From contig CP108521.1 in the NCBI GenBank assembly GCA_035999765.1, positions 10,416,001-10,480,000 on the forward strand: a DNA stretch of 64,000 nt. The letters run 5' to 3'. Made by a program: the position numbers and the translations under genes. This stretch comes from Streptomyces sp. NBC_01231 (GTDB taxonomy: Bacteria > Actinomycetota > Actinomycetes > Streptomycetales > Streptomycetaceae). Shown here piece after piece: positions 1 through 64,000 of this stretch (positions are counted from its first letter, which is position 1; every line of letters starts with the position of its first letter). Under the pieces are notes generated by a model, which did not search any database, was not told the DNA's origin, and saw nothing but the letters and a program-made list of their open reading frames with translations.

Positions 1-2427
1 GCGGAGCGTTCCCAGGCGAACGCCTGCGTGGCGCTTCCCGTCCGCGACCCGCTCAGCGCGCGTATCGAGGGCGTCCTGTGCTTCGGATATCCGCGCAGTG
101 CCGAGACCCCCGCGCTGGGCGCTCTGATACGCAGAGCGGCGGACGCCGTGGAGCGGCGGCTGCTGGGACAGAGTTCCGCGCGTGAGCGCGCTCTGCTGCG
201 GGCGTACCTGACCACCGGAGCCGAAGCCGCCGGCGGCCCGCACCGTGGTGTCGCGGTGGATGAACCGGCCCTTGATCTGCTTCCCCGGGACCGGGCGATC
301 CTCATGGAGAAGGCCGCCGAGCTGATCTCCCGCGCGCAGCTGGCCGCCGTCGACGTGCCCCTGCCCGGCGGTCGGCGGGCCACACTCATGAGCCGTCCGA
401 TGACGAGCGCCTCCGGGGTGGAGGGTGTCGCGATCGAGGCTGTTTTCCCCGGCACCGCGCCCGGAGTACCCCCGGACCTCTCGCATCGGGCCGATGAGCT
501 GCAGGGCTTCCTCGCCGCACCTGACGGCGTCGCGGCCGTCTCACGGCTCGCGCCGCTGCCCGTCACCTCGCTGTCCACCCACCTTCCCGAAGCGCGGGCC
601 ACGCACCGTCCCGAAGCCGCTCCCGGTCAGGCCGCCACGGGTGGCAGCGGCGTCACGGGCGGCAACGGCGTCACGGCCGACGGCGCCTGGGGCGCTCACC
701 CCGAACCGCTGCTCGGGGCCAGAGGGCTCGTACTGGTGGGGGAGCCGCACGTGGGGGCGTACGCCCTGGCCGCGCGACGCCGCCTGGAGTTGCTGTCCGA
801 GGCCAGCGTCCGCGTAGGCACCACCCTGGACGTGCGCCGTACCGCCGAAGAACTCGCCGAGACGGCCGTCCCGCGACTGGCCGACTTCGTCACCATCGAC
901 CTGCCCGAGGCCGTGCTGCGCGGGGAGGAAGCCGCCGACCCCCTCGGCGACCTGCGCCGCGCGGTGGTCCAAGGCATCCGCGACGATCTCCCCTTCACTC
1001 CGGTCGGCAAGCGGACCGACTTCGGCCCGACCACGCCCCAGGGGCGGAGTCTGACCAGCGGACAGGCGGTGCTGGAGCCTGACCTCAAGGCAGCCGTGGG
1101 CTGGCTCGCCCAGGACCCCGAGCACACCGACCGGCTGCTCGCCCACGTCCACTCCCTCATCGCCGTGCCCCTTGTCGCCCGTGGTGTCGTCCTGGGCGTC
1201 GCCAGCTTCTACCGCGCCCAGGACCCCGCCCCCCTCGGGGACGACGACCTCTCGCTGGCCCTGGAACTCGCCGCCCGCGCCGCCCTGTCCATCGACAACG
1301 CCCGGCGCTACACGCATGAGCGCACCATGGTCCTGGCCCTGCAGCGCAGGCTGCTCCCGCACCGGCTGCCCGATCAGGACGCCGTCGAGGTCGCCCATCG
1401 CTATCTGCCCGCCGAAGCCGACGTGGGCGGAGACTGGTACGACGTCATCCCCCTCTCCGGCAGCCGCATCGGCCTCTTCGTCGGCGACGTCGTCGGCCAC
1501 GGCATGCTCTCCGCCGCCACCATGGGCCGGCTGCGTACCGCCGCACGCAGCTTCGCCGAACTCGACTTCCCTCCGGACGAGGTCCTCATCCACCTCGACA
1601 ACCTCGTGGGGCGTCTGGACCGGGAGGACCCCGACGGCGAGGGCGCCGGCATCATCGGGGCGACCTGCCTGTACGCCATCTACGACCCGACCTCGCAGCG
1701 GTGCGTCATGGCGCGCGCCGGTCATCCTCCGCCCGCGCTGGTCTGCCCGGACGGCACCGTCTCGTATCCCGACCTGCCGGCCGGACCCCCTCTCGGCCTC
1801 GGGGGGCTGCCCTTCGACGCCGTCGAGATCGACCTCCCCGAGGACAGCCAGCTGGTCCTCTACACCGACGGACTCATCGAGGACCGGCACCGCGACGTCG
1901 ACGTGGTCCTCGAACAGCTGCGCGCGGTCCTGGCCCATCATCCGGAGCGCGCGCCCGAGGAGACCTGTCAGGCGATCCTGGACGCCGTGGCACCCGCCCA
2001 CCCGTGCGACGACATCGCCCTGCTCGTCGCCCGCACCCACGCCCTGGACCCTCGTCGTATCGCCGCCTGGGACCTGCCCGCCGACCCGGCCTTCGTCGGC
2101 GAAGTCCGTGCGTCCGCCCTGCGGCAACTGGCCGACTGGGGACTCGACGAGACCGCGTTCGCCGCCGAACTGATACTGAGTGAGCTGGTCACCAACGCCG
2201 TCCGCCACGGCAGCGGGCCCATCCGGGTACGACTGCTCTACGACCGCACCCTGATCTGCGAGGTCTCCGACACCAGCAACACCGCCCCGCACCTGCGTCG
2301 GGCGGCCTCCACCGACGAGGGCGGACGCGGCTTGTTCCTCGTCGCGCAGCTGTCGCAGACCTGGGGTACTCGCTACCTCTCGGAGGGCAAGGTCATCTGG
2401 GCGGAATGCGGACTCGACGACAGGTGA
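1..2427 (+). CDS. SpoIIE-type protein phosphatase with GAF and ATPase domains (5' end outside window)
   Basis: The frame is open to base 1 and already reads as domain-like sequence, so the start lies upstream. From about 800 to 1310 there is a GAF sensor domain. A PP2C/SpoIIE phosphatase domain follows from about 1360 to 2030, with GGDWYD, GDVVGHG and TDGLIE metal-site motifs. The C-terminus (about 2070-2420) is a histidine-kinase-like ATPase of the anti-sigma type, with ELVTNAVRHG and GGRGL. Proteins of this build both dephosphorylate anti-anti-sigma factors and bind sigma regulators in response to a ligand in the GAF pocket. That role is known for the family; the partner here is unknown. 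No transmembrane segment is visible in the part seen. Confidence 0.93.
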   Translation, partial: AERSQANACVALPVRDPLSARIEGVLCFGYPRSAETPALGALIRRAADAVERRLLGQSSARERALLRAYLTTGAEAAGGPHRGVAVDEPALDLLPRDRAILMEKAAELISRAQLAAVDVPLPGGRRATLMSRPMTSASGVEGVAIEAVFPGTAPGVPPDLSHRADELQGFLAAPDGVAAVSRLAPLPVTSLSTHLPEARATHRPEAAPGQAATGGSGVTGGNGVTADGAWGAHPEPLLGARGLVLVGEPHVGAYALAARRRLELLSEASVRVGTTLDVRRTAEELAETAVPRLADFVTIDLPEAVLRGEEAADPLGDLRRAVVQGIRDDLPFTPVGKRTDFGPTTPQGRSLTSGQAVLEPDLKAAVGWLAQDPEHTDRLLAHVHSLIAVPLVARGVVLGVASFYRAQDPAPLGDDDLSLALELAARAALSIDNARRYTHERTMVLALQRRLLPHRLPDQDAVEVAHRYLPAEADVGGDWYDVIPLSGSRIGLFVGDVVGHGMLSAATMGRLRTAARSFAELDFPPDEVLIHLDNLVGRLDREDPDGEGAGIIGATCLYAIYDPTSQRCVMARAGHPPPALVCPDGTVSYPDLPAGPPLGLGGLPFDAVEIDLPEDSQLVLYTDGLIEDRHRDVDVVLEQLRAVLAHHPERAPEETCQAILDAVAPAHPCDDIALLVARTHALDPRRIAAWDLPADPAFVGEVRASALRQLADWGLDETAFAAELILSELVTNAVRHGSGPIRVRLLYDRTLICEVSDTSNTAPHLRRAASTDEGGRGLFLVAQLSQTWGTRYLSEGKVIWAECGLDDR

Positions 2428-2479
2428 GGACGCACCCCGGTGCCCCGGGACCGACTCGCTGGCCCGTTGGAGTCACAGC

Positions 2480-2530
2480 GAGGCGAATTGTCTGAAATAA
2501 TGCAATTTGCTCGGCTAGTATCCCTCGAAC
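2480..2530 (+). promoter_or_regulatory. AT-rich promoter region of the sugar ABC operon
   Basis: The 136-base gap before the ABC operon contains an AT-rich patch, rare in this window, that includes AATAATGCAATTT and a TAGTAT hexamer about 45 bases before the ATG. This is the only promoter-like sequence in the gap. The exact -35 and -10 boxes are a guess. Confidence 0.3.
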
Positions 2531-2563
2531 ATCGGGCAGAAATCGCCAGGCCGACCCCCGGAG

Positions 2564-4117
2564 ATGTCCGTGCACGACGCTCCCGACCCGTCCGCGAAGG
2601 CGACGGCGCCCTTCGAGGCGGACCCCCTGGTCCGCATCCGTGGGCTCGCCAAGCGGTTCGGCGGGACCCTCGCGTTGGCCGGGGTCGACCTCGACATCCA
2701 CGCCGGCAGCGTCCTCGCCCTCCTCGGACCCAACGGCGCCGGCAAGTCCACGCTCATCAAGGTGCTGGCCGGCGTCCACCACGCCGACGCGGGACAGATC
2801 ACGGTGGACGGAAACCCGCTCGGCACTCCTGCCGCCTCCCGCGGCATGTCGTTCATCCATCAGGACCTCGGTCTCGTGGAGTGGATGACGGTCGCCGAGA
2901 ACATCGCCCTGAGCGCGGGCTATCCACGGCGCGCCGGACTGATTTCCTGGCGGCGGACCCGCGAGCGCTGCACGGACGCCCTGCGGCTCGTCGCCGGACA
3001 TCTCGACCCCGACGCGCCGCTCGCCCGACTCGCCCCGGCCGAGCGTTCGCTGGTCGCGATCGCCAGGGCCCTCGCGGCGCGCGCGAAACTCATCGTCCTC
3101 GACGAGCCGACCGCCCGTCTCCCGTCAGCGGACTGCGCACGGCTGTTCCGCGTCCTGCACACCCTGCGCGACGAGGGGCACGCCATCCTCTACGTGAGCC
3201 ACCGCCTGGACGAGGTGTACGAGGTCGCCGACACCTTCGCCGTGCTGCGGGACGGCCTTCTGGTCAGCCACGGCTCGCTGGCCGGCCACAGCCCCGCCCG
3301 TCTGGTGCACGACATCGTCGGCGAGGCACTGACAGGCCACCGGCCAGCCGCGGCTCCGGTCGCCGGCGCGGCCGTACTGGCCCTCTCCGACGTAAGGGCC
3401 CCCGGCACCGGACCGGTCAGCCTGGAGCTGAGGGCCGGTGAAGCCCTGGGCCTGGTCGGCCTGTCGGGCGCCGGGCACCGGGAACTGGGCCGGGCCGTCG
3501 CCGGTATGGGGCCCCTCCTCGGCGGGCGCGCCCTTCTCGGCGGCCGGCCGTACCGACCCCGCACGGTCGCCGACGCCGTGGGTCTCGGGGTCGGCCTCGT
3601 ACCCGGCGACAGACTGCGGGAGGGCTGCCTCGCCGAGCTGACCGTACGGGAGAACCTCCTGGCCAATCGTCGCGTGGGAGGCCGGCCGGCGCCGCGCTGG
3701 ATCAGCCCTCGCCGCGAACGCTCCGAGGCCGCCACGCTGATCGAACGGTTCGCGGTGCGCCCCCGCGACACCGAGGCGCCCATCGCCGTCCTGTCCGGCG
3801 GAAACCAGCAGAAGGTCATGATCGGCCGATGGCTCAGGGCGGGCCTGCGTCTGCTGATCCTCGAGGAACCGACCGCGAGCGTGGACATCGGCGCCAAGGC
3901 CGCGATCCACCGCCTGCTCGACCAGGCGCTGGCCGAAGGACTCGCGGTCCTGCTCGTCTCCACCGACTTCGAGGAGATCGCGGGGGTGTGCCGACGCACC
4001 CTGGTCTTCGTCCGCGGATCCGTGACGGCCGAGTTGAGCGGCGCGGCCCTCACGGTCGCCGAGCTCACCCGGGCGGCTTCGGCCATGCCCCCCTCCGGAA
4101 CCGGAACGGCCTCGTGA
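2564..4117 (+). CDS. Sugar ABC transporter, duplicated ATP-binding protein (RbsA/XylG type)
   Basis: This 517-residue protein has two fused nucleotide-binding domains, the usual size and layout for RbsA/XylG/MglA ATPases. The first half carries Walker A GPNGAGKST (about residues 55-63), a degenerate signature region, and LDEPTARLP as Walker B. The second half has a weak Walker A region (GLSGAGHRE) but a full LSGGNQQK signature and LEEPTAS. That asymmetry is normal for the family. It sits in the cytoplasm and powers uptake through the permease encoded next. The stop overlaps the permease GTG start (GTGA), so the two are translationally coupled. The sugar cannot be told from sequence. Confidence 0.93.
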   Translation: MSVHDAPDPSAKATAPFEADPLVRIRGLAKRFGGTLALAGVDLDIHAGSVLALLGPNGAGKSTLIKVLAGVHHADAGQITVDGNPLGTPAASRGMSFIHQDLGLVEWMTVAENIALSAGYPRRAGLISWRRTRERCTDALRLVAGHLDPDAPLARLAPAERSLVAIARALAARAKLIVLDEPTARLPSADCARLFRVLHTLRDEGHAILYVSHRLDEVYEVADTFAVLRDGLLVSHGSLAGHSPARLVHDIVGEALTGHRPAAAPVAGAAVLALSDVRAPGTGPVSLELRAGEALGLVGLSGAGHRELGRAVAGMGPLLGGRALLGGRPYRPRTVADAVGLGVGLVPGDRLREGCLAELTVRENLLANRRVGGRPAPRWISPRRERSEAATLIERFAVRPRDTEAPIAVLSGGNQQKVMIGRWLRAGLRLLILEEPTASVDIGAKAAIHRLLDQALAEGLAVLLVSTDFEEIAGVCRRTLVFVRGSVTAELSGAALTVAELTRAASAMPPSGTGTAS

Positions 4118-5223
4118 CCGCCCAGCCGCCCCCGCCCGGAGCGGGCGGAGTGGGCAGAGTGGGGCGACTGCGTGGTCCCGGGGGGCACCTCATCGGCGCG
4201 TACGGCCTCCTGGCCCTCACCGCTCTGCTCGTCCTGACCTTCTCCCTCGCCCTGCCGCGCACCTTCCCCACGCTGGACACCGTCGACTCGATCCTGTCCA
4301 ACCAGTCGATCCCGGCCGTCCTCGCACTCGCCGCCATGGTTCCCATCGTGACCGGCGCGTTCGACCTCTCCATCGGCTACGGCCTCGGCCTGGCACACGT
4401 CATGGTGATGCAACTCGTCGTCAACAGCGGCTGGCCCTGGCCGCTCGCCTGCCTCGCGGTGATCGTGGGAGGGGCGGTCGTCGGCGTCCTCAACGGTGTC
4501 ATCGTCGTGTTCGGCCGGATCGACTCCTTCATCGCCACCCTCGGGACCGGCAGCATGCTGTACGCCGTGACCGGCTGGGTCACCGACGGCGGCCGGATCG
4601 TCCCCGGCCCGCAAGGCCTCCCGGCGGCCTTCACCGACCTCTACGACTCCACGTTCCTCGGCCTGCCGGTCCCCGCCTTCTACGTGCTCGCCCTCGCACT
4701 CGTTCTCTGGCTCGTGCTGGAACGGCTGCCGCTGGGCCGAAACCTGTACGTCGTCGGCTCGAACCCCCGCGCGGCCGACCTCGTCGGCATCCCGACCCGC
4801 ACGTACACGATCTACGCGTTCACCGCCTCCGGGCTGATCGTCGGCTTCGCCGGTGTGCTGCTCGCGTCCCAGCAGCAGATCGGCAATCCGAGCGTCGGCC
4901 TCGACTACCTGCTGCCGGCCTTCGCCGGTGCCCTTCTCGGCTCCACGGCGATCAGACCCGGCCGGCCCAACGCCCTCGGCACCGTCGTGGCCGTCGCCGT
5001 CCTCGCCGTCGGCCTCACCGGCATCGGTCAGCTGGGCGCCGACTTCTGGACGGTCCCGCTGTTCTACGGAGGCACCCTGCTCATCGCCGTCGGCCTGGCC
5101 GGATACGCCGCCCGCCGACGACTGCGCAGCGGTGCCGCCGCGGCCCGCGACGCGCCCGCCGAGCCGCCGCGGCCGCCGTCCCCCCGGAGGCAGGACGGCG
5201 GCACGACAGGCACCACTCCCTGA
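4114..5223 (+). CDS. Sugar ABC transporter permease (RbsC/BPD_transp_2 family)
   Basis: This 369-residue integral membrane protein has about nine hydrophobic segments. The GAFDLSIG stretch and the GSNPRAADLVGI cytoplasmic loop are typical of ribose/xylose-type permeases. I chose the GTG at 4114 because it overlaps the ATPase stop and the residues after it begin the family-like N-terminus; the frame is open further upstream but only as a shadow of the ATPase gene. The C-terminal tail after the last helix is rich in Pro, Arg and Ala and looks disordered. It would form a homodimeric channel with the upstream ATPase. Confidence 0.93.
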   Translation: MTAQPPPPGAGGVGRVGRLRGPGGHLIGAYGLLALTALLVLTFSLALPRTFPTLDTVDSILSNQSIPAVLALAAMVPIVTGAFDLSIGYGLGLAHVMVMQLVVNSGWPWPLACLAVIVGGAVVGVLNGVIVVFGRIDSFIATLGTGSMLYAVTGWVTDGGRIVPGPQGLPAAFTDLYDSTFLGLPVPAFYVLALALVLWLVLERLPLGRNLYVVGSNPRAADLVGIPTRTYTIYAFTASGLIVGFAGVLLASQQQIGNPSVGLDYLLPAFAGALLGSTAIRPGRPNALGTVVAVAVLAVGLTGIGQLGADFWTVPLFYGGTLLIAVGLAGYAARRRLRSGAAAARDAPAEPPRPPSPRRQDGGTTGTTP

Positions 5224-5292
5224 CCCGAGCCATGGGCACCGCCTCCGTGCCCCGGCCGCATCCGCCCGCTCGTTCCTCCGCGAGGAGTTCCC

Positions 5293-6456
5293 GTGCACGG
5301 CAACCGCAAGCTTGTCCCCGGCGTCGTCAAGGTTCGCCCCGCCGCCTGCGCCCTGCTGGTGACGGCAACGGTCCTCATCGGCTGCGAACGCGGCTCCTCG
5401 GGTGGCGCGGGGGATCCCCCCACGGGCCCGAACGGCTGCCCCGCTGTCCACAGCAGGGCCGAGGTCGCGGTCGCCCGGGCGGAGGAGACCGACGTTTCCT
5501 GGGACGGGCCGACCAGCGGCCCCGCGGCGGTGTCCGACCAGACCCTCGTCTACGTCGCCCAGACCATGACCAATCCCGGAGTCGCGGGCGCCGCGAAAGG
5601 GGTGCGGGAGGCCGCGCGGGTCATCGGATGGAACGTCCGGGTGATCGACGGCGGAGGCACCCCCGCCGGCATTCAGTCGGCCATGAGCGAGGCCGTGTCG
5701 CTGAAGCCCTCGGGCATCGTCATCGGCGGCTTCGACCCCGACTCGACGTCGCGGCAGGTCTCGCAGGCCAACGCGCAGAACATCCCGATCATCGGCTGGC
5801 ACGCGGTCGCCGCTCCCGGCCCCAGCCGGCGACCCGAGCTCTTCACCAACGTCACCACCCGCGTCGAGGAGGTGGCCGGCATCAGCGCACAGTGGATCAT
5901 CTCGGACTCCAACGGCCGCGCCGGGGTCGTGCTCATCACCGACGCCTCGATCCCTTTCGCCAGAAACAAGTCCGAGCTGATCAGGAAGGAGCTCGCCACC
6001 TGTCCGGGCGTGAAACTGCTCGCGTACGAGAACATCCCGATCCCGGATGCGAGCGCCCGCACCCCGCGGGAGATCTCCTCCCTCCTCTCCCGGTTCCAGA
6101 GCAGGTGGACCCACTCCGTCGCCATCAACGACCTGTACTTCGCCGACGCCGCCCCCGCCTTCCGCGCGGCAGGCGAGAACGGCTCAGGCCCGCCCTTCAA
6201 CATCGGAGCCGGCGACGGGGACCCCTCGGCCTTCCAGCGCATCAACAGCAGGCAGTACCAGGCCGCCACCGTGCCCGAGCCGCTGTCCCAGCAGGGCTGG
6301 CAGATCGTCGACGAGTTCAACCGCGCCTTCTCCGGCCGTCCCGCCAGCGGATACGCGGCCCCTGTCCACATCGCCACGGCCGACAACAGCGACGGCGCCA
6401 CGACGTGGGACCCGTCGGGTTACCGGGAGGCGTACCGGAAGATCTGGGGCAGGTGA
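5293..6456 (+). CDS. Sugar ABC transporter substrate-binding lipoprotein
   Basis: This 387-residue secreted lipoprotein has a basic N-terminus, a hydrophobic core and a lipobox LIGC, which places the lipidated cysteine at residue 31. The mature part fits the periplasmic-binding-protein fold 4 (ribose/galactose type), with GIVIGGFDP and ADAAPAF segments that line the sugar cleft in relatives. About 70 residues between the lipid anchor and the domain form a variable linker. It lies 69 bases after the permease and completes the operon ATPase-permease-receptor. The receptor last is less usual than receptor first. The substrate is unknown and no regulator gene is adjacent. Confidence 0.9.
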   Translation: MHGNRKLVPGVVKVRPAACALLVTATVLIGCERGSSGGAGDPPTGPNGCPAVHSRAEVAVARAEETDVSWDGPTSGPAAVSDQTLVYVAQTMTNPGVAGAAKGVREAARVIGWNVRVIDGGGTPAGIQSAMSEAVSLKPSGIVIGGFDPDSTSRQVSQANAQNIPIIGWHAVAAPGPSRRPELFTNVTTRVEEVAGISAQWIISDSNGRAGVVLITDASIPFARNKSELIRKELATCPGVKLLAYENIPIPDASARTPREISSLLSRFQSRWTHSVAINDLYFADAAPAFRAAGENGSGPPFNIGAGDGDPSAFQRINSRQYQAATVPEPLSQQGWQIVDEFNRAFSGRPASGYAAPVHIATADNSDGATTWDPSGYREAYRKIWGR

Positions 6457-6488
6457 CGGCCGTACGGAGCGCTGCGCCGGGGTGGGCG

Positions 6489-7322
6489 CTAGACAGGCAG
6501 CGGGGCGAAGGGGAGGCGTTCGTCCGCTCCGGGCTGCACGACGGTGCATGTGCTCTCGGGGACCTCACTCCAGGCGCCGGGCAGATCGCCCAACGGCTCG
6601 GACACGATGAGGCGGGTCTCGTCCGAGATACCCCGCAGGAACTCCAGGTCGGGGTGGAGTGCTCGCAACGTGTGCACCTCGGTGCTGGCGTACAGCGAGC
6701 GTGACGTTCCCTGGCTGGAGTAGCGGAAGATCCACACTCCCTGTCCGTCGGACACGGCGACCGTCATCTGCAACGGGAACTCCACCCCGTGCTCGTGACC
6801 GGTCCGTTCCACCAGGCCCGCCATCCGCGCGACGGCGCCCGGGGGGTCGTCCTCCAGGCCGAAGGTGAGAGCCAGCAAGAACATCAACTCGGAGTCCGTC
6901 GATCCCTCGATGCCGGCGAAGAGCGTCGGGTCGACGGACAACGCGAGGTCTCGATGGACCAGGTGGAAGTCGGCGATCGCACCGTTGTGCATCCACATCC
7001 AGCGGCCGTGACGAAACGGGTGACTGTTGGTCTGCTGCACCGCGGTACCGGTCGAGGCTCGGATGTGCGCGAAGAACAGCGGAGAGCGGACGTGGTCGGC
7101 GATCTCCCGCAGATTGCGATTGCTCCAAGCCGGACCGGTGTCGCGGACGACCGCGGGGGAGTCGATGTCCGGTGAATACCAGCCGACGCCGAACCCGTCG
7201 CCGTTGGTGGTCTCGACGCCCATCCGGGAGTGCAGGCTCTGGTCGATCAGAGAGTGAGCCGGTCTGTAGAGGATGGTGTCGAGCAGAATGGGCGTTCCTG
7301 AGTAGGCGAGCCACCGGCACAT
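6489..7322 (-). CDS. Class II glutamine amidotransferase (EgtC/YafJ-like)
   Basis: The protein (277 residues) starts MCRWLAYSG, so processing of the start Met would expose Cys2 as the N-terminal nucleophile, the hallmark of class II glutamine amidotransferases. Further family motifs are NGDGFGVGWY, FFAHIRASTG and HPFRHGRWMWMHNG. Such proteins hydrolyse an amide or gamma-glutamyl bond; EgtC does this in ergothioneine synthesis. None of the other egt genes lies near here, so an ergothioneine role cannot be inferred from context and it may be a stand-alone paralogue. It converges on the ABC receptor gene with 32 bases between the stops. Confidence 0.9.
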   Translation of the reverse strand: MCRWLAYSGTPILLDTILYRPAHSLIDQSLHSRMGVETTNGDGFGVGWYSPDIDSPAVVRDTGPAWSNRNLREIADHVRSPLFFAHIRASTGTAVQQTNSHPFRHGRWMWMHNGAIADFHLVHRDLALSVDPTLFAGIEGSTDSELMFLLALTFGLEDDPPGAVARMAGLVERTGHEHGVEFPLQMTVAVSDGQGVWIFRYSSQGTSRSLYASTEVHTLRALHPDLEFLRGISDETRLIVSEPLGDLPGAWSEVPESTCTVVQPGADERLPFAPLPV

Positions 7323-7493
7323 CAGCTACCACCTTCCTGGTGCTCTGATCTGCGCTGCGCGGCGCCGGTTGGGGGCGATCGACAGAGCCTGACCAGGCAC
7401 CAACTCCGGTCCCGCCGCTGAGGGGACCGGGCCGGGGGGAACGGCCTTCTCAGGGTCGTACGCCTGGCCGTTGATCGCCACAGGACGGGTTCT

Positions 7494-8063
7494 TCACAGG
7501 CCCGGACCGGTCGCCACCCTCAAACGGTCCCGGAGGCCCGTGCCGGGCGCCCTCGGCAAGTCAGGCGGAATCAGGAACTCGAGCTCGGGACGGTCCCACA
7601 CCACAGCGGGCGGGTTCGCGGACACGGTCCCGGTGTGCACCGCACCCACGCTGCGGTAGAAGCCCTCGGCGGGGGGATGCGACACCACCCGGACGCTGTC
7701 GAGCCCGGCGGCGCGGGCCTCGGACTTCATGTGCGCGACGAGCAGCCGTCCGATGCCACGCCCCTGTGCCCCGTCGGCGACGAACAGCAGGTCGAGCTCC
7801 GGTGGCGCGAGGACAAGCGAGTAGAACCCGAGGACTCGGCTCTCGTGCTCGTCGGCGGCGACGGCAACGAACACGCGGTGGGTCTCGATGTAGTCGGGAC
7901 CCACCCGGTAGCCCGCGACCATGGCCGCGTACGGCCCTTCGTAGGCGCGTGAGCCACGCACGAGCCGCGTGAGCCGTTTGGCGTCGCGCGGGACGGCCCT
8001 CCGCACTGTGATCGTCCCGCTCCTGGGCGTAATGCTCGGATTCATCAGGAGAGTATTACGCAC
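7494..8063 (-). CDS. GNAT family N-acetyltransferase
   Basis: A 189-residue single-domain GNAT protein. The acetyl-CoA loop is visible as GAQGRGIGRLLVAHM (Q/RxxGxG/A), followed by a typical beta-alpha end with GFYRSVGAVHTG. It would transfer an acetyl group from acetyl-CoA to an unknown amine. Two starts are possible: GTG at 8063 with a GAGG about nine bases upstream, and ATG at 8045 with little ribosome-binding signal. I kept the longer one. The gene is divergent from the aldo/keto reductase. The substrate cannot be predicted. Confidence 0.85.
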   Translation of the reverse strand: MRNTLLMNPSITPRSGTITVRRAVPRDAKRLTRLVRGSRAYEGPYAAMVAGYRVGPDYIETHRVFVAVAADEHESRVLGFYSLVLAPPELDLLFVADGAQGRGIGRLLVAHMKSEARAAGLDSVRVVSHPPAEGFYRSVGAVHTGTVSANPPAVVWDRPELEFLIPPDLPRAPGTGLRDRLRVATGPGL

Positions 8064-8164
8064 CAGGAGGCGCCCTCACGCGGCGGGTGCGGGGGAGCAG
8101 TACGGCGCTCGCCGAGCGTCCGGGACCCGAGCCGCTCGTGCCCGGCGGCTCTCCCTCGACGCAC

Positions 8165-8209
8165 GATCCTGCCCCGGCCGTCGTATCAGCGACCGGCTGG
8201 GGCAGGATC
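8165..8209. repeat. Inverted repeat in the GNAT/aldo-keto reductase divergent region
   Basis: GATCCTGCCCC at 8165-8175 is matched exactly in reverse complement by GGGGCAGGATC at 8199-8209. A second, imperfect pair (GGCCG/CGGCT) lies inside. The stem ends 32 bases before the aldo/keto reductase ATG. Because both genes point away from it, a terminator makes little sense; an operator or leader hairpin is more likely. Confidence 0.6.
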
Positions 8210-8241
8210 ATCGGCACACCTACGCGATGAGGGGTTCAACG

Positions 8242-9243
8242 ATGGAATACCGGCACCTCGGCAACAGCGGCATGATCATCAGTGAGATCGCCTACGGCAA
8301 CTGGCTGACCCACGGCTCGCAGGTCGAGGAAGAGGCCGCCGTCGCCTGCGTGCGAGCCGCTCTCGACGCGGGCATCACGACCTTCGACACCGCTGACGTC
8401 TACGCCGAGACCCGCGCCGAGTCGGTGCTCGGGCGGGCGCTGAAGGGCGAACGCCGCGAAGGGATCGAGATCTTCACCAAGGTGTACTGGCCCACCGGCC
8501 CCGGGAAGAACGACCGCGGGCTGTCGCGCAAGCACATCATGGAGTCGATGGACAACTCGCTGCGCAGGCTCGAGACCTCGTACGTGGATCTCTACCAGGC
8601 GCACCGGTTCGACCGGTTCACGCCGCTGGAGGAGACCATGGAGGCGTTCGCGGACGTGGTCCACTCCGGTAAGGCCCTGTACATCGGCGTCTCCGAGTGG
8701 ACGGCCGATCAGATACGACGGGCGCACGCGCTGGCGCGGGAGCTGCGGATCCCGCTGGTGTCGAGCCAGCCCCAGTACTCGATGTTGTGGCGGGTGATCG
8801 AGGGTGAGGTCGTGCCGACCAGCGAAGAGCTGGGCATCGGGCAGATCGTGTGGTCCCCGATCGCCCAGGGTGTGCTGACCGGCAAGTACCTTCCCGGGCA
8901 GCAGCCGCCGACCGGGTCGCGGGCGACGGACGACAAGGGCTCGGCGATGATCAGCCGCTTCCTGCGAGACGAGGTGCTCGAGGCGGTGCAGCGGCTGAAG
9001 CCGCTGGCCGACGAGACCGGCCTGACCCTGGCCCAGCTGGCGGTCGCCTGGGTGCTGCAGAACAGCAACGTCTCTGCCGCGATCGTCGGAGCCTCGCGGC
9101 CGGAGCAGGTGGCGGAGAACGCGAAGGCGGCCGGTGTGACGCTGGACGCGGATCTGATGGCGCGCATCGACGAGATCGTGCTGCCGGTGGCGGTGACGGA
9201 TCCGCATCTCGTGCACCAGAGCGTGCCGCCGCAGCGTCCCTGA
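8242..9243 (+). CDS. Aldo/keto reductase family oxidoreductase
   Basis: A 333-residue TIM-barrel NADPH-dependent oxidoreductase. FDTADVYAE carries the catalytic Asp and Tyr, the catalytic Lys lies in EIFTKVYW, and YQAHRFD takes the His place. GASRPEQV near the C-terminus is the usual cofactor-binding loop. The build resembles the voltage-channel beta-subunit/YghZ branch, which reduces aldehydes and methylglyoxal. The ATG at 8242 is preferred over upstream in-frame codons because MEYRHLGNSG is the family N-terminus. The upstream inverted repeat at 8165-8209 may control it. Confidence 0.92.
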   Translation: MEYRHLGNSGMIISEIAYGNWLTHGSQVEEEAAVACVRAALDAGITTFDTADVYAETRAESVLGRALKGERREGIEIFTKVYWPTGPGKNDRGLSRKHIMESMDNSLRRLETSYVDLYQAHRFDRFTPLEETMEAFADVVHSGKALYIGVSEWTADQIRRAHALARELRIPLVSSQPQYSMLWRVIEGEVVPTSEELGIGQIVWSPIAQGVLTGKYLPGQQPPTGSRATDDKGSAMISRFLRDEVLEAVQRLKPLADETGLTLAQLAVAWVLQNSNVSAAIVGASRPEQVAENAKAAGVTLDADLMARIDEIVLPVAVTDPHLVHQSVPPQRP

Positions 9244-9430
9244 GTCGTCGGAGGGTGTCAGCGCCCTCGTGGAGGGGGCCGCCGGTGGCCCGGCGCTGGT
9301 CTCGTCGCTAGAGCGGCGTCGAGCAATTCGGCCCGCGCCGGGCTTGGCCACGTTGCCATGAGGATGTCCGATCTCGCGCATGGCGTCAGAATTGGCGGTA
9401 TGTGCTGTTCGTTCCGGATCGGAGACCCGT

Positions 9431-9799
9431 ATGAAGGACCTCAAGTTCGAGCAGAAGCGCTCGCTGTCACGCTTCGAGGCGGCTGACCAGCTCACGGCCC
9501 TGGCGGCCGTGCTGAGGGAAGGTGGGGAGGCCGACCTGGAACTCGGCCCCGGGACGCTGAGTCTGCGCGTCCCCGACGACCTTCGCAGCGAGATCGAGGT
9601 CGAGGTCGGTGACGGGCAGATCGAGCTGGAGATCGAGTTCACGTGGCCGACCGCACCGGCCGGGACGGCGCCGTCGCGAGCGGCCGCGGGCACGGAGAAG
9701 GCCACGAGGGGAAAGAGCGTGCCCGCCAAGCCGCGTCGGAGCGGCACGGGCGCCGACAGGAGCAAGAGCGCGAAGCGGACGACCGCGAAAACGTCCTGA
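9431..9799 (+). CDS. amphi-Trp domain protein
   Basis: A small 122-residue protein. Residues 1 to about 75 match the amphi-Trp domain pattern: a short helix with conserved FEQKRSLSRFEAA, then alternating charged/hydrophobic strands ending in IELEIEFTW. The tail is Lys/Arg/Ala-rich (PAKPRRSGTGADRSKSAKR) and probably disordered, perhaps binding nucleic acid or a membrane. The function of the domain is not established. The ATG at 9431 starts the conserved part; upstream in-frame codons add unrelated sequence. It converges on the PPK2 gene. Confidence 0.82.
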   Translation: MKDLKFEQKRSLSRFEAADQLTALAAVLREGGEADLELGPGTLSLRVPDDLRSEIEVEVGDGQIELEIEFTWPTAPAGTAPSRAAAGTEKATRGKSVPAKPRRSGTGADRSKSAKRTTAKTS

Positions 9800-9883
9800 G
9801 GGCGCGTCGCCCACATGGTGCTGCACCACGCCGAGGTCGTCGCGGTCGTACCCCGAGCAGGTGTGAGCGGGGAGGCCGGTTGT

Positions 9884-10687
9884 TCAGAGGCTCGCCGCGT
9901 GGTCGGGGACGTAGGTCTGCAGATCACGGGACGGGCGTACGTAGCCGGTCGACTCCGGCCGCTTCGGCAGCCGCAGTACGGGCGGGGGAGCATCGCGGTA
10001 CGGCAGGGAGCCCAGAAGGTGGGCGATCATGTTCAGCCGGGCCCGGCGCTTGTCGTCGCTCTCGACCACGTACCACGGCGCCTCGCTGATGTCGGTGTGC
10101 ACCAGCATCGCGTCCTTGGCCCGCGAATAGGCCTCCCAGCGGGTGATCGACTCCAGGTCCATCGGGGACAGTTTCCAGCGTCGCAGCGGATCCTCCAGGC
10201 GGCGCCGGAAGCGTTCCTGCTGCTCGGTGTCGCTCACCGAGAACCAGTACTTGCGCAGCAGGATGCCCTCCTCGACCAACATGCGCTCGAAGATCGGGCA
10301 CTGGCGAAGGAAGAGCTGGTACTCCTCACTGGTGCAGAAGCCCATCACGTGCTCGACTCCGGCCCGGTTGTACCAGGACCGGTCGAACAGCACGATCTCC
10401 CCGGCGGCCGGCAGGTGCTCGATGTAGCGCTGGAAGTACCACTGGGTGCGCTCGCGCTCGGTCGGCTTCGGCAGCGCCGCGATCCGTGCCACGCGCGGGT
10501 TGAGGTGCTCGGCGACCCGTTTGATGGTGCCGCCCTTGCCCGCCGCGTCCCGTCCCTCGAAGACCACGACCAGCCGGGCGCCCTCCGCTCGCACCCACTC
10601 CTGCAGCTTCACCAGCTCCGTCTGCAGGCGGAGCAGTTCCCGCTCGTACGCCTTGCGCGGCAGCCTCGCCGCATTCTTGCCGGCCAT
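9884..10687 (-). CDS. Polyphosphate kinase 2 (PPK2) family protein
   Basis: This 267-residue protein is a single-domain PPK2. Walker A is GRDAAGKGGT (residues 45-54), Walker B is in LFDRSWYNR, and the lid module carries FLRQCPIFERMLVEEG. PPK2 enzymes phosphorylate nucleotides with polyphosphate as donor, usually making GTP or ATP from the diphosphates. The acidic residue after the lysine of Walker A and overall size suggest the nucleoside-diphosphate class, but this is an inference. It is divergent from the alcohol dehydrogenase gene with a 241-base gap between starts. Confidence 0.93.
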   Translation of the reverse strand: MAGKNAARLPRKAYERELLRLQTELVKLQEWVRAEGARLVVVFEGRDAAGKGGTIKRVAEHLNPRVARIAALPKPTERERTQWYFQRYIEHLPAAGEIVLFDRSWYNRAGVEHVMGFCTSEEYQLFLRQCPIFERMLVEEGILLRKYWFSVSDTEQQERFRRRLEDPLRRWKLSPMDLESITRWEAYSRAKDAMLVHTDISEAPWYVVESDDKRRARLNMIAHLLGSLPYRDAPPPVLRLPKRPESTGYVRPSRDLQTYVPDHAASL

Positions 10688-10928
10688 GCCGCCTCCACGC
10701 CCGATGACCTACGCCGATGGCATTCGGAGTCACTCATGCCCACGGTCGAACACCAGGACGCCACGGTACTTTCCGGCGAGGTGCCGCGCACCCTGGACGC
10801 CCCATGGCAGAGCGGGGCCGACAGGGACCGCGGCAGGGGCGGACGGCACAAGCGGTGCGGACGATTACCGGACAAACTGGATCTGAGGGGCAGTCTCGGG
10901 ATTCGAGCAAAGGATGGTGAGGAGCGTC

Positions 10929-11999
10929 ATGAAAGGCTTCGTGTTCCACGGCCCCGGGCAGTCCGCCTGGGAGGAGGTCCCGGACCCCGCCCTCAAGGAG
11001 CCCACCGACGCCATCGTGCGGGTCGACACCGTCACCATCTGCGGGACGGACCTGCACATCCTCAAGGGCGATGTGCCCGAGGTACGACCGGGCACCGTCC
11101 TGGGCCACGAGGCCGTCGGCGAGATCGTGGAGGTCGGCAGCGACGTCCGGACCGTCCGTCCGGGCGACCGTGTGCTGGTCTCCTGCATCACCGCCTGCGG
11201 CCGCTGCCGTTACTGCCGGGAGGGCAGCTATGGCCAGTGCCGAGGCGGAGGGGGCTGGATTCTCGGCCACCTGATCGACGGCACTCAGGCCGAGTACGTT
11301 CGCGTCCCTTTCGCCGACCTGTCCGTGCACGCGCTGCCCGGCGCGGTCGACAGCAAGGACGCCGTGCTGCTGGCCGACATCTTCCCGACCTCCTACGAGG
11401 TGGGCGTCCTCAACGGGCGGGTTCGCCCCGGCGACACCGTCGCCATCGTGGGAGCCGGTCCCATCGGCCTCGCGGCGATCGCGACGGCGCGTCTGTTCGC
11501 TCCCGAGCGGATCGTCGCCGTCGACCTGGCCGTGTCCCGGCTGGAGGCGGCCAAGCAGCTCGGCGCCGATGCCGTGGCCGACGCCCGCGAGGACCCGGCG
11601 CAACTGGTCGCCGACCTCACCGACGGTCTCGGCGCGGACGTGGTCATCGAGGCGGTCGGCGTGCCGGAGAGCTTCGAGCTGTGCACCCGCATGGTGCGGC
11701 CCGGCGGCCACGTGGCCAACGTGGGCGTCCACGGCAAGCCCGCCACCCTGCACCTGGAAGACCTGTGGATCAAGAACGTGACCATCACCACCGGTCTGGT
11801 GGACACCCACTCGACGCCCACCCTGCTGCGCATGGCGGCAGCCGGCCAGCTGCCCACCGCACAGCTCGTCACCCACACCTTCCCGCTGGAGCGCGTGGAG
11901 GAGGCCTACGAGGTCTTCGCCCGGGCCGCCGACACCGGCGCCCTCAAGGTGGTGCTCGGCGGGCCGTCGCACGAGGAGATCGCCGTGCGGGCGGCCTGA
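10929..11999 (+). CDS. Zinc-dependent alcohol dehydrogenase family protein
   Basis: A 356-residue medium-chain dehydrogenase/reductase. CGTDLHILKG and GHEAVGEIVEVG give the catalytic zinc site, CGRCRYCREGSYGQC the structural zinc cysteines, and VGAGPIGLAAIATAR the Rossmann NAD(P) site. The sequence type is close to the (S,S)-butanediol/alcohol dehydrogenases found in actinomycete stress clusters. The ATG at 10929, after GGTGAGGAGCG, is better than the upstream GTG at 10914. Its substrate is not known; proximity to PPK2 may hint at an energy-stress role. Confidence 0.92.
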   Translation: MKGFVFHGPGQSAWEEVPDPALKEPTDAIVRVDTVTICGTDLHILKGDVPEVRPGTVLGHEAVGEIVEVGSDVRTVRPGDRVLVSCITACGRCRYCREGSYGQCRGGGGWILGHLIDGTQAEYVRVPFADLSVHALPGAVDSKDAVLLADIFPTSYEVGVLNGRVRPGDTVAIVGAGPIGLAAIATARLFAPERIVAVDLAVSRLEAAKQLGADAVADAREDPAQLVADLTDGLGADVVIEAVGVPESFELCTRMVRPGGHVANVGVHGKPATLHLEDLWIKNVTITTGLVDTHSTPTLLRMAAAGQLPTAQLVTHTFPLERVEEAYEVFARAADTGALKVVLGGPSHEEIAVRAA

Positions 12000-12165
12000 C
12001 GCGAGGAGGCGACGGACCATGACCGAACGGCCGACGGACCCCGGCGAGGCGCACCCACGGCGAGGCGCAGCGGCCCGCGCGACAGGCGTACGGCACGCCG
12101 TGGGCGGGGGCCGTCGAGACGTGTGGGTGCGCCCTCTTCGGTCCTGCGGGCCAAGGTGACAGGCG

Positions 12166-12639
12166 TCAGCGGCTCGCGGAGTCCAGGGCCGACTGGAGTG
12201 AATCGTGGTAGCCCTCGCTGGTGTACGTGGCTCCGGAGACCGTGTCGATGTCGGCGCTCTGGGCGGTGAGCGCCTCTCTGGTCAACTGCGGGATGGCGTA
12301 CGCGTTGATCTGCTGATCCCTCGGGTTCTCCTGCGGGTAGGTGACCGCGGTGACGTCGGTGAGCTTCCCGTTCTTCAGCGTGACGCGGACCTGGACGGGG
12401 CCGTAGCGGGTCTGGACCGAGTCCCCGGTGAGGGTCTGGGTCCCCGTGGCCGAGCCGCTCGATCCGGTTGCTCCACCTGACGCGCTCGAACTGCTGGATG
12501 GTGCGGGAGACGTGGCCGTCCCGGTCACGGAGGGCGTGGTGTGCGGCTTCAGCGACAGCAGCAGCACCATCCCGGAGACGGTCGCGGCGCTCGCCAGCAC
12601 GACGCGGCGCAGCGGACGGTTCTTCCTCAACGTGTGCAA
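12166..12639 (-). CDS. FMN-binding domain protein (likely flavinylated, exported)
   Basis: The gene encodes about 157 residues: a basic start, one hydrophobic segment that anchors or exports it, a Ser/Thr/Gly-rich linker, and an FMN_bind domain. The domain ends in DTVSGATYTSEGY, which fits the ApbE flavin-transfer consensus Dxx(S/T)GA(T/S), so the Thr of SGAT should carry covalent FMN outside the cell. No ATG or GTG fits; TTG at 12639 has GAGG five bases upstream, and TTG at 12630 is an alternative. It follows the ferric-reductase-like gene after seven bases, so both are one operon. No apbE gene is in the window. Confidence 0.85.
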   Translation of the reverse strand: MHTLRKNRPLRRVVLASAATVSGMVLLLSLKPHTTPSVTGTATSPAPSSSSSASGGATGSSGSATGTQTLTGDSVQTRYGPVQVRVTLKNGKLTDVTAVTYPQENPRDQQINAYAIPQLTREALTAQSADIDTVSGATYTSEGYHDSLQSALDSASR

Positions 12640-12646
12640 GACGGCC

Positions 12647-13999
12647 TCACAGCTCGAAGGACTCGTGGTGGATACGGCGGTCCGGAACCCCTGCGGTGCG
12701 CAGCGCCTCGTACAGGTCCCGCGCGAACCCGTGCGGGCCGCACAGGTACACGTCATGGGCGTCCAGGTCGGGCACGGCCGCGCGCAGGGATTCGGCGGTG
12801 ATGCCCGGGCGGTGACCGTGCGGACCGTTCAGGGCGTAGAGCACCTTCGCCCCGCGCCACCGCGCCACGGCCTCCAGTTCGCCGCCCAGAGCGAGGTCCT
12901 CCGCCGTGCGCGCGCGGTACAGGAGCGTGACGTCGCCGGGCAGCGTCTCGAACAGGGCCCGCAGCGGGGTGATGCCGACACCGCCCGCGACCAGCAGGGA
13001 CTTGTGCGAGGTCTGGCGGTCGGCGGTCAGCGCCCCGTAGGGTCCCTCCGCCCACACCCGGGTGCCCGGCCGCAGCAGGGCGACGGCGGCGCTGTGGTCG
13101 CCGAGCGCCTTGACGGTGATGCGCAGCAGGTCCGGGCGCGGCGGCGCGGACAGGGAGTACGGCGTGGAGGTCCAGCGCAGGCCCTCGGTCAGGAACCGCC
13201 AGCGCAGGAACTGTCCCGGCCGGGCACCCATCTCGTGCAGCCGTCGACCCCGTACGACGACGGAGTACACGCCCGGCGCCTCCCTGTGCACGGAGTCGAC
13301 CCGCAGCCGGTGACGCAGGTTGAGCCGTACCGGGGCGAGGATCCGGAACCACCCCACCAGGGCCGCGACGCCCAGGTACAGCGCGTACCAGGCGGCCTGA
13401 GCGGGCCGACTGCCGACGAGGTCGGAGCCCAGGGCGAGCTGGTGGCCGAAGGAGAGGAAGGCCGCGGCGTAGGTGAGCAGGTGCAGGTAGTACCAGAACT
13501 CGTGGCTGACCCGACGGCGCACCGCGCCGGCCGAGACGAGCCCGACCGCGAACAGGATGACGGCGCCGGCGGTGGCCTTGAGCATCTCCGGATAGTGCAG
13601 GACCACGGTGAGGGTCTCGTCCAGGACCGAGGAACCGTCCTGGGCCGCGTACCCGAGCAGGATGAGCACGACGTGTGTCACCAGCAGGCAGATCGTGTAG
13701 CGGCCCGCCCTCGCGTGCCAGCGCGCCACCCGGTCCGACCCGATCCGCCGCTCCAGGAGCGGGACACGGGCCATCAGAGCGACGAGGACCGCGCAGGCGT
13801 ATCCGCACAGCAGCCCGGCGATCCGCCCGGCGCCGGTCAGCCGGCCCGCGGTGCCGACGACCGACCCGGTGTCGTGCCACCACAGGGCGAGCACGGCGGC
13901 GGCCCCGCCCCACAGGACGGCGAGCACGGGGCCGGCGGGGGAGCGCCGTGGCGCGGGAGGCGCGGGGGCGACCCATCGTTGCGCGTACGCCGTCGTCAT
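12647..13999 (-). CDS. Ferric-reductase-like membrane flavoprotein (NOX/FRE type)
   Basis: A 450-residue protein with an N-terminal membrane domain of about six helices carrying paired His residues for heme (RWHARAGRYT, THVVLILLGYA, YYLHLLTYAAAFLSFGHQ). It is fused to a cytoplasmic ferredoxin-reductase module: FLRWRF and TPYSLSAPP for FAD, VAGGVGITPLRALFE and YLCGPHGF for NAD(P)H. It would move electrons from NAD(P)H across the membrane, here most likely to the FMN-binding partner encoded just downstream. ATG at 13999 starts the natural N-terminus; the longer frame runs into the intergenic region. It is divergent from the two-component system. Confidence 0.92.
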   Translation of the reverse strand: MTTAYAQRWVAPAPPAPRRSPAGPVLAVLWGGAAAVLALWWHDTGSVVGTAGRLTGAGRIAGLLCGYACAVLVALMARVPLLERRIGSDRVARWHARAGRYTICLLVTHVVLILLGYAAQDGSSVLDETLTVVLHYPEMLKATAGAVILFAVGLVSAGAVRRRVSHEFWYYLHLLTYAAAFLSFGHQLALGSDLVGSRPAQAAWYALYLGVAALVGWFRILAPVRLNLRHRLRVDSVHREAPGVYSVVVRGRRLHEMGARPGQFLRWRFLTEGLRWTSTPYSLSAPPRPDLLRITVKALGDHSAAVALLRPGTRVWAEGPYGALTADRQTSHKSLLVAGGVGITPLRALFETLPGDVTLLYRARTAEDLALGGELEAVARWRGAKVLYALNGPHGHRPGITAESLRAAVPDLDAHDVYLCGPHGFARDLYEALRTAGVPDRRIHHESFEL

Positions 14000-14065
14000 C
14001 CGTATGTCCCTTCGGCTGTCCGTACGTCCCGTCGGCCGTCCGGGACGACACTGTGCCGACGCAAC

Positions 14066-14180
14066 CTCTGAGCCCGCTCTCAGCGCGTGGTGGGCGGTGC
14101 GGGCCCCGCCGCAGGTGGGAAGGGCCACCGAGTCGATCGGAGTCGACGGGCGGCGCGGCGGACTCACAGCGAACTCAGAG
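14066..14180. promoter_or_regulatory. CTCAGAG-type repeat elements in the divergent promoter region
   Basis: Two direct copies, CTCACAG (14163-14169) and CTCAGAG (14174-14180), lie 11 bases apart, about 50 bases before the response-regulator ATG. The same heptamer in reverse orientation, CTCTGAG, is at 14066-14072, about 67 bases before the ferric-reductase start. OmpR-family regulators bind direct repeats one helix turn apart, so these are candidate sites for the adjacent regulator on both promoters. Confidence 0.4.
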
Positions 14181-14229
14181 GTCGGGGAAGCGGCCCGGGA
14201 CACGGTGAGACCGCATCCTGGTACGTGAG

Positions 14230-14979
14230 ATGAACACTCCCCGCCACCGCGGCTCCGGCCGCCCCGCGCTGACCCGGACCGACGGCGCCCCGCTCCGGGT
14301 CCTCGTCGTCGACGACGACCCCGACCTCGCGGAGGTCCTCTCCGGTGCCCTGCGGTACGAGGGCTGGGAGGTACGCACGGCCGGCGACGGCGTGTCGGCC
14401 CTCGCCGGGGCACGCGAGCTGTTGCCCGACGCCGTCGTCCTCGACGTCATGCTCCCGGACACCGACGGCTTCGCCGTGCTGCGCTCGCTGCACGCCGTGC
14501 GGCCCGACGTGTGCGTGCTCTTCCTGACCGCACGGGACGCCGTCGAGGACCGCATCGCGGGCATCACGGCGGGCGGCGACGACTACGTGACGAAACCGTT
14601 CAGCCTGGAGGAGGTCGTGGCCCGCCTGCGCGGACTGCTCCGCCGTGCCGGCATGGCCCGGCAGACCGAGGACGGACCGCGGCTGACCGTCGGCGACCTG
14701 GTCATGGACGAGGAGGCCCGTGAGGTCACCCGCGGTGGCGAGCTCATCGAACTGTCCCCGACGGAGTTCGAACTGCTGCGCCTGCTCATGCGCAACCCGC
14801 GACGCGTGCTCAGCAAGGCACAGATCCTCGACCGCGTATGGTCCTACGACTTCGGCGGGCAGGCCCATGTCGTCGAGCTGTACATCTCCTACCTGCGCAA
14901 AAAGGTGGACGCGGGCCGCCCGCCCATGATCCACACGGTGCGGGGCGCCGGTTACGTGCTCAAGCCGGTGGCCCGGTGA
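14230..14979 (+). CDS. OmpR-family response regulator
   Basis: A 249-residue regulator. The receiver domain has the acidic pocket VVDDD, phospho-acceptor Asp72 in LDVMLPDTDG, the Thr in LFLTARD and Lys122 in YVTKPF. The C-terminal winged helix (about 150-247) ends with VRGAGYVLKP, the family signature. An N-terminal extension of about 20 residues precedes the receiver. The stop overlaps the GTG start of the sensor kinase (GTGA). It likely responds to an envelope signal and controls the divergent FMN-binding/ferric-reductase operon; that target is inferred only from position and repeated heptamers. Confidence 0.93.
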   Translation: MNTPRHRGSGRPALTRTDGAPLRVLVVDDDPDLAEVLSGALRYEGWEVRTAGDGVSALAGARELLPDAVVLDVMLPDTDGFAVLRSLHAVRPDVCVLFLTARDAVEDRIAGITAGGDDYVTKPFSLEEVVARLRGLLRRAGMARQTEDGPRLTVGDLVMDEEAREVTRGGELIELSPTEFELLRLLMRNPRRVLSKAQILDRVWSYDFGGQAHVVELYISYLRKKVDAGRPPMIHTVRGAGYVLKPVAR

Positions 14980-16511
14980 GGGCGGGGCTGCGGCAGCGTC
15001 TCGCGCGCGATCGGTTGCGGCCCGGGGTGAGGCGGTGGCTGCCGCGCCCGTCCTGGCCGCACACGCTGAGGGCGCGGCTCACCGTCGGCCTCGTCGTGCT
15101 GCTCGCGGTCAGCTGCGCGGCCGTCGGGGTGGCGGCGGTGGTTGAGCTGAACGGCTTTCTCACCGGCCGTCTCGACCAGCAGCTGCGCGAGACGGGCGCA
15201 CGGTTCCCGGCAAGCCTGGAGCACGGCGGCAGCCTGCCGTCGGACCACGACGGTGACGAGGACGGCGACGGTGACACCCGCCGGCAGACCGTAGGAACCT
15301 TCGGTGCCCGGCTGGTCGGCGACACGGTCACCAACGCCGCGGTGGTGGCCTCCGGCAGCGGTACGGGCACGGTGACCGTCTCGCTCGGGACGCAGGACAG
15401 GAGACGGCTCGCCGGGTTGCCGGCCGACGACGAGGGGCACACCACCGATCTCTCGTCCCTGGGCGAGTACCGCCTGATGGCAGCCCAGGGCAGGGACGGC
15501 GACATCCTGATCACCGGGTTGCCCATGGAGCCCGTGGAGGCCACCGTCCACCGGCTGGAACTCGTCGCCGCGATCGTCTTCGGCGCGGCGCTCGCCGTCG
15601 CCGGTGTCGCGGGAGCGCTGTGGGTGCGCTGGTCGCTGCGACCGCTCAGCCGGGTGGCCGCGACCGCCACCCGGGTCAGTGAACTACCGCTCTCCAGCGG
15701 TGAGGTGGCGCCCGCGCCACGCGCGCCCGAGAGCGACCCGCGCAGCGAGGTCGGACGCGTCGCCGACGCCTTCAACGCGATGCTCGGCCACGTCGAGGAC
15801 GCGCTGACCAAACGGCACGCCAGCGAGGAACGACTGCGCAGCTTCGCCGCCGACGCCAGCCACGAGCTGCGCACGCCCGTGGCATCGGTCCGCGGTCACG
15901 CGGAACTGGCGCTGCTGCACCCGGGCCCCGTGCCGGGGAAGGTGGTGCGGGCCCTGGAGCGCATCGAGGCCGAGGCGGCCCGCATGGGCGAGATGGTCGA
16001 CGACCTGCTGCTCCTCGCCCGCCTCGACGCGGGCCGCCCCCTGGAGCGCCTCCCCGTCGACCTGACCCGCCTGGTCCTGGACGCGGTGACGGACGCGCAG
16101 GCCGCGGGCCCCGGACACCGCTGGACGCTGGAACTGTCCGAGGAGCCGGTGACGGTGCCGGGCGACGCCCACCGGCTCCATCAGGTGCTGGCCAACCTGC
16201 TGGCCAACGCGCGCCTGCACACACCCGTCGGCAGTACGGTGACCATCTCCCTGGAGACCGAGGACAGCACGGCGGTGCTGAAGATCCACGACGACGGTCC
16301 TGGCGTCGCCGCGGACGTGCGGCCCAGGGTCTTCGAACGCTTCACCCGCGCGGACCGCCGCCGCACCGAGGACGCGGGCACCGGTGCCGGCACCGGCCTC
16401 GGTCTGTCGATCGTGGCGGCGGTGGCGGAGGCCCACAGCGGAAGCGTCACCCTCGTGAGCCGTCCTGGATCGACCACGTTCACCGTACGGCTCCCCACCG
16501 ACGTCGGATGA
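14976..16511 (+). CDS. Two-component sensor histidine kinase
   Basis: A 511-residue membrane kinase. One helix near residues 35-60, an outer sensor loop of about 130 residues with an acidic GDEDGDGD run, and a second helix near 190-215 are followed by HAMP, a HisKA domain with His296 in SHELRTP, and an HATPase domain with NLLANARLHTP, DDGPGV and GTGLGLSI. The GTG at 14976 is coupled to the regulator gene. The acidic patch in the sensor loop could bind a metal cation, which would suit control of a ferric-reductase-like system; this is inference. Confidence 0.92.
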   Translation: MRAGLRQRLARDRLRPGVRRWLPRPSWPHTLRARLTVGLVVLLAVSCAAVGVAAVVELNGFLTGRLDQQLRETGARFPASLEHGGSLPSDHDGDEDGDGDTRRQTVGTFGARLVGDTVTNAAVVASGSGTGTVTVSLGTQDRRRLAGLPADDEGHTTDLSSLGEYRLMAAQGRDGDILITGLPMEPVEATVHRLELVAAIVFGAALAVAGVAGALWVRWSLRPLSRVAATATRVSELPLSSGEVAPAPRAPESDPRSEVGRVADAFNAMLGHVEDALTKRHASEERLRSFAADASHELRTPVASVRGHAELALLHPGPVPGKVVRALERIEAEAARMGEMVDDLLLLARLDAGRPLERLPVDLTRLVLDAVTDAQAAGPGHRWTLELSEEPVTVPGDAHRLHQVLANLLANARLHTPVGSTVTISLETEDSTAVLKIHDDGPGVAADVRPRVFERFTRADRRRTEDAGTGAGTGLGLSIVAAVAEAHSGSVTLVSRPGSTTFTVRLPTDVG

Positions 16512-16533
16512 TCGCAAGCCGTCGGCGCGGTGA

Positions 16534-17205
16534 TCACGGGCGCTCCTGAGCGGCGGTCGGCTCCGAGCCGCCCTGGTCGAGACGGAACGGTGGGTACGTG
16601 TCCGTCATCAGAGCGGCGTAGGCGCAGACTCGCAGGACCCACCGGTCGAGGCCGATGATCAGATCGAACAGATCCTTCGGATACTTCTCGGTGAAGGCCA
16701 GGACCACGGCCGCGATGACCGTCAGCAGGGTGATGAGCCCGCCGGACCACCAGCCGACGTGGGCGCCGCCGAGGAAGAAGCCGAGGACCATGTAGTGCGG
16801 GATGGCCAGGAGCCACCACTTCACCAGCACCAGGCCGCGGGAGAGACGCTCCGGGTAGGCGATGTCCAGCCGTGCCGGGTAATCCGGTTCCTCGCCCAGG
16901 CTGAACGGCGGGTAACGGTCGGTGCCCAGGGCGTCGTACGAGTAGAAGGCGACCCGCCAACTCCAGCGCAGCACACCCAGGTTGAAGTCGAACAGGGAGC
17001 GGGGATAGCGCTCGGTGAACAGGATGGCGAAGAACGCGATCACGGTCACCACGGTGAAGGCGATCCAGAGGAAGAACAGCACGATGTAGTGCGGAATGGC
17101 GAGGATCCACTTCACGAGCCACAGCCATCGGGACAGCGGCGAGTCGATACGCGCGTTCACCTGGACCGGCTGGCCCGGGAATCCGACCGGAGACGTCATG
17201 GTCAT
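16534..17205 (-). CDS. DUF4389 membrane protein
   Basis: A 223-residue protein built of two similar halves, each with a hydrophobic LVKW(I/W)LAIPHY(I/M)VL helix, a second helix, and an ER/KYP(R/K)(S/D)LFD segment followed by DRYPPFSL or DTYPPFRL. That duplication is the DUF4389 pattern. Four transmembrane helices are expected. The family has no known function. An ATG at 17205 is used; MTMTSP at the start leaves a second ATG six bases on. It lies close behind the histidine kinase gene but in convergent orientation. Confidence 0.85.
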   Translation of the reverse strand: MTMTSPVGFPGQPVQVNARIDSPLSRWLWLVKWILAIPHYIVLFFLWIAFTVVTVIAFFAILFTERYPRSLFDFNLGVLRWSWRVAFYSYDALGTDRYPPFSLGEEPDYPARLDIAYPERLSRGLVLVKWWLLAIPHYMVLGFFLGGAHVGWWSGGLITLLTVIAAVVLAFTEKYPKDLFDLIIGLDRWVLRVCAYAALMTDTYPPFRLDQGGSEPTAAQERP

Positions 17206-17342
17206 CAGCTCCTTCGCCCCGACGGTTGAATCGAGGGGGTGGGCTCATGACCAGCCTGACTGCTTCCGCGCGACGCCGCGAGGGCAGCGTGGACCCGTCA
17301 GAGAGGAGGTGTTGTCCTGCGCAGCCGCCGACCGGTCCCGCA

Positions 17343-17927
17343 TCACGTGGCCTTGGGCCCCCACTGAGGTCCGACCTGAGCCCACTCACGGCCCCACTGT
17401 TCGTATCGCCCCTGGTCGAGCCGCCACTGCGCGAGGCGTCCGGCGGCGAACGTCAGACCCCCGAAGGTGAGCGCGGCCCCGGCGCCGAGCAGGGCCGCCT
17501 CGGCGGCCGCCGCACCCGCGGTGGGCGGTTCTGCGGCGAGCTGACCCTGACTGTCCATCCAGATCATGACTCTTGATCCGGGCTTGTGCCCGGAGCCCAC
17601 CAGGGTCCAGCCAGTACGGGTGGAGCCGTCCGACACCGTCCAGCGGACTTTCGCCCGGACACGCTCGGAGGTCGTGGCTTCCCCTGTCGACACCGCTCCG
17701 GCCGTGTTCTCCACGAGGACGGCCGGGACCGAGTGGCGCTCGCGTCGCAGTTCAGCGAAGGAGTCGGCGGCCGCGCGGGCCGCCACCACGCCGACGAGGG
17801 TGCCGCCCAGTGCGATGACCGTCCACACGACGAGGACGATCCAGGCTTCGACGATGTCCGCGTGCCGGCGCAACGGATTGCTCCGCCACCGCCAGCACCT
17901 CCGCGTCGTTCGCGTTGCCTCGCGCAT
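17343..17927 (-). CDS. Rv1733c-family membrane protein
   Basis: A 194-residue protein with two transmembrane helices, one near residues 28-50 and one near 140-165, and an outer domain between them that contains VLVENTA and VRWTVSDGSTRTG. This layout fits the Rv1733c family of actinobacterial membrane proteins, whose job is unknown; the Mycobacterium member is dormancy-linked. ATG at 17927 is preferred because MREATRTTRR matches the basic N-terminus of relatives, although the frame is open further. A helix-breaking GQLAAEPP motif follows the outer domain. Confidence 0.8.
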   Translation of the reverse strand: MREATRTTRRCWRWRSNPLRRHADIVEAWIVLVVWTVIALGGTLVGVVAARAAADSFAELRRERHSVPAVLVENTAGAVSTGEATTSERVRAKVRWTVSDGSTRTGWTLVGSGHKPGSRVMIWMDSQGQLAAEPPTAGAAAAEAALLGAGAALTFGGLTFAAGRLAQWRLDQGRYEQWGREWAQVGPQWGPKAT

Positions 17928-18208
17928 GGGACCGCACCTCCTCGTCGTCCCTGAGAGGAAGGTGACACCCGGGAACGAGCGGCGCTGGGGCCGACCGGAC
18001 GACATCGTGGGGCCGGCCGGTACACCCCTCACCTCCAGCCTTGGGCTGTTCGCGCTGGTGCGCAAGCGGTGGCAGGGGCCGCCGGAGACGCGCCCCGGCA
18101 GCGCTGCCGCGGGCCGGGTGCGGCCGGTCGTCGGGCTCGTCGTGGAAGCGCGCGCTCGGTGCGTGTTTTGCTCGGCCTGAAGCGCCCCGCCACGCTAGGG
18201 AGATCGCC

Positions 18209-18240
18209 CTGCCCGTGCGGACAGCCGTCCGCACGGGCAG
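18209..18240 (-). terminator. Strong hairpin terminator after the nucleotidyltransferase gene
   Basis: A perfect 14-base stem (18209-18222 with 18227-18240) closes on the four-base loop AGCC. It lies 41 bases past the stop of the nucleotidyltransferase gene. There is no clear T-run, as is usual in high-GC actinomycetes. Confidence 0.7.
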
Positions 18241-18281
18241 GCGGGAGAGACGTGGCGGTGCGCGAGCCCGCCGACGCGCGG

Positions 18282-19013
18282 CTACCGCGGTCGCATCAGG
18301 TCCAGGTCAGCACCCCACGCGTCCAGCACCGCGCCGTGCCCGGCCCGGCGGGCCACGGCCTCGACCTGGACGAAGAGACGACGCTGCGCGGACACCTCGC
18401 CCGTTCCCGAGATGTGGTCCACGGCATCGAGAAGCGTGCCGGTGTCCCAGCCGGGCAGCGGGAATCGGGCAAGTTCCCATTCCAGGTACTTGTTGTAGGG
18501 GCGGGGGCGACGGTCGAGCGCGAAGAGCAACTCCAGCAGAGACCGGATGCTGTCGGCGGCGTCGAGTCGGGCGCCGAGCGCATGTCCGTCGCGGTCGTTC
18601 TTGACCGAGCGGTAGAGGGAGTTGGCGTAGGCATCGAGCCACGCGCCCGCCTCCCGGAAGGCTTCGTCGGCGTCGAGCCGTGCCTTGCCTGCCAGGATCC
18701 GGGCGATGCCTCCGTCGAGCCGGTCGAGCACGACCCGGGCGTGGGCGAGGGCGTACCGCTCGAAGCCTCCGGCACCGCGGAACTCGTCGAGGGAGAGAAC
18801 GACGAGGTCGAGTTCCGGGGTGCGGTGCCCCGTGAACCGGGTGAGGGCCGTCGTCGCGCCATCGGCGAGAACGACGTACAGGTCGTGGTCGGAGTACTCG
18901 GTGGTCATGTCCTCGTGGGCCCGGGAACCCTTGAGGGCAAGGCCGAGGACAGCTGGATCAGCGGCGGCGAGCTCGACGAACGCGTCGTAGGCGATGGGCT
19001 GCTGAGCAGTCAT
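18282..19013 (-). CDS. Nucleotidyltransferase-fold protein
   Basis: A 243-residue protein. The N-terminal part holds LKGSRAHEDMTTEYSDHDLY, a GS-x(n)-SDxD pattern that gives the two metal-binding aspartates of the polymerase-beta-like nucleotidyltransferase fold, and LDLVVLSLDE with the third. The C-terminal half is helical, as in kanamycin-type or streptomycin adenylyltransferases. It could modify a small molecule or protein with AMP, but no substrate can be named. The ATG at 19013 is chosen; the longer frame adds a shadow N-terminus. Confidence 0.78.
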   Translation of the reverse strand: MTAQQPIAYDAFVELAAADPAVLGLALKGSRAHEDMTTEYSDHDLYVVLADGATTALTRFTGHRTPELDLVVLSLDEFRGAGGFERYALAHARVVLDRLDGGIARILAGKARLDADEAFREAGAWLDAYANSLYRSVKNDRDGHALGARLDAADSIRSLLELLFALDRRPRPYNKYLEWELARFPLPGWDTGTLLDAVDHISGTGEVSAQRRLFVQVEAVARRAGHGAVLDAWGADLDLMRPR

Positions 19014-19184
19014 TGCGTGATCTCCGGTGGTGTGACGACGGGTATGCCAACCGGGCGGCCCCACTCGGATCGGGGTCACCCATACCGTCTGCGGCGGCGC
19101 TCGGCCGCCGCCCGGAAGCTCAACGCACGTGCGGACTCTACCGCCCGGCGGTCCGAGAGGTCTCGCCCTTTCGGACGCGAAAGA

Positions 19185-19209
19185 GGGGGCGGGCGTCTTG
19201 CCCGCCCCC
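19185..19209 (-). terminator. Hairpin terminator downstream of the ECF sigma gene
   Basis: GGGGGCGGGC at 19185-19194 pairs perfectly with GCCCGCCCCC at 19200-19209 around the loop GTCTT. It lies 115 bases beyond the stop of the minus-strand sigma gene and before the next minus-strand gene upstream in the map. Confidence 0.6.
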
Positions 19210-19324
19210 CCCCGCTCACGCCGCGACCGGGCACCGCACTCGCGGTCAGGTCAGGACCCTGGAGCAGGTCGCGTGGCACCGTGTGTGGCCTCGTGCGGAC
19301 TCGTCCGGAAAGGAGCGCGACCTC

Positions 19325-20482
19325 TCAGCGGCACCGGCGGGTGTTGAGCCGGGCGGCCTGGCGGGTCAGGTGGTCGCGCTCGGCGAGGTTGGGTGCCTTT
19401 CGGGCCGCCTCGGCGTACAGCTGTGCCGCCGTTGCCAGGTCTCCGTCGCGTTCGTGGAGGTACGCCGCCACCGCGGCGTGGCGGGGCAGTGACTCGTCCA
19501 GCGCCGCCAGCGCCTTCAGGCCGGCGCGTGGTCCGTCGGCCTCGCCGACGGCCACCGCGCGGTTGAGCCGGACGACCGGACTGTCGGTCAGGCGCGCGAG
19601 TTCGTCGTACCACTCGACGATCTGCACCCAGTCGGTCTCCTCGGCGGTGGGCGCGTCGGCGTGGAGTGCCGCGATGGCGGCCTGAGCCTGGAACTCGCCC
19701 AGCCGGTCACGGGCCAGGGCCCTCTGTAGGATCTCGACGCCCTCGGCGATCACCGAGGTGTCCCAGCGGCCGCGGTCCTGCTCGGCGAGTGGCACCAGGC
19801 TGCCGTCGGGGGCGGTCCTGGCGGCGCGCCGGGCGTGGTGGAGCAGCATGAGGGCGAGCAGCCCCGCCACCTCGGGGTGGTCGATCGCGGCCGCGAGCTG
19901 CCGGGTGAGCCGGATGGCCTCGGCGGCGAGGTCGACGTCGCCCGAGTAGCCCTCGTTGAAGACCAGGTAGAGGACGCGCAGCACGGTGGCGACGTCGCCG
20001 GGCTGGTCGAAGCGCACGCTGGAGACGGTGCGCTTTGCCCGGCTGATGCGTTGCGCCATGGTCGCCTCGGGCACCAGGTAGGCCTGGGCGATCTGGCGGG
20101 TGGTCAGCCCGCCGACGGCGCGCAGCGTGAGGGCGACCGCGGACGACGGTGTCAGCGACGGGTGTGCGCACAGGAAGTAGAGCTGGAGCGTGTCGTCCAG
20201 CGCGGGCGTGGGACCGGGCGCCGGTTCCTCGTCGACGAGGTCCTCACGCCGACGGCGGGCGGTGTCCGCGCGGGCCTGGTCGAGGAACCGGCGCCAGGCC
20301 ACGGTGACCAGCCAGCCCTTCGCATCCCGTGGCGGGTCGGCCGGCCAGACGCGGACCGCCTCGACCAGCGCGTCCTGGACGGCGTCCTCGGCCGCCGCGA
20401 AGTCGGCTCCGCGGCGGACGAGGATCCCGAGGACGCTCGGTGTGAGGCTCCGGAGCAGTACCTCGTTCACGGCAGGGGTCAC
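19325..20482 (-). CDS. ECF-type sigma factor with C-terminal TPR-like extension (ECF42-like)
   Basis: The GTG at 20482 gives 385 residues, about twice the length of a standard ECF sigma factor. Regions 2 and 4 are present: AEDAVQDALVEAVRVWP and GLTTRQIAQAYLVPEATMAQ. They are followed by a long helical C-terminal domain with repeat-like RAVAVGEADGP, AAVAAYLHERDGDLATA and YAEAARKAPN blocks. This plan, together with the coupled DGPF (YCII) gene upstream, is that of the ECF42 group, where the extension replaces a separate anti-sigma factor. The start overlaps the DGPF gene stop. The target promoter is usually the pair itself. Confidence 0.88.
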   Translation of the reverse strand: MTPAVNEVLLRSLTPSVLGILVRRGADFAAAEDAVQDALVEAVRVWPADPPRDAKGWLVTVAWRRFLDQARADTARRRREDLVDEEPAPGPTPALDDTLQLYFLCAHPSLTPSSAVALTLRAVGGLTTRQIAQAYLVPEATMAQRISRAKRTVSSVRFDQPGDVATVLRVLYLVFNEGYSGDVDLAAEAIRLTRQLAAAIDHPEVAGLLALMLLHHARRAARTAPDGSLVPLAEQDRGRWDTSVIAEGVEILQRALARDRLGEFQAQAAIAALHADAPTAEETDWVQIVEWYDELARLTDSPVVRLNRAVAVGEADGPRAGLKALAALDESLPRHAAVAAYLHERDGDLATAAQLYAEAARKAPNLAERDHLTRQAARLNTRRCR

Positions 20483-20886
20483 TCCGTGATGGTGGGCGGC
20501 TCGGTCAGGAAGGGGCGCAGTTCGAGCCACTCGTGGATCGGCTGTCCGCCCGCCCCGGGGGCCGCCGACAGTTCCCCGGCCAGTTCGACGGCGCGGTCGT
20601 AGCTGTCGACGTCGATCACCATCCAGCCGGCGATGAGGTCCTTGGTCTCGGCGAACGGTCCGTCGGTGACCGGCGGGCGCCCCTCGCCGTCGTACCGGAC
20701 CCACTTACCCTCGGGTGCGAGCGCCTGACCGTCGACGAACTCCCCGCTCTTCTCGAGCCGGGCCGCGAAGTCGTTCATGTACTGCACGTGGGCCGAGATC
20801 TCCTCCTGCGTCCACTGGTCCATGGGGACGTCGTTGACCGCAGCAGGGGCCCCGCGGTAGTGCTTGAGCATCAGGTACTTGGCCAT
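20479..20886 (-). CDS. DGPF/YCII-domain protein
   Basis: A 135-residue protein of the YCII-related family with the motif VTDGPFAETKDLIAGW that gives DGPF proteins their name. The fold is a ferredoxin-like alpha/beta dimer, and the conserved acidic and aromatic residues form a pocket of unknown use. It is the first gene of a two-gene operon with the ECF42-like sigma factor, to which it is coupled by a GTGA overlap. In other bacteria these genes are the main direct target of that sigma group. ATG at 20886 has GAGGAGAAGC close upstream. Confidence 0.92.
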   Translation of the reverse strand: MAKYLMLKHYRGAPAAVNDVPMDQWTQEEISAHVQYMNDFAARLEKSGEFVDGQALAPEGKWVRYDGEGRPPVTDGPFAETKDLIAGWMVIDVDSYDRAVELAGELSAAPGAGGQPIHEWLELRPFLTEPPTITE

Positions 20887-21128
20887 CGTGCTTCTCCTCG
20901 GTGCTGGTGCGGCCCATTCTGGTCGCGTTCACTGCAGGGACGGAGCCGGACACGGGTTCTCGACATCGGCGGCCGATTTTTCTGGCTTTTTTTCAGGTGG
21001 AACCTGAGTGAGCTGTCTCGCGGCGTCCGGGTCCACTCGGTGTGACTGGGCGGGACCTTTTCGTGTGTGCCCGTTCTGTGACATGAACGGCGCCCTCCGC
21101 GGCCCGGACACCGCTAGCGTCGGACCCC

Positions 21129-21650
21129 ATGATCGTATGGCTCAACGGAACGCACGGCGCAGGCAAGACGACGACCAGTGCACTCGTGCAGCAACTCCTT
21201 CCGGATTCACGGGTGTTCGATGCCGAGAAGGTGGGCGAGACGCTCATGGACATCACGCCCGGGCTGCCCTCGACGGACAACTTCCAGCACTGGCCGCCGT
21301 GGCGGCCGCTCGTCGTCGAGACCGCCCGCCGCGTACTCGACTACACCGGGGGAACCCTGGTGATGCCCATGACCGTCCTGGTCGAGCAGTACTGGCGCGA
21401 GATCAGCTCGGGCCTTGCCCAACATGCCATCCCGGTACGGCACTTCGTCCTCCATGCCGACCAGGACACCCTCCGCGGGCGCATCGCGGGCGATGCTGTC
21501 GGCCCCAACTCCTCGTTCCGTCTCCACTACCTTGAGCCCTACGCCGAGGCGGCCCGCACGTGGCTGCACGCCGAGGCCGAGGTCGTCGACACCACGCACC
21601 TCACTCCCGCCCAGGCCGCCCTGCAGATCGCGGAAGCCGTCAAGAGCTGA
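21129..21650 (+). CDS. TmrB-like ATP-binding protein / small P-loop kinase
   Basis: A 173-residue P-loop protein. Walker A is GTHGAGKTTT (residues 7-16), a DAEKVGE segment follows where nucleotide kinases bind the second substrate, and ending HADQDTLRGRI carries the arginines expected in the lid. The overall order matches TmrB, a tunicamycin-resistance protein of Bacillus, and related antibiotic phosphotransferases. Calling it a resistance gene would go beyond the sequence, as many actinomycetes carry several uncharacterised members. It stands alone and converges on the DUF3592 gene. Confidence 0.8.
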   Translation: MIVWLNGTHGAGKTTTSALVQQLLPDSRVFDAEKVGETLMDITPGLPSTDNFQHWPPWRPLVVETARRVLDYTGGTLVMPMTVLVEQYWREISSGLAQHAIPVRHFVLHADQDTLRGRIAGDAVGPNSSFRLHYLEPYAEAARTWLHAEAEVVDTTHLTPAQAALQIAEAVKS

Positions 21651-21680
21651 CCTTCACGACGCTGCTGATGTGGATGTCAC

Positions 21681-21731
21681 CTGTACCGAACACAACCGCT
21701 GTTCTGAACACACCGCTGTTCTGAACACACC
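21681..21731. repeat. Three tandem 17-base repeats between convergent genes
   Basis: Two exact copies of GCTGTTCTGAACACACC (21698-21714 and 21715-21731) follow a diverged copy beginning CTGTACCGAACACAACC at 21681. Each exact unit contains the small palindrome GTTCTGAAC. They fill the whole gap between the TmrB-like gene and the DUF3592 gene. Confidence 0.75.
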
Positions 21732-21733
21732 GC

Positions 21734-22204
21734 CTAGGAACGCCCACGCCCCACCATCGCAACGGCCGTCCCGATCCCCGCGGCCAACAGCCCGAGCCCG
21801 CCGAAGATCAGCGGCAGCAGCCACAGCGAGACGAACCCGTTGATCCGCGCGTCCTCAGGGGAATCGGCGTGGTACAGCACCTCGACCCGGTCGCCCTCCT
21901 CGTACGACGGTGGATTGGAACCCGTCGAGTTCCGGAACGTCTTCTGCGTGCCGTCCGACGACGTGAACTCGACCACCGGGTATGCGTGGGGCTCGTTGTT
22001 CCCACGCTGTTTGCGAGACGCACTGCTGGAATCGTTCCGCCAATCCAGGGCCACCACTGTGCCCTTGGCGCGCTCCGCATCAGACAGGAACGAGACCGAC
22101 ACCCCCGCCAGGATCAACCCGATGACCAAGAACAGCGACCCGAACCCGATCGTCCCGAACGCGATCCACTGGCGGGCACCCCACCTACGCACCTGCAACT
22201 GCAC
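21734..22204 (-). CDS. DUF3592 membrane protein
   Basis: A 156-residue protein with a transmembrane helix near residues 15-40 (FGTIGFGSLFLVIGLILAG) and a second near the C-terminus. Between them is an outer loop with AKGTVVALDW, YPVVEFTSSDG and YEEGDRVEVLYHADSPEDARI. That loop is the DUF3592 core, a small beta domain of unknown function. GTG at 22204 has GAGAGGGA five bases upstream. The longer open frame continues upstream without family likeness. Confidence 0.85.
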   Translation of the reverse strand: MQLQVRRWGARQWIAFGTIGFGSLFLVIGLILAGVSVSFLSDAERAKGTVVALDWRNDSSSASRKQRGNNEPHAYPVVEFTSSDGTQKTFRNSTGSNPPSYEEGDRVEVLYHADSPEDARINGFVSLWLLPLIFGGLGLLAAGIGTAVAMVGRGRS

Positions 22205-22477
22205 GATGTCCCTCTCACTTGTCCTGACAGGGAGGGACGCTATCCCAGGCACCCTGGTCGGAGCCCTCCCGCCCCGGGCGGTCCGGCGTCGTGCAGCCTT
22301 CAGGAGTCGTCGGACCCGGACCCTGCCGCCCTCATCTGACGGAGCGGCGCCGCAGGAGCGCCGAGTTGCTCGGTCGGGAGGCGGCAAACCGCGGGATCGG
22401 GTATCGACGTGACATGTTCAAGGTCCTTCGCCGGAAGAGGCGGGCGGAGCCGATCCGTGAGCGGATAGGGTCTGTCC

Positions 22478-22562
22478 GGCCATGCGTCGTTCAGCGGCCC
22501 AGGACACCGGTATCGGTTTCGCGCCGACGCGGAAACCCCGGTTCGAATCCGGGCCATGGCCA
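22478..22562 (+). ncRNA. tRNA-like element, probably a decayed or aberrant tRNA
   Basis: GGCCATG at 22478-22484 pairs with CATGGCC near 22555-22561. A textbook T arm is present: stem CCCGG, loop TTCGAAT, stem CCGGG (22537-22553). A D-arm-like stretch, CGTCGTTCAGCGGCCCAGGAC, resembles tRNA-Glu/Gln. But the middle is too long and folds as two small hairpins instead of an anticodon arm, and a one-base surplus disturbs the acceptor junction. I find no acceptable anticodon, so a working tRNA is doubtful. It could be a tRNA fragment left by an integrated element. Confidence 0.4.
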
Positions 22563-22592
22563 CCTCCGCCCACGAGGGGACCCAAAGTGCGC

Positions 22593-22637
22593 GGCACCGG
22601 CCTCATCGGCACCGGCCTCATCCGCACCGGCCTCATG
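22593..22637. repeat. Three tandem 15-base repeats after the tRNA-like element
   Basis: GGCACCGGCCTCATC occurs twice exactly (22593-22607, 22608-22622) and a third time as CGCACCGGCCTCATG (22623-22637). Confidence 0.85.
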
Positions 22638-22648
22638 TGCTCCACTGA

Positions 22649-23671
22649 TCACGCCGGTTTCTTGGTTCGTCCGCCGGGATCTTTCTTCCCCCGCTCGTCC
22701 CCACCGTCGTGGAGCGGCGGGTAGTGGTCACCAGCGGTGATCTTGGACACCATCTCGGCGAGCATCCCGACGGCGCGCACGATCTCCTTCTGGGTCCGGT
22801 CGCGCTCGCTGACGGCTGCCCCGACCAGGAGCGCCGTCAGTGACGAAGAACCGTTGAACGCCTGCAAGGCGATCATGGTGCTGAGCAGGTCATGACCGGC
22901 GAACGGGCCGGATCTCTCGGCAGCGGCGACGATGGCAAAGATCGACACGGACAGGGCGCAGGGGGCGGCACCGGCCAGCTGGAAGCGGAAGGCTGCCCAG
23001 ATCAGCAGCGGGAAGCCGAGGAAAATGAGCGGAGTGCCGGCGGTCTCGAGGAAACCGACGCCGACCGTTGCCGCCACAAGGAGCAGCCCCTCCGCCCAAC
23101 GGGACGGCGGAACCCCCTTCGGCCGGCGTGCGGAGTGGAGAACGAGCAGAACCGGGGTGACGAGCAATACGCCCATCGCGTCGCCGGTCCACCACACCGA
23201 CCACGTCGGCCAGAACTCGTCTGCGCTCAGCACACCGGTGAAGGCGAGGGTCCCGCTGCCGATCGTCGCGCTGACCAGCATCCCGGTGAACGCACCGAGA
23301 AAGATCAGTGCGAGCGCATCCGGCAAACGGTCCAATTGTTTGTGGAACCCCGTACGGCGGAGCAGTGCGTACGAGCAGAGGGGCGCGATGGTGTTTCCCA
23401 GCACGATCGCGAGCACGGCCGGGATCGATGGCCCGAGCGAGACATTGACCAGAAAAGCCCCCAGCGCGATCCCGGGCCAGACCCGAGGGCCGCGTAGGAG
23501 CAGGCTCGCCAAAGCGATACCGGTCGGCGGCCACAGCGGCGTGACCTGCCCGCGCACCAACTGCTGGAGCAGTCCCACCCTGGCCGAGCCGTAGTAGAGC
23601 GCGGCAACGACGCATATCTCCAGGGCGGCCAGGCCACCGCGACGGAGCCGCTCCTCCCGCGCGACAGTCAT
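22649..23671 (-). CDS. MASE1-domain membrane protein
   Basis: A 340-residue protein with about eight transmembrane helices spread over residues 15-300. The block GQVTPLWPPTGIALASLLL and the central EFWPTWSVWWTGDAMGVLLVTP are MASE1 features. MASE1 is a membrane sensor that normally feeds an output domain such as GGDEF or a kinase; here only a short coiled, charged tail follows (ERDRTQKEIVRAVGMLAEMV, then a polar end), so the output must be a separate protein or is missing. ATG at 23671 replaces a longer shadow N-terminus. Confidence 0.85.
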   Translation of the reverse strand: MTVAREERLRRGGLAALEICVVAALYYGSARVGLLQQLVRGQVTPLWPPTGIALASLLLRGPRVWPGIALGAFLVNVSLGPSIPAVLAIVLGNTIAPLCSYALLRRTGFHKQLDRLPDALALIFLGAFTGMLVSATIGSGTLAFTGVLSADEFWPTWSVWWTGDAMGVLLVTPVLLVLHSARRPKGVPPSRWAEGLLLVAATVGVGFLETAGTPLIFLGFPLLIWAAFRFQLAGAAPCALSVSIFAIVAAAERSGPFAGHDLLSTMIALQAFNGSSSLTALLVGAAVSERDRTQKEIVRAVGMLAEMVSKITAGDHYPPLHDGGDERGKKDPGGRTKKPA

Positions 23672-23877
23672 CGAGCGACCTCCGCATCGACATGGCCCCG
23701 AGTCCATCATGCGTCGAGTGGCTCGGATCCTCCACGGCACCGCTGAGATGGACGTTCGGCTCCGTATGACAGAGCGTGTCTACGTGGCGCAGCCATTTTC
23801 GCCGTTCCACGTGCTGGATCGGCGCCGCGTCGACCGAGGCCGAAACCCCACGAGAGGGAGGCCGACACATGTGTGCG

Positions 23878-25212
23878 TCAGGTGTGCGGGGTTCGCAGGG
23901 CGAGGATGGCCATGTCGTCGTGACCGTCGCTGGGGTGGTGATCGGCCAGTGCTCGAACGAACTCGTCCAGGGGCAGGGCGGCATGTTCGGTGCAGAGTTC
24001 GGCGAGCTCGGCGAGACTCTCGTCGATGGGGTGGTCCGGGTGTTCGACCAGCCCGTCAGTGAAGAAGACCACGGTGGTGTCCGGGGGCAGGAAGCGGGAA
24101 TGGTCGGGGCGGGGGTGCTCGGGGTCGACGCCGAGCGGTAGCCCGGGCTCGGCGAACAGGTATTCCACTCGGCGCCCAGGCCAGATCAGCAGGGGTGGGA
24201 CGTGGCCCGCGGAGCTCCAGTGAAGTCGCCAGCCCGGCCCCTCCGGCGCGATGCGCGCGAGGATGGTGGTGGTGACGGGATTGTCCGTCATGGCCTGCAG
24301 AGCGCGGTCCAGCTGGGCGAGGACCGCTCCGCACGGACTTGCCTGGTCGAACAGGAGAGCACGCAGCATGTTACGGGTGGCGGCCATGGAGGCGGCTGCC
24401 TGCAGATCGTGGCCGACCACGTCACCGATGACGACAGCCACCACGTTGTCGGGCAGCGGGATGGCGTCGTACCAGTCCCCACCGAGTTGCGCGGGCTCGG
24501 CTGCGGGCCGGTAGATGGCGGCGGCACTGAAGGGCCTCAGGTCGGGCAGCGCCGGCAACAGAAGCCGCTGGAACTGCTCGGCTCCGAGGCGAACCCGTTC
24601 GAACAGGCGGACGTTCTCGATCGCGATGCCGGCGGCACTGGCCAGGGCAATGACGACTTTCTCGTCGTTGACGTCGAAGGGCTGTCCATCGTGCCGCTCG
24701 GACAGATAGAGGTCACCGTAGATTTCGCCGCGCACACTGATGGCGACGCCGAGCAGGGTGTGCAGGTGCGGGTGGCGGGGCGGGAACCCCACGGACGACG
24801 GATGGGCCGAGATGCCGTCGATCCGCAGGGGTTCGGGGTGGCGGATCAGGTGCCCGAGGACACCCAGGCCGCGAGGCAGGCCGGTCTCGGCCAGATCAGC
24901 GCGTTCCTGTTCGGACAGACCGGAGGCGATGAACTGCTCCAGGTACTCTCCGGATTCGTTGAGTACGCCCAGCGCTCCGTAGCGGGCGCCGACCAGGTCC
25001 ATGGCGGTGGTCACGATACGGTGCAGCACCGCGGACAGCTCCACCTCCCGGCTGATGGCCACGACGGCGTCCAGCAGGCCCTGTAGTCGGTCCATGGCGG
25101 CCAGCAGTGCCCGCAATTGCTCGTCGACCCTGCCCAATTCGTCGCGCAGACGCACGTGCAGGTCGACGGGGTGCGGCTGGCCCGGTCGTCTCCCTTCCTC
25201 CTTTCCTGCCAT
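23878..25212 (-). CDS. GAF-domain SpoIIE-type protein phosphatase
   Basis: A 444-residue protein: a short coiled coil with LRDELGRVDEQLRALLAAMD, a GAF domain (about residues 45-200) with YGALGVLN and IYGDLYLSE, and a PP2C/SpoIIE phosphatase domain with QLGGDWYDAI, GDVVGHD, FFTDGLVE and DGHDDMAIL, which together supply the metal aspartates. Unlike the phosphatase at the left edge it has no ATPase module, so it can only dephosphorylate. Its ATG at 25212 overlaps the stop of a small upstream gene by one base (TGATG), which couples the two. Confidence 0.92.
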   Translation of the reverse strand: MAGKEEGRRPGQPHPVDLHVRLRDELGRVDEQLRALLAAMDRLQGLLDAVVAISREVELSAVLHRIVTTAMDLVGARYGALGVLNESGEYLEQFIASGLSEQERADLAETGLPRGLGVLGHLIRHPEPLRIDGISAHPSSVGFPPRHPHLHTLLGVAISVRGEIYGDLYLSERHDGQPFDVNDEKVVIALASAAGIAIENVRLFERVRLGAEQFQRLLLPALPDLRPFSAAAIYRPAAEPAQLGGDWYDAIPLPDNVVAVVIGDVVGHDLQAAASMAATRNMLRALLFDQASPCGAVLAQLDRALQAMTDNPVTTTILARIAPEGPGWRLHWSSAGHVPPLLIWPGRRVEYLFAEPGLPLGVDPEHPRPDHSRFLPPDTTVVFFTDGLVEHPDHPIDESLAELAELCTEHAALPLDEFVRALADHHPSDGHDDMAILALRTPHT

Positions 25213-25451
25213 CACGAGCGTCCACTGGCCGAATGTTCCGCAGTGGTCACCTTCACCCGGCACCCATCGATGCCGGGTGAAGGGAACGCCTGGAGCGGGT
25301 TGAGCCCCTTGCCGCGGAGGGATCTCACGGAACTCGGCGACGGGGCGACATCGGTCTCGTCAGGTCTGCCGGACATGTGCTCCGACAGTGTCGGGTCCGC
25401 CCGCAGGACATGAGGGATCCGCTCGTACAGCTCTTCACCAGAGCGGTACAT
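25212..25451 (-). CDS. Small unknown protein coupled to the SpoIIE phosphatase
   Basis: A 79-residue frame with ATG at 25451 and a good ribosome-binding site (GGAGG, five bases upstream). It begins MYRSGEELYERIPHVLRADP and continues with a polar, charged sequence without transmembrane or signal segments. I do not recognise a family. Its stop overlaps the phosphatase start by one base, which supports real translation and a linked job, for example as a small regulator or substrate of the phosphatase. It may instead be only a leader frame. Confidence 0.55.
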   Translation of the reverse strand: MYRSGEELYERIPHVLRADPTLSEHMSGRPDETDVAPSPSSVRSLRGKGLNPLQAFPSPGIDGCRVKVTTAEHSASGRS

Positions 25452-25939
25452 TCCGGCCTCCTGACGCGACCCTGATCAATCGAGAGCACAGCGTGGCACG
25501 GTCGAAAACGCCAAACGGTCATTACTCCAAGAGCGGCATGCCACACCGGGCCGCGCCGGCCGAGGAGCAAGAAGCGACTGGAGGCCGACGTTACCCCCAG
25601 GACAGCCGACGTTACCCCCAGGACAGGGGCAAGCCCACACCAACAACCATGAATACCAAAACCTGAACTGCCTGTTTCGGGCAGTCCGACCGCATCTTCG
25701 ACATCGGGGGGGCCGTCGGGTTGGAAGGGTGGTGAACGAGGCCGCCGGGTGATCGAGGCCACCGAGCTTCGGGACGGCATCCGGGGCGGCCTGGTCCTGG
25801 CGGCCCCTTCGATGCTGAGGCCAAGGCTCAGCCAGCCGGAGGTCAAGTAGCCGCTCTCCGGCCGGAGTTCAGCGCACCGGCGGGAACGTGGGTCCCGTCC
25901 GCCTGGGCCGGCGCCTGTCCGGCCCGTGGGAGCCGTTCT
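25452..25939. other. Gene-free stretch with a 21-base tandem duplication
   Basis: I see no credible gene in these 488 bases. The notable item is a 21-base unit beginning GCCGACGTTACCCCCAGG present twice in tandem at 25584-25604 and 25605-25625. Confidence 0.6.
25584..25625. repeat. Tandem 21-base duplication
   Basis: Two perfect adjacent copies of a 21-base unit that begins GCCGACGTTACCCCCAGG. It lies in intergenic DNA about 130 bases upstream of the small gene start at 25451. Confidence 0.85.
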
Positions 25940-27244
25940 TCACCGGGTGGACTTGACGAAGGCCACGGCGATGGCACCCAGGAGCGCGAATCCCGCGGCG
26001 CTGAGGTAGAGGGCCGCGTAGTTGGAGCCGCTCCCCATGGCGAGGAACAGGGGCGCGATGGCGGGCGCGACGCTCTGCGGGAGGGCGTTGGCGATGTTGA
26101 ACAGTCCCATGCCCTTCGCGGCGTCGGTTTCGCTGTTGGGCAGGACGGAGACGACCAGCGCGTAGTCGACGCCCACGTAGATGCCCTGGCCCACACTGGC
26201 AACGGCGATACCGACGACGAAACCGGTCACGCTGGAGGAGAGGGCGATGAGGACCATGCCCGCGCCGAACACCAGGGACGCCACCGCGATGAAGATCTTG
26301 CGGCGCTGGAGCTTGTCGGACAGCCATCCGCTGACATTGCTGCCGACGACGACGCCGACGGCCAGGACGAGCATGGCCCAACTCAGGATGGACGCGGCCT
26401 GGTCCGCCGTGTAGCCGAGGTGGTCCATGAGGAAGTACGTCTTGTAGGTGAGCAGCAGCGCCTTGCCGGTCCAGACGAGAAACCGGCTGACGAACGCCCA
26501 AGCGAAGTCACGGTGGCGCAGGGGATTGATCCACATGCTGCGCGGGATCTCCCTCCACGACATGGGAGCCACCTCGTCCTTGCCGCGGGGGATCTCCCTC
26601 AGGTGGAGGACGAAGACGACGACCAGGACCAGGCCCAGCAGTGAGGGCACGACGAACATGGTCAGCCCCTGGGTGCCGGTGACGGTGACCAGGAAGGCTC
26701 CGCTGACCGTGGCGACCTGGTTGGTCATGCCCATCAGGCCGGAGACGGTACCGCGGCGCTCCTTGGGTACGCGGTCGGGCAGGACGGCGATGAGGGCGGC
26801 CATGGCGGCGTTCAGCGCGACCTGGGTCAGACACCAGCCGACCAGAACGACGGGAAGGCTGGGCGCCATGCCGATGACGACCAGGGACGCGCCGCCCACG
26901 ACGGCGCCGGTGATGATGAACGGACGCCGTCGCCCCCAGCGGGAGGTACAGCGGTCGCTGAAGTGCCCGAAGACCGGGTTGGCGACCATGGCGAATATTG
27001 CGCCGACGCCCGCCACCAGGGCCAAGGAAGAGGCCTTGTTGTCGGGGTCGAGGTCCGCGATGCGCAGGGACAGCGTGACCGAGGCGGGCGTGAGCAGGGC
27101 GATCCAGACGCCGATGATGGCGAGGATGTACAGGGCGGTGAAGCCACCGCCCACACGCTGGCCGGTGAGCCGGGCCGAGCGTTCGGGTGCGGTTTCTCTG
27201 CTGTCGGGCGCGGCGGGCGCGGCATGGGGTGCGGGTGCGGACAC
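25940..27244 (-). CDS. MFS transporter
   Basis: A 434-residue protein with twelve predicted transmembrane helices. The loop motif GHFSDRCTSRWGRRRPF after helix 2 is the major-facilitator A motif, and GWLSDKLQRRK is its copy in the second half. RPFIITGAV and the wide central loop are like sugar or glycoside symporters. GTG at 27244 has AAAGGAG five bases upstream. The gene lies after the lyase on the same strand and probably brings in the compound that the lyase splits. Confidence 0.9.
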   Translation of the reverse strand: MSAPAPHAAPAAPDSRETAPERSARLTGQRVGGGFTALYILAIIGVWIALLTPASVTLSLRIADLDPDNKASSLALVAGVGAIFAMVANPVFGHFSDRCTSRWGRRRPFIITGAVVGGASLVVIGMAPSLPVVLVGWCLTQVALNAAMAALIAVLPDRVPKERRGTVSGLMGMTNQVATVSGAFLVTVTGTQGLTMFVVPSLLGLVLVVVFVLHLREIPRGKDEVAPMSWREIPRSMWINPLRHRDFAWAFVSRFLVWTGKALLLTYKTYFLMDHLGYTADQAASILSWAMLVLAVGVVVGSNVSGWLSDKLQRRKIFIAVASLVFGAGMVLIALSSSVTGFVVGIAVASVGQGIYVGVDYALVVSVLPNSETDAAKGMGLFNIANALPQSVAPAIAPLFLAMGSGSNYAALYLSAAGFALLGAIAVAFVKSTR

Positions 27245-27510
27245 GGGGACTCCTTTGTCGAGCGTGAGGGAACGGGCCTGGGGGCGCAAGAGGCGAGACC
27301 GAAGGGCTCACGGGGCCGTAAGGCTCACGGGGCCGAGGCGTGCACGGGACGAACGGTGTGCGTCCTCGGGCTGGGCGGGCCGAGCTGAAGGTGCTCATGG
27401 CCGGCCGGGTGCCGTGGCAGTGGATCGGCGAGAGCGCCGACCGGGGCGGACAGTTCCGCCGGGGGAGGGGCAGCGGGGAGAGCGGAGCGGGGAGGGTGAA
27501 GCGACGGGCG

Positions 27511-29031
27511 TCAGCGCCGGTCGGCCCCGACAGCGGCGGGTTGGCGGGTCGGTTGCTGACCGAGGAGGGTGACGGCGTCGCGCACGAGGTGGGCCTTCGC
27601 CTGTTCCGCCGTGGCGGTCAGCGACGTGACCGTGTCCTGGTGGGCCTTGAGATCACCGGCTGCCTCGGTGGCCAGCTCCGCACGCCGTGCGGGGCTCGTT
27701 CCGCCGTCGCTGTGGCGGCTGTCGACGAAGGTCTGTACGTCGAGGATGTCGCGCAGACGTTCCGGGCTGTAGTCGCGCAGGGGGCCGTCGGCGAGATCGG
27801 GACGGATCGTCGCGTCGGTCGCGCCGGCCGCTTCGTGAGCGGTGATGAACCGGGCGACCGTCTCGTGGGCGGCGCGGAAGCTCAGTCCTCGGGAGCGCAC
27901 GAGGTCGTCGGCCAGGGTGCTGGCTGTCGACCAGTGCCGGCCGGCGGACTCGCGCAGCCGTTGGACGTCGGTCTCCAGCGTGGACACCGCATGGGCCAGC
28001 AACTGGACGGCGCCCGCCGTCTCGCGGCAGTACCCGGGCAGGCGGTTGTGGACGTAACCCTGGTCGGCGTCGGTGGACGTCGCGAAGTGCAGCAGCCCCA
28101 ACTGGCTCGCACCCCACCCCGCCGCGTCTCCGGCCAGGCCCCGGATGCGTTCCAGCACGATCGGGTTGCGCTTCTGCGGCATCATGCTCGACGTGCCGCA
28201 CAGCGACGCGTGCAGCCGTACGAGAGCGACCTCGGAGGACGACCAGTAGAACAGGTCGGACGCGCACCTGCTGACCCCGGACAGGGTCAGGCCGAGGACC
28301 GAGGCGAGTTCGGCGCCGGCGTCCAGCGCGGACAGCCCCGCGTCCCTGGCGTTGCGCACCGGGCGGGCGAAGCCGAGGTAGGCGGCCGTGGTGTGCCGGT
28401 CGATGGGCCAGTCGGTGCCGCTGTGCGCGGCTCCGCCCAGGGGGCATTCGTTCAGCCGCTCGTACAGCTGCGCCATGCGCGCCAGGTTCCGTGACACCGA
28501 CCAGTAGTGGGCGTTGAAGTAGTGGCCCAGCGTCGTGGGCTGGGCGTGCTGGAGATGCGTGTATCCCGGGGCGATCACCGCGTCATGCTCGGCGGCCGCC
28601 TCCAGCAGGACCTCTCCCAGGCGCAACAGTTCGCTCATGACATGCAGCAGCGCCGCGCGGTCGGCCATGCGCACCCCGGTGGCTTTCTGGTCGATGCGGC
28701 TGCGTGCCCGTTGGATGTCCAGGCCCTGCGGACCGCACTGCTCCTCCAGGTACCTCTCCAGCTGCAGGGCGATCGTGCCGATCGCCGCGTCGCCGGCCAG
28801 TGCCTGCTCGGTGTCCCCCTCCAGCAGGCGCAGCAGCGCCCCGACCAGCTTGCGGCCCTGCTCGGGACCGAACACCTGCTGCTGGGTCAGCATCAGGGCG
28901 TGCGCCAGGTCGATGCGGACGAAGTGCTCCGCCGCGGCCACCTCGTCTTCCAGCTCGACTCCGTTGACATGGTCGACCAGCGCCTTGGCCGGGCTCGCAC
29001 CCAGGCGGCCGTCGGTGAGTAGGGGTGTCAT
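27511..29031 (-). CDS. Argininosuccinate-lyase-family enzyme
   Basis: A 506-residue member of the fumarase/aspartase superfamily. The signature loop is GTSSMMPQKRNP, HLQHAQPTTLGHY forms the second conserved region, and AHSGTDWPIDR holds the third. The C-terminus ends in an extra basic tail. True ArgH enzymes lie with argG; here the neighbours are an MFS transporter and a divergent LacI regulator, which points to breakdown of an imported N-substituted aspartate-type compound rather than arginine synthesis. Members that split ethylenediamine-disuccinate exist in this family. The substrate here is an inference. Confidence 0.85.
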   Translation of the reverse strand: MTPLLTDGRLGASPAKALVDHVNGVELEDEVAAAEHFVRIDLAHALMLTQQQVFGPEQGRKLVGALLRLLEGDTEQALAGDAAIGTIALQLERYLEEQCGPQGLDIQRARSRIDQKATGVRMADRAALLHVMSELLRLGEVLLEAAAEHDAVIAPGYTHLQHAQPTTLGHYFNAHYWSVSRNLARMAQLYERLNECPLGGAAHSGTDWPIDRHTTAAYLGFARPVRNARDAGLSALDAGAELASVLGLTLSGVSRCASDLFYWSSSEVALVRLHASLCGTSSMMPQKRNPIVLERIRGLAGDAAGWGASQLGLLHFATSTDADQGYVHNRLPGYCRETAGAVQLLAHAVSTLETDVQRLRESAGRHWSTASTLADDLVRSRGLSFRAAHETVARFITAHEAAGATDATIRPDLADGPLRDYSPERLRDILDVQTFVDSRHSDGGTSPARRAELATEAAGDLKAHQDTVTSLTATAEQAKAHLVRDAVTLLGQQPTRQPAAVGADRR

Positions 29032-29068
29032 GGATCTGCTCTCCCGAACGATCGATTGATTCCAGCAA

Positions 29069-29082
29069 TGTAAACGTCAACA
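29069..29082. promoter_or_regulatory. LacI-type operator site 1
   Basis: TGTAAACGTCAACA, a near-palindrome with the central CG that LacI-family proteins prefer. It lies 38 bases upstream of the lyase start. Confidence 0.65.
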
Positions 29083-29088
29083 TGTCTA

Positions 29089-29102
29089 TGTAAACGTCAA
29101 CA
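29089..29102. promoter_or_regulatory. LacI-type operator site 2
   Basis: An exact second copy of TGTAAACGTCAACA, 20 bases (two helix turns) from site 1, so both face the same side of the DNA. Confidence 0.65.
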
Positions 29103-29134
29103 CGGCCCTCAGTGTTAAGGTCGCCCTCGGAGCA

Positions 29135-29148
29135 TGTCAACGGTTACA
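29135..29148. promoter_or_regulatory. LacI-type operator site 3
   Basis: TGTCAACGGTTACA, a related palindrome 42 bases before the lacI-type gene ATG, suited to autorepression. The fixed positions are TGT, AC, G and ACA, shared with sites 1 and 2. Confidence 0.6.
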
Positions 29149-29189
29149 TCGCGGTGAATCTGCTCAGGATTCACATCCGAGGGGGCACG

Positions 29190-30212
29190 ATGCCGAGCGG
29201 CGCGGAACAACGAGTCACCCTGCGTGACGTCGCGACGGCGGCCGGCGTGAGCACCGCCACCGTGACCCGGACGCTGCAGAACTCCCCCCGGGTGGAGCCC
29301 GCCACCCGCCAACGCGTCATGGAACAGGTCCGGCGCCTCGGCTACTCGCCCAACCCCATCGCACGCGATCTGCGCTACGGACGCCGGGAGGCAGCCGTAG
29401 GACTGGTCACCGCCGGCTTCACCAACCTCTTCCAGGCGGGCGTCGCCTCCGGCGCCGAACGGGAACTGCGCCGGGCGGACCTGCAGCTGATCATCGGCTC
29501 GACGGATGACACCCCCGAGCGCGAACCAGAACTGGCCCGGGCCATGATCGATCGCCGTGTCAGTGCGCTGCTGATGATGCCCGACGGCGACCACCGCGAC
29601 TTCCTCGCCCCCGAGCACACGTACGGCACCCCCGTGGTCCTGGTGGGCCGTCCCGCGACGGGACTTGCCGCCGACGTCGTGATGACCGACGACGATCAGG
29701 CCGTCCAGCAGGCCACCGAGCATCTCATCGAGCTCGGACACCGTCGTATCGCCGCGCTCGTCGGCCGCCTGGACAGCTTCCGCTCCGCCCAGCGCCTCAG
29801 CGGGCATCGCGCCGCTCTCGCCCGACGCCGACTCCCCGAGGACCCGCACCTGACCGTCGGCGACCTCACCACCCCCGCACAGGCCCGTGACGCGCTCACG
29901 CGACTGTTGTGCTCGCCCTCACCGCCGACCGCCGTCCTCGGCCTCAACCTCGGCATCAGCACCGGCATCCTCATCGAACGCCTCGCCGGACATCACACCT
30001 TCGCCTTCATCGGTCTCGACGAGAACGAGCTTTCCAAGGGCCTCGGCGTCTCCGCCGTCGTCCGCGACCCCCAGGAAGTCGGCCGCCAGGCAGCGCGCCT
30101 GGCCATCGACCGCATCGCCGACCCCGACCGGCCACCCCGTACCATCACCGTCCCCAGCACCCTCGTCCATCGCGGCACCGGGGAAACGAAACCCGCACGC
30201 AGCGGGGCCTGA
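29190..30212 (+). CDS. LacI-family transcriptional regulator
   Basis: A 340-residue repressor. The HTH is VATAAGVSTATVTRTL, followed by the hinge helix region and GYSPNPIARDLR. The C-terminal sugar-binding-protein-like domain spans about residues 65-330, with VVLVGRP and FIGLDENELS at the effector cleft. ATG at 29190 is chosen because GAGGGGG lies upstream and the conserved HTH follows soon after. It is divergent from the lyase gene and most likely represses the lyase/transporter operon through the three sites at 29069-29148. Confidence 0.92.
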   Translation: MPSGAEQRVTLRDVATAAGVSTATVTRTLQNSPRVEPATRQRVMEQVRRLGYSPNPIARDLRYGRREAAVGLVTAGFTNLFQAGVASGAERELRRADLQLIIGSTDDTPEREPELARAMIDRRVSALLMMPDGDHRDFLAPEHTYGTPVVLVGRPATGLAADVVMTDDDQAVQQATEHLIELGHRRIAALVGRLDSFRSAQRLSGHRAALARRRLPEDPHLTVGDLTTPAQARDALTRLLCSPSPPTAVLGLNLGISTGILIERLAGHHTFAFIGLDENELSKGLGVSAVVRDPQEVGRQAARLAIDRIADPDRPPRTITVPSTLVHRGTGETKPARSGA

Positions 30213-30352
30213 GGCCAGGGCCGACCAGGGCCGTCACCCACGTTCGCCTTCGCGCCGATCACATCAGGGTGCCGAGGGCGTCGGATGACGGTCGGACAAA
30301 AATCCGGTCGACAGGCGAGCCCGCGACGCACTGTCATGGCTTCGACTGCCCT

Positions 30353-31279
30353 GTGGAGCGGGCCGACTGGGAGCGGGACTTGGCAACCGAGAGAACCGCG
30401 GACACCCGTCCGGCGATCGATATTGAACTGGTCCAGCGCCTGGTCGATGCGCAGTTCCCGCAGTGGGCCCAGCTGCCTCTCGAACTGCTCGACCCGGCCG
30501 GGTCGGACCATGTGATCTACCGGCTGGGCGAGGAGCTGACCGTCCGGCTGCCCCGTCATGCCGGCGCCATCGGGCAGGCCAGGAAGGAGTTCGAGTGGCT
30601 GCCCCGGCTCGCCCCGCACGTGCCGCTGGCCATCCCGGAACCGGTGGGAGTGGGTGAGCCCGACTTCGGCTACCCGTGGCCGTGGTCGGTGTCCCGCTGG
30701 TTGCACGGCGAGGTCGCCACCGTCGAGGCATTGGCCGGCTCGTCGCGGACTGCCGTCGAGCTGGCGGAGTTCCTGACCGCCCTTCAGCGGTTCGCGCCCG
30801 CGGACATCCCGGTCGGGGCCGCCCGCGGGGACCTCACCGTCCAGCCGCTGGCCGACCGCGACCGCGCGACGCGGGCCGCCATCGCGGAGGTTGACGGCAG
30901 ATTCGATACCGCGGCCATGACAGAGCTGTGGGACGCGGCGCTGGGTGCCCCCGGATGGGAGCGCCCTCCGGTCTGGTTCCACGGTGACTTCCACACCGGC
31001 AACCTGCTGACCGTCGACGGACGCCTCAGCGCGGTCATCGACTTCGGAGGGCTCGGCATCGGCGACCCGGCCTGCGACTTGACCATCGCGTTCACCCTGA
31101 TGTCGGCCGGGAGTCGGGCTGCCTTCCGGGCCGCGCTCGGCGTGGACGACGCCACGTGGACCCGGGGCCGCGGATGGGCTTTGACCACCGGTCTGAACGC
31201 CTACACCTCCTACGCCGCCGTCAACCCCCGGGTCGCCGCATCGACCACCCGGCAGATCACCGAGGCGCTGATCGGCTGA
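30353..31279 (+). CDS. Aminoglycoside-phosphotransferase-family protein
   Basis: A 308-residue kinase-like APH-fold protein. The catalytic loop is FHGDFHTGNLL and the metal loop VIDFGGLGIGDPACDL. The N-lobe contains YRLGEELTVRLPRH with the ATP-binding lysine/arginine region. Many such proteins phosphorylate metabolites rather than antibiotics, so no resistance role is claimed. The GTG at 30353 gives the full family length; a TTG at 30380 has a better GGAG upstream. It lies 140 bases after lacI, same strand, possibly read through. Confidence 0.88.
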   Translation: MERADWERDLATERTADTRPAIDIELVQRLVDAQFPQWAQLPLELLDPAGSDHVIYRLGEELTVRLPRHAGAIGQARKEFEWLPRLAPHVPLAIPEPVGVGEPDFGYPWPWSVSRWLHGEVATVEALAGSSRTAVELAEFLTALQRFAPADIPVGAARGDLTVQPLADRDRATRAAIAEVDGRFDTAAMTELWDAALGAPGWERPPVWFHGDFHTGNLLTVDGRLSAVIDFGGLGIGDPACDLTIAFTLMSAGSRAAFRAALGVDDATWTRGRGWALTTGLNAYTSYAAVNPRVAASTTRQITEALIG

Positions 31280-31441
31280 GCGGCCAACTCTGACCGGGAA
31301 TTCTGACCGGGGTGGAACCTCATGCGGAGGGTTCACCGCGGATTGAGCGGGACGACCGAAAGCGCGGAGATCACGCTCGGTTGAAGGCAGGTGAACCGCG
31401 TTGGCAGCAAGTGCCTGACCTGAACCTGGAGGTGTTTCACG

Positions 31442-31780
31442 ATGTTGATGCGCACCGACCCGTTCCGTGAGCTCGATCGACTCACCCAGCAGCTCCTGAA
31501 CACGACCGGCACATGGTCGCGGCCGTCGGCAATGCCGATGGACGCCTACCGTGAGGGCTAGGAGTACGTGATCGCCCTCGACCTGCCCGGTGTGTCCAAG
31601 GACGCGATCGACATCGACGTCGAGCGGAACATGCTGACCGTCAAGGCCGAACGGCGACCCGTCACCAAGACGGAGGACGTGCAGATGGAGCTCTCCGAGC
31701 GGCCTCTGGGCGTCTTCTCCCGCCAGGTCGTGCTGGCCGACACCTTGGACACCGAGCACATCAAGGCGGACTATGGGGTT
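31442..31780 (+). pseudogene. Hsp20 small heat-shock protein, broken by an in-frame TAG
   Basis: ATG at 31442 follows GGAGG and the first 39 codons read as an Hsp20 N-terminus ([17 protein letters not shown]). TAG at 31559-31561 stops translation just where relatives have a Glu or Gln in the REG-x-EY(V)IALDLPG motif. The same frame then carries on as a clear alpha-crystallin core: ALDLPGVSKDAIDIDVE, MLTVKAERR and GVFSRQVVLADTLD. After HIKADYG, near 31777, homology ends and unrelated sequence begins, so the last strands are also lost. Two independent lesions make it a pseudogene. Confidence 0.85.
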
Positions 31781-32492
31781 TCGTCAAGGACCTGGCGTCC
31801 AGCACCGGCGGCACGGCGGCCACCACCCGCTGGGACACCGGAACCGTCCTTCGCGTCGTGGCCCAGCTCGCCGGTGAGGAGCTCCTCAGTCGTATCCTCG
31901 CCCAACTCTCCTCCGGCTACGCCCTGTTGTTCGCGCGCGGAGCTGATCCAGGCGGACTGACGTGCGGGGAGACGGTGCCGGCCCTGGGATCTGCCGAGCT
32001 GTTGCGGCGTGCGGCGCCGTTCTCCACCCATCTCCGCTGCCGTGAACGCTGTGGCTGTTACTCGCTCTCGGGTAACAGCCCGCACGGTGCCGGGGGCGTA
32101 GTCGGACGACCTCGCGGACTCGGTCTTCGGTGCCGGGTTGGTGCAAGCAGGGGGCGGCGGTCCCCCCGTAGTCTTCGTCAGAGGATCACCACGGGCGCCG
32201 CCGGCGTGCCCGTGGTGACGTTCATGGGTGTACTGGTTGGTGACAAGCGCAGGCCGACACTCCTGCCAGGGCCCCAGAGCAGTAGCGAGCCCGGACGGGG
32301 CGCCTCCACCCAGGCTCGACGTGCAGCTGGACCGTCACTCGCCTAGCGTATTGACCGAACGGAAGAAATCACGCAGCCCGGCGTGCCACCGGTTCAGACG
32401 GGCTTCGGCCATGTGGGCGCCGGCACGGGCAGTGTCAGGACATCACGGCTGCCGGTGCGCGCCTTCCCCACCCCTTTGGGAGGGAGCTAGGC
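31781..32492. other. Gene-free stretch after the hsp20 remnant
   Basis: The frames here have no family likeness I can recognise. One frame contains VAQLAGEELLSRILAQLSSG, which could be a fragment of a former protein fused to the hsp20 remnant by a deletion. A terminator-like hairpin is at 32186-32218, and the last part holds the ribosome-binding site GGGAGGGAG of the subtilase gene. Confidence 0.5.
32186..32218. terminator. Hairpin, possible terminator
   Basis: TCACCACGGGC (32186-32196) pairs exactly with GCCCGTGGTGA (32208-32218) across an 11-base GC-rich loop. It is stable but has no T-run. Confidence 0.45.
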
Positions 32493-34529
32493 ATGGCCCG
32501 TATCACCATCAACGGCGTCACGGTGGACCCGCTGGCCCAGGCTGACGAGCTGGCCACCGCATCGCTCACGTCCGATGACGCCTCCGCGTCCAACTACCTG
32601 CTCGTGCAGACCACGCACCCGCCCACAACCGAGGAGAAGGAACAACTCGCGGCGCACGGGGTCGTGGTCCACGAGTACGTTCCGGAGGACACCTACCTGT
32701 GCGGCTACCGGGACACGGACCTGGACGCCGTGCGCGCACTGCCGTTCGTGACCTGGGCGGACGTGTACTTCGACGGCTTCAAGATCGGCCGGTCGCTGCA
32801 GTCGCCCCGGCTGCGTTCGAGTGTCGCCGCGCTGGCCGATCCCCTGGAGGCGGCGGATGGCGGGACCCACACCGTCGACATCGTCGTACACGAGGATGTC
32901 GATGCGAGTGTGGACGACGTACGGGACCGGATCGCGGCGGCGGCCGGAGTCAGCTCCGGTGACGCACAGCCCAGCCGCGGCAAGGTGCGTGTGACGGTTC
33001 GCAAGGAGGACCTGCCCGCACTGGCCGCGCTCGACGAGGTGAAGGAGATCGAGGAAGTCCCGGAGCGGGTGCTGTACAACACCGTCTCGGGGACTCTGAT
33101 GCATGCTCATGTGTCCCTCAACGGCACGAAGTTCCGGGGTGGGGGCGAGATCGTGTGCGTCGCCGACACCGGCTTCGACAAGGGTTCGACCACCAACGTG
33201 CACCCTGCCTTCACCGGCCGGGTCAAGCGCCTGGTCGCCCTGGGGCGCACGAGTCCCGCGCGAGCGGACGATCCCAGCGGGCACGGCACCCACGTGGCGG
33301 GCTCGGTCCTCGGTGACGGGACGTCGGAGTCCATGGGCGGCGACATCACCGGCACCGCTCCCGAGGCGCGACTGGTCATCCAGTCCGTGATGGCCGAGAA
33401 CGGAACTCTCGCCGGTATCCCGGACAACCTGCTAGACCTGTTCGAGCCGCCCTTCCTGGAGGACGGGGTACGGGTCCACACCAACTCGTGGGGCCCGGTC
33501 ACTCCAGGGCTTCCGTACGGCCCGGCCGCAGCCGAGGCCGATCAGATGGTCTGGGACCACAAGGACTTCGTCATCTGCTTCGCCGCGGGCAACGACGGCA
33601 CGGACCGGGACGGGGACGGCCACATCAACCTGAGATCCGTCAGCGACGAGACGGGGGCCAAGAACGTCATCACCGTCGGTGCCAGCGAGGGCAACCGCCC
33701 CGAGATCCCCCTCACCTACGACGGCACGCTTCGCGACGGCCCGATCAAGTTCCCTGCCCCGCCGATCCACGGGGACAAGATGGCGGACAACCCCGCCGGG
33801 ATGGCGGCCTTCAGCAGTCGCGGTCCGACAGCGGAGGGCAGGTTCAAGCCCGATGTCGTCGCCCCCGGCACGTCGATCCTGTCGACGCGCTCGCGGGTGG
33901 CCCCCGATCCCCAGAACTTCGGTGTCTCCACAGACCCGGCGTTCATGTTCGACAGCGGCACCAGCATGGCCACCCCGCTGGTCGCCGGCTGCGTGGCGGT
34001 GCTGCGCGAGACGCTGGTGAAGAACGGCACCCCGAAGCCGAGCGCCGCGCTCATCAAGGCCATGCTGATCAACGGTGCCGATGAGCTCAAGGGCCAGTAC
34101 GTTCCCACCGAGGCGGGCCCTTCCCCGAACAACAACTCCGGCTTCGGCATGGTCAACCTCCAGCGCGCCGTAGTCCTCCCGACCGATGGCGACCGGGCGG
34201 GCTTCACCGACGCCAAGGAGCTGGACCAGGGAGAGGAACGTGAGTTCCGCATCCCGGTGCCGGAAGGGGCGGGCCATACCCTGAAGATCACCCTCGTGTG
34301 GACGGACCCCCCTGCCCCGACCCTGCAGAACGACCTCGACCTGATCGTCCGCGCAGGCGGTCAGGAACGCCACGGCAACATGGGCACGGATCCCGGTTTC
34401 GACCGAACCAACAACGTCGAGCAGGTCCATTGGCGGGACATCCCCGCAGGCGAGGCCGAAATCGTCGTCCGTGCCCACCGGATCACCCGGTTCGCCCAAC
34501 CCTACGCCGTCGCCTGGCGCGTTCTCTGA
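32493..34529 (+). CDS. S8 family serine peptidase (subtilase) without signal peptide
   Basis: A 678-residue subtilase. The catalytic triad is Asp225 in VADTGFD, His264 in SGHGTHVAG and Ser491 in SGTSMATP; Asn367 in AAGNDG is the oxyanion residue. About 200 residues precede the catalytic domain and may act as an intramolecular chaperone. After it comes a beta-rich domain (about 560-678) with LVWTDPPAP and NDLDLIV, typical of the long KP-43-like branch. The N-terminus, MARITINGVTV, is not a signal peptide, so the enzyme is either intracellular or exported by another route. ATG at 32493 follows GGGAGGGAG. Confidence 0.9.
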   Translation: MARITINGVTVDPLAQADELATASLTSDDASASNYLLVQTTHPPTTEEKEQLAAHGVVVHEYVPEDTYLCGYRDTDLDAVRALPFVTWADVYFDGFKIGRSLQSPRLRSSVAALADPLEAADGGTHTVDIVVHEDVDASVDDVRDRIAAAAGVSSGDAQPSRGKVRVTVRKEDLPALAALDEVKEIEEVPERVLYNTVSGTLMHAHVSLNGTKFRGGGEIVCVADTGFDKGSTTNVHPAFTGRVKRLVALGRTSPARADDPSGHGTHVAGSVLGDGTSESMGGDITGTAPEARLVIQSVMAENGTLAGIPDNLLDLFEPPFLEDGVRVHTNSWGPVTPGLPYGPAAAEADQMVWDHKDFVICFAAGNDGTDRDGDGHINLRSVSDETGAKNVITVGASEGNRPEIPLTYDGTLRDGPIKFPAPPIHGDKMADNPAGMAAFSSRGPTAEGRFKPDVVAPGTSILSTRSRVAPDPQNFGVSTDPAFMFDSGTSMATPLVAGCVAVLRETLVKNGTPKPSAALIKAMLINGADELKGQYVPTEAGPSPNNNSGFGMVNLQRAVVLPTDGDRAGFTDAKELDQGEEREFRIPVPEGAGHTLKITLVWTDPPAPTLQNDLDLIVRAGGQERHGNMGTDPGFDRTNNVEQVHWRDIPAGEAEIVVRAHRITRFAQPYAVAWRVL

Positions 34530-34708
34530 CGCGCATTCGGGCAACGTCCCAGCCTGTCCGCATTGCCGGGACGGTGGTTCCGGGACAGGGCGCCCTCCGC
34601 CCCCGGTCCAGGACTCCGCGTCCATCGAAGACGTGGGGTCCGGGCCCGAGTTCAGCGCGTGCAGCGTCTGGCGCGGCCGGGCCGTAGCTCGGCCGACGGC
34701 AAGCCGAG

Positions 34709-34749
34709 GAGGCCCCCAGAGCCCGGATCGGTGCGGCTCTGAGGGCCTC
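34709..34749. terminator. Two-way terminator between convergent genes
   Basis: GAGGCCCCCAGAGCC (34709-34723) pairs with GGCTCTGAGGGCCTC (34735-34749), one mismatch in 15, with an 11-base loop. It sits between the subtilase stop and the dehydrogenase stop and can serve both. Confidence 0.75.
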
Positions 34750-34784
34750 TCGACCGTCCGAACGACGGCCACGGACGGCCGATG

Positions 34785-35864
34785 TCAGCCGAGGTCGACC
34801 TGGAGCACTCGGTCCCCGCCCTTGCCGGCCTGGTCGGTGGTGATCCACAGGGCGTTCTTGCCCGGGACCTTCACCACGTCCCGCAGTCGGCCGTAGCCGT
34901 TGGTGTAGTGCGCGACCGGGGTACCGATGGTGGTGCCGGTGACCGGGATGCGCCACAGCCGCTTGCCCTTCAGTGCGGCGACGTACAGCGAGCCGTCGGC
35001 GTAGGCCAGGCCGCTCGGCACGCCCTTCGCGGGGCGCCACTGGTGCTTGGGGTTGGTCATGCCTGCGGCGGAGCAGGTGCCCTCGCAGGTGGGCCAGCCG
35101 TAGTTCTTGCCGGGCATGACGAGGTTCAGTTCGTCGTACGCGGCGTCACCGATCTCCGTCTCCCACAGGTGGCCCTGCGTGTCCCAGGTGAGACCTTGCG
35201 GGTTGCGGTGGCCGTAGGAGTAGACGAGGGTGCCGAAGGGGTTGCCCGGTGCCGGCTTCCCCTCCTTGGTCATGCGGAGGATCTTGCCGTTCAGGGACTT
35301 CTTGTCCTGGGCGGAGTGCTTGTTGTCCGCGTCACCTGTGGTGGCGTAAAGGTAGCCGTCCGGGCCGAACTTGATGCGGCCGCCGTTGTGCAGACCTCTC
35401 TTGATGCCCTTGACGAGCGTCTTGTATCCGGTGAGCTTGGAGCCGTCGAACGTCAGCCGGGCGATTCGGTTGCCCTCTTTCGCCCCGTGGTAGATGAAGA
35501 CGTGGTGGTCGTTGGCCCAGTTGGGTGACACGGCGATACCGAGCAGCGATTGCCCGCTGTTGGGAGCGGCGATCTGCGGCGATGCGGTGACTTCGGTCCT
35601 TTTGCCGGACGGGGTGGTCCTGAAGACCTTGAGGGAGTCCCGTTCGTTGACCAGAGCCGAACCGTCCGGCAGCCAGGCCACCCCCCACGGGATGGTCAAC
35701 CCGGATGAAACGGTCTTGATGCCTGAGGGGGCGTGGGCCGCGGGCACGGTCGGGACCGGCGCGGCGTGGCCGGACTCGGCAAGCGGGACCAGCAGGCCGG
35801 CCGTCGCGGCCACCGCAGTGGCGACGCGAGCCGTGGTTCTCCGGCGGGGTGTGTCGACGTACAT
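34785..35864 (-). CDS. Secreted PQQ-dependent sugar dehydrogenase
   Basis: A 359-residue exported protein. An N-terminal signal with a triple-Arg start, a hydrophobic run and a GHAAP cleavage region is followed by a six-bladed beta-propeller of the soluble glucose/aldose dehydrogenase family. Motifs include IPWGVAWLPDG, LLGIAVSPNW, LHNGGRIKFGPDG, YSYGHRNPQGL and NYGWPTCEG. These enzymes oxidise aldoses with pyrroloquinoline quinone. ATG at 35864 follows AGGAGG; the frame is open further but without meaning. It precedes the pqq operon on the same strand, so cofactor and user enzyme lie together. Confidence 0.9.
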   Translation of the reverse strand: MYVDTPRRRTTARVATAVAATAGLLVPLAESGHAAPVPTVPAAHAPSGIKTVSSGLTIPWGVAWLPDGSALVNERDSLKVFRTTPSGKRTEVTASPQIAAPNSGQSLLGIAVSPNWANDHHVFIYHGAKEGNRIARLTFDGSKLTGYKTLVKGIKRGLHNGGRIKFGPDGYLYATTGDADNKHSAQDKKSLNGKILRMTKEGKPAPGNPFGTLVYSYGHRNPQGLTWDTQGHLWETEIGDAAYDELNLVMPGKNYGWPTCEGTCSAAGMTNPKHQWRPAKGVPSGLAYADGSLYVAALKGKRLWRIPVTGTTIGTPVAHYTNGYGRLRDVVKVPGKNALWITTDQAGKGGDRVLQVDLG

Positions 35865-36203
35865 GGGCGGATCCTCCTGCAAGCGGCTGATGTCGATGTC
35901 TGACGTGAGGAACGGCCAGGTGACCGCCCCCAGGTCCTCTCCCGGACCCAGACCCGGCCCGGCTTGAGAACACTGGCGCCGGCGAAACGTCGCCGCGAGA
36001 GCCATTGAGGTCCCGACGAAACGGCCGCGGAAAATCAGTGAGCGCACCCAAGCCTCCAGTTCCACGAGATGGCGCTGATAGGTAAAGGTGACGAATGGAC
36101 GTGTCATGAGTGATGCAGCGCCACCGCGCTTCGTCCGAGCGGCGGGGAATGTTCACCCCGTTGGGGCATGACGGCGGCCGACCTCACCGACTGTGAATGC
36201 CGG
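35865..36203. other. Intergenic region between pqqE and the sugar dehydrogenase
   Basis: A 339-base gap that holds the dehydrogenase ribosome-binding site and presumably its promoter. I find no hairpin or gene in it. Confidence 0.5.
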
Positions 36204-37352
36204 TCAGGCTTTTGACGGTGCTTCCGGGGCATTTTGTGCGGTGCCGGGACGGCGGTAGACGTACGGAGGTCGTCCCTGCGTCGGGCTGTCGTCGGTGAGG
36301 GTGCGAATGAGGTGATGGTCGGGGGACAGCGCGCACGCCGGGTCGGTGCGGGCGGCATCGCCGGTGAGGGCGTACGCCTGGCAGCGGCAGCCGCCGAAGT
36401 CCTCCTCGCGGCGGGGGCAGGTGCCGCAGGGGCCGGTCATCCAGTCAGTGCCGCGGTAGCGGTTGAAGGCCGGCGAGTGGTTCCAGATCCAGGCGAGCGG
36501 ACGGTCTCGGACGTTCGGCGCGTCGAGGTCCGGCAGCGAGGCGGCGGCCGGGCAGGGCAGGACGGCGCCGTCGGGTGCCACGGTGAGGGAGACCGCTCCC
36601 CAGCCACCCATGCAGGGCTTGGCGACGCCGTCGAAGTAGTCGGGGACGACCCAGACCAGGTCGATCCGGCCGGCGAGCCGCTCCCGCGCCCGTTCGACGG
36701 ACTCCCGGGCGCGGGCCAACTGCTCGCGGGTGGGCAGCAGCGCGGCGCGGTTGAGCAGACCCCAGCCGTAGAACTGGGTGTTGGCCAGCTCGATGCGGTC
36801 CACGCCCCAGGACACACCCAGCTCGATGAGGTCGTCGATGGCGTCGAGGTTGTCCCGGTGGAGGACGACGTTGAGACCGAGAGGGAGCCCCGACCGGCGG
36901 ACCAGAGCCGCCGCCCGTTCCTTGGCGGCGAAGGAGGACGGGCGTTTGCCGATCCGGTCGTTGGACTGGGGATCGGAGTGTTGGACCGAGAGTTGGACGC
37001 TGTGCAGCCCCGCAGCGCGCAGCGCGGTCAGTCGGGCCTCGTCCAGGCCGGTGCCGCTGGTGACCAGTTGGGTGTAGATCCCGGCGGCCTCGGCTGCGGA
37101 GACGATCTGCTCCAGGTCGGGGCGCAACAGCGGCTCGCCGCCGGAGAGATGGGTGTGGACGACGCCCAGCGCGGCGGCCTGACGCATCACCTCCGTCCAC
37201 TGGTCGGTGCTCAGTTCGTGCGAACGGCGTGCCAGTTCCAGCGGGTTGGAGCAGTACGGGCAGTGGAGCGGGCAGGCGTGGGTGAGTTCGGCCAGCAGGG
37301 CCCAGGGGGGTGCGGGCGCGGCAGGGGTGACCGAGGCCTGGGGAGCGATCAC
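36204..37352 (-). CDS. pqqE: PqqE, radical SAM peptide-linking enzyme of PQQ synthesis
   Basis: A 382-residue radical SAM enzyme. CPLHCPYC (Cys27, Cys31, Cys34) binds the [4Fe-4S] cluster and SAM; SGGEPLLRPD is the next conserved motif. The C-terminal SPASM domain has further cysteines (CGTCPRREEDFGGCRC) for auxiliary clusters. PqqE links the Glu and Tyr side chains of PqqA. The GTG at 37352 overlaps the pqqD stop, and the frame to 37598 is a shadow of pqqD. It is the last gene of pqqABCDE. Confidence 0.95.
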   Translation of the reverse strand: MIAPQASVTPAAPAPPWALLAELTHACPLHCPYCSNPLELARRSHELSTDQWTEVMRQAAALGVVHTHLSGGEPLLRPDLEQIVSAAEAAGIYTQLVTSGTGLDEARLTALRAAGLHSVQLSVQHSDPQSNDRIGKRPSSFAAKERAAALVRRSGLPLGLNVVLHRDNLDAIDDLIELGVSWGVDRIELANTQFYGWGLLNRAALLPTREQLARARESVERARERLAGRIDLVWVVPDYFDGVAKPCMGGWGAVSLTVAPDGAVLPCPAAASLPDLDAPNVRDRPLAWIWNHSPAFNRYRGTDWMTGPCGTCPRREEDFGGCRCQAYALTGDAARTDPACALSPDHHLIRTLTDDSPTQGRPPYVYRRPGTAQNAPEAPSKA

Positions 37353-37621
37353 TTGAGCCAGCCTTCCTGGCGCAGACGGTCGAGGAAGGTGGGGACCTCG
37401 GTGGCCACGGGCGCGCCGGGGTGGCGCTCGGACAGTTCGTCGACGATCCCGCGCACGGTGCGCGTGCCGTCGCACAGGCCCACCACCTGGCCGGCGTGTC
37501 CCTTGAGCACAACCACCCGTTCCGGCAGGACCAACAGGTCGGCGTCGCGCACGCTGTCGTGCCGCAGCCTCAGGGCAGGAGCGAGGGCGGGTCGCCACTG
37601 GTTGTCGGACGCCGTCACCAT
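37349..37621 (-). CDS. pqqD: PqqD, PqqA-binding chaperone
   Basis: A 90-residue RRE-type protein with LRHDSVRDADLLVLPERVVVL and ILS-like GTRTVRGIVDEL, the PqqD pattern. It binds PqqA and presents it to PqqE. ATG at 37621 overlaps the end of pqqC by seven bases and the stop overlaps the pqqE start, so all three are coupled. Confidence 0.93.
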   Translation of the reverse strand: MVTASDNQWRPALAPALRLRHDSVRDADLLVLPERVVVLKGHAGQVVGLCDGTRTVRGIVDELSERHPGAPVATEVPTFLDRLRQEGWLK

Positions 37622-38364
37622 GTCCGTCCCCGTCCGCCGTCCGGGGCGGGCCGGTCCGTGTGCCCCTGCTGGACGGCGTCGAGCAAGGTCCACAGCACGT
37701 CGCACTTGAAGGTCAGCGCCTCCAGCGCCCGTTCCTGGTCCTCCCGGGTGCGGGCCCACTCCACGACGAGGGGGAGTGCCTCGGCGCTGTCCCGCCGGCC
37801 CTGGTCGACGCGGGTGCGGAAGTAGGCGAGCCCGGACGGCGCGATCCAGGAGTAGTGGCGTTCGAAGGCGTCGATGCGCCGGCGCATCAGATCGGGGGCG
37901 GTCAGCTCGGTGAGTGACGCGGCGACGGCCTCCAGCGGCGGACGCAGTCGGCAGAAGTTCACGTAGCCCTCCACCGCCAGCCGTACGCCCGGCAGGACGG
38001 ACTCGCCGGACAGCAGGCTCCTCCGGTCCAGGCCGGCCGCCTCGCCGAGCCGCAGCCAGCGTTCGATGCCGCCCTCGCCCTCCTGGCGCCCGTCGTGATC
38101 CTCGATCCGGCGCAGCCACATGCGCCGCAGCCGCGTGGAGTCCAGCTTGGCGGTGATCAGAGCGTCCTTGACGGGGATGTGACGCTGGTAGTGGAAGCGG
38201 TTGGCGATCCAGCGGCGCACCTCCTCCGGGGTGAGATCGCCCTCGTGCATACGCACGTTGAAGGGGTGTCGGTCGTGGTACCGCTCCTGGCCGACCGCAC
38301 GCAGGCGGGCCTCGAACTCCGCAGGACTCCAGGGCTCTGTCAGGGGGGCGAGTGCCGTGGTCAC
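37615..38364 (-). CDS. pqqC: PqqC, pyrroloquinoline-quinone synthase
   Basis: A 249-residue all-helical oxidase of the TENA/PqqC fold. HPFNVRMHEGDLT, RFHYQRHIPVKDA and YVNFCR are recognisable active-site segments. It catalyses ring closure and eight-electron oxidation in the final step, using oxygen without a metal. GTG at 38364 overlaps the pqqB stop (GTGA). Confidence 0.95.
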   Translation of the reverse strand: MTTALAPLTEPWSPAEFEARLRAVGQERYHDRHPFNVRMHEGDLTPEEVRRWIANRFHYQRHIPVKDALITAKLDSTRLRRMWLRRIEDHDGRQEGEGGIERWLRLGEAAGLDRRSLLSGESVLPGVRLAVEGYVNFCRLRPPLEAVAASLTELTAPDLMRRRIDAFERHYSWIAPSGLAYFRTRVDQGRRDSAEALPLVVEWARTREDQERALEALTFKCDVLWTLLDAVQQGHTDRPAPDGGRGRTW

Positions 38365-39275
38365 AGCTCGATCACCATCTCGTCTTCGGCCACCTCGATG
38401 CCCAGTCGGGCGAGCCGCTTGTGCTGGGCCGCGGCTGGGTCGACGAGGGGGTTCGTGTTGTTGAGGTGTGTGTAGAGGCAGCGGGCGGACAGCGTGGCGA
38501 GGATGCCGGCGGTGCCGTCCGGTCCGTCGATGGGCAGATGGCCCATGCCGGTGGCGGTGCGGGAGGAGATGCCGGTACGGCGCGGCTCCTCGTCGTCCCA
38601 GAAGGTGCCGTCGACGATGACACAGTCGGCCTCGGCGGCGGCCCCGTGCAGGGCGTCGGACCAGGCGGCCACTGCCGGGGCGTAGACCGCCGACTTGCCG
38701 GTGGCCGGGTCGTACAGGCGCAGCGCGACCACCCACGCGTCGTCCTCGGGGGAGTCGGCGGCGTATCGCGGGCGTTTCCCGGACACGGGTACGGCGCTGA
38801 TGCGCAGGTCGCCGCGGTCCGGCCCGGGGGAGTCGCCACTCAGTGGCCGCGCGCTGTGGGACGGCAGCTCACGCCAGGTCAGAGTGGTGTAGGGGCCCAG
38901 TACTTCGCCGAGGCGCAGGCGGTCGTCCAGGGCTTGGCGGACCGGGGCGGTGGCGAGGATGTCCAGACCGTCAGCCTCGCGCAACCGGGCGAGGCCCAGG
39001 GTGTGGTCGAGTTCGGCGTCGGTGAGGACCACACCGGCGATCGGCGTCTGTCGGGGCCCGGGGCCCGGGTGGAGCGCTGGATGGGCCTCGATCTGGTCGC
39101 CGATGTCGGGGGTGGCGTTGACGATGTACCAGCGGCCCTCGCCTGTACGGACGGCGAGCGAGGCGTGGCGGCGGCGGCGCTCGGGATGGGCGCGTGCCCC
39201 GGAGCACCCGGGGCACGCGCAGTTCCACTGCGGGACGCCGCCGCCGGCCGCGGTGCCGAGCACCTGCAGCAGCAC
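38361..39275 (-). CDS. pqqB: PqqB, metallo-beta-lactamase-fold oxygenase of PQQ synthesis
   Basis: A 304-residue protein starting VLLQVLGTAAGGGVPQWNC. CACPGC near the N-terminus is the structural zinc site, and VVLTDAELDHTLGL replaces the classical HxHxDH in PqqB. HLNNTNPL near the C-terminus is also conserved. It hydroxylates the tyrosine of the excised Glu-Tyr unit. The start is GTG at 39275, just after the pqqA stop. Confidence 0.95.
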   Translation of the reverse strand: MLLQVLGTAAGGGVPQWNCACPGCSGARAHPERRRRHASLAVRTGEGRWYIVNATPDIGDQIEAHPALHPGPGPRQTPIAGVVLTDAELDHTLGLARLREADGLDILATAPVRQALDDRLRLGEVLGPYTTLTWRELPSHSARPLSGDSPGPDRGDLRISAVPVSGKRPRYAADSPEDDAWVVALRLYDPATGKSAVYAPAVAAWSDALHGAAAEADCVIVDGTFWDDEEPRRTGISSRTATGMGHLPIDGPDGTAGILATLSARCLYTHLNNTNPLVDPAAAQHKRLARLGIEVAEDEMVIEL

Positions 39276-39284
39276 GGCGGCCGA

Positions 39285-39425
39285 CTAGCGGTTGGACAGG
39301 GAGTAGGCGGTGACTTCCATCGCGCAGTCGACGACCGTGTACCCGGGCGTCTGCCAGGCCGTGGTGTCGAGCTGCTCCGAGGTGGTCGCAGCCGGCTGTT
39401 CCGTGTACTCGAAGGTCTCGTTCAT
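39285..39425 (-). CDS. pqqA: PqqA, precursor peptide of PQQ
   Basis: A 46-residue peptide, too short for ordinary gene finders. It starts ATG at 39425 after AAAGGAAG and ends TAG at 39285. It begins MNETFEYTEQ; the C-terminal end is MEVTAYSLSNR, with the E-x-x-x-Y pair (Glu37, Tyr41) whose side chains become PQQ. The peptide is about twice as long as PqqA from Klebsiella, with an acidic N-terminal leader and a Cys three residues before the Glu. It is the first gene of the operon, ten bases ahead of pqqB. Confidence 0.92.
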   Translation of the reverse strand: MNETFEYTEQPAATTSEQLDTTAWQTPGYTVVDCAMEVTAYSLSNR

Positions 39426-39930
39426 GTGTGTCTTCCTTTCGGGGGAGGTGGTTTCACCCCTTCGTGAGAAGGGGGGTCCGTGGATGGTGATCGCGAGGAT
39501 GTGGTCCTTGTCGTTCCCGTCGATCGGCAGCGCTCAGAGCCTTCGGCCGAGCAACGCCGAGACGTGGATGACGTCGTGGTCGACGGCGGTCCGGGCGGTC
39601 GGCCGCCGAGGGCGGCTGCCGGACGCAGGGGCCGAGGAAAGCGGTGACGGCGGTGATCGCCGCGGTGCCCTGACAGACTCGATTCAGCGCCGAATGCGCC
39701 AAGCGTGGCATTTCGATGTCCGTCCTGTCATGGGGGCGACCGACTGCATTCCGGGCATGAATCCAACGATAAAATAAAAGGCGGGATCCGAAGCACAGTG
39801 AATCGCTCCTGCAGGGATTATTGAGCGCCGAATTCCGCGCGGGCCACCTGGGCTCCTCCATCTTGCTGATGGCGGAGCCCGGGCATGTCAGGTAATAGGC
39901 GCAGTGTGATCGCGCAGTTGAGCCCGCTTC
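39426..39930. other. Region upstream of pqqA
   Basis: 505 bases without a convincing gene. It should hold the pqq promoter. An AT-rich piece near 39750-39780 (ATAAAATAAAAG) stands out in this GC-rich DNA. Confidence 0.5.
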
Positions 39931-40077
39931 TCACAGCACGACCAGGTCCGGAGCGGTCAGCTCGGGCACCGTGGTCCGATGTCTCCGCCTCCGGATGACG
40001 CTCTCCAGGCCGTTCTCGCGCATCAGCCCTTCGACGGTCCGGCGAGCCGCAATGGTTCCTTCGCCCTGCCGCAGGAG
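39931..40077 (-). pseudogene. IS3-family transposase (OrfB) remnant
   Basis: About 49 codons survive, ending in TGA at 39931. RRTVEGLMRENGLESVIR followed by RRRHRTT is the typical HTH and linker found before the integrase core of IS3-family OrfB proteins. No start, no DDE core and no terminal inverted repeats can be found, so it is a scrap of an old insertion. Confidence 0.6.
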
Positions 40078-40157
40078 GGGAGGCGAGCCGGTCTTCGCAC
40101 GTAGGTTCATGGTCGTGCCGGGAGGGAATGGGCCGGCGACTGTTAGCGTCCGGGCAC

Positions 40158-40541
40158 ATGAACGACAGCGTGTACGTGGGTAACGCAGGCAAGGACGCGG
40201 CGCTGGATCGAGGATGGCTGCTCGGGCATTTCAAAGAGCACGGTGATCCTCGCAAGAGCGACGCCGTAGAGATCAAATGGGGCGTCCACCCACCTGGCGA
40301 CGAGCGAGGGCAGTGGGTGCGGGGCGAGGAACGTACGGCTCTCCTGGTTCTCATCAGCGGTCGCTTCCGTGTCGAGTTCCCTGACCGCAAGGTTCTGCTT
40401 CAACAGCAAGGTGATTACGTCGTCTGGGGCCACGGAGTAGACCACTCCTGGGTCGCGGAGGAAGAGTCGGTGGTGCTGACCGTGCGGTGGCCTTCGGTCC
40501 CCGGATACGAGGTAGGCAGCGCAGACGGAGCGCGTCTGTGA
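40158..40541 (+). CDS. Cupin-fold protein
   Basis: A 127-residue single cupin-like domain: ERTALLVLISGRFRVEFP, LLQQQGDYVVWGHGVDHSW and VVLTVRW match the two cupin strands. Only one His of the usual metal site is seen (VDHSW). In several Streptomyces annotations relatives are mislabelled as signal peptidase I; no catalytic Ser/Lys of that enzyme is present. ATG at 40158. Function unknown. Confidence 0.85.
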   Translation: MNDSVYVGNAGKDAALDRGWLLGHFKEHGDPRKSDAVEIKWGVHPPGDERGQWVRGEERTALLVLISGRFRVEFPDRKVLLQQQGDYVVWGHGVDHSWVAEEESVVLTVRWPSVPGYEVGSADGARL

Positions 40542-40559
40542 CCGGTTGAGGAAAAATGC

Positions 40560-40584
40560 CGCGCCCGAGCAACGCCCGGGCGCG
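40560..40584 (+). terminator. Terminator after the cupin gene
   Basis: CGCGCCCG pairs with CGGGCGCG (8 bases) around a nine-base loop, 19 bases past the cupin stop and just after GGAAAAAT. Confidence 0.6.
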
Positions 40585-41370
40585 TGGCGGCACCAACCGA
40601 TGCGCCGTCTGCCAGGACGTGATGTGTGATCGCAGACGGAGCGGATGACCGGGGGCGCCAGCCGGCGCAGCGACCCTGACGAAGGGCTGAGGATGCCCAG
40701 GGCGCTGGCTGCGGCGGTTCGCCGGCACTGCGGGCGCCGGGGCTCCTTGATGCTGTTCGCGCGCGATTACCCCACTGCGGGACACGTGGAAATCTATGCC
40801 GAGCAGAGTAGACATTGGGTGGTGACATGGTTATGGTTTCTCTCGTAGCCTAGAGAGACGGCAAGGCCTGGCAGAGATGAACTGCCGGTCAGCAGTACAT
40901 GCAGGTGTAGTGCGCAGGACGGTGCGGTGGTGGAGTTCCGAAGCCAGGGTTGTTGCAGGTCGGCGACGGGACTGACGACCGGACCGGGTGGTCCGCAGTG
41001 ATCAGGGGCCGCCGTGAGCAGGGCCCGCGGTAACGCGGTGGCAGTACCTGTAAGTGCAGTTCGCAGTATTCAGCAGTACGTAGTACCCCGCTTGTAAGCA
41101 GTTGATCACCGAGGGAAGAACGGAGGAACCCGCGCCATCAGGATCGCCCGGGCGGAAATCGAGAACCCGGGTACCGCAGGACATCGATAGTGAGGTGGTC
41201 TCCGGTCAAGCAACCGCGATCCCCGCACCCCCGGCAGCATCTCGGCCGGGTCTGCGGAAACAGCAAGCCGGCCCAGTACCAGAGTCGGCAGATGGTCTAG
41301 CAGTTCCTTCGGGGTCCTGGCGCCGTACGGCACCAGGACCCCTCGACTCGTTCCACACAGAGAGGTGCAA
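40585..41370. other. Long structured leader upstream of the MerR-like gene
   Basis: Nearly 800 bases without a convincing protein gene. It contains GCAGTAC at 40892, 41041 and 41073, with variants at 41056 and 41063, the hairpin CCGCG-GTAA-CGCGG at 41025-41038 and the long hairpin at 41311-41342. A promoter may lie near 40820-40850 (TGACATGGTTATGGTTT). A small open frame from 41102 has no likeness to any family I know. Confidence 0.45.
41311..41342 (+). promoter_or_regulatory. Long perfect hairpin in the leader of the MerR-like gene
   Basis: GGGGTCCTGG (41311-41320) pairs exactly with CCAGGACCCC (41333-41342), and the loop holds the inner palindrome GCCGTACGGC. It ends 28 bases before the GTG start. 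It could act as an attenuator or as a protein-binding site. Confidence 0.6.
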
Positions 41371-41694
41371 GTGACAGCAGACGACACGTACGGTCGTCTC
41401 GACGATGACGACTACCCCGCCTACACGATGGGCCGGGCCGCCGAAATGCTCGGCACCACCCAGGGCTTCCTCCGCGCCATCGGAGAAACCCGCCTCATCA
41501 CCCCGCTCCGGTCCGAGGGCGGCCACCGCCGCTACTCCCGCTACCAGCTGCGCATCGCCGCCCGCGCCCGGGAACTCGTCGACCAGGGCACGCCCATCGA
41601 AGCCGCCTGCCGCATCATCATCCTCGAAGACCAGCTCGAAGAAGCCCAGCGCATCAACGCCGAATACCGCCGCGCGGTCGAAGCGACGAAGTGA
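41371..41694 (+). CDS. MerR-type HTH protein
   Basis: A 107-residue protein with an N-terminal MerR-type winged helix: YTMGRAAEMLGTTQGFLR, then LITPLRSEGGHRRYSRYQL. A C-terminal helix with EACR-like AACRIIILEDQLEEAQR forms the dimer coil. There is no effector domain. GTG at 41371 has GAGAGG six bases upstream; a GTG six bases earlier is less well placed. Its leader is unusually long and structured. Confidence 0.88.
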   Translation: MTADDTYGRLDDDDYPAYTMGRAAEMLGTTQGFLRAIGETRLITPLRSEGGHRRYSRYQLRIAARARELVDQGTPIEAACRIIILEDQLEEAQRINAEYRRAVEATK

Positions 41695-41728
41695 GTGCCG
41701 ACGCACAACTCGCTCGTCCAGCCGGGAC

Positions 41729-41747
41729 GGGGCCTTGACTCGGCCCC
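41729..41747 (+). terminator. Terminator after the MerR-like gene
   Basis: GGGGCC pairs with GGCCCC around TTGACTC, 34 bases past the stop. Confidence 0.55.
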
Positions 41748-42059
41748 CTCGAAACCGGGCATGAGGGTTGACCGTCTCTGCGCCGTGGCTGATTGCATCC
41801 CGGAGCCACGGCAACTACCGGGTGTTGCCACAACTGGCGGGAGTGATCGCGTCGAGCGGCCCGGTCATGGTGTTCGCAGCGCGGTCATCGCGCTGTCGCC
41901 GGTGATCCTTTCGTACGAATCGGTGGCAGCCCGGATCCAGAGCTCGTTTGGCGGCGAAGGGCTGCTGTCCGAGCCCGCGACCTGCTGCGCGAGTGGCTGC
42001 CGCGCGGCAGCTGGACGGGTCCGGCGGCCACGCCGCTCGGCGACTGGGCCGGGGGCGTG

Positions 42060-42506
42060 TCATTGCCGATTTCTCCACGTCGCGCAGCCAGGTGTGGGCG
42101 CGGTCGTCGTCGTAGCGCTAGTTGTGCTGTCCGGACTGTCCGGACAGGTTGGTGACGCAGCAGGTGCTGCACCTGCAGCAGGTGCAGCAGGTGCAGCGGG
42201 ATGGGGGGCATCTGGAGTGACAGGGGCAGTGTGACCAGGCCGAGTTGGTCCCGAGTTGCGCGGGTGACCGCGTCGGGACGGCGCAGCACCAGGTCGGGGG
42301 TGGGGGTGAGTGGCAGCGCGAGGGCGATGGGGGTCTCCGGCGACGACGCGGCGTTCGTGCTCGCGTGTGGTCAGGGCGTCGTCGATCGGGTCGCGCAGGG
42401 GTCCGCGTCGCGAGACGGTGAGGTGTTCGGCGGCCGCGTCGTAGTGCTCAAGGCTCAGCGGGCGTTCGGCGATACCCACGCCAGGAAGCGGGAGTCGGCC
42501 CCGCAT
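42060..42506 (-). pseudogene. LysR-family regulator remnant (effector domain, frameshifted)
   Basis: Only part of the C-terminal effector domain survives, spread over three frames. Pieces in order are HLTVSRRGPLRDPIDDAL, then RRPDAVTRATRDQLGLVTLP, then YDDDRAHTWLRDV, which together follow the usual LysR order and end. The DNA-binding half is missing. At least two frameshifts are needed. A run of CTGCACCTGCAGCAGGTG-type repeats near 42150-42200 may mark one break. Another 350 bases on its downstream side (41750-42059) hold no gene. Confidence 0.65.
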
Positions 42507-42533
42507 CAGGAAACCGCCCGCGACTTCGCCTGC

Positions 42534-43070
42534 CTACTTGATCAGGGCATTCGCGAGGATGATCATCAGGCCGATCAGCATGTCCATGCCCCCTGCCCGG
42601 ACCGAGGACGGCCATCCGTGCCCAGCGGTGCGGGCGGCCCAGGCGCCGCAGCCGAACAAGGCGACGGTGTTGAACACCAGGGCCGCGTCCACAGCCGTGG
42701 CCTCTGCCCATCCCCCGGCCACCGCGACCAGCAGTATCCCGACCGTGGGAAGCGCGGCGGCGACCAGTGGCCACTCGGCGAGCACCAACTGCCGGCTGCT
42801 CGTGGTGGCTGCACTGTCGACGGACGCACGCTGGGCGATGACGTGCGCGTACCCGTGGGCGGCGCCCGACGCCAGCGCGGTGAGGAGGATCCACAGCGTG
42901 TCGGGGCCGGGATCGGCCTTCTCGCCCGTCGCGTCCAGTGCGGCCACCAGGGCGCTGGCCAGCACCAGGCCGTAGATGCCGCTGAACAGCGACTGTTCCG
43001 GCGGTCGGTGCCGCGAGATCCACCTTGGCGCGACGCTCTCGGGGTGGACATGGCAGGCGCGGTCGGGCAT
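42534..43070 (-). CDS. Integral membrane protein of unknown function
   Basis: A 178-residue protein with about five hydrophobic segments (LFSGIYGLVLASALVAAL, TLWILLTALASGAAHGY, LVAAALPTVGILLVAVAGGW, AALVFNTVALFGCGAW, LIGLMIILANALIK). HGYAHVIAQ after the second helix and ending LANALIK are typical of a small actinomycete membrane family with no known role. The start used is ATG at 43070. It is the only intact gene between the LysR remnant and the telomere-gene remnants. Confidence 0.7.
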   Translation of the reverse strand: MPDRACHVHPESVAPRWISRHRPPEQSLFSGIYGLVLASALVAALDATGEKADPGPDTLWILLTALASGAAHGYAHVIAQRASVDSAATTSSRQLVLAEWPLVAAALPTVGILLVAVAGGWAEATAVDAALVFNTVALFGCGAWAARTAGHGWPSSVRAGGMDMLIGLMIILANALIK

Positions 43071-43329
43071 CGCATCGCCTCGGTGCGGGAGGGGGACTTG
43101 GTCCGCACATGCTCACCCACGTAGCGTCGAGGAACATGGCGCCACGCGCTGGTCGCACGATGTTGTGCCTTCAAGCCGCTGATCCGCGGAAGCACCGGCG
43201 ACGGACGCCGAGACCTTGCCCAGACGAGGGGCCGGACGCCGTGGCAGTGACCGCAGACGAGAACACCCAGGCTCTCCCCGCCACCACCACGGCTCCGGTG
43301 GCAACGCCCCGGACGGCGCGCATCGTCAG

Positions 43330-43408
<79 letters not shown>

Positions 43409-43461
43409 GGGACATCAACATCGACGTCGCGGAGTCCGGCCGCGAAGAAGGCGGCTGCGGT

Positions 43462-44069
43462 CGGCACCCCCGCGTGCGGCGTCCCCCGCTTCGCGAACGG
43501 TCCGCTCGCCGTCGTCGATGTCGAAGACGGTCAGGTGCTGGCGTACGGCGTCGGCGGCCTACTGCTGAACGTGCCGGCCAAGTCCCTCCCCTCCCTGGTC
43601 GACTGGACCTGAAGGAGGCGAAACAGGGTCAGCCGCGCATGTCCGGGCCGGGTAAGGACGCCGACCCGTTGCTTGTACTCACTGAGGCCGCGCTCGAGCG
43701 CTACGGCCTGCCCGTGACGCTCACCGAGGAGGAGCGGCTCGCCGGGCGGCTCCCGGAGGGGCACAAGGTCATCAAGCAACTGGCGCGCCCGGAGTGGAAG
43801 CTGACGAAGCGCGGGTGCGGACCGTGGGCGCGGATCTACCGTCCCGCGCAGAGCTCGGAGCGGGCCTGCGTTCAGCTGTGCATCCCCTCGTGGAACGCGC
43901 TCGACACCCGGCACTGGGCGAGGCGGCGCAGCTGCCGCCGGCGGACCTTGCCCGGCTCCTGGGTGCCTACGCGTCGAGGGTGATGACGCCCCGCGGGTCG
44001 ACGGCCGTGACCGGGCTGGAGTTGATGACCGCCTGCCATCCGCCGACCCGTGCGTCCGAGCCGGTATGA
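43462..44069 (+). pseudogene. Telomere-associated protein Tap remnant
   Basis: Three frames together give a stretch that looks like the N-terminal half of Streptomyces Tap: ANGPLAVVDVEDGQ and NVPAKSLPSLVDW in one frame; KQGQPRM, DPLLVLTEAALERYGLP, LPEGHKVIKQLARPEWKL and CGPWARIYRP in the next after a shift near 43608; then LARLLGAYASRVMTPRGST and VTGLELMTA in the third after a shift near 43916. Intact Tap is about 740 residues; only some 200 remain. The end overlaps the tpg-like ATG. It lies upstream of tpg, the normal tap-tpg order. Confidence 0.75.
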
Positions 44070-44622
44070 GCGTGTTCGGGGAGGACCTGGAAAAGGCGGT
44101 ACAGCGGGCGTTCACGCGCCCGGTCCCCAAGACGGCCTGCGCGCAGATGCGATATCTGGTCAAGCAGCTCAAGGGCACCAGGGCCGTCGCCCAGATGTTG
44201 CGGATCTCCCAGCGCACCGTGGAGCGCTCTGTGAAGGACCAGATCAAGAAGCCCCGCCCGGACCTCGCGGCCCGACTGGAGACCGAGGTGAAGAAGCGGT
44301 GGCAGCCACAGATCCGGGCCAAGGCACGGCAACAGGCGGCGACCACCGGCGGCATCGTCATCGACGCCCGCGCCCGCATCGGCTACACCGCGCCGATCGG
44401 CTCGACCGATGAGGATCGGATCCGGAACCTGACCGTGGCCCTGCCGCCGCAGTACGCTGCCCGCCTCTTCGACGCCCAGCAGGCCGGCACAACGACCAGC
44501 TCCCGCAAGAGATCGCCGCCGAAGGACCCAAGGAGGTCTACTTCCAGGACGGCGGCCGCCGCGCCGGAAGTCTGGAGGAAGTCCGCTTCACCGACATCGA
44601 GCACTTGGAGTTCGACCTGTAG
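44066..44622 (+). pseudogene. tpg: Telomere terminal protein Tpg, frameshifted
   Basis: The first 140 codons read as Tpg: EDLEKAVQRAFTRPVPKTA, QMRYLVKQLKGTRAVAQ, SQRTVERSVKDQIKKPRPD, TTGGIVIDARARIGYTAP and LTVALPPQYAARLFDAQ. At about 44489 one base is missing, and the frame drops into nonsense. The frame that starts at 44491 then restores NDQLPQEIAAEG, EVYFQDGGRR and FTDIEHLEFDL to a TAG at 44620-44622. Together the parts give the usual length of about 185 residues. Tpg caps the ends of linear Streptomyces replicons. A one-base sequencing error must be excluded. Confidence 0.88.
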
Positions 44623-44877
44623 GCCCAGCGCGACGAGTTCGTCGCATCCGGGTGAGACGGCTCCGGCGAAGCCGGGCGACGGTTGCAGCGACACAACGCA
44701 ACCACCTCCATCCCGATACCTGACATCGCGCAGCGCCGCCGTGACGGCTTCACGTAGCGGCCGAAGGCAACCAGCTGGCGAGGGTCGTCAGCGGCGCCCC
44801 ACTGGGCGGTTCCGGTCGGAAGCAGTACCCGCCGATGTCCATGTCGGCAATGTTCACGGCCGGTACGAGTGGCGACA

Positions 44878-44893
44878 ATTCCCTGCGGGGAAT
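44878..44893. promoter_or_regulatory. Palindromic operator before the XRE regulator
   Basis: ATTCCCTGCGGGGAAT, flanked by CGACA and GGCC. It lies 36 bases upstream of the regulator start. The same sequence context occurs at 46170-46192. Confidence 0.65.
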
Positions 44894-44928
44894 GGCCTGA
44901 GACCCTCCGCCGCCGCTACAACAAGCCC

Positions 44929-45708
44929 GTGGACTTCCCTCGTACTCTTCGCGAACGTCGTACCCGCCGTCATCTCAGCCAACTCGACCTGGCGCTGCGA
45001 GCGGGCACCACACAGCGCTATGTCAGCTTCATTGAATCCGGCAGGTCTGCCCCGGGCCGGACCATGGTCGTGCGCCTGGCCGAGTCGCTGGAGCTGCCGC
45101 TGCGGGAGCGCAACGAGCTGCTGCTGGCCGCCGGGTACGCGCCCGCCTACCCCGAGAGCTCACTCGACGATCCGGTGCTGGCCCCCGTGCGCACGGCAAT
45201 CGACCACATCCTTCGCGGGCATCTGCCGTATCCGGCACTGGTGGTGGACCGCGGCGGTGACTTGATCGCTGCGAACACTGCATTCGACCTGATCACCGAG
45301 GGTGCGGCCGCCGAGCTGGTGGGCCCGGGCACGAACGTGTACCGCCTGGCGCTGCATCCCGACGGACTGGCTCCCCGCATCCGCAATCTCGCCGAATGGG
45401 CGCGCCATATCCTGGCACGCCTCGGCCACCTGGAGGAGTTGCGCGACGAGCTCACCGGGTACGTTCCCGAGCTGGAGCCGTCCGCCGGAGTACTGGGTTT
45501 CGCAGTTCCGCTCCGTTTGCAGTCCTCGTACGGTGAGCTGCGCCTGATGACGACCGTGACGACCTTCGCCACCGCCGTCGACGTGACGCTTGCCGAGCTG
45601 AAGCTGGAGGCGTTCCTGCCGACGGACCCGGCGACGGCCGCGGCTCTCTCGACGGCCGCCGGGGGGATGGCTCGCGGTGCCGCCGGTCAGGAGCCCGGGA
45701 ACATGTAA
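44929..45708 (+). CDS. XRE-family regulator with MmyB-like ligand domain
   Basis: A 259-residue protein. The N-terminal HTH has LSQLDLALRAGTTQRYVSF and the MmyB-type C-terminal domain (about 95-255) has PALVVDRGGDLIAANTAF, NVYRLALHPDGLAPRI and GFAVPLRL. This family senses a small hydrophobic ligand and usually controls the gene next to it. GTG at 44929 is chosen for the residues VDFPRTLRERR. Its 3' end overlaps the SnoaL-like gene by 22 bases. Confidence 0.9.
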   Translation: MDFPRTLRERRTRRHLSQLDLALRAGTTQRYVSFIESGRSAPGRTMVVRLAESLELPLRERNELLLAAGYAPAYPESSLDDPVLAPVRTAIDHILRGHLPYPALVVDRGGDLIAANTAFDLITEGAAAELVGPGTNVYRLALHPDGLAPRIRNLAEWARHILARLGHLEELRDELTGYVPELEPSAGVLGFAVPLRLQSSYGELRLMTTVTTFATAVDVTLAELKLEAFLPTDPATAAALSTAAGGMARGAAGQEPGNM

Positions 45709-46109
45709 TCGGTCTTGATGCGGCCGTTGTCGTCGAGTACGAGAACGTCCGAACCGCCACCCACCACGTCACCGGTTTCGGTGGACACCGCCTCCCAACC
45801 GATCCTGACCACGCCATTGAGACGGATCGCGCCGGGGCGCGCCCGGAAGGCGAATCCCTGTTTCTCGACGAACTGTTCGTAGCTTCGCGCCACGCGGGTC
45901 TCGATGGCGTCGAATCCCTGAGCCTCCAGAGTCGGGTGGTCGAAGCCGAGTTCCGCGGCGGTCTCCCGTATCTCCGCAGGCGGGTGAAGGATGTGGGTGC
46001 CGTCCTCGGCCCAGAGTCGTTCGATGGCCGCGCGGCGCTCTGCGGCGTCGGGCACATTCCATTGAGCCGTGTAGCGGTCGGCCAGCTGCTGCGGGTCGAT
46101 ATCGATCAT
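45687..46109 (-). CDS. SnoaL/NTF2-like protein
   Basis: A 140-residue protein of the cystatin-like alpha+beta barrel (SnoaL/NTF2) type: LADRYTAQWNVPDAAERRAAIERLW at the N-terminus, then a beta sheet ending DVLVLDDNGRIKTDY. Members serve as isomerases, hydratases or binding proteins. It converges on the XRE regulator and bears the same palindrome as that gene 66 bases before its start, so it is very likely the regulator's target. ATG at 46109 follows AAGGAGACC closely. Confidence 0.85.
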   Translation of the reverse strand: MIDIDPQQLADRYTAQWNVPDAAERRAAIERLWAEDGTHILHPPAEIRETAAELGFDHPTLEAQGFDAIETRVARSYEQFVEKQGFAFRARPGAIRLNGVVRIGWEAVSTETGDVVGGGSDVLVLDDNGRIKTDYMFPGS

Positions 46110-46174
46110 CAAGGTCTCCTTGCCCTGGCAGGTCCATTCAGACCAGATCCTGCGGGGCGCGGTGGAGACCGACA

Positions 46175-46190
46175 ATTCCCTGTAGGGAAT
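46175..46190. promoter_or_regulatory. Palindromic operator before the SnoaL-like gene
   Basis: ATTCCCTGTAGGGAAT, a palindrome with seven-base arms around GT. With its flanks it differs from the copy at 44878-44893 by only two central bases. Confidence 0.65.
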
Positions 46191-46380
46191 GGGCCTTTCG
46201 AGTCAGCGCGATATCCGGCATGGCCCGGGTCAGAGGGAGCATGGTGGCGAGAACTGACATCGACCTGGCCGGTGTTCCTTCGTAGGCTGGCAGCCACTGC
46301 TCGTCACGCTCCCCACCACGCAGCCACAGAGGACCGGATGCCGAACCGTCAGACTTGTCCAGTACCTGACAGCAGCAGCG

Positions 46381-48261
46381 GTGGTTCTCACGCTGCTGAC
46401 CACAACGCCGACCACTGTTGCCGCCACTCCGAAGCCCGCAGTCTCCGAGGCCCCGGCCCAGACCAATTCCCCGGCTGTGGACAGCTGGCAGCCGCCGTTG
46501 TCCACCCGGGGCCGGTACATCGTCGATGCTCAGGGGCGCCGGTTCCGCCTGAAGTCGGCCAACTGGGACGGCGCGCAGGGCTCGTGGACAGGAAGCGGCA
46601 GCACCGACGAGCCCGCCAACCACCACGCCGGCCAGAACTCCTACGGAATGCCCCTCGGCCTTGACCGCGCCCCGCTGCCCGAGCTGCTCGCCGACTTCCA
46701 CGAACTCGGCATCAACAGCATCCGGCTGCCGTTCTCCAACGAGATGATCCACGCGACAGCTTCCGTGCCGGACGCCGCCGTCGCGGCCAACCCGCGGCTG
46801 CGCGGCAAAACGCCTCTACAGATCTACGACGCCGTGGTGGCCGACCTCACCCAGGACGGGTTCGCGGTCGTCCTCAACAACCATACGAACAGCTCCCGTT
46901 GGTGCTGCGGCGTCGACGGCAACGAACGGTGGAACAGCGGTCAGTCCACCCAGCAGTGGGCCGACGACTGGGTCTTCATGGCCCGCCGGTACGCCACCAA
47001 CTCCCGTGTCGTGGGGGCGGATCTCTACAACGAGGTACGCCGTGACGTCCTGGACGACCCCAACTGGGGTAGCGGAGACGACCACGACTGGTACGCCGCC
47101 GCCCAACTCGCCGCGGACCGCATCCTCACCGAGGCCAACCCCGAACTCCTCATCGTCATCGAGGGCATCAACTGGACCGGTCTGCCCGTCGACGGACTGC
47201 CGCACGACCGGCCCACCCTCACACCCGCGCGCACGCTCTCGCACACCCTCATGAACGCTCACAAGCTGGTCTACTCGGCCCACTTCTACGGCTACACAGG
47301 TCCCCGGCACAGTGGTGCCACCGGAATCGGCGAGACCCACGATCCCCGTTACCAGGACCTGGCCCGTGATCAGCTGTCCCAAGTCCTCGCCGACCAGGCC
47401 TTCTTCGTGACCACGGAAGGACAGCACTACACCGCGCCCGTGTGGATCAGCGAATTCGGCATCGGAGCCAACGAGACCGGCACCGCCGCCCGCGCCTGGT
47501 TCGGCAACATCACCGACTACTTCGCCGACCATGACGCCGACTTCGCCTACTGGCCCCTGGTCGGCTGGGAGGGCCACGACGACTGGGCCCTGCTGCGCTA
47601 CGACACCGCGGGGCGACGACACGGCGTCCTCGACCAGGGCGACTGGCGCGGCACCGCCTGGGATCATCTGATGACGTCCGCGACCCGCACCGGGTACATC
47701 GCGCCGGTGCCCGTCTGGCGCATGCTCACCACCGACCACGGCGACAGCGTGCGGTCCCTGCGGGTACGGGCCCGCGGCGACTGGGATCCGGGGGCCTACA
47801 AGGCCGTCTGCCCCGACGGCCTGCGGCTGATCGGCCTCAGCCACACCGGCGGCCGCGGCCTGTGCACCGACACGACCGTCGGCGACCTGCGCGCCGCAGG
47901 CGACGCCCAGACGGTGATCACCGACGAACGCCACGTCCCCCCAGGCCGTGACTGGGCCGGCGGCTACACCAAGTTCCAGTGCCCGGCCGGGCAGTTCCTC
48001 ATCGGCTACAGCCGCCGCGGTGACCGGGTGTCGGCGGCCCTGCGCGCGCCCGCCCGCACCTCACCGGGCCTCACCGGACGGACCGTCTGGTTCGACCGGT
48101 CCGACAGTCGGCCCGCTGACGGCGTCGGCGGCGACTTCGCCGAGGGCCACTACAAAGGCCAATGCGCCGCAGACGAGTACGCTGCCGGTATCGCCTTCAC
48201 CACCCGCCTGGCGAGCACGCCAGGCCCCGCGGCCTTGTTGTGCAGCCCGCTGCGCCCCTGA
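46381..48261 (+). CDS. GH5-type glycoside hydrolase with C-terminal domain; N-terminus uncertain
   Basis: A TIM-barrel hydrolase of about 626 residues. YNEVRRD at 47032 carries the acid/base Glu and WISEFG at 47452 the nucleophile Glu, as in GH5 endoglucanases. The last 190 residues are a separate domain of unknown type with paired cysteines (CPDGLRLIG, LCTDTT, CPAGQFLIGYSRRG, CAADEYAAGI). The signal-like core LVQYLTAAAVVLTLL begins upstream of the GTG at 46381, and the nearest good start (ATG 46338) is one base out of frame, so an N-terminal frameshift is suspected. The mature enzyme should be secreted. Confidence 0.85.
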   Translation: MVLTLLTTTPTTVAATPKPAVSEAPAQTNSPAVDSWQPPLSTRGRYIVDAQGRRFRLKSANWDGAQGSWTGSGSTDEPANHHAGQNSYGMPLGLDRAPLPELLADFHELGINSIRLPFSNEMIHATASVPDAAVAANPRLRGKTPLQIYDAVVADLTQDGFAVVLNNHTNSSRWCCGVDGNERWNSGQSTQQWADDWVFMARRYATNSRVVGADLYNEVRRDVLDDPNWGSGDDHDWYAAAQLAADRILTEANPELLIVIEGINWTGLPVDGLPHDRPTLTPARTLSHTLMNAHKLVYSAHFYGYTGPRHSGATGIGETHDPRYQDLARDQLSQVLADQAFFVTTEGQHYTAPVWISEFGIGANETGTAARAWFGNITDYFADHDADFAYWPLVGWEGHDDWALLRYDTAGRRHGVLDQGDWRGTAWDHLMTSATRTGYIAPVPVWRMLTTDHGDSVRSLRVRARGDWDPGAYKAVCPDGLRLIGLSHTGGRGLCTDTTVGDLRAAGDAQTVITDERHVPPGRDWAGGYTKFQCPAGQFLIGYSRRGDRVSAALRAPARTSPGLTGRTVWFDRSDSRPADGVGGDFAEGHYKGQCAADEYAAGIAFTTRLASTPGPAALLCSPLRP

Positions 48262-48414
48262 CCCGCGCTCGCCGTAGGGCCCACTGCGGATACCGAGGCG
48301 TCTCAGAACCCCCGCGGAATTGTCCGTGATCAGTAACAGGCGGATCCCGCGGTGCCCTTTCTCCGTCCTGATGGATGCACGGGATCCACCAAGACGACGA
48401 GAAACAGGGCGGAC

Positions 48415-49188
48415 ATGGCGCGGCATGGCGGACGGGGATGGCATGGCCGGGTACTCGCGGCGGCGGTCGGGGTGACAGCGTTGGCGGCCGCCACCTCGGT
48501 ATGGACCGCGCAGGCCGGGCCCGTCGACGAGCGGCAGGCCGGAGCGGGCGTCTCCGCACCGGGTTCCGGCACCGGCGGGGCGCCGGTGTCGGTGGACATC
48601 GCCCATGCCTCGGACCAAGGCGCCCGCGGCGTCAACATCACCATCGACGACGGGCCGGACCCGGCCTGGACACCGCAGGTGCTGGAAGTGCTCCGGGAGA
48701 ACGGCGTGAAGGCGACCTTCTGCATGGTGGGCACGCAGGCCCAAGCCCATCCGGACCTGGTGAAGGCGGTGGTGGCGGCCGGGCACCGGCTGTGTGACCA
48801 CACGGTCTCCCACGACACCACCATGGACACCAACTCCCACGCGTACCAGTCGCAGCAGATCCTGGACGCCGAACGCATGATCACCAAAGCCTCCGGGGGT
48901 GTCCGGCCGCTGTACTACCGGGCGCCGGGCGGTGCCTTCACCCCCTACAGCAGGCAGCTCGCCGCATCCCGGGGGATGCGGCCGCTGGGCTGGAACGTCG
49001 ACTCCAAGGACTTCGAGCGCCCCGGCACCGACGCCATCGTCGCCACCGTCAAGAACGAGATATCCAACGGCCCGACCGTCCTCTTCCACGACGCGGGCGG
49101 CGAGCGCTCCCAGACCGTGGCCGCCCTGCGCGAGGTCCTGCCGTGGCTGAAGCAGCAGGGATACTCCTTCGGCTTCCCGGTGCGCTGA
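48415..49188 (+). CDS. Secreted polysaccharide deacetylase
   Basis: A 257-residue protein with a signal peptide (about 35 residues, ending near AQAGP) and a NodB-like deacetylase domain. TIDDGPD holds the catalytic and metal aspartates, DHTVSHDT the metal histidines, YRAPGGAF the third motif and VLFHDAG the fourth. It would remove acetyl groups from chitin, peptidoglycan or a similar polymer. ATG at 48415 follows GGGCGG. It lies 154 bases after the GH5 gene in the same direction. Confidence 0.92.
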   Translation: MARHGGRGWHGRVLAAAVGVTALAAATSVWTAQAGPVDERQAGAGVSAPGSGTGGAPVSVDIAHASDQGARGVNITIDDGPDPAWTPQVLEVLRENGVKATFCMVGTQAQAHPDLVKAVVAAGHRLCDHTVSHDTTMDTNSHAYQSQQILDAERMITKASGGVRPLYYRAPGGAFTPYSRQLAASRGMRPLGWNVDSKDFERPGTDAIVATVKNEISNGPTVLFHDAGGERSQTVAALREVLPWLKQQGYSFGFPVR

Positions 49189-49232
49189 GCACCAACGCGG
49201 CGCCGTGAGCCCAGCCGACACGCCCATGCAGG

Positions 49233-49768
49233 TCATCGGCCGACTCCGGTCAGCGCGACGGTGGCCTGCCACAGCCTGCCTGCCGTCTCCCCGTCGAGGC
49301 CGGCCTTGCCCGGCTTGCGTACGGTGGGGTGGCCCTTGATGCTGCCGGGCCCGTCCGGGCCGACGTAGGCGTTGCCGGGCACGTTCTGCGTCGCGGCGTA
49401 GAGGATGGACAGGGCTCCGCGTTCCGGGTCGTTGAGCAGGAAGGAAAGGCGGTTGATGGCGTTGGCCGGCGAGTGGGCGGCCAGCTGGGTCGTCGCGATG
49501 CCGGGGTGGGCGAGCACCGACCGCACACGGCTGCCCGAGGCGGTCAGCCGCCGCTGCAACTCCAGGGAGAACAGCACGCCCGCGAGCTTGGAGTCCTGGT
49601 AGGCGTTCATCCCGTTGTACGTGCGCGTGCGCCAGTCGAGGTCGTCGACGTCCAGCTTGGACTGCCGGTGCAGCTGGCTGGTCACCGTGACCACACGGTC
49701 GGTCAGGTGCGGCAGGAGCAAGATTGGCCAGGGCGAAGGGGCCGGTGTAGTTCGTCGCCGTCGGCACG
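49233..49768 (-). pseudogene. Short-chain dehydrogenase remnant
   Basis: The C-terminal two thirds of an SDR are readable: TDRVVTVTSQLHRQ, then YNGMNAYQDSKLAGVLFSLE with the catalytic Tyr and Lys, and RSVLAHPGIATTQL. Upstream, VPTATNYTGPFALANL is in another frame, so a shift lies near 49725. The Rossmann N-terminus with TGxxxGxG is missing. The gene is truncated and frameshifted. Confidence 0.8.
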
Positions 49769-49878
49769 TCCAGACAACCATGTCGTTCGCAGCACCATCC
49801 CCTCCGAGGTAGTCCCAGCCCGTCCAGGTGCCGCCGATGACGTGACACACCACGAACGGGCGAGGTGACCTCTGGTGG

Positions 49879-50337
49879 TCACATCTTGCGGAAGTCCCAG
49901 GAGAGGGTTTTCGACGGTGTCAGTCGGATCCACGCATGCCGGCCGTCGTGCGGCATTGTCTCCAGACCGAAGTTCTTGCGAGCGAACAATGGTTCCACTG
50001 CGTCGAGTTCGGCGCACGGTTCTCCGGTGCGGGGGATCTCCCCCACGAACTCCACAACGCCTGACAACTCGACCCCGCGAAGCTCTCCGTACCCCTCACC
50101 GGAGTCGATGACGATCGCCACCCGGGGGTCGTGCCGAAGGTCGGCCCACCGCTTGCTGCGCACGATGGAGTACAGCCACACCGAGGTACCGTCCCATGCG
50201 AACCAGAGGGCACTGAGATGCGGGGCACCGTCGTTCGAGACCGTAGCGACCCGGCATGTGCGCTGGGTGGCGAGGAACTCGTCCAACTCGTCCTGCGTCA
50301 TCATGATCTTCCGGCTCCTGCGCTGAGGTGCAGCCAT
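49879..50337 (-). CDS. PPOX-class flavin/F420-type oxidoreductase
   Basis: A 152-residue split-barrel protein of the pyridoxamine-phosphate-oxidase superfamily. TCRVATVSNDGAPHLSALWF and VWLYSIVRSKRWADLRHDPRVAIVID are the two conserved segments that bind the flavin or deazaflavin phosphate. Actinomycete members often use F420, but the cofactor is not proven. ATG at 50337. Confidence 0.88.
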   Translation of the reverse strand: MAAPQRRSRKIMMTQDELDEFLATQRTCRVATVSNDGAPHLSALWFAWDGTSVWLYSIVRSKRWADLRHDPRVAIVIDSGEGYGELRGVELSGVVEFVGEIPRTGEPCAELDAVEPLFARKNFGLETMPHDGRHAWIRLTPSKTLSWDFRKM

Positions 50338-50711
50338 GCGAGCCTCTCTTCTCTTGCGTCAGGGGCGTCGGCGCATCGGGGCGTCGTGTCTGGGCGTCTT
50401 GGTGAAGATAGTCCTTTGCGTAGCGTCAGAAGAATGGGCCATCAGCCATAAGCCTGCAATGGCTGGGGACCCAGTATCGGCTCACAAGCCGATTACTGCG
50501 GCCCGCGCCGCATGCGTGACTGGCTCAGCCGACGGGGTGGCCGAGGGCCGTGGACATGGAAAGTGGACAGGGTAGTCCGATTAGGTGTGGTCGGCTGGGC
50601 CAGGGCGGGCTGGTGCAGCGCACCGAGGGCGCTGTCACCTGCCTCCCGTGGCGCGGCGGTGCCCCCTTCGCACCCAAGGCGAGCCACGGACACGACAATG
50701 CGCGCACGTTC
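50338..50711. other. Gene-free stretch
   Basis: 374 bases between the PPOX gene start and the terminator at 50712. Open frames on both strands lack family likeness and good starts. The PPOX promoter should be here. Confidence 0.5.
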
Positions 50712-50745
50712 GCCTGTGGCCCGCATCCGTGTGCGGGCCACAGGC
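50712..50745 (-). terminator. Strong hairpin terminator
   Basis: GCCTGTGGCCCGCA (50712-50725) pairs perfectly with TGCGGGCCACAGGC (50732-50745); the loop is six bases. It lies 25 bases beyond the stop of the secreted repeat protein gene. Confidence 0.8.
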
Positions 50746-50770
50746 GGTCCGTACCGTCAGGGATCCTCCG

Positions 50771-52156
50771 TCAGCGGATCCCGCGCGAGACCAGCAGGCC
50801 GCAGGACTCCGTCACGCTGTCACACGCGGCGTTGCCCGCGGCCCATACGGCGCGGGTGCCGGGAATGTCTTCGATGTCGAAGATCGTGCTGCCCCAGCTC
50901 GTCGAGGTGAGTTCCGCCGGAAGGTCCTCGGCGGTCCAAGTGGTGCCGTCCCAGCGGGAGAGCCGCGAGTGGCTGTCGCCCTGGGACAGCCAGCCCGCGA
51001 CCCAGACGCCCCCCGAGCCGTCCGCGCCCGCGGCGTTCACTTCGTCGATCCCGGGGGCGGGCAGCTGCTGCCACCTGCGGCCGTCCCAGCGCGCGGAGAG
51101 CAGCCCGCTCGGCACCTGGGGGTCGTTGGTCTTGCCGAGCACATGAACCGTTCCGCGCCTGGTCGACACGATGTGGTTGGCTATCCAGCCGGATCCGTAC
51201 TCGTACGGGCCGGGGATGGCCTTCACCGTCCAGCGGCGGCCGTCGAAGTGGTAGAGCAGGGGCTTGGCGACACCGTCCGTTTCACTGTGCGCGCTGACCC
51301 ACACGTCGTCGGGTCCGGTGCCCGCGATGGCCGAGGGCTCCACCGGACTGCCGTCCGGTGCCTGGGGCAGTGCCGTACGGCTCCACTTGCGGCCGTCCCA
51401 GTGCTCCAGCTGCCCGGAGTACGCCTTGGCGGGGTCCGCCGCTGTCGGGTTCCAGTCCATGGTGGTCAGCCACATGGAGTCCGCGCCCACCGACTCCAGG
51501 TTCAGCACGAAACGGACCGAGCCCTTGGCGGGTGCCGGACGCGACACCGGCTTCCAGCGGGTGCCGTCCCAGTGCTGGAGCACGATCGGGCTGGCGGTCT
51601 CGGGGAGCGCGGAGCCCTTGCGGAGCCGGTCCGCCAGGGTGTCCGGCAGCCGGTCCAGGAGCGTGTCCGGCAGCCGGCGGGCTGTGGGGCGCTCCGGCAT
51701 CCGGGCTGCGGCTGAGGAGGCGGTGCCGACTTCGATGTCGCTGTACGTCCCGGCCGCCCAGACGTCGTCCGGGCCCGAGGCGGCCACCGCGTCGAACTTC
51801 GCGGGTCTGCCGCCGGTGTCCGCGGGCGGAACATCGCTCCATCGGGTGCCGTCCCAGTGCTTGGCCACCGGAACCGAAAACCAGGACTCGTCGAATGTGT
51901 TGCCAACCGCCCACGCGTCGGTCCGGCCCGTCGCGGTGGCGTCGTAGAAGTCCGTCGACTGCGCCGCGGACAGCGGTAATGCCAGTTTCCAGGACGTCTT
52001 CGCGAGGGCGGCCTCTTGCCCGGCCGGCGCTTGCGCCTGCGCCTGCGCCTGCGCCTTCGCCTGCGCGGCATACGGTGTGAGCGCGATGGCGCAGGCCGCG
52101 AGCGCGGTGGCCACGCGGGTGGCGGGTGAAGCCAACCGTCGTACGGGTGTTGTCAT
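50771..52156 (-). CDS. Secreted propeller-like repeat protein with a TTA codon
   Basis: A 461-residue exported protein. After a signal peptide and an AQAQAQAQ spacer come repeats with HWDGTRW, HWDGTRW, HWDGRKW, HFDGRRW, RWDGRRW and RWDGTTW, each paired with GPDDVWAAG-type strands, which suggests a six- to seven-bladed beta-propeller. The role is unknown; binding of a surface partner is possible. Codon 60 is TTA (51977-51979), so translation would depend on the bldA tRNA. It lies downstream of the sigma/CU044 pair on the same strand, with a 65-base gap. Confidence 0.85.
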   Translation of the reverse strand: MTTPVRRLASPATRVATALAACAIALTPYAAQAKAQAQAQAQAPAGQEAALAKTSWKLALPLSAAQSTDFYDATATGRTDAWAVGNTFDESWFSVPVAKHWDGTRWSDVPPADTGGRPAKFDAVAASGPDDVWAAGTYSDIEVGTASSAAARMPERPTARRLPDTLLDRLPDTLADRLRKGSALPETASPIVLQHWDGTRWKPVSRPAPAKGSVRFVLNLESVGADSMWLTTMDWNPTAADPAKAYSGQLEHWDGRKWSRTALPQAPDGSPVEPSAIAGTGPDDVWVSAHSETDGVAKPLLYHFDGRRWTVKAIPGPYEYGSGWIANHIVSTRRGTVHVLGKTNDPQVPSGLLSARWDGRRWQQLPAPGIDEVNAAGADGSGGVWVAGWLSQGDSHSRLSRWDGTTWTAEDLPAELTSTSWGSTIFDIEDIPGTRAVWAAGNAACDSVTESCGLLVSRGIR

Positions 52157-52221
52157 CTTCTCCTGTGCTCCTACTGGTTGCCGTGCTCTTGCTGAAAGGT
52201 GTTCCGCCGGATCACGCGCGC

Positions 52222-53466
52222 TCAGCGCTTGGCGTTCTCCGGCACCTTGATCTGGCTGTCGCCCCAACTCATGCGGGTCGTCGCCGTGTAGTTCACCGTC
52301 GTGCCCGCGTCGAGCCCCGCCTCCCGGGCCCTGGCCGACGGTGCGACCAGCACGAGCTGCTCGCAGAGCATCCCGCCGGTGGACGGGTCAACGACCAGCC
52401 GCTGCTCCACGCCCCCCAGCGGCGTCTCATACGTGCCGGGGAACGCGACACCGGTGCCCTCGCGCCCCAGCGGATCGGTGACACGCCCCAGCCCCCGGAC
52501 GCCGGGCTGTTCCGCCATCACCCGGTACGCGGCCGCCCGGACAGCGGGCTTCACCGGCATCGTGATGAGATCGGCCGCCTGGCGCAGCACGTAGGCCGTG
52601 CGGTCCTTGATCTCCGCACCGCTGTCCTCCCCGTGCAGCCGCTCCAGCTCTCGGCGCAACTCGCCGCTGCCGGCGGGAAGTTCACGCAGATCCTGGTAGG
52701 TGACGTTGCGCGGGCCGAGGGCGTAGATCTTGTCGTCGGCGTCGGTCCGCATGACCATCGGCCGCCCGGTCCCCATCGTGTACCCGAGCGTGCCGCCTTC
52801 GGCGTTCCCCGTTACCTCGGCCTGCATCGTCTCGGGTGAGCCGGCGGCCCGCCAGCGTGCCGCGTCCGCGTCGGTGCGGGGGGCGGTCACGCCGTGCAGG
52901 CCGGAGACCATCAGGCTCCGGGTTCCCGGGCGCACACCCACCGACCACTCGTCGGTCGACGTGGTGCGAACGGCGAAGAGCTGCCCTTGCTCGCCGACGA
53001 CGTCCACGTCCTCCGAGCGTGTGGTGGTCTGCCAGTACGTCCCGTCGGCGGTCGACGTCTCCGCCTTCTTCGCCACACTGAGCAGTTCGAGGCGGCCGTC
53101 GACGCGGACGTCACCCTGGCCGTGCGACGTGGACGAACCCGGTCCCGCAGCAGCGGCGGAGGACTGCTGGGGCGCGCCCGGGCGCTCGCCCGAAGGATCC
53201 CGGTCGAAAGAGCTCACGACCACCGCGGACGCCGCGACGGCTGCAAGGGCCGCTACGGTCCCGAGCGGCCGGATTCCGCCCCGCAGGCGCCCCGTCACCC
53301 GGAATCCCGCCGCGCGACTGTCCATCCCTCCGGCCAGGATGCGTGCCATGTCCTCACGCTGACGCGGGGAGTCCGCCAGCCTGGACGGGTCCAGTTCGTC
53401 GGGCCGGGCGCCCGCGAGTACCTTCATGACGTCAGGCCGCCCGGACCGTTCGCGGGTGTTCTTCAT
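52222..53466 (-). CDS. CU044_5270-family membrane protein
   Basis: A 414-residue protein with a cytoplasmic N-terminus of about 65 residues, one transmembrane helix near 68-87 (LGTVAALAAVAASAVVVSS) and a large outer domain containing YWQTTTRSEDV, GRPMVMRTDADDK and LVVDPSTGGMLCEQLV. This is the CU044_5270 family, always found next to an ECF sigma gene. It probably acts as the anti-sigma or sensor partner. Its ATG overlaps the sigma stop by four bases. Confidence 0.88.
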   Translation of the reverse strand: MKNTRERSGRPDVMKVLAGARPDELDPSRLADSPRQREDMARILAGGMDSRAAGFRVTGRLRGGIRPLGTVAALAAVAASAVVVSSFDRDPSGERPGAPQQSSAAAAGPGSSTSHGQGDVRVDGRLELLSVAKKAETSTADGTYWQTTTRSEDVDVVGEQGQLFAVRTTSTDEWSVGVRPGTRSLMVSGLHGVTAPRTDADAARWRAAGSPETMQAEVTGNAEGGTLGYTMGTGRPMVMRTDADDKIYALGPRNVTYQDLRELPAGSGELRRELERLHGEDSGAEIKDRTAYVLRQAADLITMPVKPAVRAAAYRVMAEQPGVRGLGRVTDPLGREGTGVAFPGTYETPLGGVEQRLVVDPSTGGMLCEQLVLVAPSARAREAGLDAGTTVNYTATTRMSWGDSQIKVPENAKR

Positions 53467-54119
53467 GTGAGTGCTCCTTTGCGATCAGTGCGGCGCGGGG
53501 CCTGTGCGAGTGGTGCGGAGTCCGTTGTCCGCGCGGATACCGACTTCTGTACGGACGCCGGTTCCGGTACGGGGCCCGGCTCCGGTACAGGTGCTGCTGC
53601 TTCCCGTACGGGCGCCGTAACTTGGTGCGCAGGCTCCAGGGCTTTCTCCAGGCGGCGGCGGGCCCGGTGCAGCCGGACGGTCAGCGTCGCGGTGGTGCAG
53701 CCCAGGACCCGTGCGGCCTGCTTGGCGCTCAGCCCGTGCCAGGCGATGAGCGTCAGCAGTTCCCGGTCGGCGTCGGACAGGCTTGCCAGGGCCTGCAGGG
53801 CGGCTTCCCGATCGGTCACGTCCGCCGCGACGTCGCCGACGTCGGTCCGGGCACTGCTGCTGATGCGCTGTGCCTCCGCGGCGGCGAGGGCGTACTGCTG
53901 GCTGTCCCGGCGACGCAGCTCGCGCACCAGGTTGCGAGCCACTCCCAGAAGCCAGGGCAGCGCGGGTTGCGGAATGTCCCGCACCCGCCGCCAGGCCACG
54001 GTGAACGTCTCGCTGGTGATGTCCTCTCCTACCTGCCGTCCCACCAGGCTCGCGGTGTAGGCGAGGACGCGCGGATAGCACTCCTCGTAGATGTCCCGGA
54101 AGCGTTGGGCATGTGTCAT
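53463..54119 (-). CDS. ECF sigma factor
   Basis: A 218-residue sigma-70 factor. Region 2 is YEECYPRVLAYTASLVGRQ with EDITSETFTVAWRRV; region 4 is LLTLIAWHGLSAKQAARVLG with LTVRLHRARRRL. A 40-residue proline-rich tail follows. It is the first gene of an operon with the CU044_5270 protein (ATGA overlap). ATG at 54119 is preferred over an upstream shadow extension. Confidence 0.93.
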   Translation of the reverse strand: MTHAQRFRDIYEECYPRVLAYTASLVGRQVGEDITSETFTVAWRRVRDIPQPALPWLLGVARNLVRELRRRDSQQYALAAAEAQRISSSARTDVGDVAADVTDREAALQALASLSDADRELLTLIAWHGLSAKQAARVLGCTTATLTVRLHRARRRLEKALEPAHQVTAPVREAAAPVPEPGPVPEPASVQKSVSARTTDSAPLAQAPRRTDRKGALT

Positions 54120-54353
54120 GCGCCGTTCCTCATATCGGCTCTCATGCCTAGCAATGCGCGCAGCGGCCCACTTCTTACAGGGGAGCCGAAATCCCACGGT
54201 GTGGTCCGCATCACGCAGGCCTCCCGCCGGCGCACGGGACGTTACAGGGGGACCAGCGAGCCGGCTGCCGGCCGCTGCCGCCTATCCCCACATCACCGTG
54301 CAGGTACTGCACTTCGAACAGGGCGACACCTCAGCCCGACCGAAACGGTGTGG

Positions 54354-54774
54354 TCAGAGAGGGGAGACCGGGTCCTTGAACGAACGCAGGTCGGCCACGG
54401 CGAGGGTCTGCTCCGCGCCATGCGCCTCGAAGGTGCCCATGCGCTGGAAACCGAGGCCGGTGGCGAGCTTGAGTGAGCGCGCGTTGGCCGTCTGGGTCAC
54501 CACCAGGACCGGCTGGTCCGGCAGCTCACCGGCGGCAGCGCGCAGCAGGGCCGTGGCGGCCTCGAATGCCGGCCCAGCGCCCCAACTGCCGCGCTGGAGC
54601 AGAGCCTCCGCGCCTTCGACGACACTACGAGGCCGGTGGGCCACCGAGGTGTGCACGGACCTGTGGATCGGTCTGGAGCTCGATGAGGCCGTCGATGTCG
54701 GCGGCCAGCGCTTTTCGCAGCCGGACACGATCCGTGATGATCTCCGTGGCAGACAGCGTGGGTAATGAGTCCAT
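54354..54774 (-). pseudogene. GNAT acetyltransferase remnant (frameshifted)
   Basis: ATG at 54774 opens MDSLPTLSATEIITDR and a normal GNAT start to VRAHLGGPP, then TAG after 50 codons. The other half, LLQRGSWGAGPAFEAA, VLVVTQTANARSLKLATGLGFQ and MGTFEAHGAEQ, lies in another frame, and the middle of the domain seems shortened. One codon near the start is TTA. Confidence 0.75.
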
Positions 54775-54937
54775 GCGCTCCATTGTCCCGGCTCGCCGGT
54801 TCGAGTCACCTGCTCGGCCCCGGTGTCCTACCCCTGACCAGAGCGCGGGGTAGCGGTCGTTGAATGAGCGCTCGAGTCGGTCGGCTGTTGACCCTCGACA
54901 TGGTGGAGGGCGCAGAGTTCTGGGTGTGGAGAGCGAG

Positions 54938-56020
54938 ATGCGCAGTATTGGTGAGATGGCCCGGGACAGCGGACTGAGTGTGAGTGCCCTGCGGTTCTAC
55001 GACGGTGCCGGCGTGCTGGTTCCGGCCTGGGTGGATCCGGTTACCGGCTACCGCTGGTACGGCCCCGAACAGCTGGAAGAGGCCAGGTTACTGGCCCGGC
55101 TGCGGCGGGCGGGCATGCCGTTGGCGGACATTCGGCTGGTACTGGCCGGCTGGTCCAGCCAGGACACCGACCTGGTGCGGAAGCTGCTTCAGGCGCATCT
55201 GCGCCGTCTTGAACTGGGACTGTCCGATGCCCGCAGTGAGTTCTCCACGCTCCGAGCGCTACTCGAATGCAGGGAGAATTCCATGACCATGCTCCGCACC
55301 GCCACCGTCCGGCTGGCTGTCTCCGCGCCTGAGCTGGCCGCCGCGTTGGACGCGGTCCGCTTCGCCGCCAGTTCCGATCCGGAGCTGCCGATGCTGGGCG
55401 GTGTCCTGTTCGACATCGAGGGTGAGGCGCTCCATGTGGTGGCCACCGACCGGTACCGGATGGCTGTCGGACATGCCGCTACCACCGGGCATGACGGGAC
55501 CCGTGTGCAGGTCATCGTCCCGTCCCCGCTCGCCGACGCGATGCGGGCGCTGTTGAGCGACGACGCGTCCGTCCAGCTTGTTGTGGAGGGTGACCGCGTC
55601 GCCTTGGAGACGGGGGACCGTCAGGTGGCAGGCCAGTGCCTTGATCACGACTTCCCTGATTACCGTCGCCTCGTCCGCATGCCGGCAGGGCACCGTGCGC
55701 TCATCGATGTCGAGGCCTTTCGGGAGGCGGTGGAAACCGGTCCCGTCCGTGCAAGCGAGGTACGCGAGCAGGACGGTGTTTCCTTCGACCTCAGTGTGCT
55801 CAAGGTGACGGCTGACGGCGTGGTGACCGTCTGCGAAGACGTTGACGACGACCCGGACCACGTCGCCGTCAACCGGGAGTTCCTCCTGCACGCCCTCGCC
55901 GCCGGAGCCCGGGACCAGCTGGTCCTGGAGTTCGGCGCTGCTACGGCGCCCCTGGCGATCCGCCGGACCGACACCGAGGACACCTTTTCGATCCTGATGC
56001 CTGTTCGCCTGGAGAACTGA
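54938..56020 (+). CDS. MerR HTH fused to a DNA sliding-clamp (DnaN-like) domain
   Basis: A 360-residue fusion. Residues 1-105 form a MerR winged helix (MRSIGEMARDSGLSVSALRF, GYRWYGPEQLEEARLL) with a dimer coil. From about 115 on the sequence follows the middle and C-terminal domains of bacterial beta clamp: FAASSDPELPMLGGVLFD, LHVVATDRYRMAV, PDYRRLVR, and it ends LIMPVRL-like in FSILMPVRLEN as DnaN does. The first clamp domain is absent. Codon 51 is TTA (55088-55090), so bldA control is expected. ATG at 54938 has GGAGAG upstream; GTG at 54926 is possible. Confidence 0.88.
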   Translation: MRSIGEMARDSGLSVSALRFYDGAGVLVPAWVDPVTGYRWYGPEQLEEARLLARLRRAGMPLADIRLVLAGWSSQDTDLVRKLLQAHLRRLELGLSDARSEFSTLRALLECRENSMTMLRTATVRLAVSAPELAAALDAVRFAASSDPELPMLGGVLFDIEGEALHVVATDRYRMAVGHAATTGHDGTRVQVIVPSPLADAMRALLSDDASVQLVVEGDRVALETGDRQVAGQCLDHDFPDYRRLVRMPAGHRALIDVEAFREAVETGPVRASEVREQDGVSFDLSVLKVTADGVVTVCEDVDDDPDHVAVNREFLLHALAAGARDQLVLEFGAATAPLAIRRTDTEDTFSILMPVRLEN

Positions 56021-56124
56021 CCACGGGGCGGGGCCAGTCGCCGCTGACGGTCAACTGGGGACCGAGGTCAAGGCGCTGCTGTCGTGGTCCTTGGACTCGG
56101 CTCCGGCAGTGCGGGCCGGGACAG

Positions 56125-57078
56125 TCATGGGGAAGTCAACAAGGACTCTCCCGTGGAGGCCGAACGCTCCGCTGTCTCTGCCCGGTACTGCCCCGGGGTA
56201 GTACCGAATTCCCGGCTGAAGGCGTGGGAGAGGGCGTAGGGGGTGCCGTATCCGACGCGGCGAGCGATGGTGGCCAGCGGGTCCGGGGTGTCGCGGAGGA
56301 GGGTGGCGGCGAAGGTCAGGCGCCACCAGGTGAGGTACGCCATCGGCGGGCGGCCGACCAGGGTGGTGAAGCGGCGCGCCAGGGTGGCGCGGGACACGCC
56401 TGCCTCGGCGGCCAGGCTGTCGTTGGTCCACGGGGCGGCCGGGTCCGAGTGCAACGCCCGGAGGGCGGCGGCCGCCACGGGGTCGCCCAACACGGTCGAC
56501 CAGGTGCCGTCCGTGCCCTGGGCTGCCCAGGAGCGGATCATATAGACGAGGAGGAGGTCGAGCAGGCTGGGCACCGCGATGCAGGAGCCGGGGCCTTGTG
56601 CGCCCAGCTCGTGGCCCAGCAGGTCGACGGCGGCGCGCAGTTCGGGATGGGCGCCCACTCGGTTCGGCAGGTGGACGACCTTCGGCAGTTCCGCCATGAG
56701 CGGGTGCATGCGACTGCGGTCGAGCCGGTACTTGCCGCACAGCATCTGTACCTCGCCGGAGGCGGCTCGCGGCCCGCGTGGCCCCCTCTCCTCGACCCAT
56801 CGCTCAAATGCCACCGCCTGTTCGACGGTCGTCGCGTCGGCGGGAGCGTCGGCGATCACATGTCCCGTGCCGTGCGGCAGCAGCACCACGTCACCCGCGC
56901 CGAGTGAGACGGGAGAGCCACCGTCGGGCAGCAGCCAACAGCTGCCCTCCAGCAGCACATGGAAGCCCGCACCGTCGTACGGAGCGAGCCGCGTGCACCA
57001 GCTCCCGCTGATCCGCACCCGGTTCGAGGAAGGACGCCCGATGCGTACCGCCGAGACTGCGTCGCTCACCACATCCAT
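56125..57078 (-). CDS. AraC-family regulator with cupin domain
   Basis: A 317-residue protein. The N-terminal cupin (about 25-110) has GAGFHVLLEGSCWLL and LGAGDVVLLPHGTGH; the C-terminal part has two AraC HTHs with LAAEAGVSRATLARRF and ARRVGYGTPYALSHAFSREF, then GTTPGQYR. It is divergent from the metallo-hydrolase gene, its probable target. Confidence 0.92.
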   Translation of the reverse strand: MDVVSDAVSAVRIGRPSSNRVRISGSWCTRLAPYDGAGFHVLLEGSCWLLPDGGSPVSLGAGDVVLLPHGTGHVIADAPADATTVEQAVAFERWVEERGPRGPRAASGEVQMLCGKYRLDRSRMHPLMAELPKVVHLPNRVGAHPELRAAVDLLGHELGAQGPGSCIAVPSLLDLLLVYMIRSWAAQGTDGTWSTVLGDPVAAAALRALHSDPAAPWTNDSLAAEAGVSRATLARRFTTLVGRPPMAYLTWWRLTFAATLLRDTPDPLATIARRVGYGTPYALSHAFSREFGTTPGQYRAETAERSASTGESLLTSP

Positions 57079-57107
57079 CGGGGCAGGGTATCAATAGCGT
57101 CAGCGGT

Positions 57108-57123
57108 GATACGGATGCGTATC
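57108..57123. promoter_or_regulatory. Palindrome in the AraC/metallo-hydrolase promoter region
   Basis: GATACG and CGTATC flank GATG. The site lies between the two divergent starts, 55 bases before the hydrolase ATG and 30 bases before the regulator ATG. Confidence 0.5.
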
Positions 57124-57178
57124 CGATTGAGCAAAACAGGCATTGAGAGGCTCACCTCTCCTTCCTAGGGTCGACGGC

Positions 57179-58099
57179 ATGAAGAGTGAGAGTGTGCAGA
57201 GCATCGTGCTCGGCGAGGTCGAGATCACCCGAGTCGTCGAGTGGCAAGGGGCGTTCGTGCCCGCTCGCGGCCTGGTTCCGGACTCCGGTGCGCAGGTGTG
57301 GAAGGGCAACGAGGGCTGGCTGGCGCCGGATCACTGGGAACCGGACAGCGACAGGGCGGTGATCGCGCTGCAGACCTGGGTGCTGCGCAGCGGCGGACGG
57401 ACCGTCTTGGTCGACACCGGGGTGGGGAACGGGCGGGAGCGGCCCGGCTCTGCTCAGTTTCACCACTGGCAGGGCGATTTCCTGGGTGGGCTGGCGCGGG
57501 TCGGAGTCCGGCCGGAGGACGTCGACATCGTCGTCAACACCCACGTCCACGGTGATCACGTCGGGTGGAACACCGTGGGTGTGGACGGAGGTTGGGAGCC
57601 CACGTTCCCCAACGCGCAGTACCTCATCCCGGCCGCGGACGACTTCCACTTCGGCCCGGACAACGGGTATGGGAACGGCCGCAGGGAGGATGACCGGCTG
57701 ATCTACGAGGACAGCATCGCGCCCGTCCACCGGGCCGGGCAGAGCGTCCTGTGGGACGGCACCCACCGTATCGACGAGTACCTCACTCTGGAGTCTGCGC
57801 CAGGCCACACGCCCGGCTCGTCCGTACTCCGGCTCGCATCCGGGAGTGACCGGGCGGTCTTCGTCGGCGATCTTCTGCACAGCCCGGTACAGGTCCTCAC
57901 ACCCTCCTGCAACAGTTGCTTCTGTCTGGATGCGGAACAAGCAGTGGCCAGCCGCCGTCGGGTCCTCGAACGCGCAGCTGTCGAGAGGGAGTTGGTCGTC
58001 CCGGCACATTTCGGTGGGGCGGGTGCCGTGGAAGTGCGGCAAGAGGGCGGCGGGTTCACCCTCGGACGGTGGGCGTCCTACGGTACTGAGGTTGTTTAG
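57179..58099 (+). CDS. MBL-fold metallo-hydrolase
   Basis: A 306-residue metallo-beta-lactamase-fold enzyme. The metal motif is NTHVHGDHVGWN, with later ligands in SAPGHTPGSS, FVGDLLHSPV and VPAHFGG. The form is that of quorum-quenching or detoxifying hydrolases, but the substrate is open. ATG at 57179. It is divergent from the AraC regulator. Confidence 0.92.
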   Translation: MKSESVQSIVLGEVEITRVVEWQGAFVPARGLVPDSGAQVWKGNEGWLAPDHWEPDSDRAVIALQTWVLRSGGRTVLVDTGVGNGRERPGSAQFHHWQGDFLGGLARVGVRPEDVDIVVNTHVHGDHVGWNTVGVDGGWEPTFPNAQYLIPAADDFHFGPDNGYGNGRREDDRLIYEDSIAPVHRAGQSVLWDGTHRIDEYLTLESAPGHTPGSSVLRLASGSDRAVFVGDLLHSPVQVLTPSCNSCFCLDAEQAVASRRRVLERAAVERELVVPAHFGGAGAVEVRQEGGGFTLGRWASYGTEVV

Positions 58100-58160
58100 C
58101 CGGACGGTGCCGCCTGCGCCCGATGCACCCGGTGACGATCGATCACCGGCACCGTCCCAC

Positions 58161-59060
58161 TCAGGCCGTCGCCTGATCGTCGACGGGGATGTTCAGCCGG
58201 TCGGCCAATGAGGTGAGGGCGGTGCCGAGGGGGAGTGCGACCCGGGTGAGGGCGTGCTGGTCGCCCCGGGTCGGGTCCCGATTGACGATCAGTACCGGCG
58301 TCCCGGCCAGGGCCGCCTGGCGGACGAACCGCAACCCCGACATCACCGTGAGTGAGGATCCCAGAACCAGCAGCGAGGACGCCTCCCGGACCAGCGTGCG
58401 GCAGTGCTCGACCCGCTGCGGCGGAACGGCTTCGCCGAAGAACACCACGTCCGGTTTGAGGATGCCGCCGCAGACCGTGCAGGGCACCAAGCGGAAGTCC
58501 TTGACCTGTTCGTCGGTGAGGTCGGCGTCACCGTCCGGGTTGATTCCGGCGGCGACCGGCTCGAAGCCGATATTGGCCTCCTCCAGCCGTCGGGCGAGTT
58601 CGCGGCGAGGGGTAAGGGCGCCGCAGGACAGGCAGACGACCCGGGCCAGGCTTCCGTGAAGTTCGACGACGCCCTCGCTGCCGGCGGTCTGGTGCAGGCC
58701 GTCGACGTTCTGGGTGATCACCCCCGAGAGCAGGCCGTGCCGCCCGAACGCGGCGACCGCCCGGTGCCCGGCGTTGGGGCGGGCGCGACCGAAGGTGCGC
58801 CAGCCGAGGTGGCTGCGCGCCCAGTACCGCCGCCGGGCCTGGGCGCTGGCGGTGAAGTCCTGGTAGGTCATCGGGGTGTGCCGGCTCAGGCTCCCGCCAT
58901 CGCCCCGGTAGTCGGGGATGCCCGACTCCGTGGAGAGACCCGCCCCGCTGAGAACCACCACACCGCCGGAGCCCAGCGCATCGGCGACCGGCTCCAGATC
59001 CGTGGTGCCCGGCGGCAGGTCCGCGGCAGGGGTCCAGCTCAGTGTGGGGCGCATGCGCAT
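58161..59060 (-). CDS. Sir2-family NAD-dependent protein deacetylase
   Basis: A 299-residue sirtuin. [15 protein letters not shown] binds [15 protein letters not shown] and ELHGSL hold the catalytic Asn-Asp and His, two CxxC pairs (CLSC, CTVC) bind zinc, and VVFFGEAVP and VLGSSLTV complete the fold. It would remove acyl groups from lysines, for example on acetyl-CoA synthetase. ATG at 59060; another ATG is six bases on. Confidence 0.95.
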
Positions 59061-59218
59061 GCCGCCAGGATACGGAACGGGCTGCCACCGCCCGGTTCTG
59101 CCGCGATTCCACCGTCGGGTGGTGTGCTGCTTCCGCGAGGGCGGAGGCGTTCCGTGTTCAGCCGGTTGACCGGCATCCGCGGCACCAGGGGCAGCGACCA
59201 CCGTGAGGGAGAAGCCCA

Positions 59219-59407
59219 GTGAACCTGCCCGCCCTGCCGGCGAGGCTTGACCGAGCAGGCAGCCGACGCCACGACACAGCCTGCCGCCTGCTGCGGCCGC
59301 CCTCGATCCGGCGCGGGTTCAACGAGGTCGCCGGCAGAGTGGTCATGGACCGGATGGCCTACCGCGGCTTCCTCACCGAGCTGCCGATCAGTTCCCGTCG
59401 AGGATGA
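59219..59407 (+). pseudogene. IstB-like transposition helper remnant
   Basis: Sixty-two codons survive. DTACRLLRPPSIRRGFNEVA and DRMAYRGFLTELPI match the N-terminal region of IstB-like ATPases from IS21-type elements. The ATPase domain is missing; the frame ends in the GMC gene. No inverted repeats found. Confidence 0.6.
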
Positions 59408-60989
59408 GGTCGGAGGCCCGCCAGGCCATGGCCATGATCGGCGCGTTGAGATTGCCGGACACCATCGTCGGCATGACCGAGCAGTCGACGACTCGCAGGC
59501 CCTCGATGCCGCGCACGCGCAGTTGAGGGTCGACGACATCGTCCTCGGCCGGCCCCATGGCGCAGGTGCCGATGGCGTGGTAGCCGCAGCGCCCGTGATC
59601 GAGGCCCGCGTCGATGATCTCCTGGTCCTCCCGTACCGAGGGGCCCGGCAGGGTTTCGGCCGCTATCCGCCCGGCGATCGGCTCGGTCTCGAAGAGTTCA
59701 CGCATCCTGCGGAACAGGGCGGTTCCCACGGTGCGGTCGTGGTCGGAGCCGTAGTAGTTCGCCGTGATGGTGAGGGGTGCCTCGGGGTCCGCCGAGGCGA
59801 TGTGCAAACTTCCCTCGGCGGTGGGGCGCAGGATGTAACCGAGGCCCATGACACCGGGCTCGCGTTCGACACCCGTCTCCTTGCCGGGGGTCTCCGGCGT
59901 CAGGGACACCGGCGCCATCAGCAACTGGGCGTCCGGGCGGTCGATTTCGGGACGGCTCTTGAAGAAGGCGATCACGTCGAAGGCGGGCGCGGCCAGTGGA
60001 CCACGGCGGGTCGCGAGGTAGCGCACACCGGACAGGCCCTGTCGCAGTGGGGTACTCAGTGCCTTGTTGTAGCCGAGGTTGTCCTTGAGCCGGTACTGGA
60101 CGACGAAGCAGCGGTGCTCGCGCATCCTGCCACCGACGTGCGGGCTGTCGACGAGGACATCGACGCCCGCCGACTTGAGCGTCTCAGCCGGGCCGATGCC
60201 CGAGAGTTGCAGGATCTTGGGCGTGGAGATGCTGCCTGCGGAGAGGATCACCTCGCGTCGGGCGCGGAAGTCGCTCTCCTGGTCCTTACCGCGGGTCCGT
60301 ACGCCGACGGCCCTGCCGTTCTCGGTCAGGACTCGGGCGACGAGGGTGTCCACCGACACGGTCAGGTTCGGCCGGTGTTCGACCGGGTGCAGGAAGGCTC
60401 GGGCGGCGCTGAACCGCTGTCCGTTCTTGATGGTGGCCATGGAGTAGCCGATGCGTTCGTCGTCGCTCGCGTTGAGGTCGTCGGTGCGGGCCCAGCCGAG
60501 TCCGGTTCCGGCGGCGATCGCCTCCTCACAGAGCCGTTCCGGCTTGGGCGCGGTCGAGATGTGCAGCGGCCCGCCCTCGCCCCGGACCTCGGAGGCGCCG
60601 AGTGCGTTGTCCTCGATCCGTTTGAAGGCCGGGAGCATGGTGTCCCAGCCCCAGCCGGGGTTGCCGAGCCGCTCCAGTTCGTCGTAGTCGGCGCGGTCCC
60701 CGCGGTTGTAGACCATGCCGTTGACGGAACTCGATCCCCCCAGCGTCCGGCCCCGGGCCCAGTACTCGACCCGCCGGGTCGGGCCCACCGGCTCGACCGG
60801 GTAGTGCCAGGCGTAGCGGGGGTCGCCCAGGAGCTTGCCGAAGCCCTTGGGCATTTTGATCAGCGGAGTGGAGTCCCTTCCCCCCGCCTCGATCAACAAC
60901 ACGGTCGTCCCAGGGTCCTCGGACAGACGGTTGGCGAGCACGCATCCCGCCGAACCGGCACCCACCACGATGTAGTCGAACGTCGTCAT
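59388..60989 (-). CDS. GMC-family FAD-dependent oxidoreductase
   Basis: A 533-residue glucose-methanol-choline oxidoreductase. VVGAGSAGCVLANRLSED binds FAD, GRTLGGSSSVNGMVYNRG is GMC signature 1 and AGSISTPKILQLSGIGP signature 2. The active-site region GYHAIGTCAMG and VSGNLNAPIMAMAWR give the catalytic His and Asn. The type is close to choline or alcohol dehydrogenases, but the substrate is unknown. It is divergent from the kinase gene. Confidence 0.93.
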   Translation of the reverse strand: MTTFDYIVVGAGSAGCVLANRLSEDPGTTVLLIEAGGRDSTPLIKMPKGFGKLLGDPRYAWHYPVEPVGPTRRVEYWARGRTLGGSSSVNGMVYNRGDRADYDELERLGNPGWGWDTMLPAFKRIEDNALGASEVRGEGGPLHISTAPKPERLCEEAIAAGTGLGWARTDDLNASDDERIGYSMATIKNGQRFSAARAFLHPVEHRPNLTVSVDTLVARVLTENGRAVGVRTRGKDQESDFRARREVILSAGSISTPKILQLSGIGPAETLKSAGVDVLVDSPHVGGRMREHRCFVVQYRLKDNLGYNKALSTPLRQGLSGVRYLATRRGPLAAPAFDVIAFFKSRPEIDRPDAQLLMAPVSLTPETPGKETGVEREPGVMGLGYILRPTAEGSLHIASADPEAPLTITANYYGSDHDRTVGTALFRRMRELFETEPIAGRIAAETLPGPSVREDQEIIDAGLDHGRCGYHAIGTCAMGPAEDDVVDPQLRVRGIEGLRVVDCSVMPTMVSGNLNAPIMAMAWRASDLILDGN

Positions 60990-61108
60990 CCGTACTCCCT
61001 GCCCGACAGAGCCTCGGCCGACCGCTGTTCAGGGACCGGTCCATGGCTGATCGCAGCCCGGCCGAAGGCCAGGAGGGCCAGCACAGAGCCCGTACGGCTA
61101 ACGGTACA

Positions 61109-61135
61109 TTGAGTTAAATCTATTGGATATATCAA
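61109..61135. promoter_or_regulatory. AT-rich promoter/operator region between GMC and kinase genes
   Basis: A 27-base AT-rich block bounded by TTGA and TCAA, with TTAAATC and GATATA inside. It stands out from its GC-rich flanks and lies about 120 bases before each gene start. Confidence 0.35.
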
Positions 61136-61234
61136 GGGCCTGGCGGTGCAGCACCGCGGGCCGGCTTCCGTTCGAACCGGTAGTGTCTCCGTCGCGCAGG
61201 GCAAGCTGACGCACACGGGGAGAGCGGGGCACGG

Positions 61235-62989
61235 ATGCACGTCCTGGAGCCGGGGGATCCGCGGCGGATGGGGGACTTCACGCTGGTCGGCAGACTGGGT
61301 GCCGGCGGTATGGGCCAGGTGTTCCTGGGACGTTCCGCGGGCGGGCGGGCCGCAGCGGTGAAGGTGGTCAAGGCGGCGTTGGCCGAAGACCCTGAGTTCC
61401 GGGCGAGGTTCCGCCAGGAGGTCGCCGCGCTGCACCGGGTGGGCGGTGAGTGGACGGCGCCCGTGCTGGGCGCCGACACCGAAGCCGCGGCCCCTTGGGT
61501 GGCCACCGAGTACGTGCCCGGCCCTTCACTGCACCAGGTCGTCGGGTCGAGCTACGGGCCACTGCCCGAGGCCACACTGCATTCCCTGGCCTGGCGGCTC
61601 GCCCGTGCACTGCGCGCCATCCACGGCGCGGGCCTGGTGCACCGTGATCTCAAGCCGTCGAACATCCTGCTGACCGTCGACGGCCCACGCATCATCGACT
61701 TCGGTATCGCCCGGGCGCTCGACACCGTGGCGGGCAGTCTGCGTACCTCCACGGGGGTCGTGCTCGGCTCGCCCGGTTTCATGTCGCCGGAGCAGGTGCG
61801 CGGACAGCGGGTGACGCCTGCCGCGGACGTGTTCAGTCTCGGCTCCGTTCTGGTGTACGCGGCGACGGGGCGGCTGCCGTTCGGCTCCGCCGAGCTGGGG
61901 CTGCACGCGCTGATGTTCCGTATCGCCGAGGAGGAGCCGGACCTCACCGGGGTGCCGCCGACGCTGACCGATCTGGTGACCGCCTGCCTCGCCAAGGACC
62001 CGCAGCGGCGGCCCACAGCCGCGCAGCTCGCCGTCCACACCGGCACCGACGCGGACGGCCCTTGGCTGCCCGCGGAGCTGCTGGCTGAACTCGGCCGGCT
62101 CGCCGCCCGGATACTCACCGCGGAGACACCGCCGCAGGGCTCGCCGGTGCCGACGCGGTCCACGCGGCGGTGGCGGCCGGTCCTCGCGGGAGTGGTGGCG
62201 CTGGCCGCGGTGGCCACGGGCACGGCGCTGGCACTGCGTGACGACGAGAAGGAACCCGCGGCGGGCAGCGCACCTTCGGCGACCGCGTCGCCGGGCACCG
62301 AGACGGGCATCCCCGACGAGTTCATCGGTGCCTGGGAAGGCGTAGTCGAAGGCAATTCCGACATGCCGAAACGCGTACTGCGGCTGGAAATCTCGCCCGG
62401 CAGTCCGGGCGAGAAGGCCGCCGCGTACATCGACACCGACGGCGACCTCCAGTGCACGGGTCGCAGCACGCTGGTCTCCGCCGATGCCGACACACTGGTC
62501 GTCGGCAAGGGCCAGGTGACCGCAGGCGTGCCGCAGGGGCGCTGCACCCCGCTGCCGCAGCAGACCCTCAAGGTGCGGTCACGGGACGTACTGGTGTGGA
62601 AGTCCGGCGACCTGACGGCCGACTTCTACCGGTCGGTCGGCGGACGAGACGCGGTGCCGGACCAGTACGTCGGCACCTGGGTGCCGGCCAACGAGACATA
62701 TCGAGCGAAGGAGTTGGTCCGGATCGCGCAGGGCCCGGTCGGTGGCCGCCTGGTGCGGATGTCGGTCACGGCGGGCATGGATGACGGCACGGAGCAGTAC
62801 TGCGACGGCACCTTCGTCATCGGCGCCGTGTCCCCGGTGCTGGCGCTCAGCCCGGCGACGTACACCGCGGAGTCGGGCAAGGGCTGCCGTCAGCCCGACT
62901 CGGTCTTCTTCACTGCCGCCCGCGACGGCAATCTGCTGCTGTTCAGCATGGCCGCGGACGCGGAACCGGCAGAGTACGTGCGGAAGTAA
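61235..62989 (+). CDS. Receptor-like Ser/Thr protein kinase
   Basis: A 584-residue PknB-type kinase. The kinase domain (about 14-270) has GAGGMGQVF, Lys43 in AAVKVVK, HRDLKPSN with Asp138, and DFG at 155-157. One transmembrane helix near 313-334 separates it from an outer part of 245 residues. That part holds two similar units, which start IPDEFIGAWEG and VPDQYVGTWVP, each with one Cys pair. The outer domain is not a PASTA type. The ATG at 61235 gives the natural start. Confidence 0.92.
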   Translation: MHVLEPGDPRRMGDFTLVGRLGAGGMGQVFLGRSAGGRAAAVKVVKAALAEDPEFRARFRQEVAALHRVGGEWTAPVLGADTEAAAPWVATEYVPGPSLHQVVGSSYGPLPEATLHSLAWRLARALRAIHGAGLVHRDLKPSNILLTVDGPRIIDFGIARALDTVAGSLRTSTGVVLGSPGFMSPEQVRGQRVTPAADVFSLGSVLVYAATGRLPFGSAELGLHALMFRIAEEEPDLTGVPPTLTDLVTACLAKDPQRRPTAAQLAVHTGTDADGPWLPAELLAELGRLAARILTAETPPQGSPVPTRSTRRWRPVLAGVVALAAVATGTALALRDDEKEPAAGSAPSATASPGTETGIPDEFIGAWEGVVEGNSDMPKRVLRLEISPGSPGEKAAAYIDTDGDLQCTGRSTLVSADADTLVVGKGQVTAGVPQGRCTPLPQQTLKVRSRDVLVWKSGDLTADFYRSVGGRDAVPDQYVGTWVPANETYRAKELVRIAQGPVGGRLVRMSVTAGMDDGTEQYCDGTFVIGAVSPVLALSPATYTAESGKGCRQPDSVFFTAARDGNLLLFSMAADAEPAEYVRK

Positions 62990-63029
62990 TGACCCCGCCC
63001 CAGACGGCAGTTGCACCGTTTTCCCTTTT

Positions 63030-64000
63030 CTATTCGGTCCGCAGGGCGGTGGCGGTGCGTACTCTGGCGGCCCAGCTCGCCGGCAGCAGCGCGCCCAGGA
63101 CGGCGATGAGCAGGCCGCCCAGGGCCAGCAGGATCAGCTCGGCCGCGTGGTAGACGGCGAGGACGGAGCCGGGGAGGTCGAGGCCGACGCTGTGGCCCAT
63201 GGCGGGGATGACCCAGTCGTGCAGAGTGACGCCGAGCGGAACGCCCAAGGCGCCGCCGACCAGTCCGGTCGCGAGGACGGAGGTGACGACCATCGTGATC
63301 ATCTGCCGGGGGGTCATGCCCAGGGCTTTGTGGACGCCGAGTTCCCGGACGCGTTCGCGGGTGTCGAGCACGACCGCGTTGAGCACACCCAGCGCTGCGA
63401 CGGCGACGAGCATCAACGTCAGAAGCGCGGACAGCGCGTTCAGGGTGACGACCATGTCGCTGCCGCCTTCGGCACCTCCCGGTCGTGCGGTGACCCCCAG
63501 CGGATTCAGGACCTCGTTCAGCGCGTCGACGTAAGTCGCCACGTCCGTACCGGACTTCACCGCGATGTGCTGTGTGGTGTCCGTCAGGTCCGGGTGCGCG
63601 GGTGCGAGCGTCGCAGCGTCGGTGAACACCTGCATGCCGTCGTTGCGGGGGTCGAGGACCTCGCCGACTATCCGGACCGTGACCGACTTGCCCAGACCGC
63701 CCAGCGTGACGGTGTCCCCGATGTGCGTACCGGTGGCGGTGAGGAAGGGGGTGGGTACCACGGCCTCTCGGGGCGTGGCGATCCAGCGGCCGGAGACCAT
63801 GGTGTAGCCGCCCCAGGAGGCGTCGCCGGTGAAGGCGACCACTGCGGTGGTGCCGGCCACGCCGGGGACGGTGGCCCGGGCTGTCGCGGTGCTGTAGCGG
63901 ATCCGGGTCGCGGGCTGGGCGTCGATCGCGGCGCCGATGGCGGCCGCATCGGGCGCGGGCTGCGTGGGGGCGATCGGACCGTCGGGGCCGAGTTCTGGCA
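63030..64000 (-). CDS. FtsX/MacB-type ABC transporter permease (5' end outside window)
   Basis: The frame stays open to base 64000, so the start lies beyond the window. The visible 323 residues contain part of a periplasmic MacB-like core domain (GDTVTLGGLGKSVTVRIVGE) and a C-terminal FtsX module with helices LSALLTLMLVAVAALGVLNAVV, TMVVTSVLATGLVGGALG and ELILLALGGLLIAVLGALLP. TRERVRELGVHKALGMTPRQ between the helices is the FtsX coupling loop. Such permeases export or release lipids or peptides with an ATPase partner that must be encoded upstream, outside the window. Confidence 0.9.
   Translation of the reverse strand, partial: PELGPDGPIAPTQPAPDAAAIGAAIDAQPATRIRYSTATARATVPGVAGTTAVVAFTGDASWGGYTMVSGRWIATPREAVVPTPFLTATGTHIGDTVTLGGLGKSVTVRIVGEVLDPRNDGMQVFTDAATLAPAHPDLTDTTQHIAVKSGTDVATYVDALNEVLNPLGVTARPGGAEGGSDMVVTLNALSALLTLMLVAVAALGVLNAVVLDTRERVRELGVHKALGMTPRQMITMVVTSVLATGLVGGALGVPLGVTLHDWVIPAMGHSVGLDLPGSVLAVYHAAELILLALGGLLIAVLGALLPASWAARVRTATALRTE

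Follow-up and report, generated by a model that had tools for sequence, protein, structure and literature searches.

The genome assembly of Streptomyces sp. NBC_01231 is a single contig of 11,338,389 bases, and the stretch analysed here (the window, 64,000 nucleotides) corresponds to chromosome positions 10,416,001-10,480,000. Between 43250 and 44622 of the window, on the plus strand, lies a broken archetypal tap-tpg operon in which gene order and strand are kept; 877,767 bases separate the end of the tpg relic from the right chromosome terminus. Tap binds the telomere 3' overhang, and Thr114 of Tpg primes the filling-in of the chromosome end. The operon has the following features (window positions):

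43250..43609, plus strand: tap, first frame; NF047542 profile 79-196, 66.8 bits; the frame breaks after ~43608
43331..43408, plus strand: (CCGACA)13, a perfect hexanucleotide repeat in the tap linker; Tandem Repeats Finder, 13.0 copies, 100% match
43609..43926, plus strand: tap, second frame; NF047542 profile 197-302, 165.6 bits, E 2e-48
43917..44069, plus strand: tap, third frame; NF047542 profile 300-347 (match 43917-44060), 77.4 bits
44064..44066, plus strand: deletion junction; 1.14-1.17 kb gone in comparison with 8/8 intact operons (blastn, L205-L211 and L218)
44066..44494, plus strand: tpg, first frame, codons 1 to ~143; NF047541 220.5 bits (cut-off 90), E 1.6e-65
44479..44622, plus strand: tpg, second frame; NF047541 positions 139-183 (match 44479-44619), 42.1 bits; regular stop TAG 44620-44622

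The matches to NF047542 and NF047541, which far exceed chance, assign the remnants to Tap and Tpg in their usual order, as the earlier note had proposed; both point to the nearest chromosome end. The note's description of Tap as truncated and twice frameshifted does not go far enough: the homology starts at 43250 and not at 43462, and both the N-terminus and the 3' half of the gene are gone. What is left amounts to ~39% of the profile in three frames (profile 79-347 of 695), so that the pieces fall short of the full length and of the Tap family cut-off of 600. The missing regions are the N-terminal HTH part (profile 1-78) and the 3' half (profile 352-695). In the linker, the hexanucleotide repeat reads as repeated Thr-Pro, an expansion that L205 and L209 lack in their intact Tap. 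The third frame terminates, in translation, at a TGA overlapping the ATG of tpg, and the loss of ~1.15 kb took away the second (3') half of tap along with its stop codon and the intergenic stretch up to the tpg start codon. Both flanks of the deletion are 81-87% identical in nucleotides to the eight intact operons of relatives, and the junction sequences were inspected for five of these eight. Pfam and PHROGs held no model matching the relic pieces.

The tpg gene is better preserved. Its first frame shows 83-87% identity to intact Tpg (tblastn), and start ATG, Thr114, Asp115 and stop are retained. A single frameshift near 44480-44494 interrupts what would be one open frame of ~185 codons, and the C-terminus follows in another frame up to the regular stop; the earlier note had described Tpg as complete save for one missing base. 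The Thr114-Asp115 pair is present in 38/38 intact Tpgs as well as in the window tpg; it is essential according to the passages of PMC3572947 used here, with Thr114 as the priming residue.

To date the decay, dN/dS was calculated with the relic pieces aligned separately. For tpg codons 1-139 the mean was 0.229 between relic and intact genes and 0.243 among the 24 intact genes, and private amino-acid changes numbered 3/136 in the relic and 0-2 in each intact gene. The tpg piece after the frameshift gave 0.322 versus 0.370 among intact genes, with 2/32 private changes (intact 0-2). The three tap pieces gave 0.230, 0.190 and 0.129 versus 0.287, 0.235 and 0.274 among 8 intact genes; private changes amounted to 3/49 (intact 0-2), 4/104 (0-8) and 0/48 (0-3). 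As dN/dS of the relic is no higher than among intact genes, the pair was under normal constraint for nearly all of its history and its breakage is recent. The tap-tpg pair thus died recently and was functional until then.

The tpg frameshift could also be an assembly error, leaving tpg as a working lone gene, a reading we regard as distinctly unlikely. Constraint as in intact genes, the kept start, Thr114, Asp115 and stop, and technical sequence left on the left end of the contig are all compatible with such an error. However, the private changes in tpg codons 1-139 slightly exceed those of any of the 24 intact genes, Tap is undoubtedly destroyed with no other canonical Tap at the family cut-off, and the copies of the 76.6-kb terminal repeat differ at just 3 sites, though they were possibly polished together. 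With half of tap lost, tpg would have no operon partner even if it were intact, and a functional lone tpg still requires tap (PMC3572947, in the passages used here). The suggestion of a working second copy is not supported, half of tap being gone and no intact first canonical copy having been found.

The Tpg family profile was run over the whole chromosome and gave 18 matches at E up to 10, of which 7 were above the cut-off; six of these are parts of broken or partial genes and one is a divergent protein, denoted Tpg2. Outside the window, the following were recorded (chromosome positions; all from the Tpg profile):

112,477-114,208, minus strand: tpg remnant in two pieces, left arm
10,852,680, plus strand: tpg remnant with two in-frame stops
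10,861,836, plus strand: partial tpg
10,986,892, plus strand: partial tpg
11,076,837, plus strand: Tpg2, complete, open and divergent; 119 bits

The NF047541 search found no intact canonical Tpg in the 11.34-Mb chromosome. A weak match at 489,136 (33.8 bits) had no tblastn match at 1e-3. The left-arm tpg is interrupted by inserted DNA (112,846-114,010) that by eye resembles an IS630-type transposase. In all five remnants and in Tpg2, transcription runs towards whichever chromosome end is closer. With the Tap profile, only Tap2 (described below) and the window pieces exceeded 60 bits, and no other canonical Tap in the chromosome reached the family cut-off. The second tap-tpg pair that the earlier note proposed to look for is hence missing in canonical, intact form, the only pair being the divergent Tap2-Tpg2 of a Tn7-like cassette. 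In a sample of 60 relatives, 28/36 same-genus genomes had a Tpg above the cut-off, their best copies scoring 248-309 bits.

The left-arm, 10.862-Mb and 10.987-Mb remnants are 91-93% identical to one another, and the window tpg is 74-78% identical to them; the 10.853-Mb remnant shows 59-61% identity to those it aligns with, save for one short piece at 66%. These identities indicate three dead lineages, made up of the window gene and the four further remnants in both arms.

Such diversity is in line with a reading in which an arm exchange or a linear plasmid brought in an operon that had no use from the start and decayed, as has been put forward for lone tpg pseudogenes generally, the change of telomere being unrelated; we consider this possible but not likely. 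The remnants are three lineages and not copies of one gene, and horizontal transfer is the likely source of tpg pseudogenes according to the passages of PMC3572947 used here. The flanks of the relic are also mosaic: a 19.9-kb flank query gave matches only in pieces of 1-3.5 kb, and none spanned the relic, among the matches listed (best one or two places per genome). With the relic DNA itself as query, intact-type genes were found in 286/392 same-genus genomes at E 1e-20, and no genome except NBC_01231 itself spanned the deletion junction among the matches listed. Against an unused acquisition stands the lack of plasmid maintenance genes among the neighbours scanned. Of 54 ORF calls in the window (relic pieces counted in), the family scan covered 21; these look chromosomal (SpoIIE phosphatase, transporters, oxidoreductases, GH5 cellulase, protein kinase), and no plasmid maintenance family was found among them. 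In addition, redundancy and disuse by themselves leave the total absence of intact canonical Tpg unexplained.

The chromosome termini form a 76.6-kb inverted repeat with 3 differences before its boundary (76.9 kb with the diverged margin). At the left end, bases 1-62 (L035:1-62) are technical sequence, probably a nanopore adapter, which is also present in plasmid records of E. coli, Salmonella, Borrelia, Acinetobacter and Streptomyces. The terminal 400 bases (L035:63-460 and the end of L036) hold hairpins with the 3'-strand loops GCCA, GTCA and ACCA. The same loops are found at contig ends of the genomes G124 C2, G076, G307 and G220 and on the S. laculatispora plasmid NZ_CP120993.1, whereas G252 and G399, whose ends are archetypal, show GCA loops and the end of G031 shows CTTG. 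A search with the G252, G399 and G031 ends found no archetypal telomere on the right 942 kb and the left 360 kb at E 1e-4. The archetypal GCA-loop telomere expected for functional archetypal end-patching is accordingly not seen in this assembly, from which the outermost nucleotides may be absent. The telomere DNA matched 11/392 genomes, NBC_01231 among them, and in 7 of the other 10 (G220, G124, G307, G076, G378, G384 and G414) the match was at a contig end. The chromosome ends are of a non-archetypal telomere class.

Palindromes of telomere type had been expected beside the relic; they were looked for, and no telomere-like hairpin array adjoining it was found. A hairpin-richer stretch at window positions 41877-42165 was rejected as a telomere remnant because its loops are mixed and it overlaps a short GCAGCAGGT repeat. 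Another hairpin-richer stretch, near the 10.862-Mb remnant, resembles a transposase gene by eye. The four further tpg remnants and the non-archetypal class of the present telomeres support a history of end replacement; the former end, integrated linear plasmid or arm exchange of the earlier note may each have been the source of the relic.

Intact homologues of tap and tpg occur in the chromosome only in a cassette 261 kb from the right end, identified by profiles:

11,068,951-11,077,382 (L040:3948-12385): TnsC, TnsB and TnsA (minus strand), Tap2 (plus), TniQ (minus), Tpg2 (plus)

A telomeric transposon has one transposon end sequence, and the telomere is its other boundary. At 11.07 Mb, Tn7-like genes stand beside tap2 and tpg2, the gene content looked for in such an element. 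The scores were 115.4 bits for TnsA-like (cut-off 110), 32.4 for TniQ (27) and 26.1 for Mu-transpos_C (21.7); TniB, at 21.0 bits, is slightly under its cut-off of 22.4, and Tap2 scored 590 bits against the Tap cut-off of 600. The gene order is repeated in G220, G378, G414 and the S. laculatispora plasmid NZ_CP120993.1, a plasmid reached independently by the telomere DNA search and the Tpg2 search. Further Tn7-like gene sets or remnants were seen at 124,650-129,000 in the left arm, at 10,633,179-10,635,236 and at 10,990,639-10,992,452, the last ~3.5 kb from a tpg remnant.

A Tpg2-type protein (>100 bits) was present in 4/7 genomes whose contig ends carry this telomere (G220, G124, G378 and G414) and in 0/66 controls (best 85.7 bits), the controls being non-random, picked for few contigs, and the 100-bit line having been set after the scores were known. 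Fisher P for this pairing was 3.2e-5, and 1.6e-4 for 4/10 when three internal telomere matches were included. No Tpg2-type match was found in G307 and G076 of the same class, and G384 had an archetypal-level Tpg match only, with an intact archetypal Tap. The Tpg2 of G220 is frameshifted. At the positions of Thr114-Asp115, Tpg2 has Phe-Cys in NBC_01231; the S. laculatispora protein has Phe-Pro and that of G220 Phe-His. In the more distantly related proteins of G124, G378 and G414, Ser/Thr-Asp is retained at the priming site. The chromosome thus yielded no protein whose canonical priming site is intact. As Thr114 and Asp115 are absent from it, Tpg2 may be something other than the cap that rendered the archetypal pair superfluous.

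Beside Tpg2 (L040:13668-16330) is a conserved pair of genes encoding an HTH protein of 207 aa and a protein of 680 aa, also found in G220, G124 C2, G307 and the S. laculatispora plasmid. We considered the pair as an alternative cap and keep it as a lead only, the 680-aa family being common (539 proteins; 56 plasmid records). In profile comparison this family is unrelated to Tap (probability 1.6%), and no informative solved relative of the 680-aa protein was found. Members occur on plasmids of Cutibacterium, Micrococcus, Clavibacter and Curtobacterium and on pSCO2, and the family is possibly a linear-replicon protein.

Terminal proteins might also come from a plasmid missing from the assembly and act in trans, the redundant chromosomal copies decaying with or without a telomere switch. 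An assembly made of one contig leaves room for such a plasmid, and strains with tap and tpg solely on a linear plasmid are described in the passages of PMC8743542 used here. Yet an archetypal plasmid pair is not obviously fit for the ends of NBC_01231, which are non-archetypal, and the assembly includes no plasmid that would lend positive support. We consider supply in trans unlikely.

Together, these data make it probable that a switch of telomere type ended selection on the archetypal tap-tpg pair and left a recently dead operon. In such a course of events, the chromosome ends would first have been replaced by a different telomere class, probably one carried in by a telomeric (Tn7-like) element or a linear plasmid; deprived of its substrate, the archetypal pair would no longer have been under selection. 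Tap would then have lost its N-terminus and, through the ~1.15-kb deletion, its 3' half, and the tpg frameshift would have arisen at the same time or later. Since no archetypal telomere remnant was found and no relative among the matches listed shares the locus, we infer, and do not observe, both the order of events and the former position, namely that the switch would have come before the decay and brought it about, and that an end of this chromosome would once have been served by the operon. Because strains with archetypal ends often carry tpg pseudogenes too (PMC3572947, passages used here), a switch is not necessary to account for one relic.

A wider proposal extends this probable switch to serial telomere takeovers. 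The three canonical lineages would all have died in turn, and a Tn7-like telomeric element would now own the ends. Tpg2, having lost the priming Thr114/Asp115, may take part with TniQ in target choice, and priming of the ends may fall to a terminal protein unlike the known Tpgs. We put this forward as speculation and hold it to be rather doubtful. Terminal proteins are regarded as essential for linear Streptomyces chromosomes, yet there are linear chromosomes without any of the known ones. The chromosome of NBC_01231 makes two questions testable: what primes its ends, and whether telomere maintenance can pass to mobile elements so that the host's own genes decay.

Hsieh et al. (Science 2025, 387, eadp1973) reportedly describe telomeric transposons, in which Tn7-like and telomere genes are combined in linear bacterial genomes. 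The 11.07-Mb cassette of NBC_01231, known here from its genes, looks like such a transposon; the window relic itself is none. Pseudogenes of tpg and telomere switching are both already known, and the relic is of such kind. In the passages of PMC3572947 used here, tpg pseudogenes are frequent in Streptomyces and are attributed to horizontal transfer, and the window likewise has a broken tpg in a chromosome arm. The ones tested there were lone tpg genes on linear plasmids, whereas in the window a tap remnant is still joined and Thr114 is kept; unlike the case of those pseudogenes, the NBC_01231 chromosome is entirely without an intact canonical copy. PMC7205883 describes switching of telomeres by plasmids within a Streptomyces population, the type being replaced and an atypical tap-tpg set gained; the type II set there has a truncated Tap pseudogene that is similar to the window relic. 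The new loops in that population are CTTG or GGA, whereas NBC_01231 has GCCA/GTCA/ACCA together with a TnsABC-TniQ cassette; the passages of PMC7205883 used here make no mention of transposons. According to the passages used of PMC8743542, chromosomes with Sg2247 and Sg13350 telomeres are linear without detectable Tap, Tpg, Tac or Tpc, and their common loops, compared by description, are GGA, GAA and GTA as opposed to GCCA/GTCA/ACCA here. Next to these systems, NBC_01231 presents archetypal genes that were functional until recently and then died, a replacing telomere class that can be named, and few candidates left for the cap.
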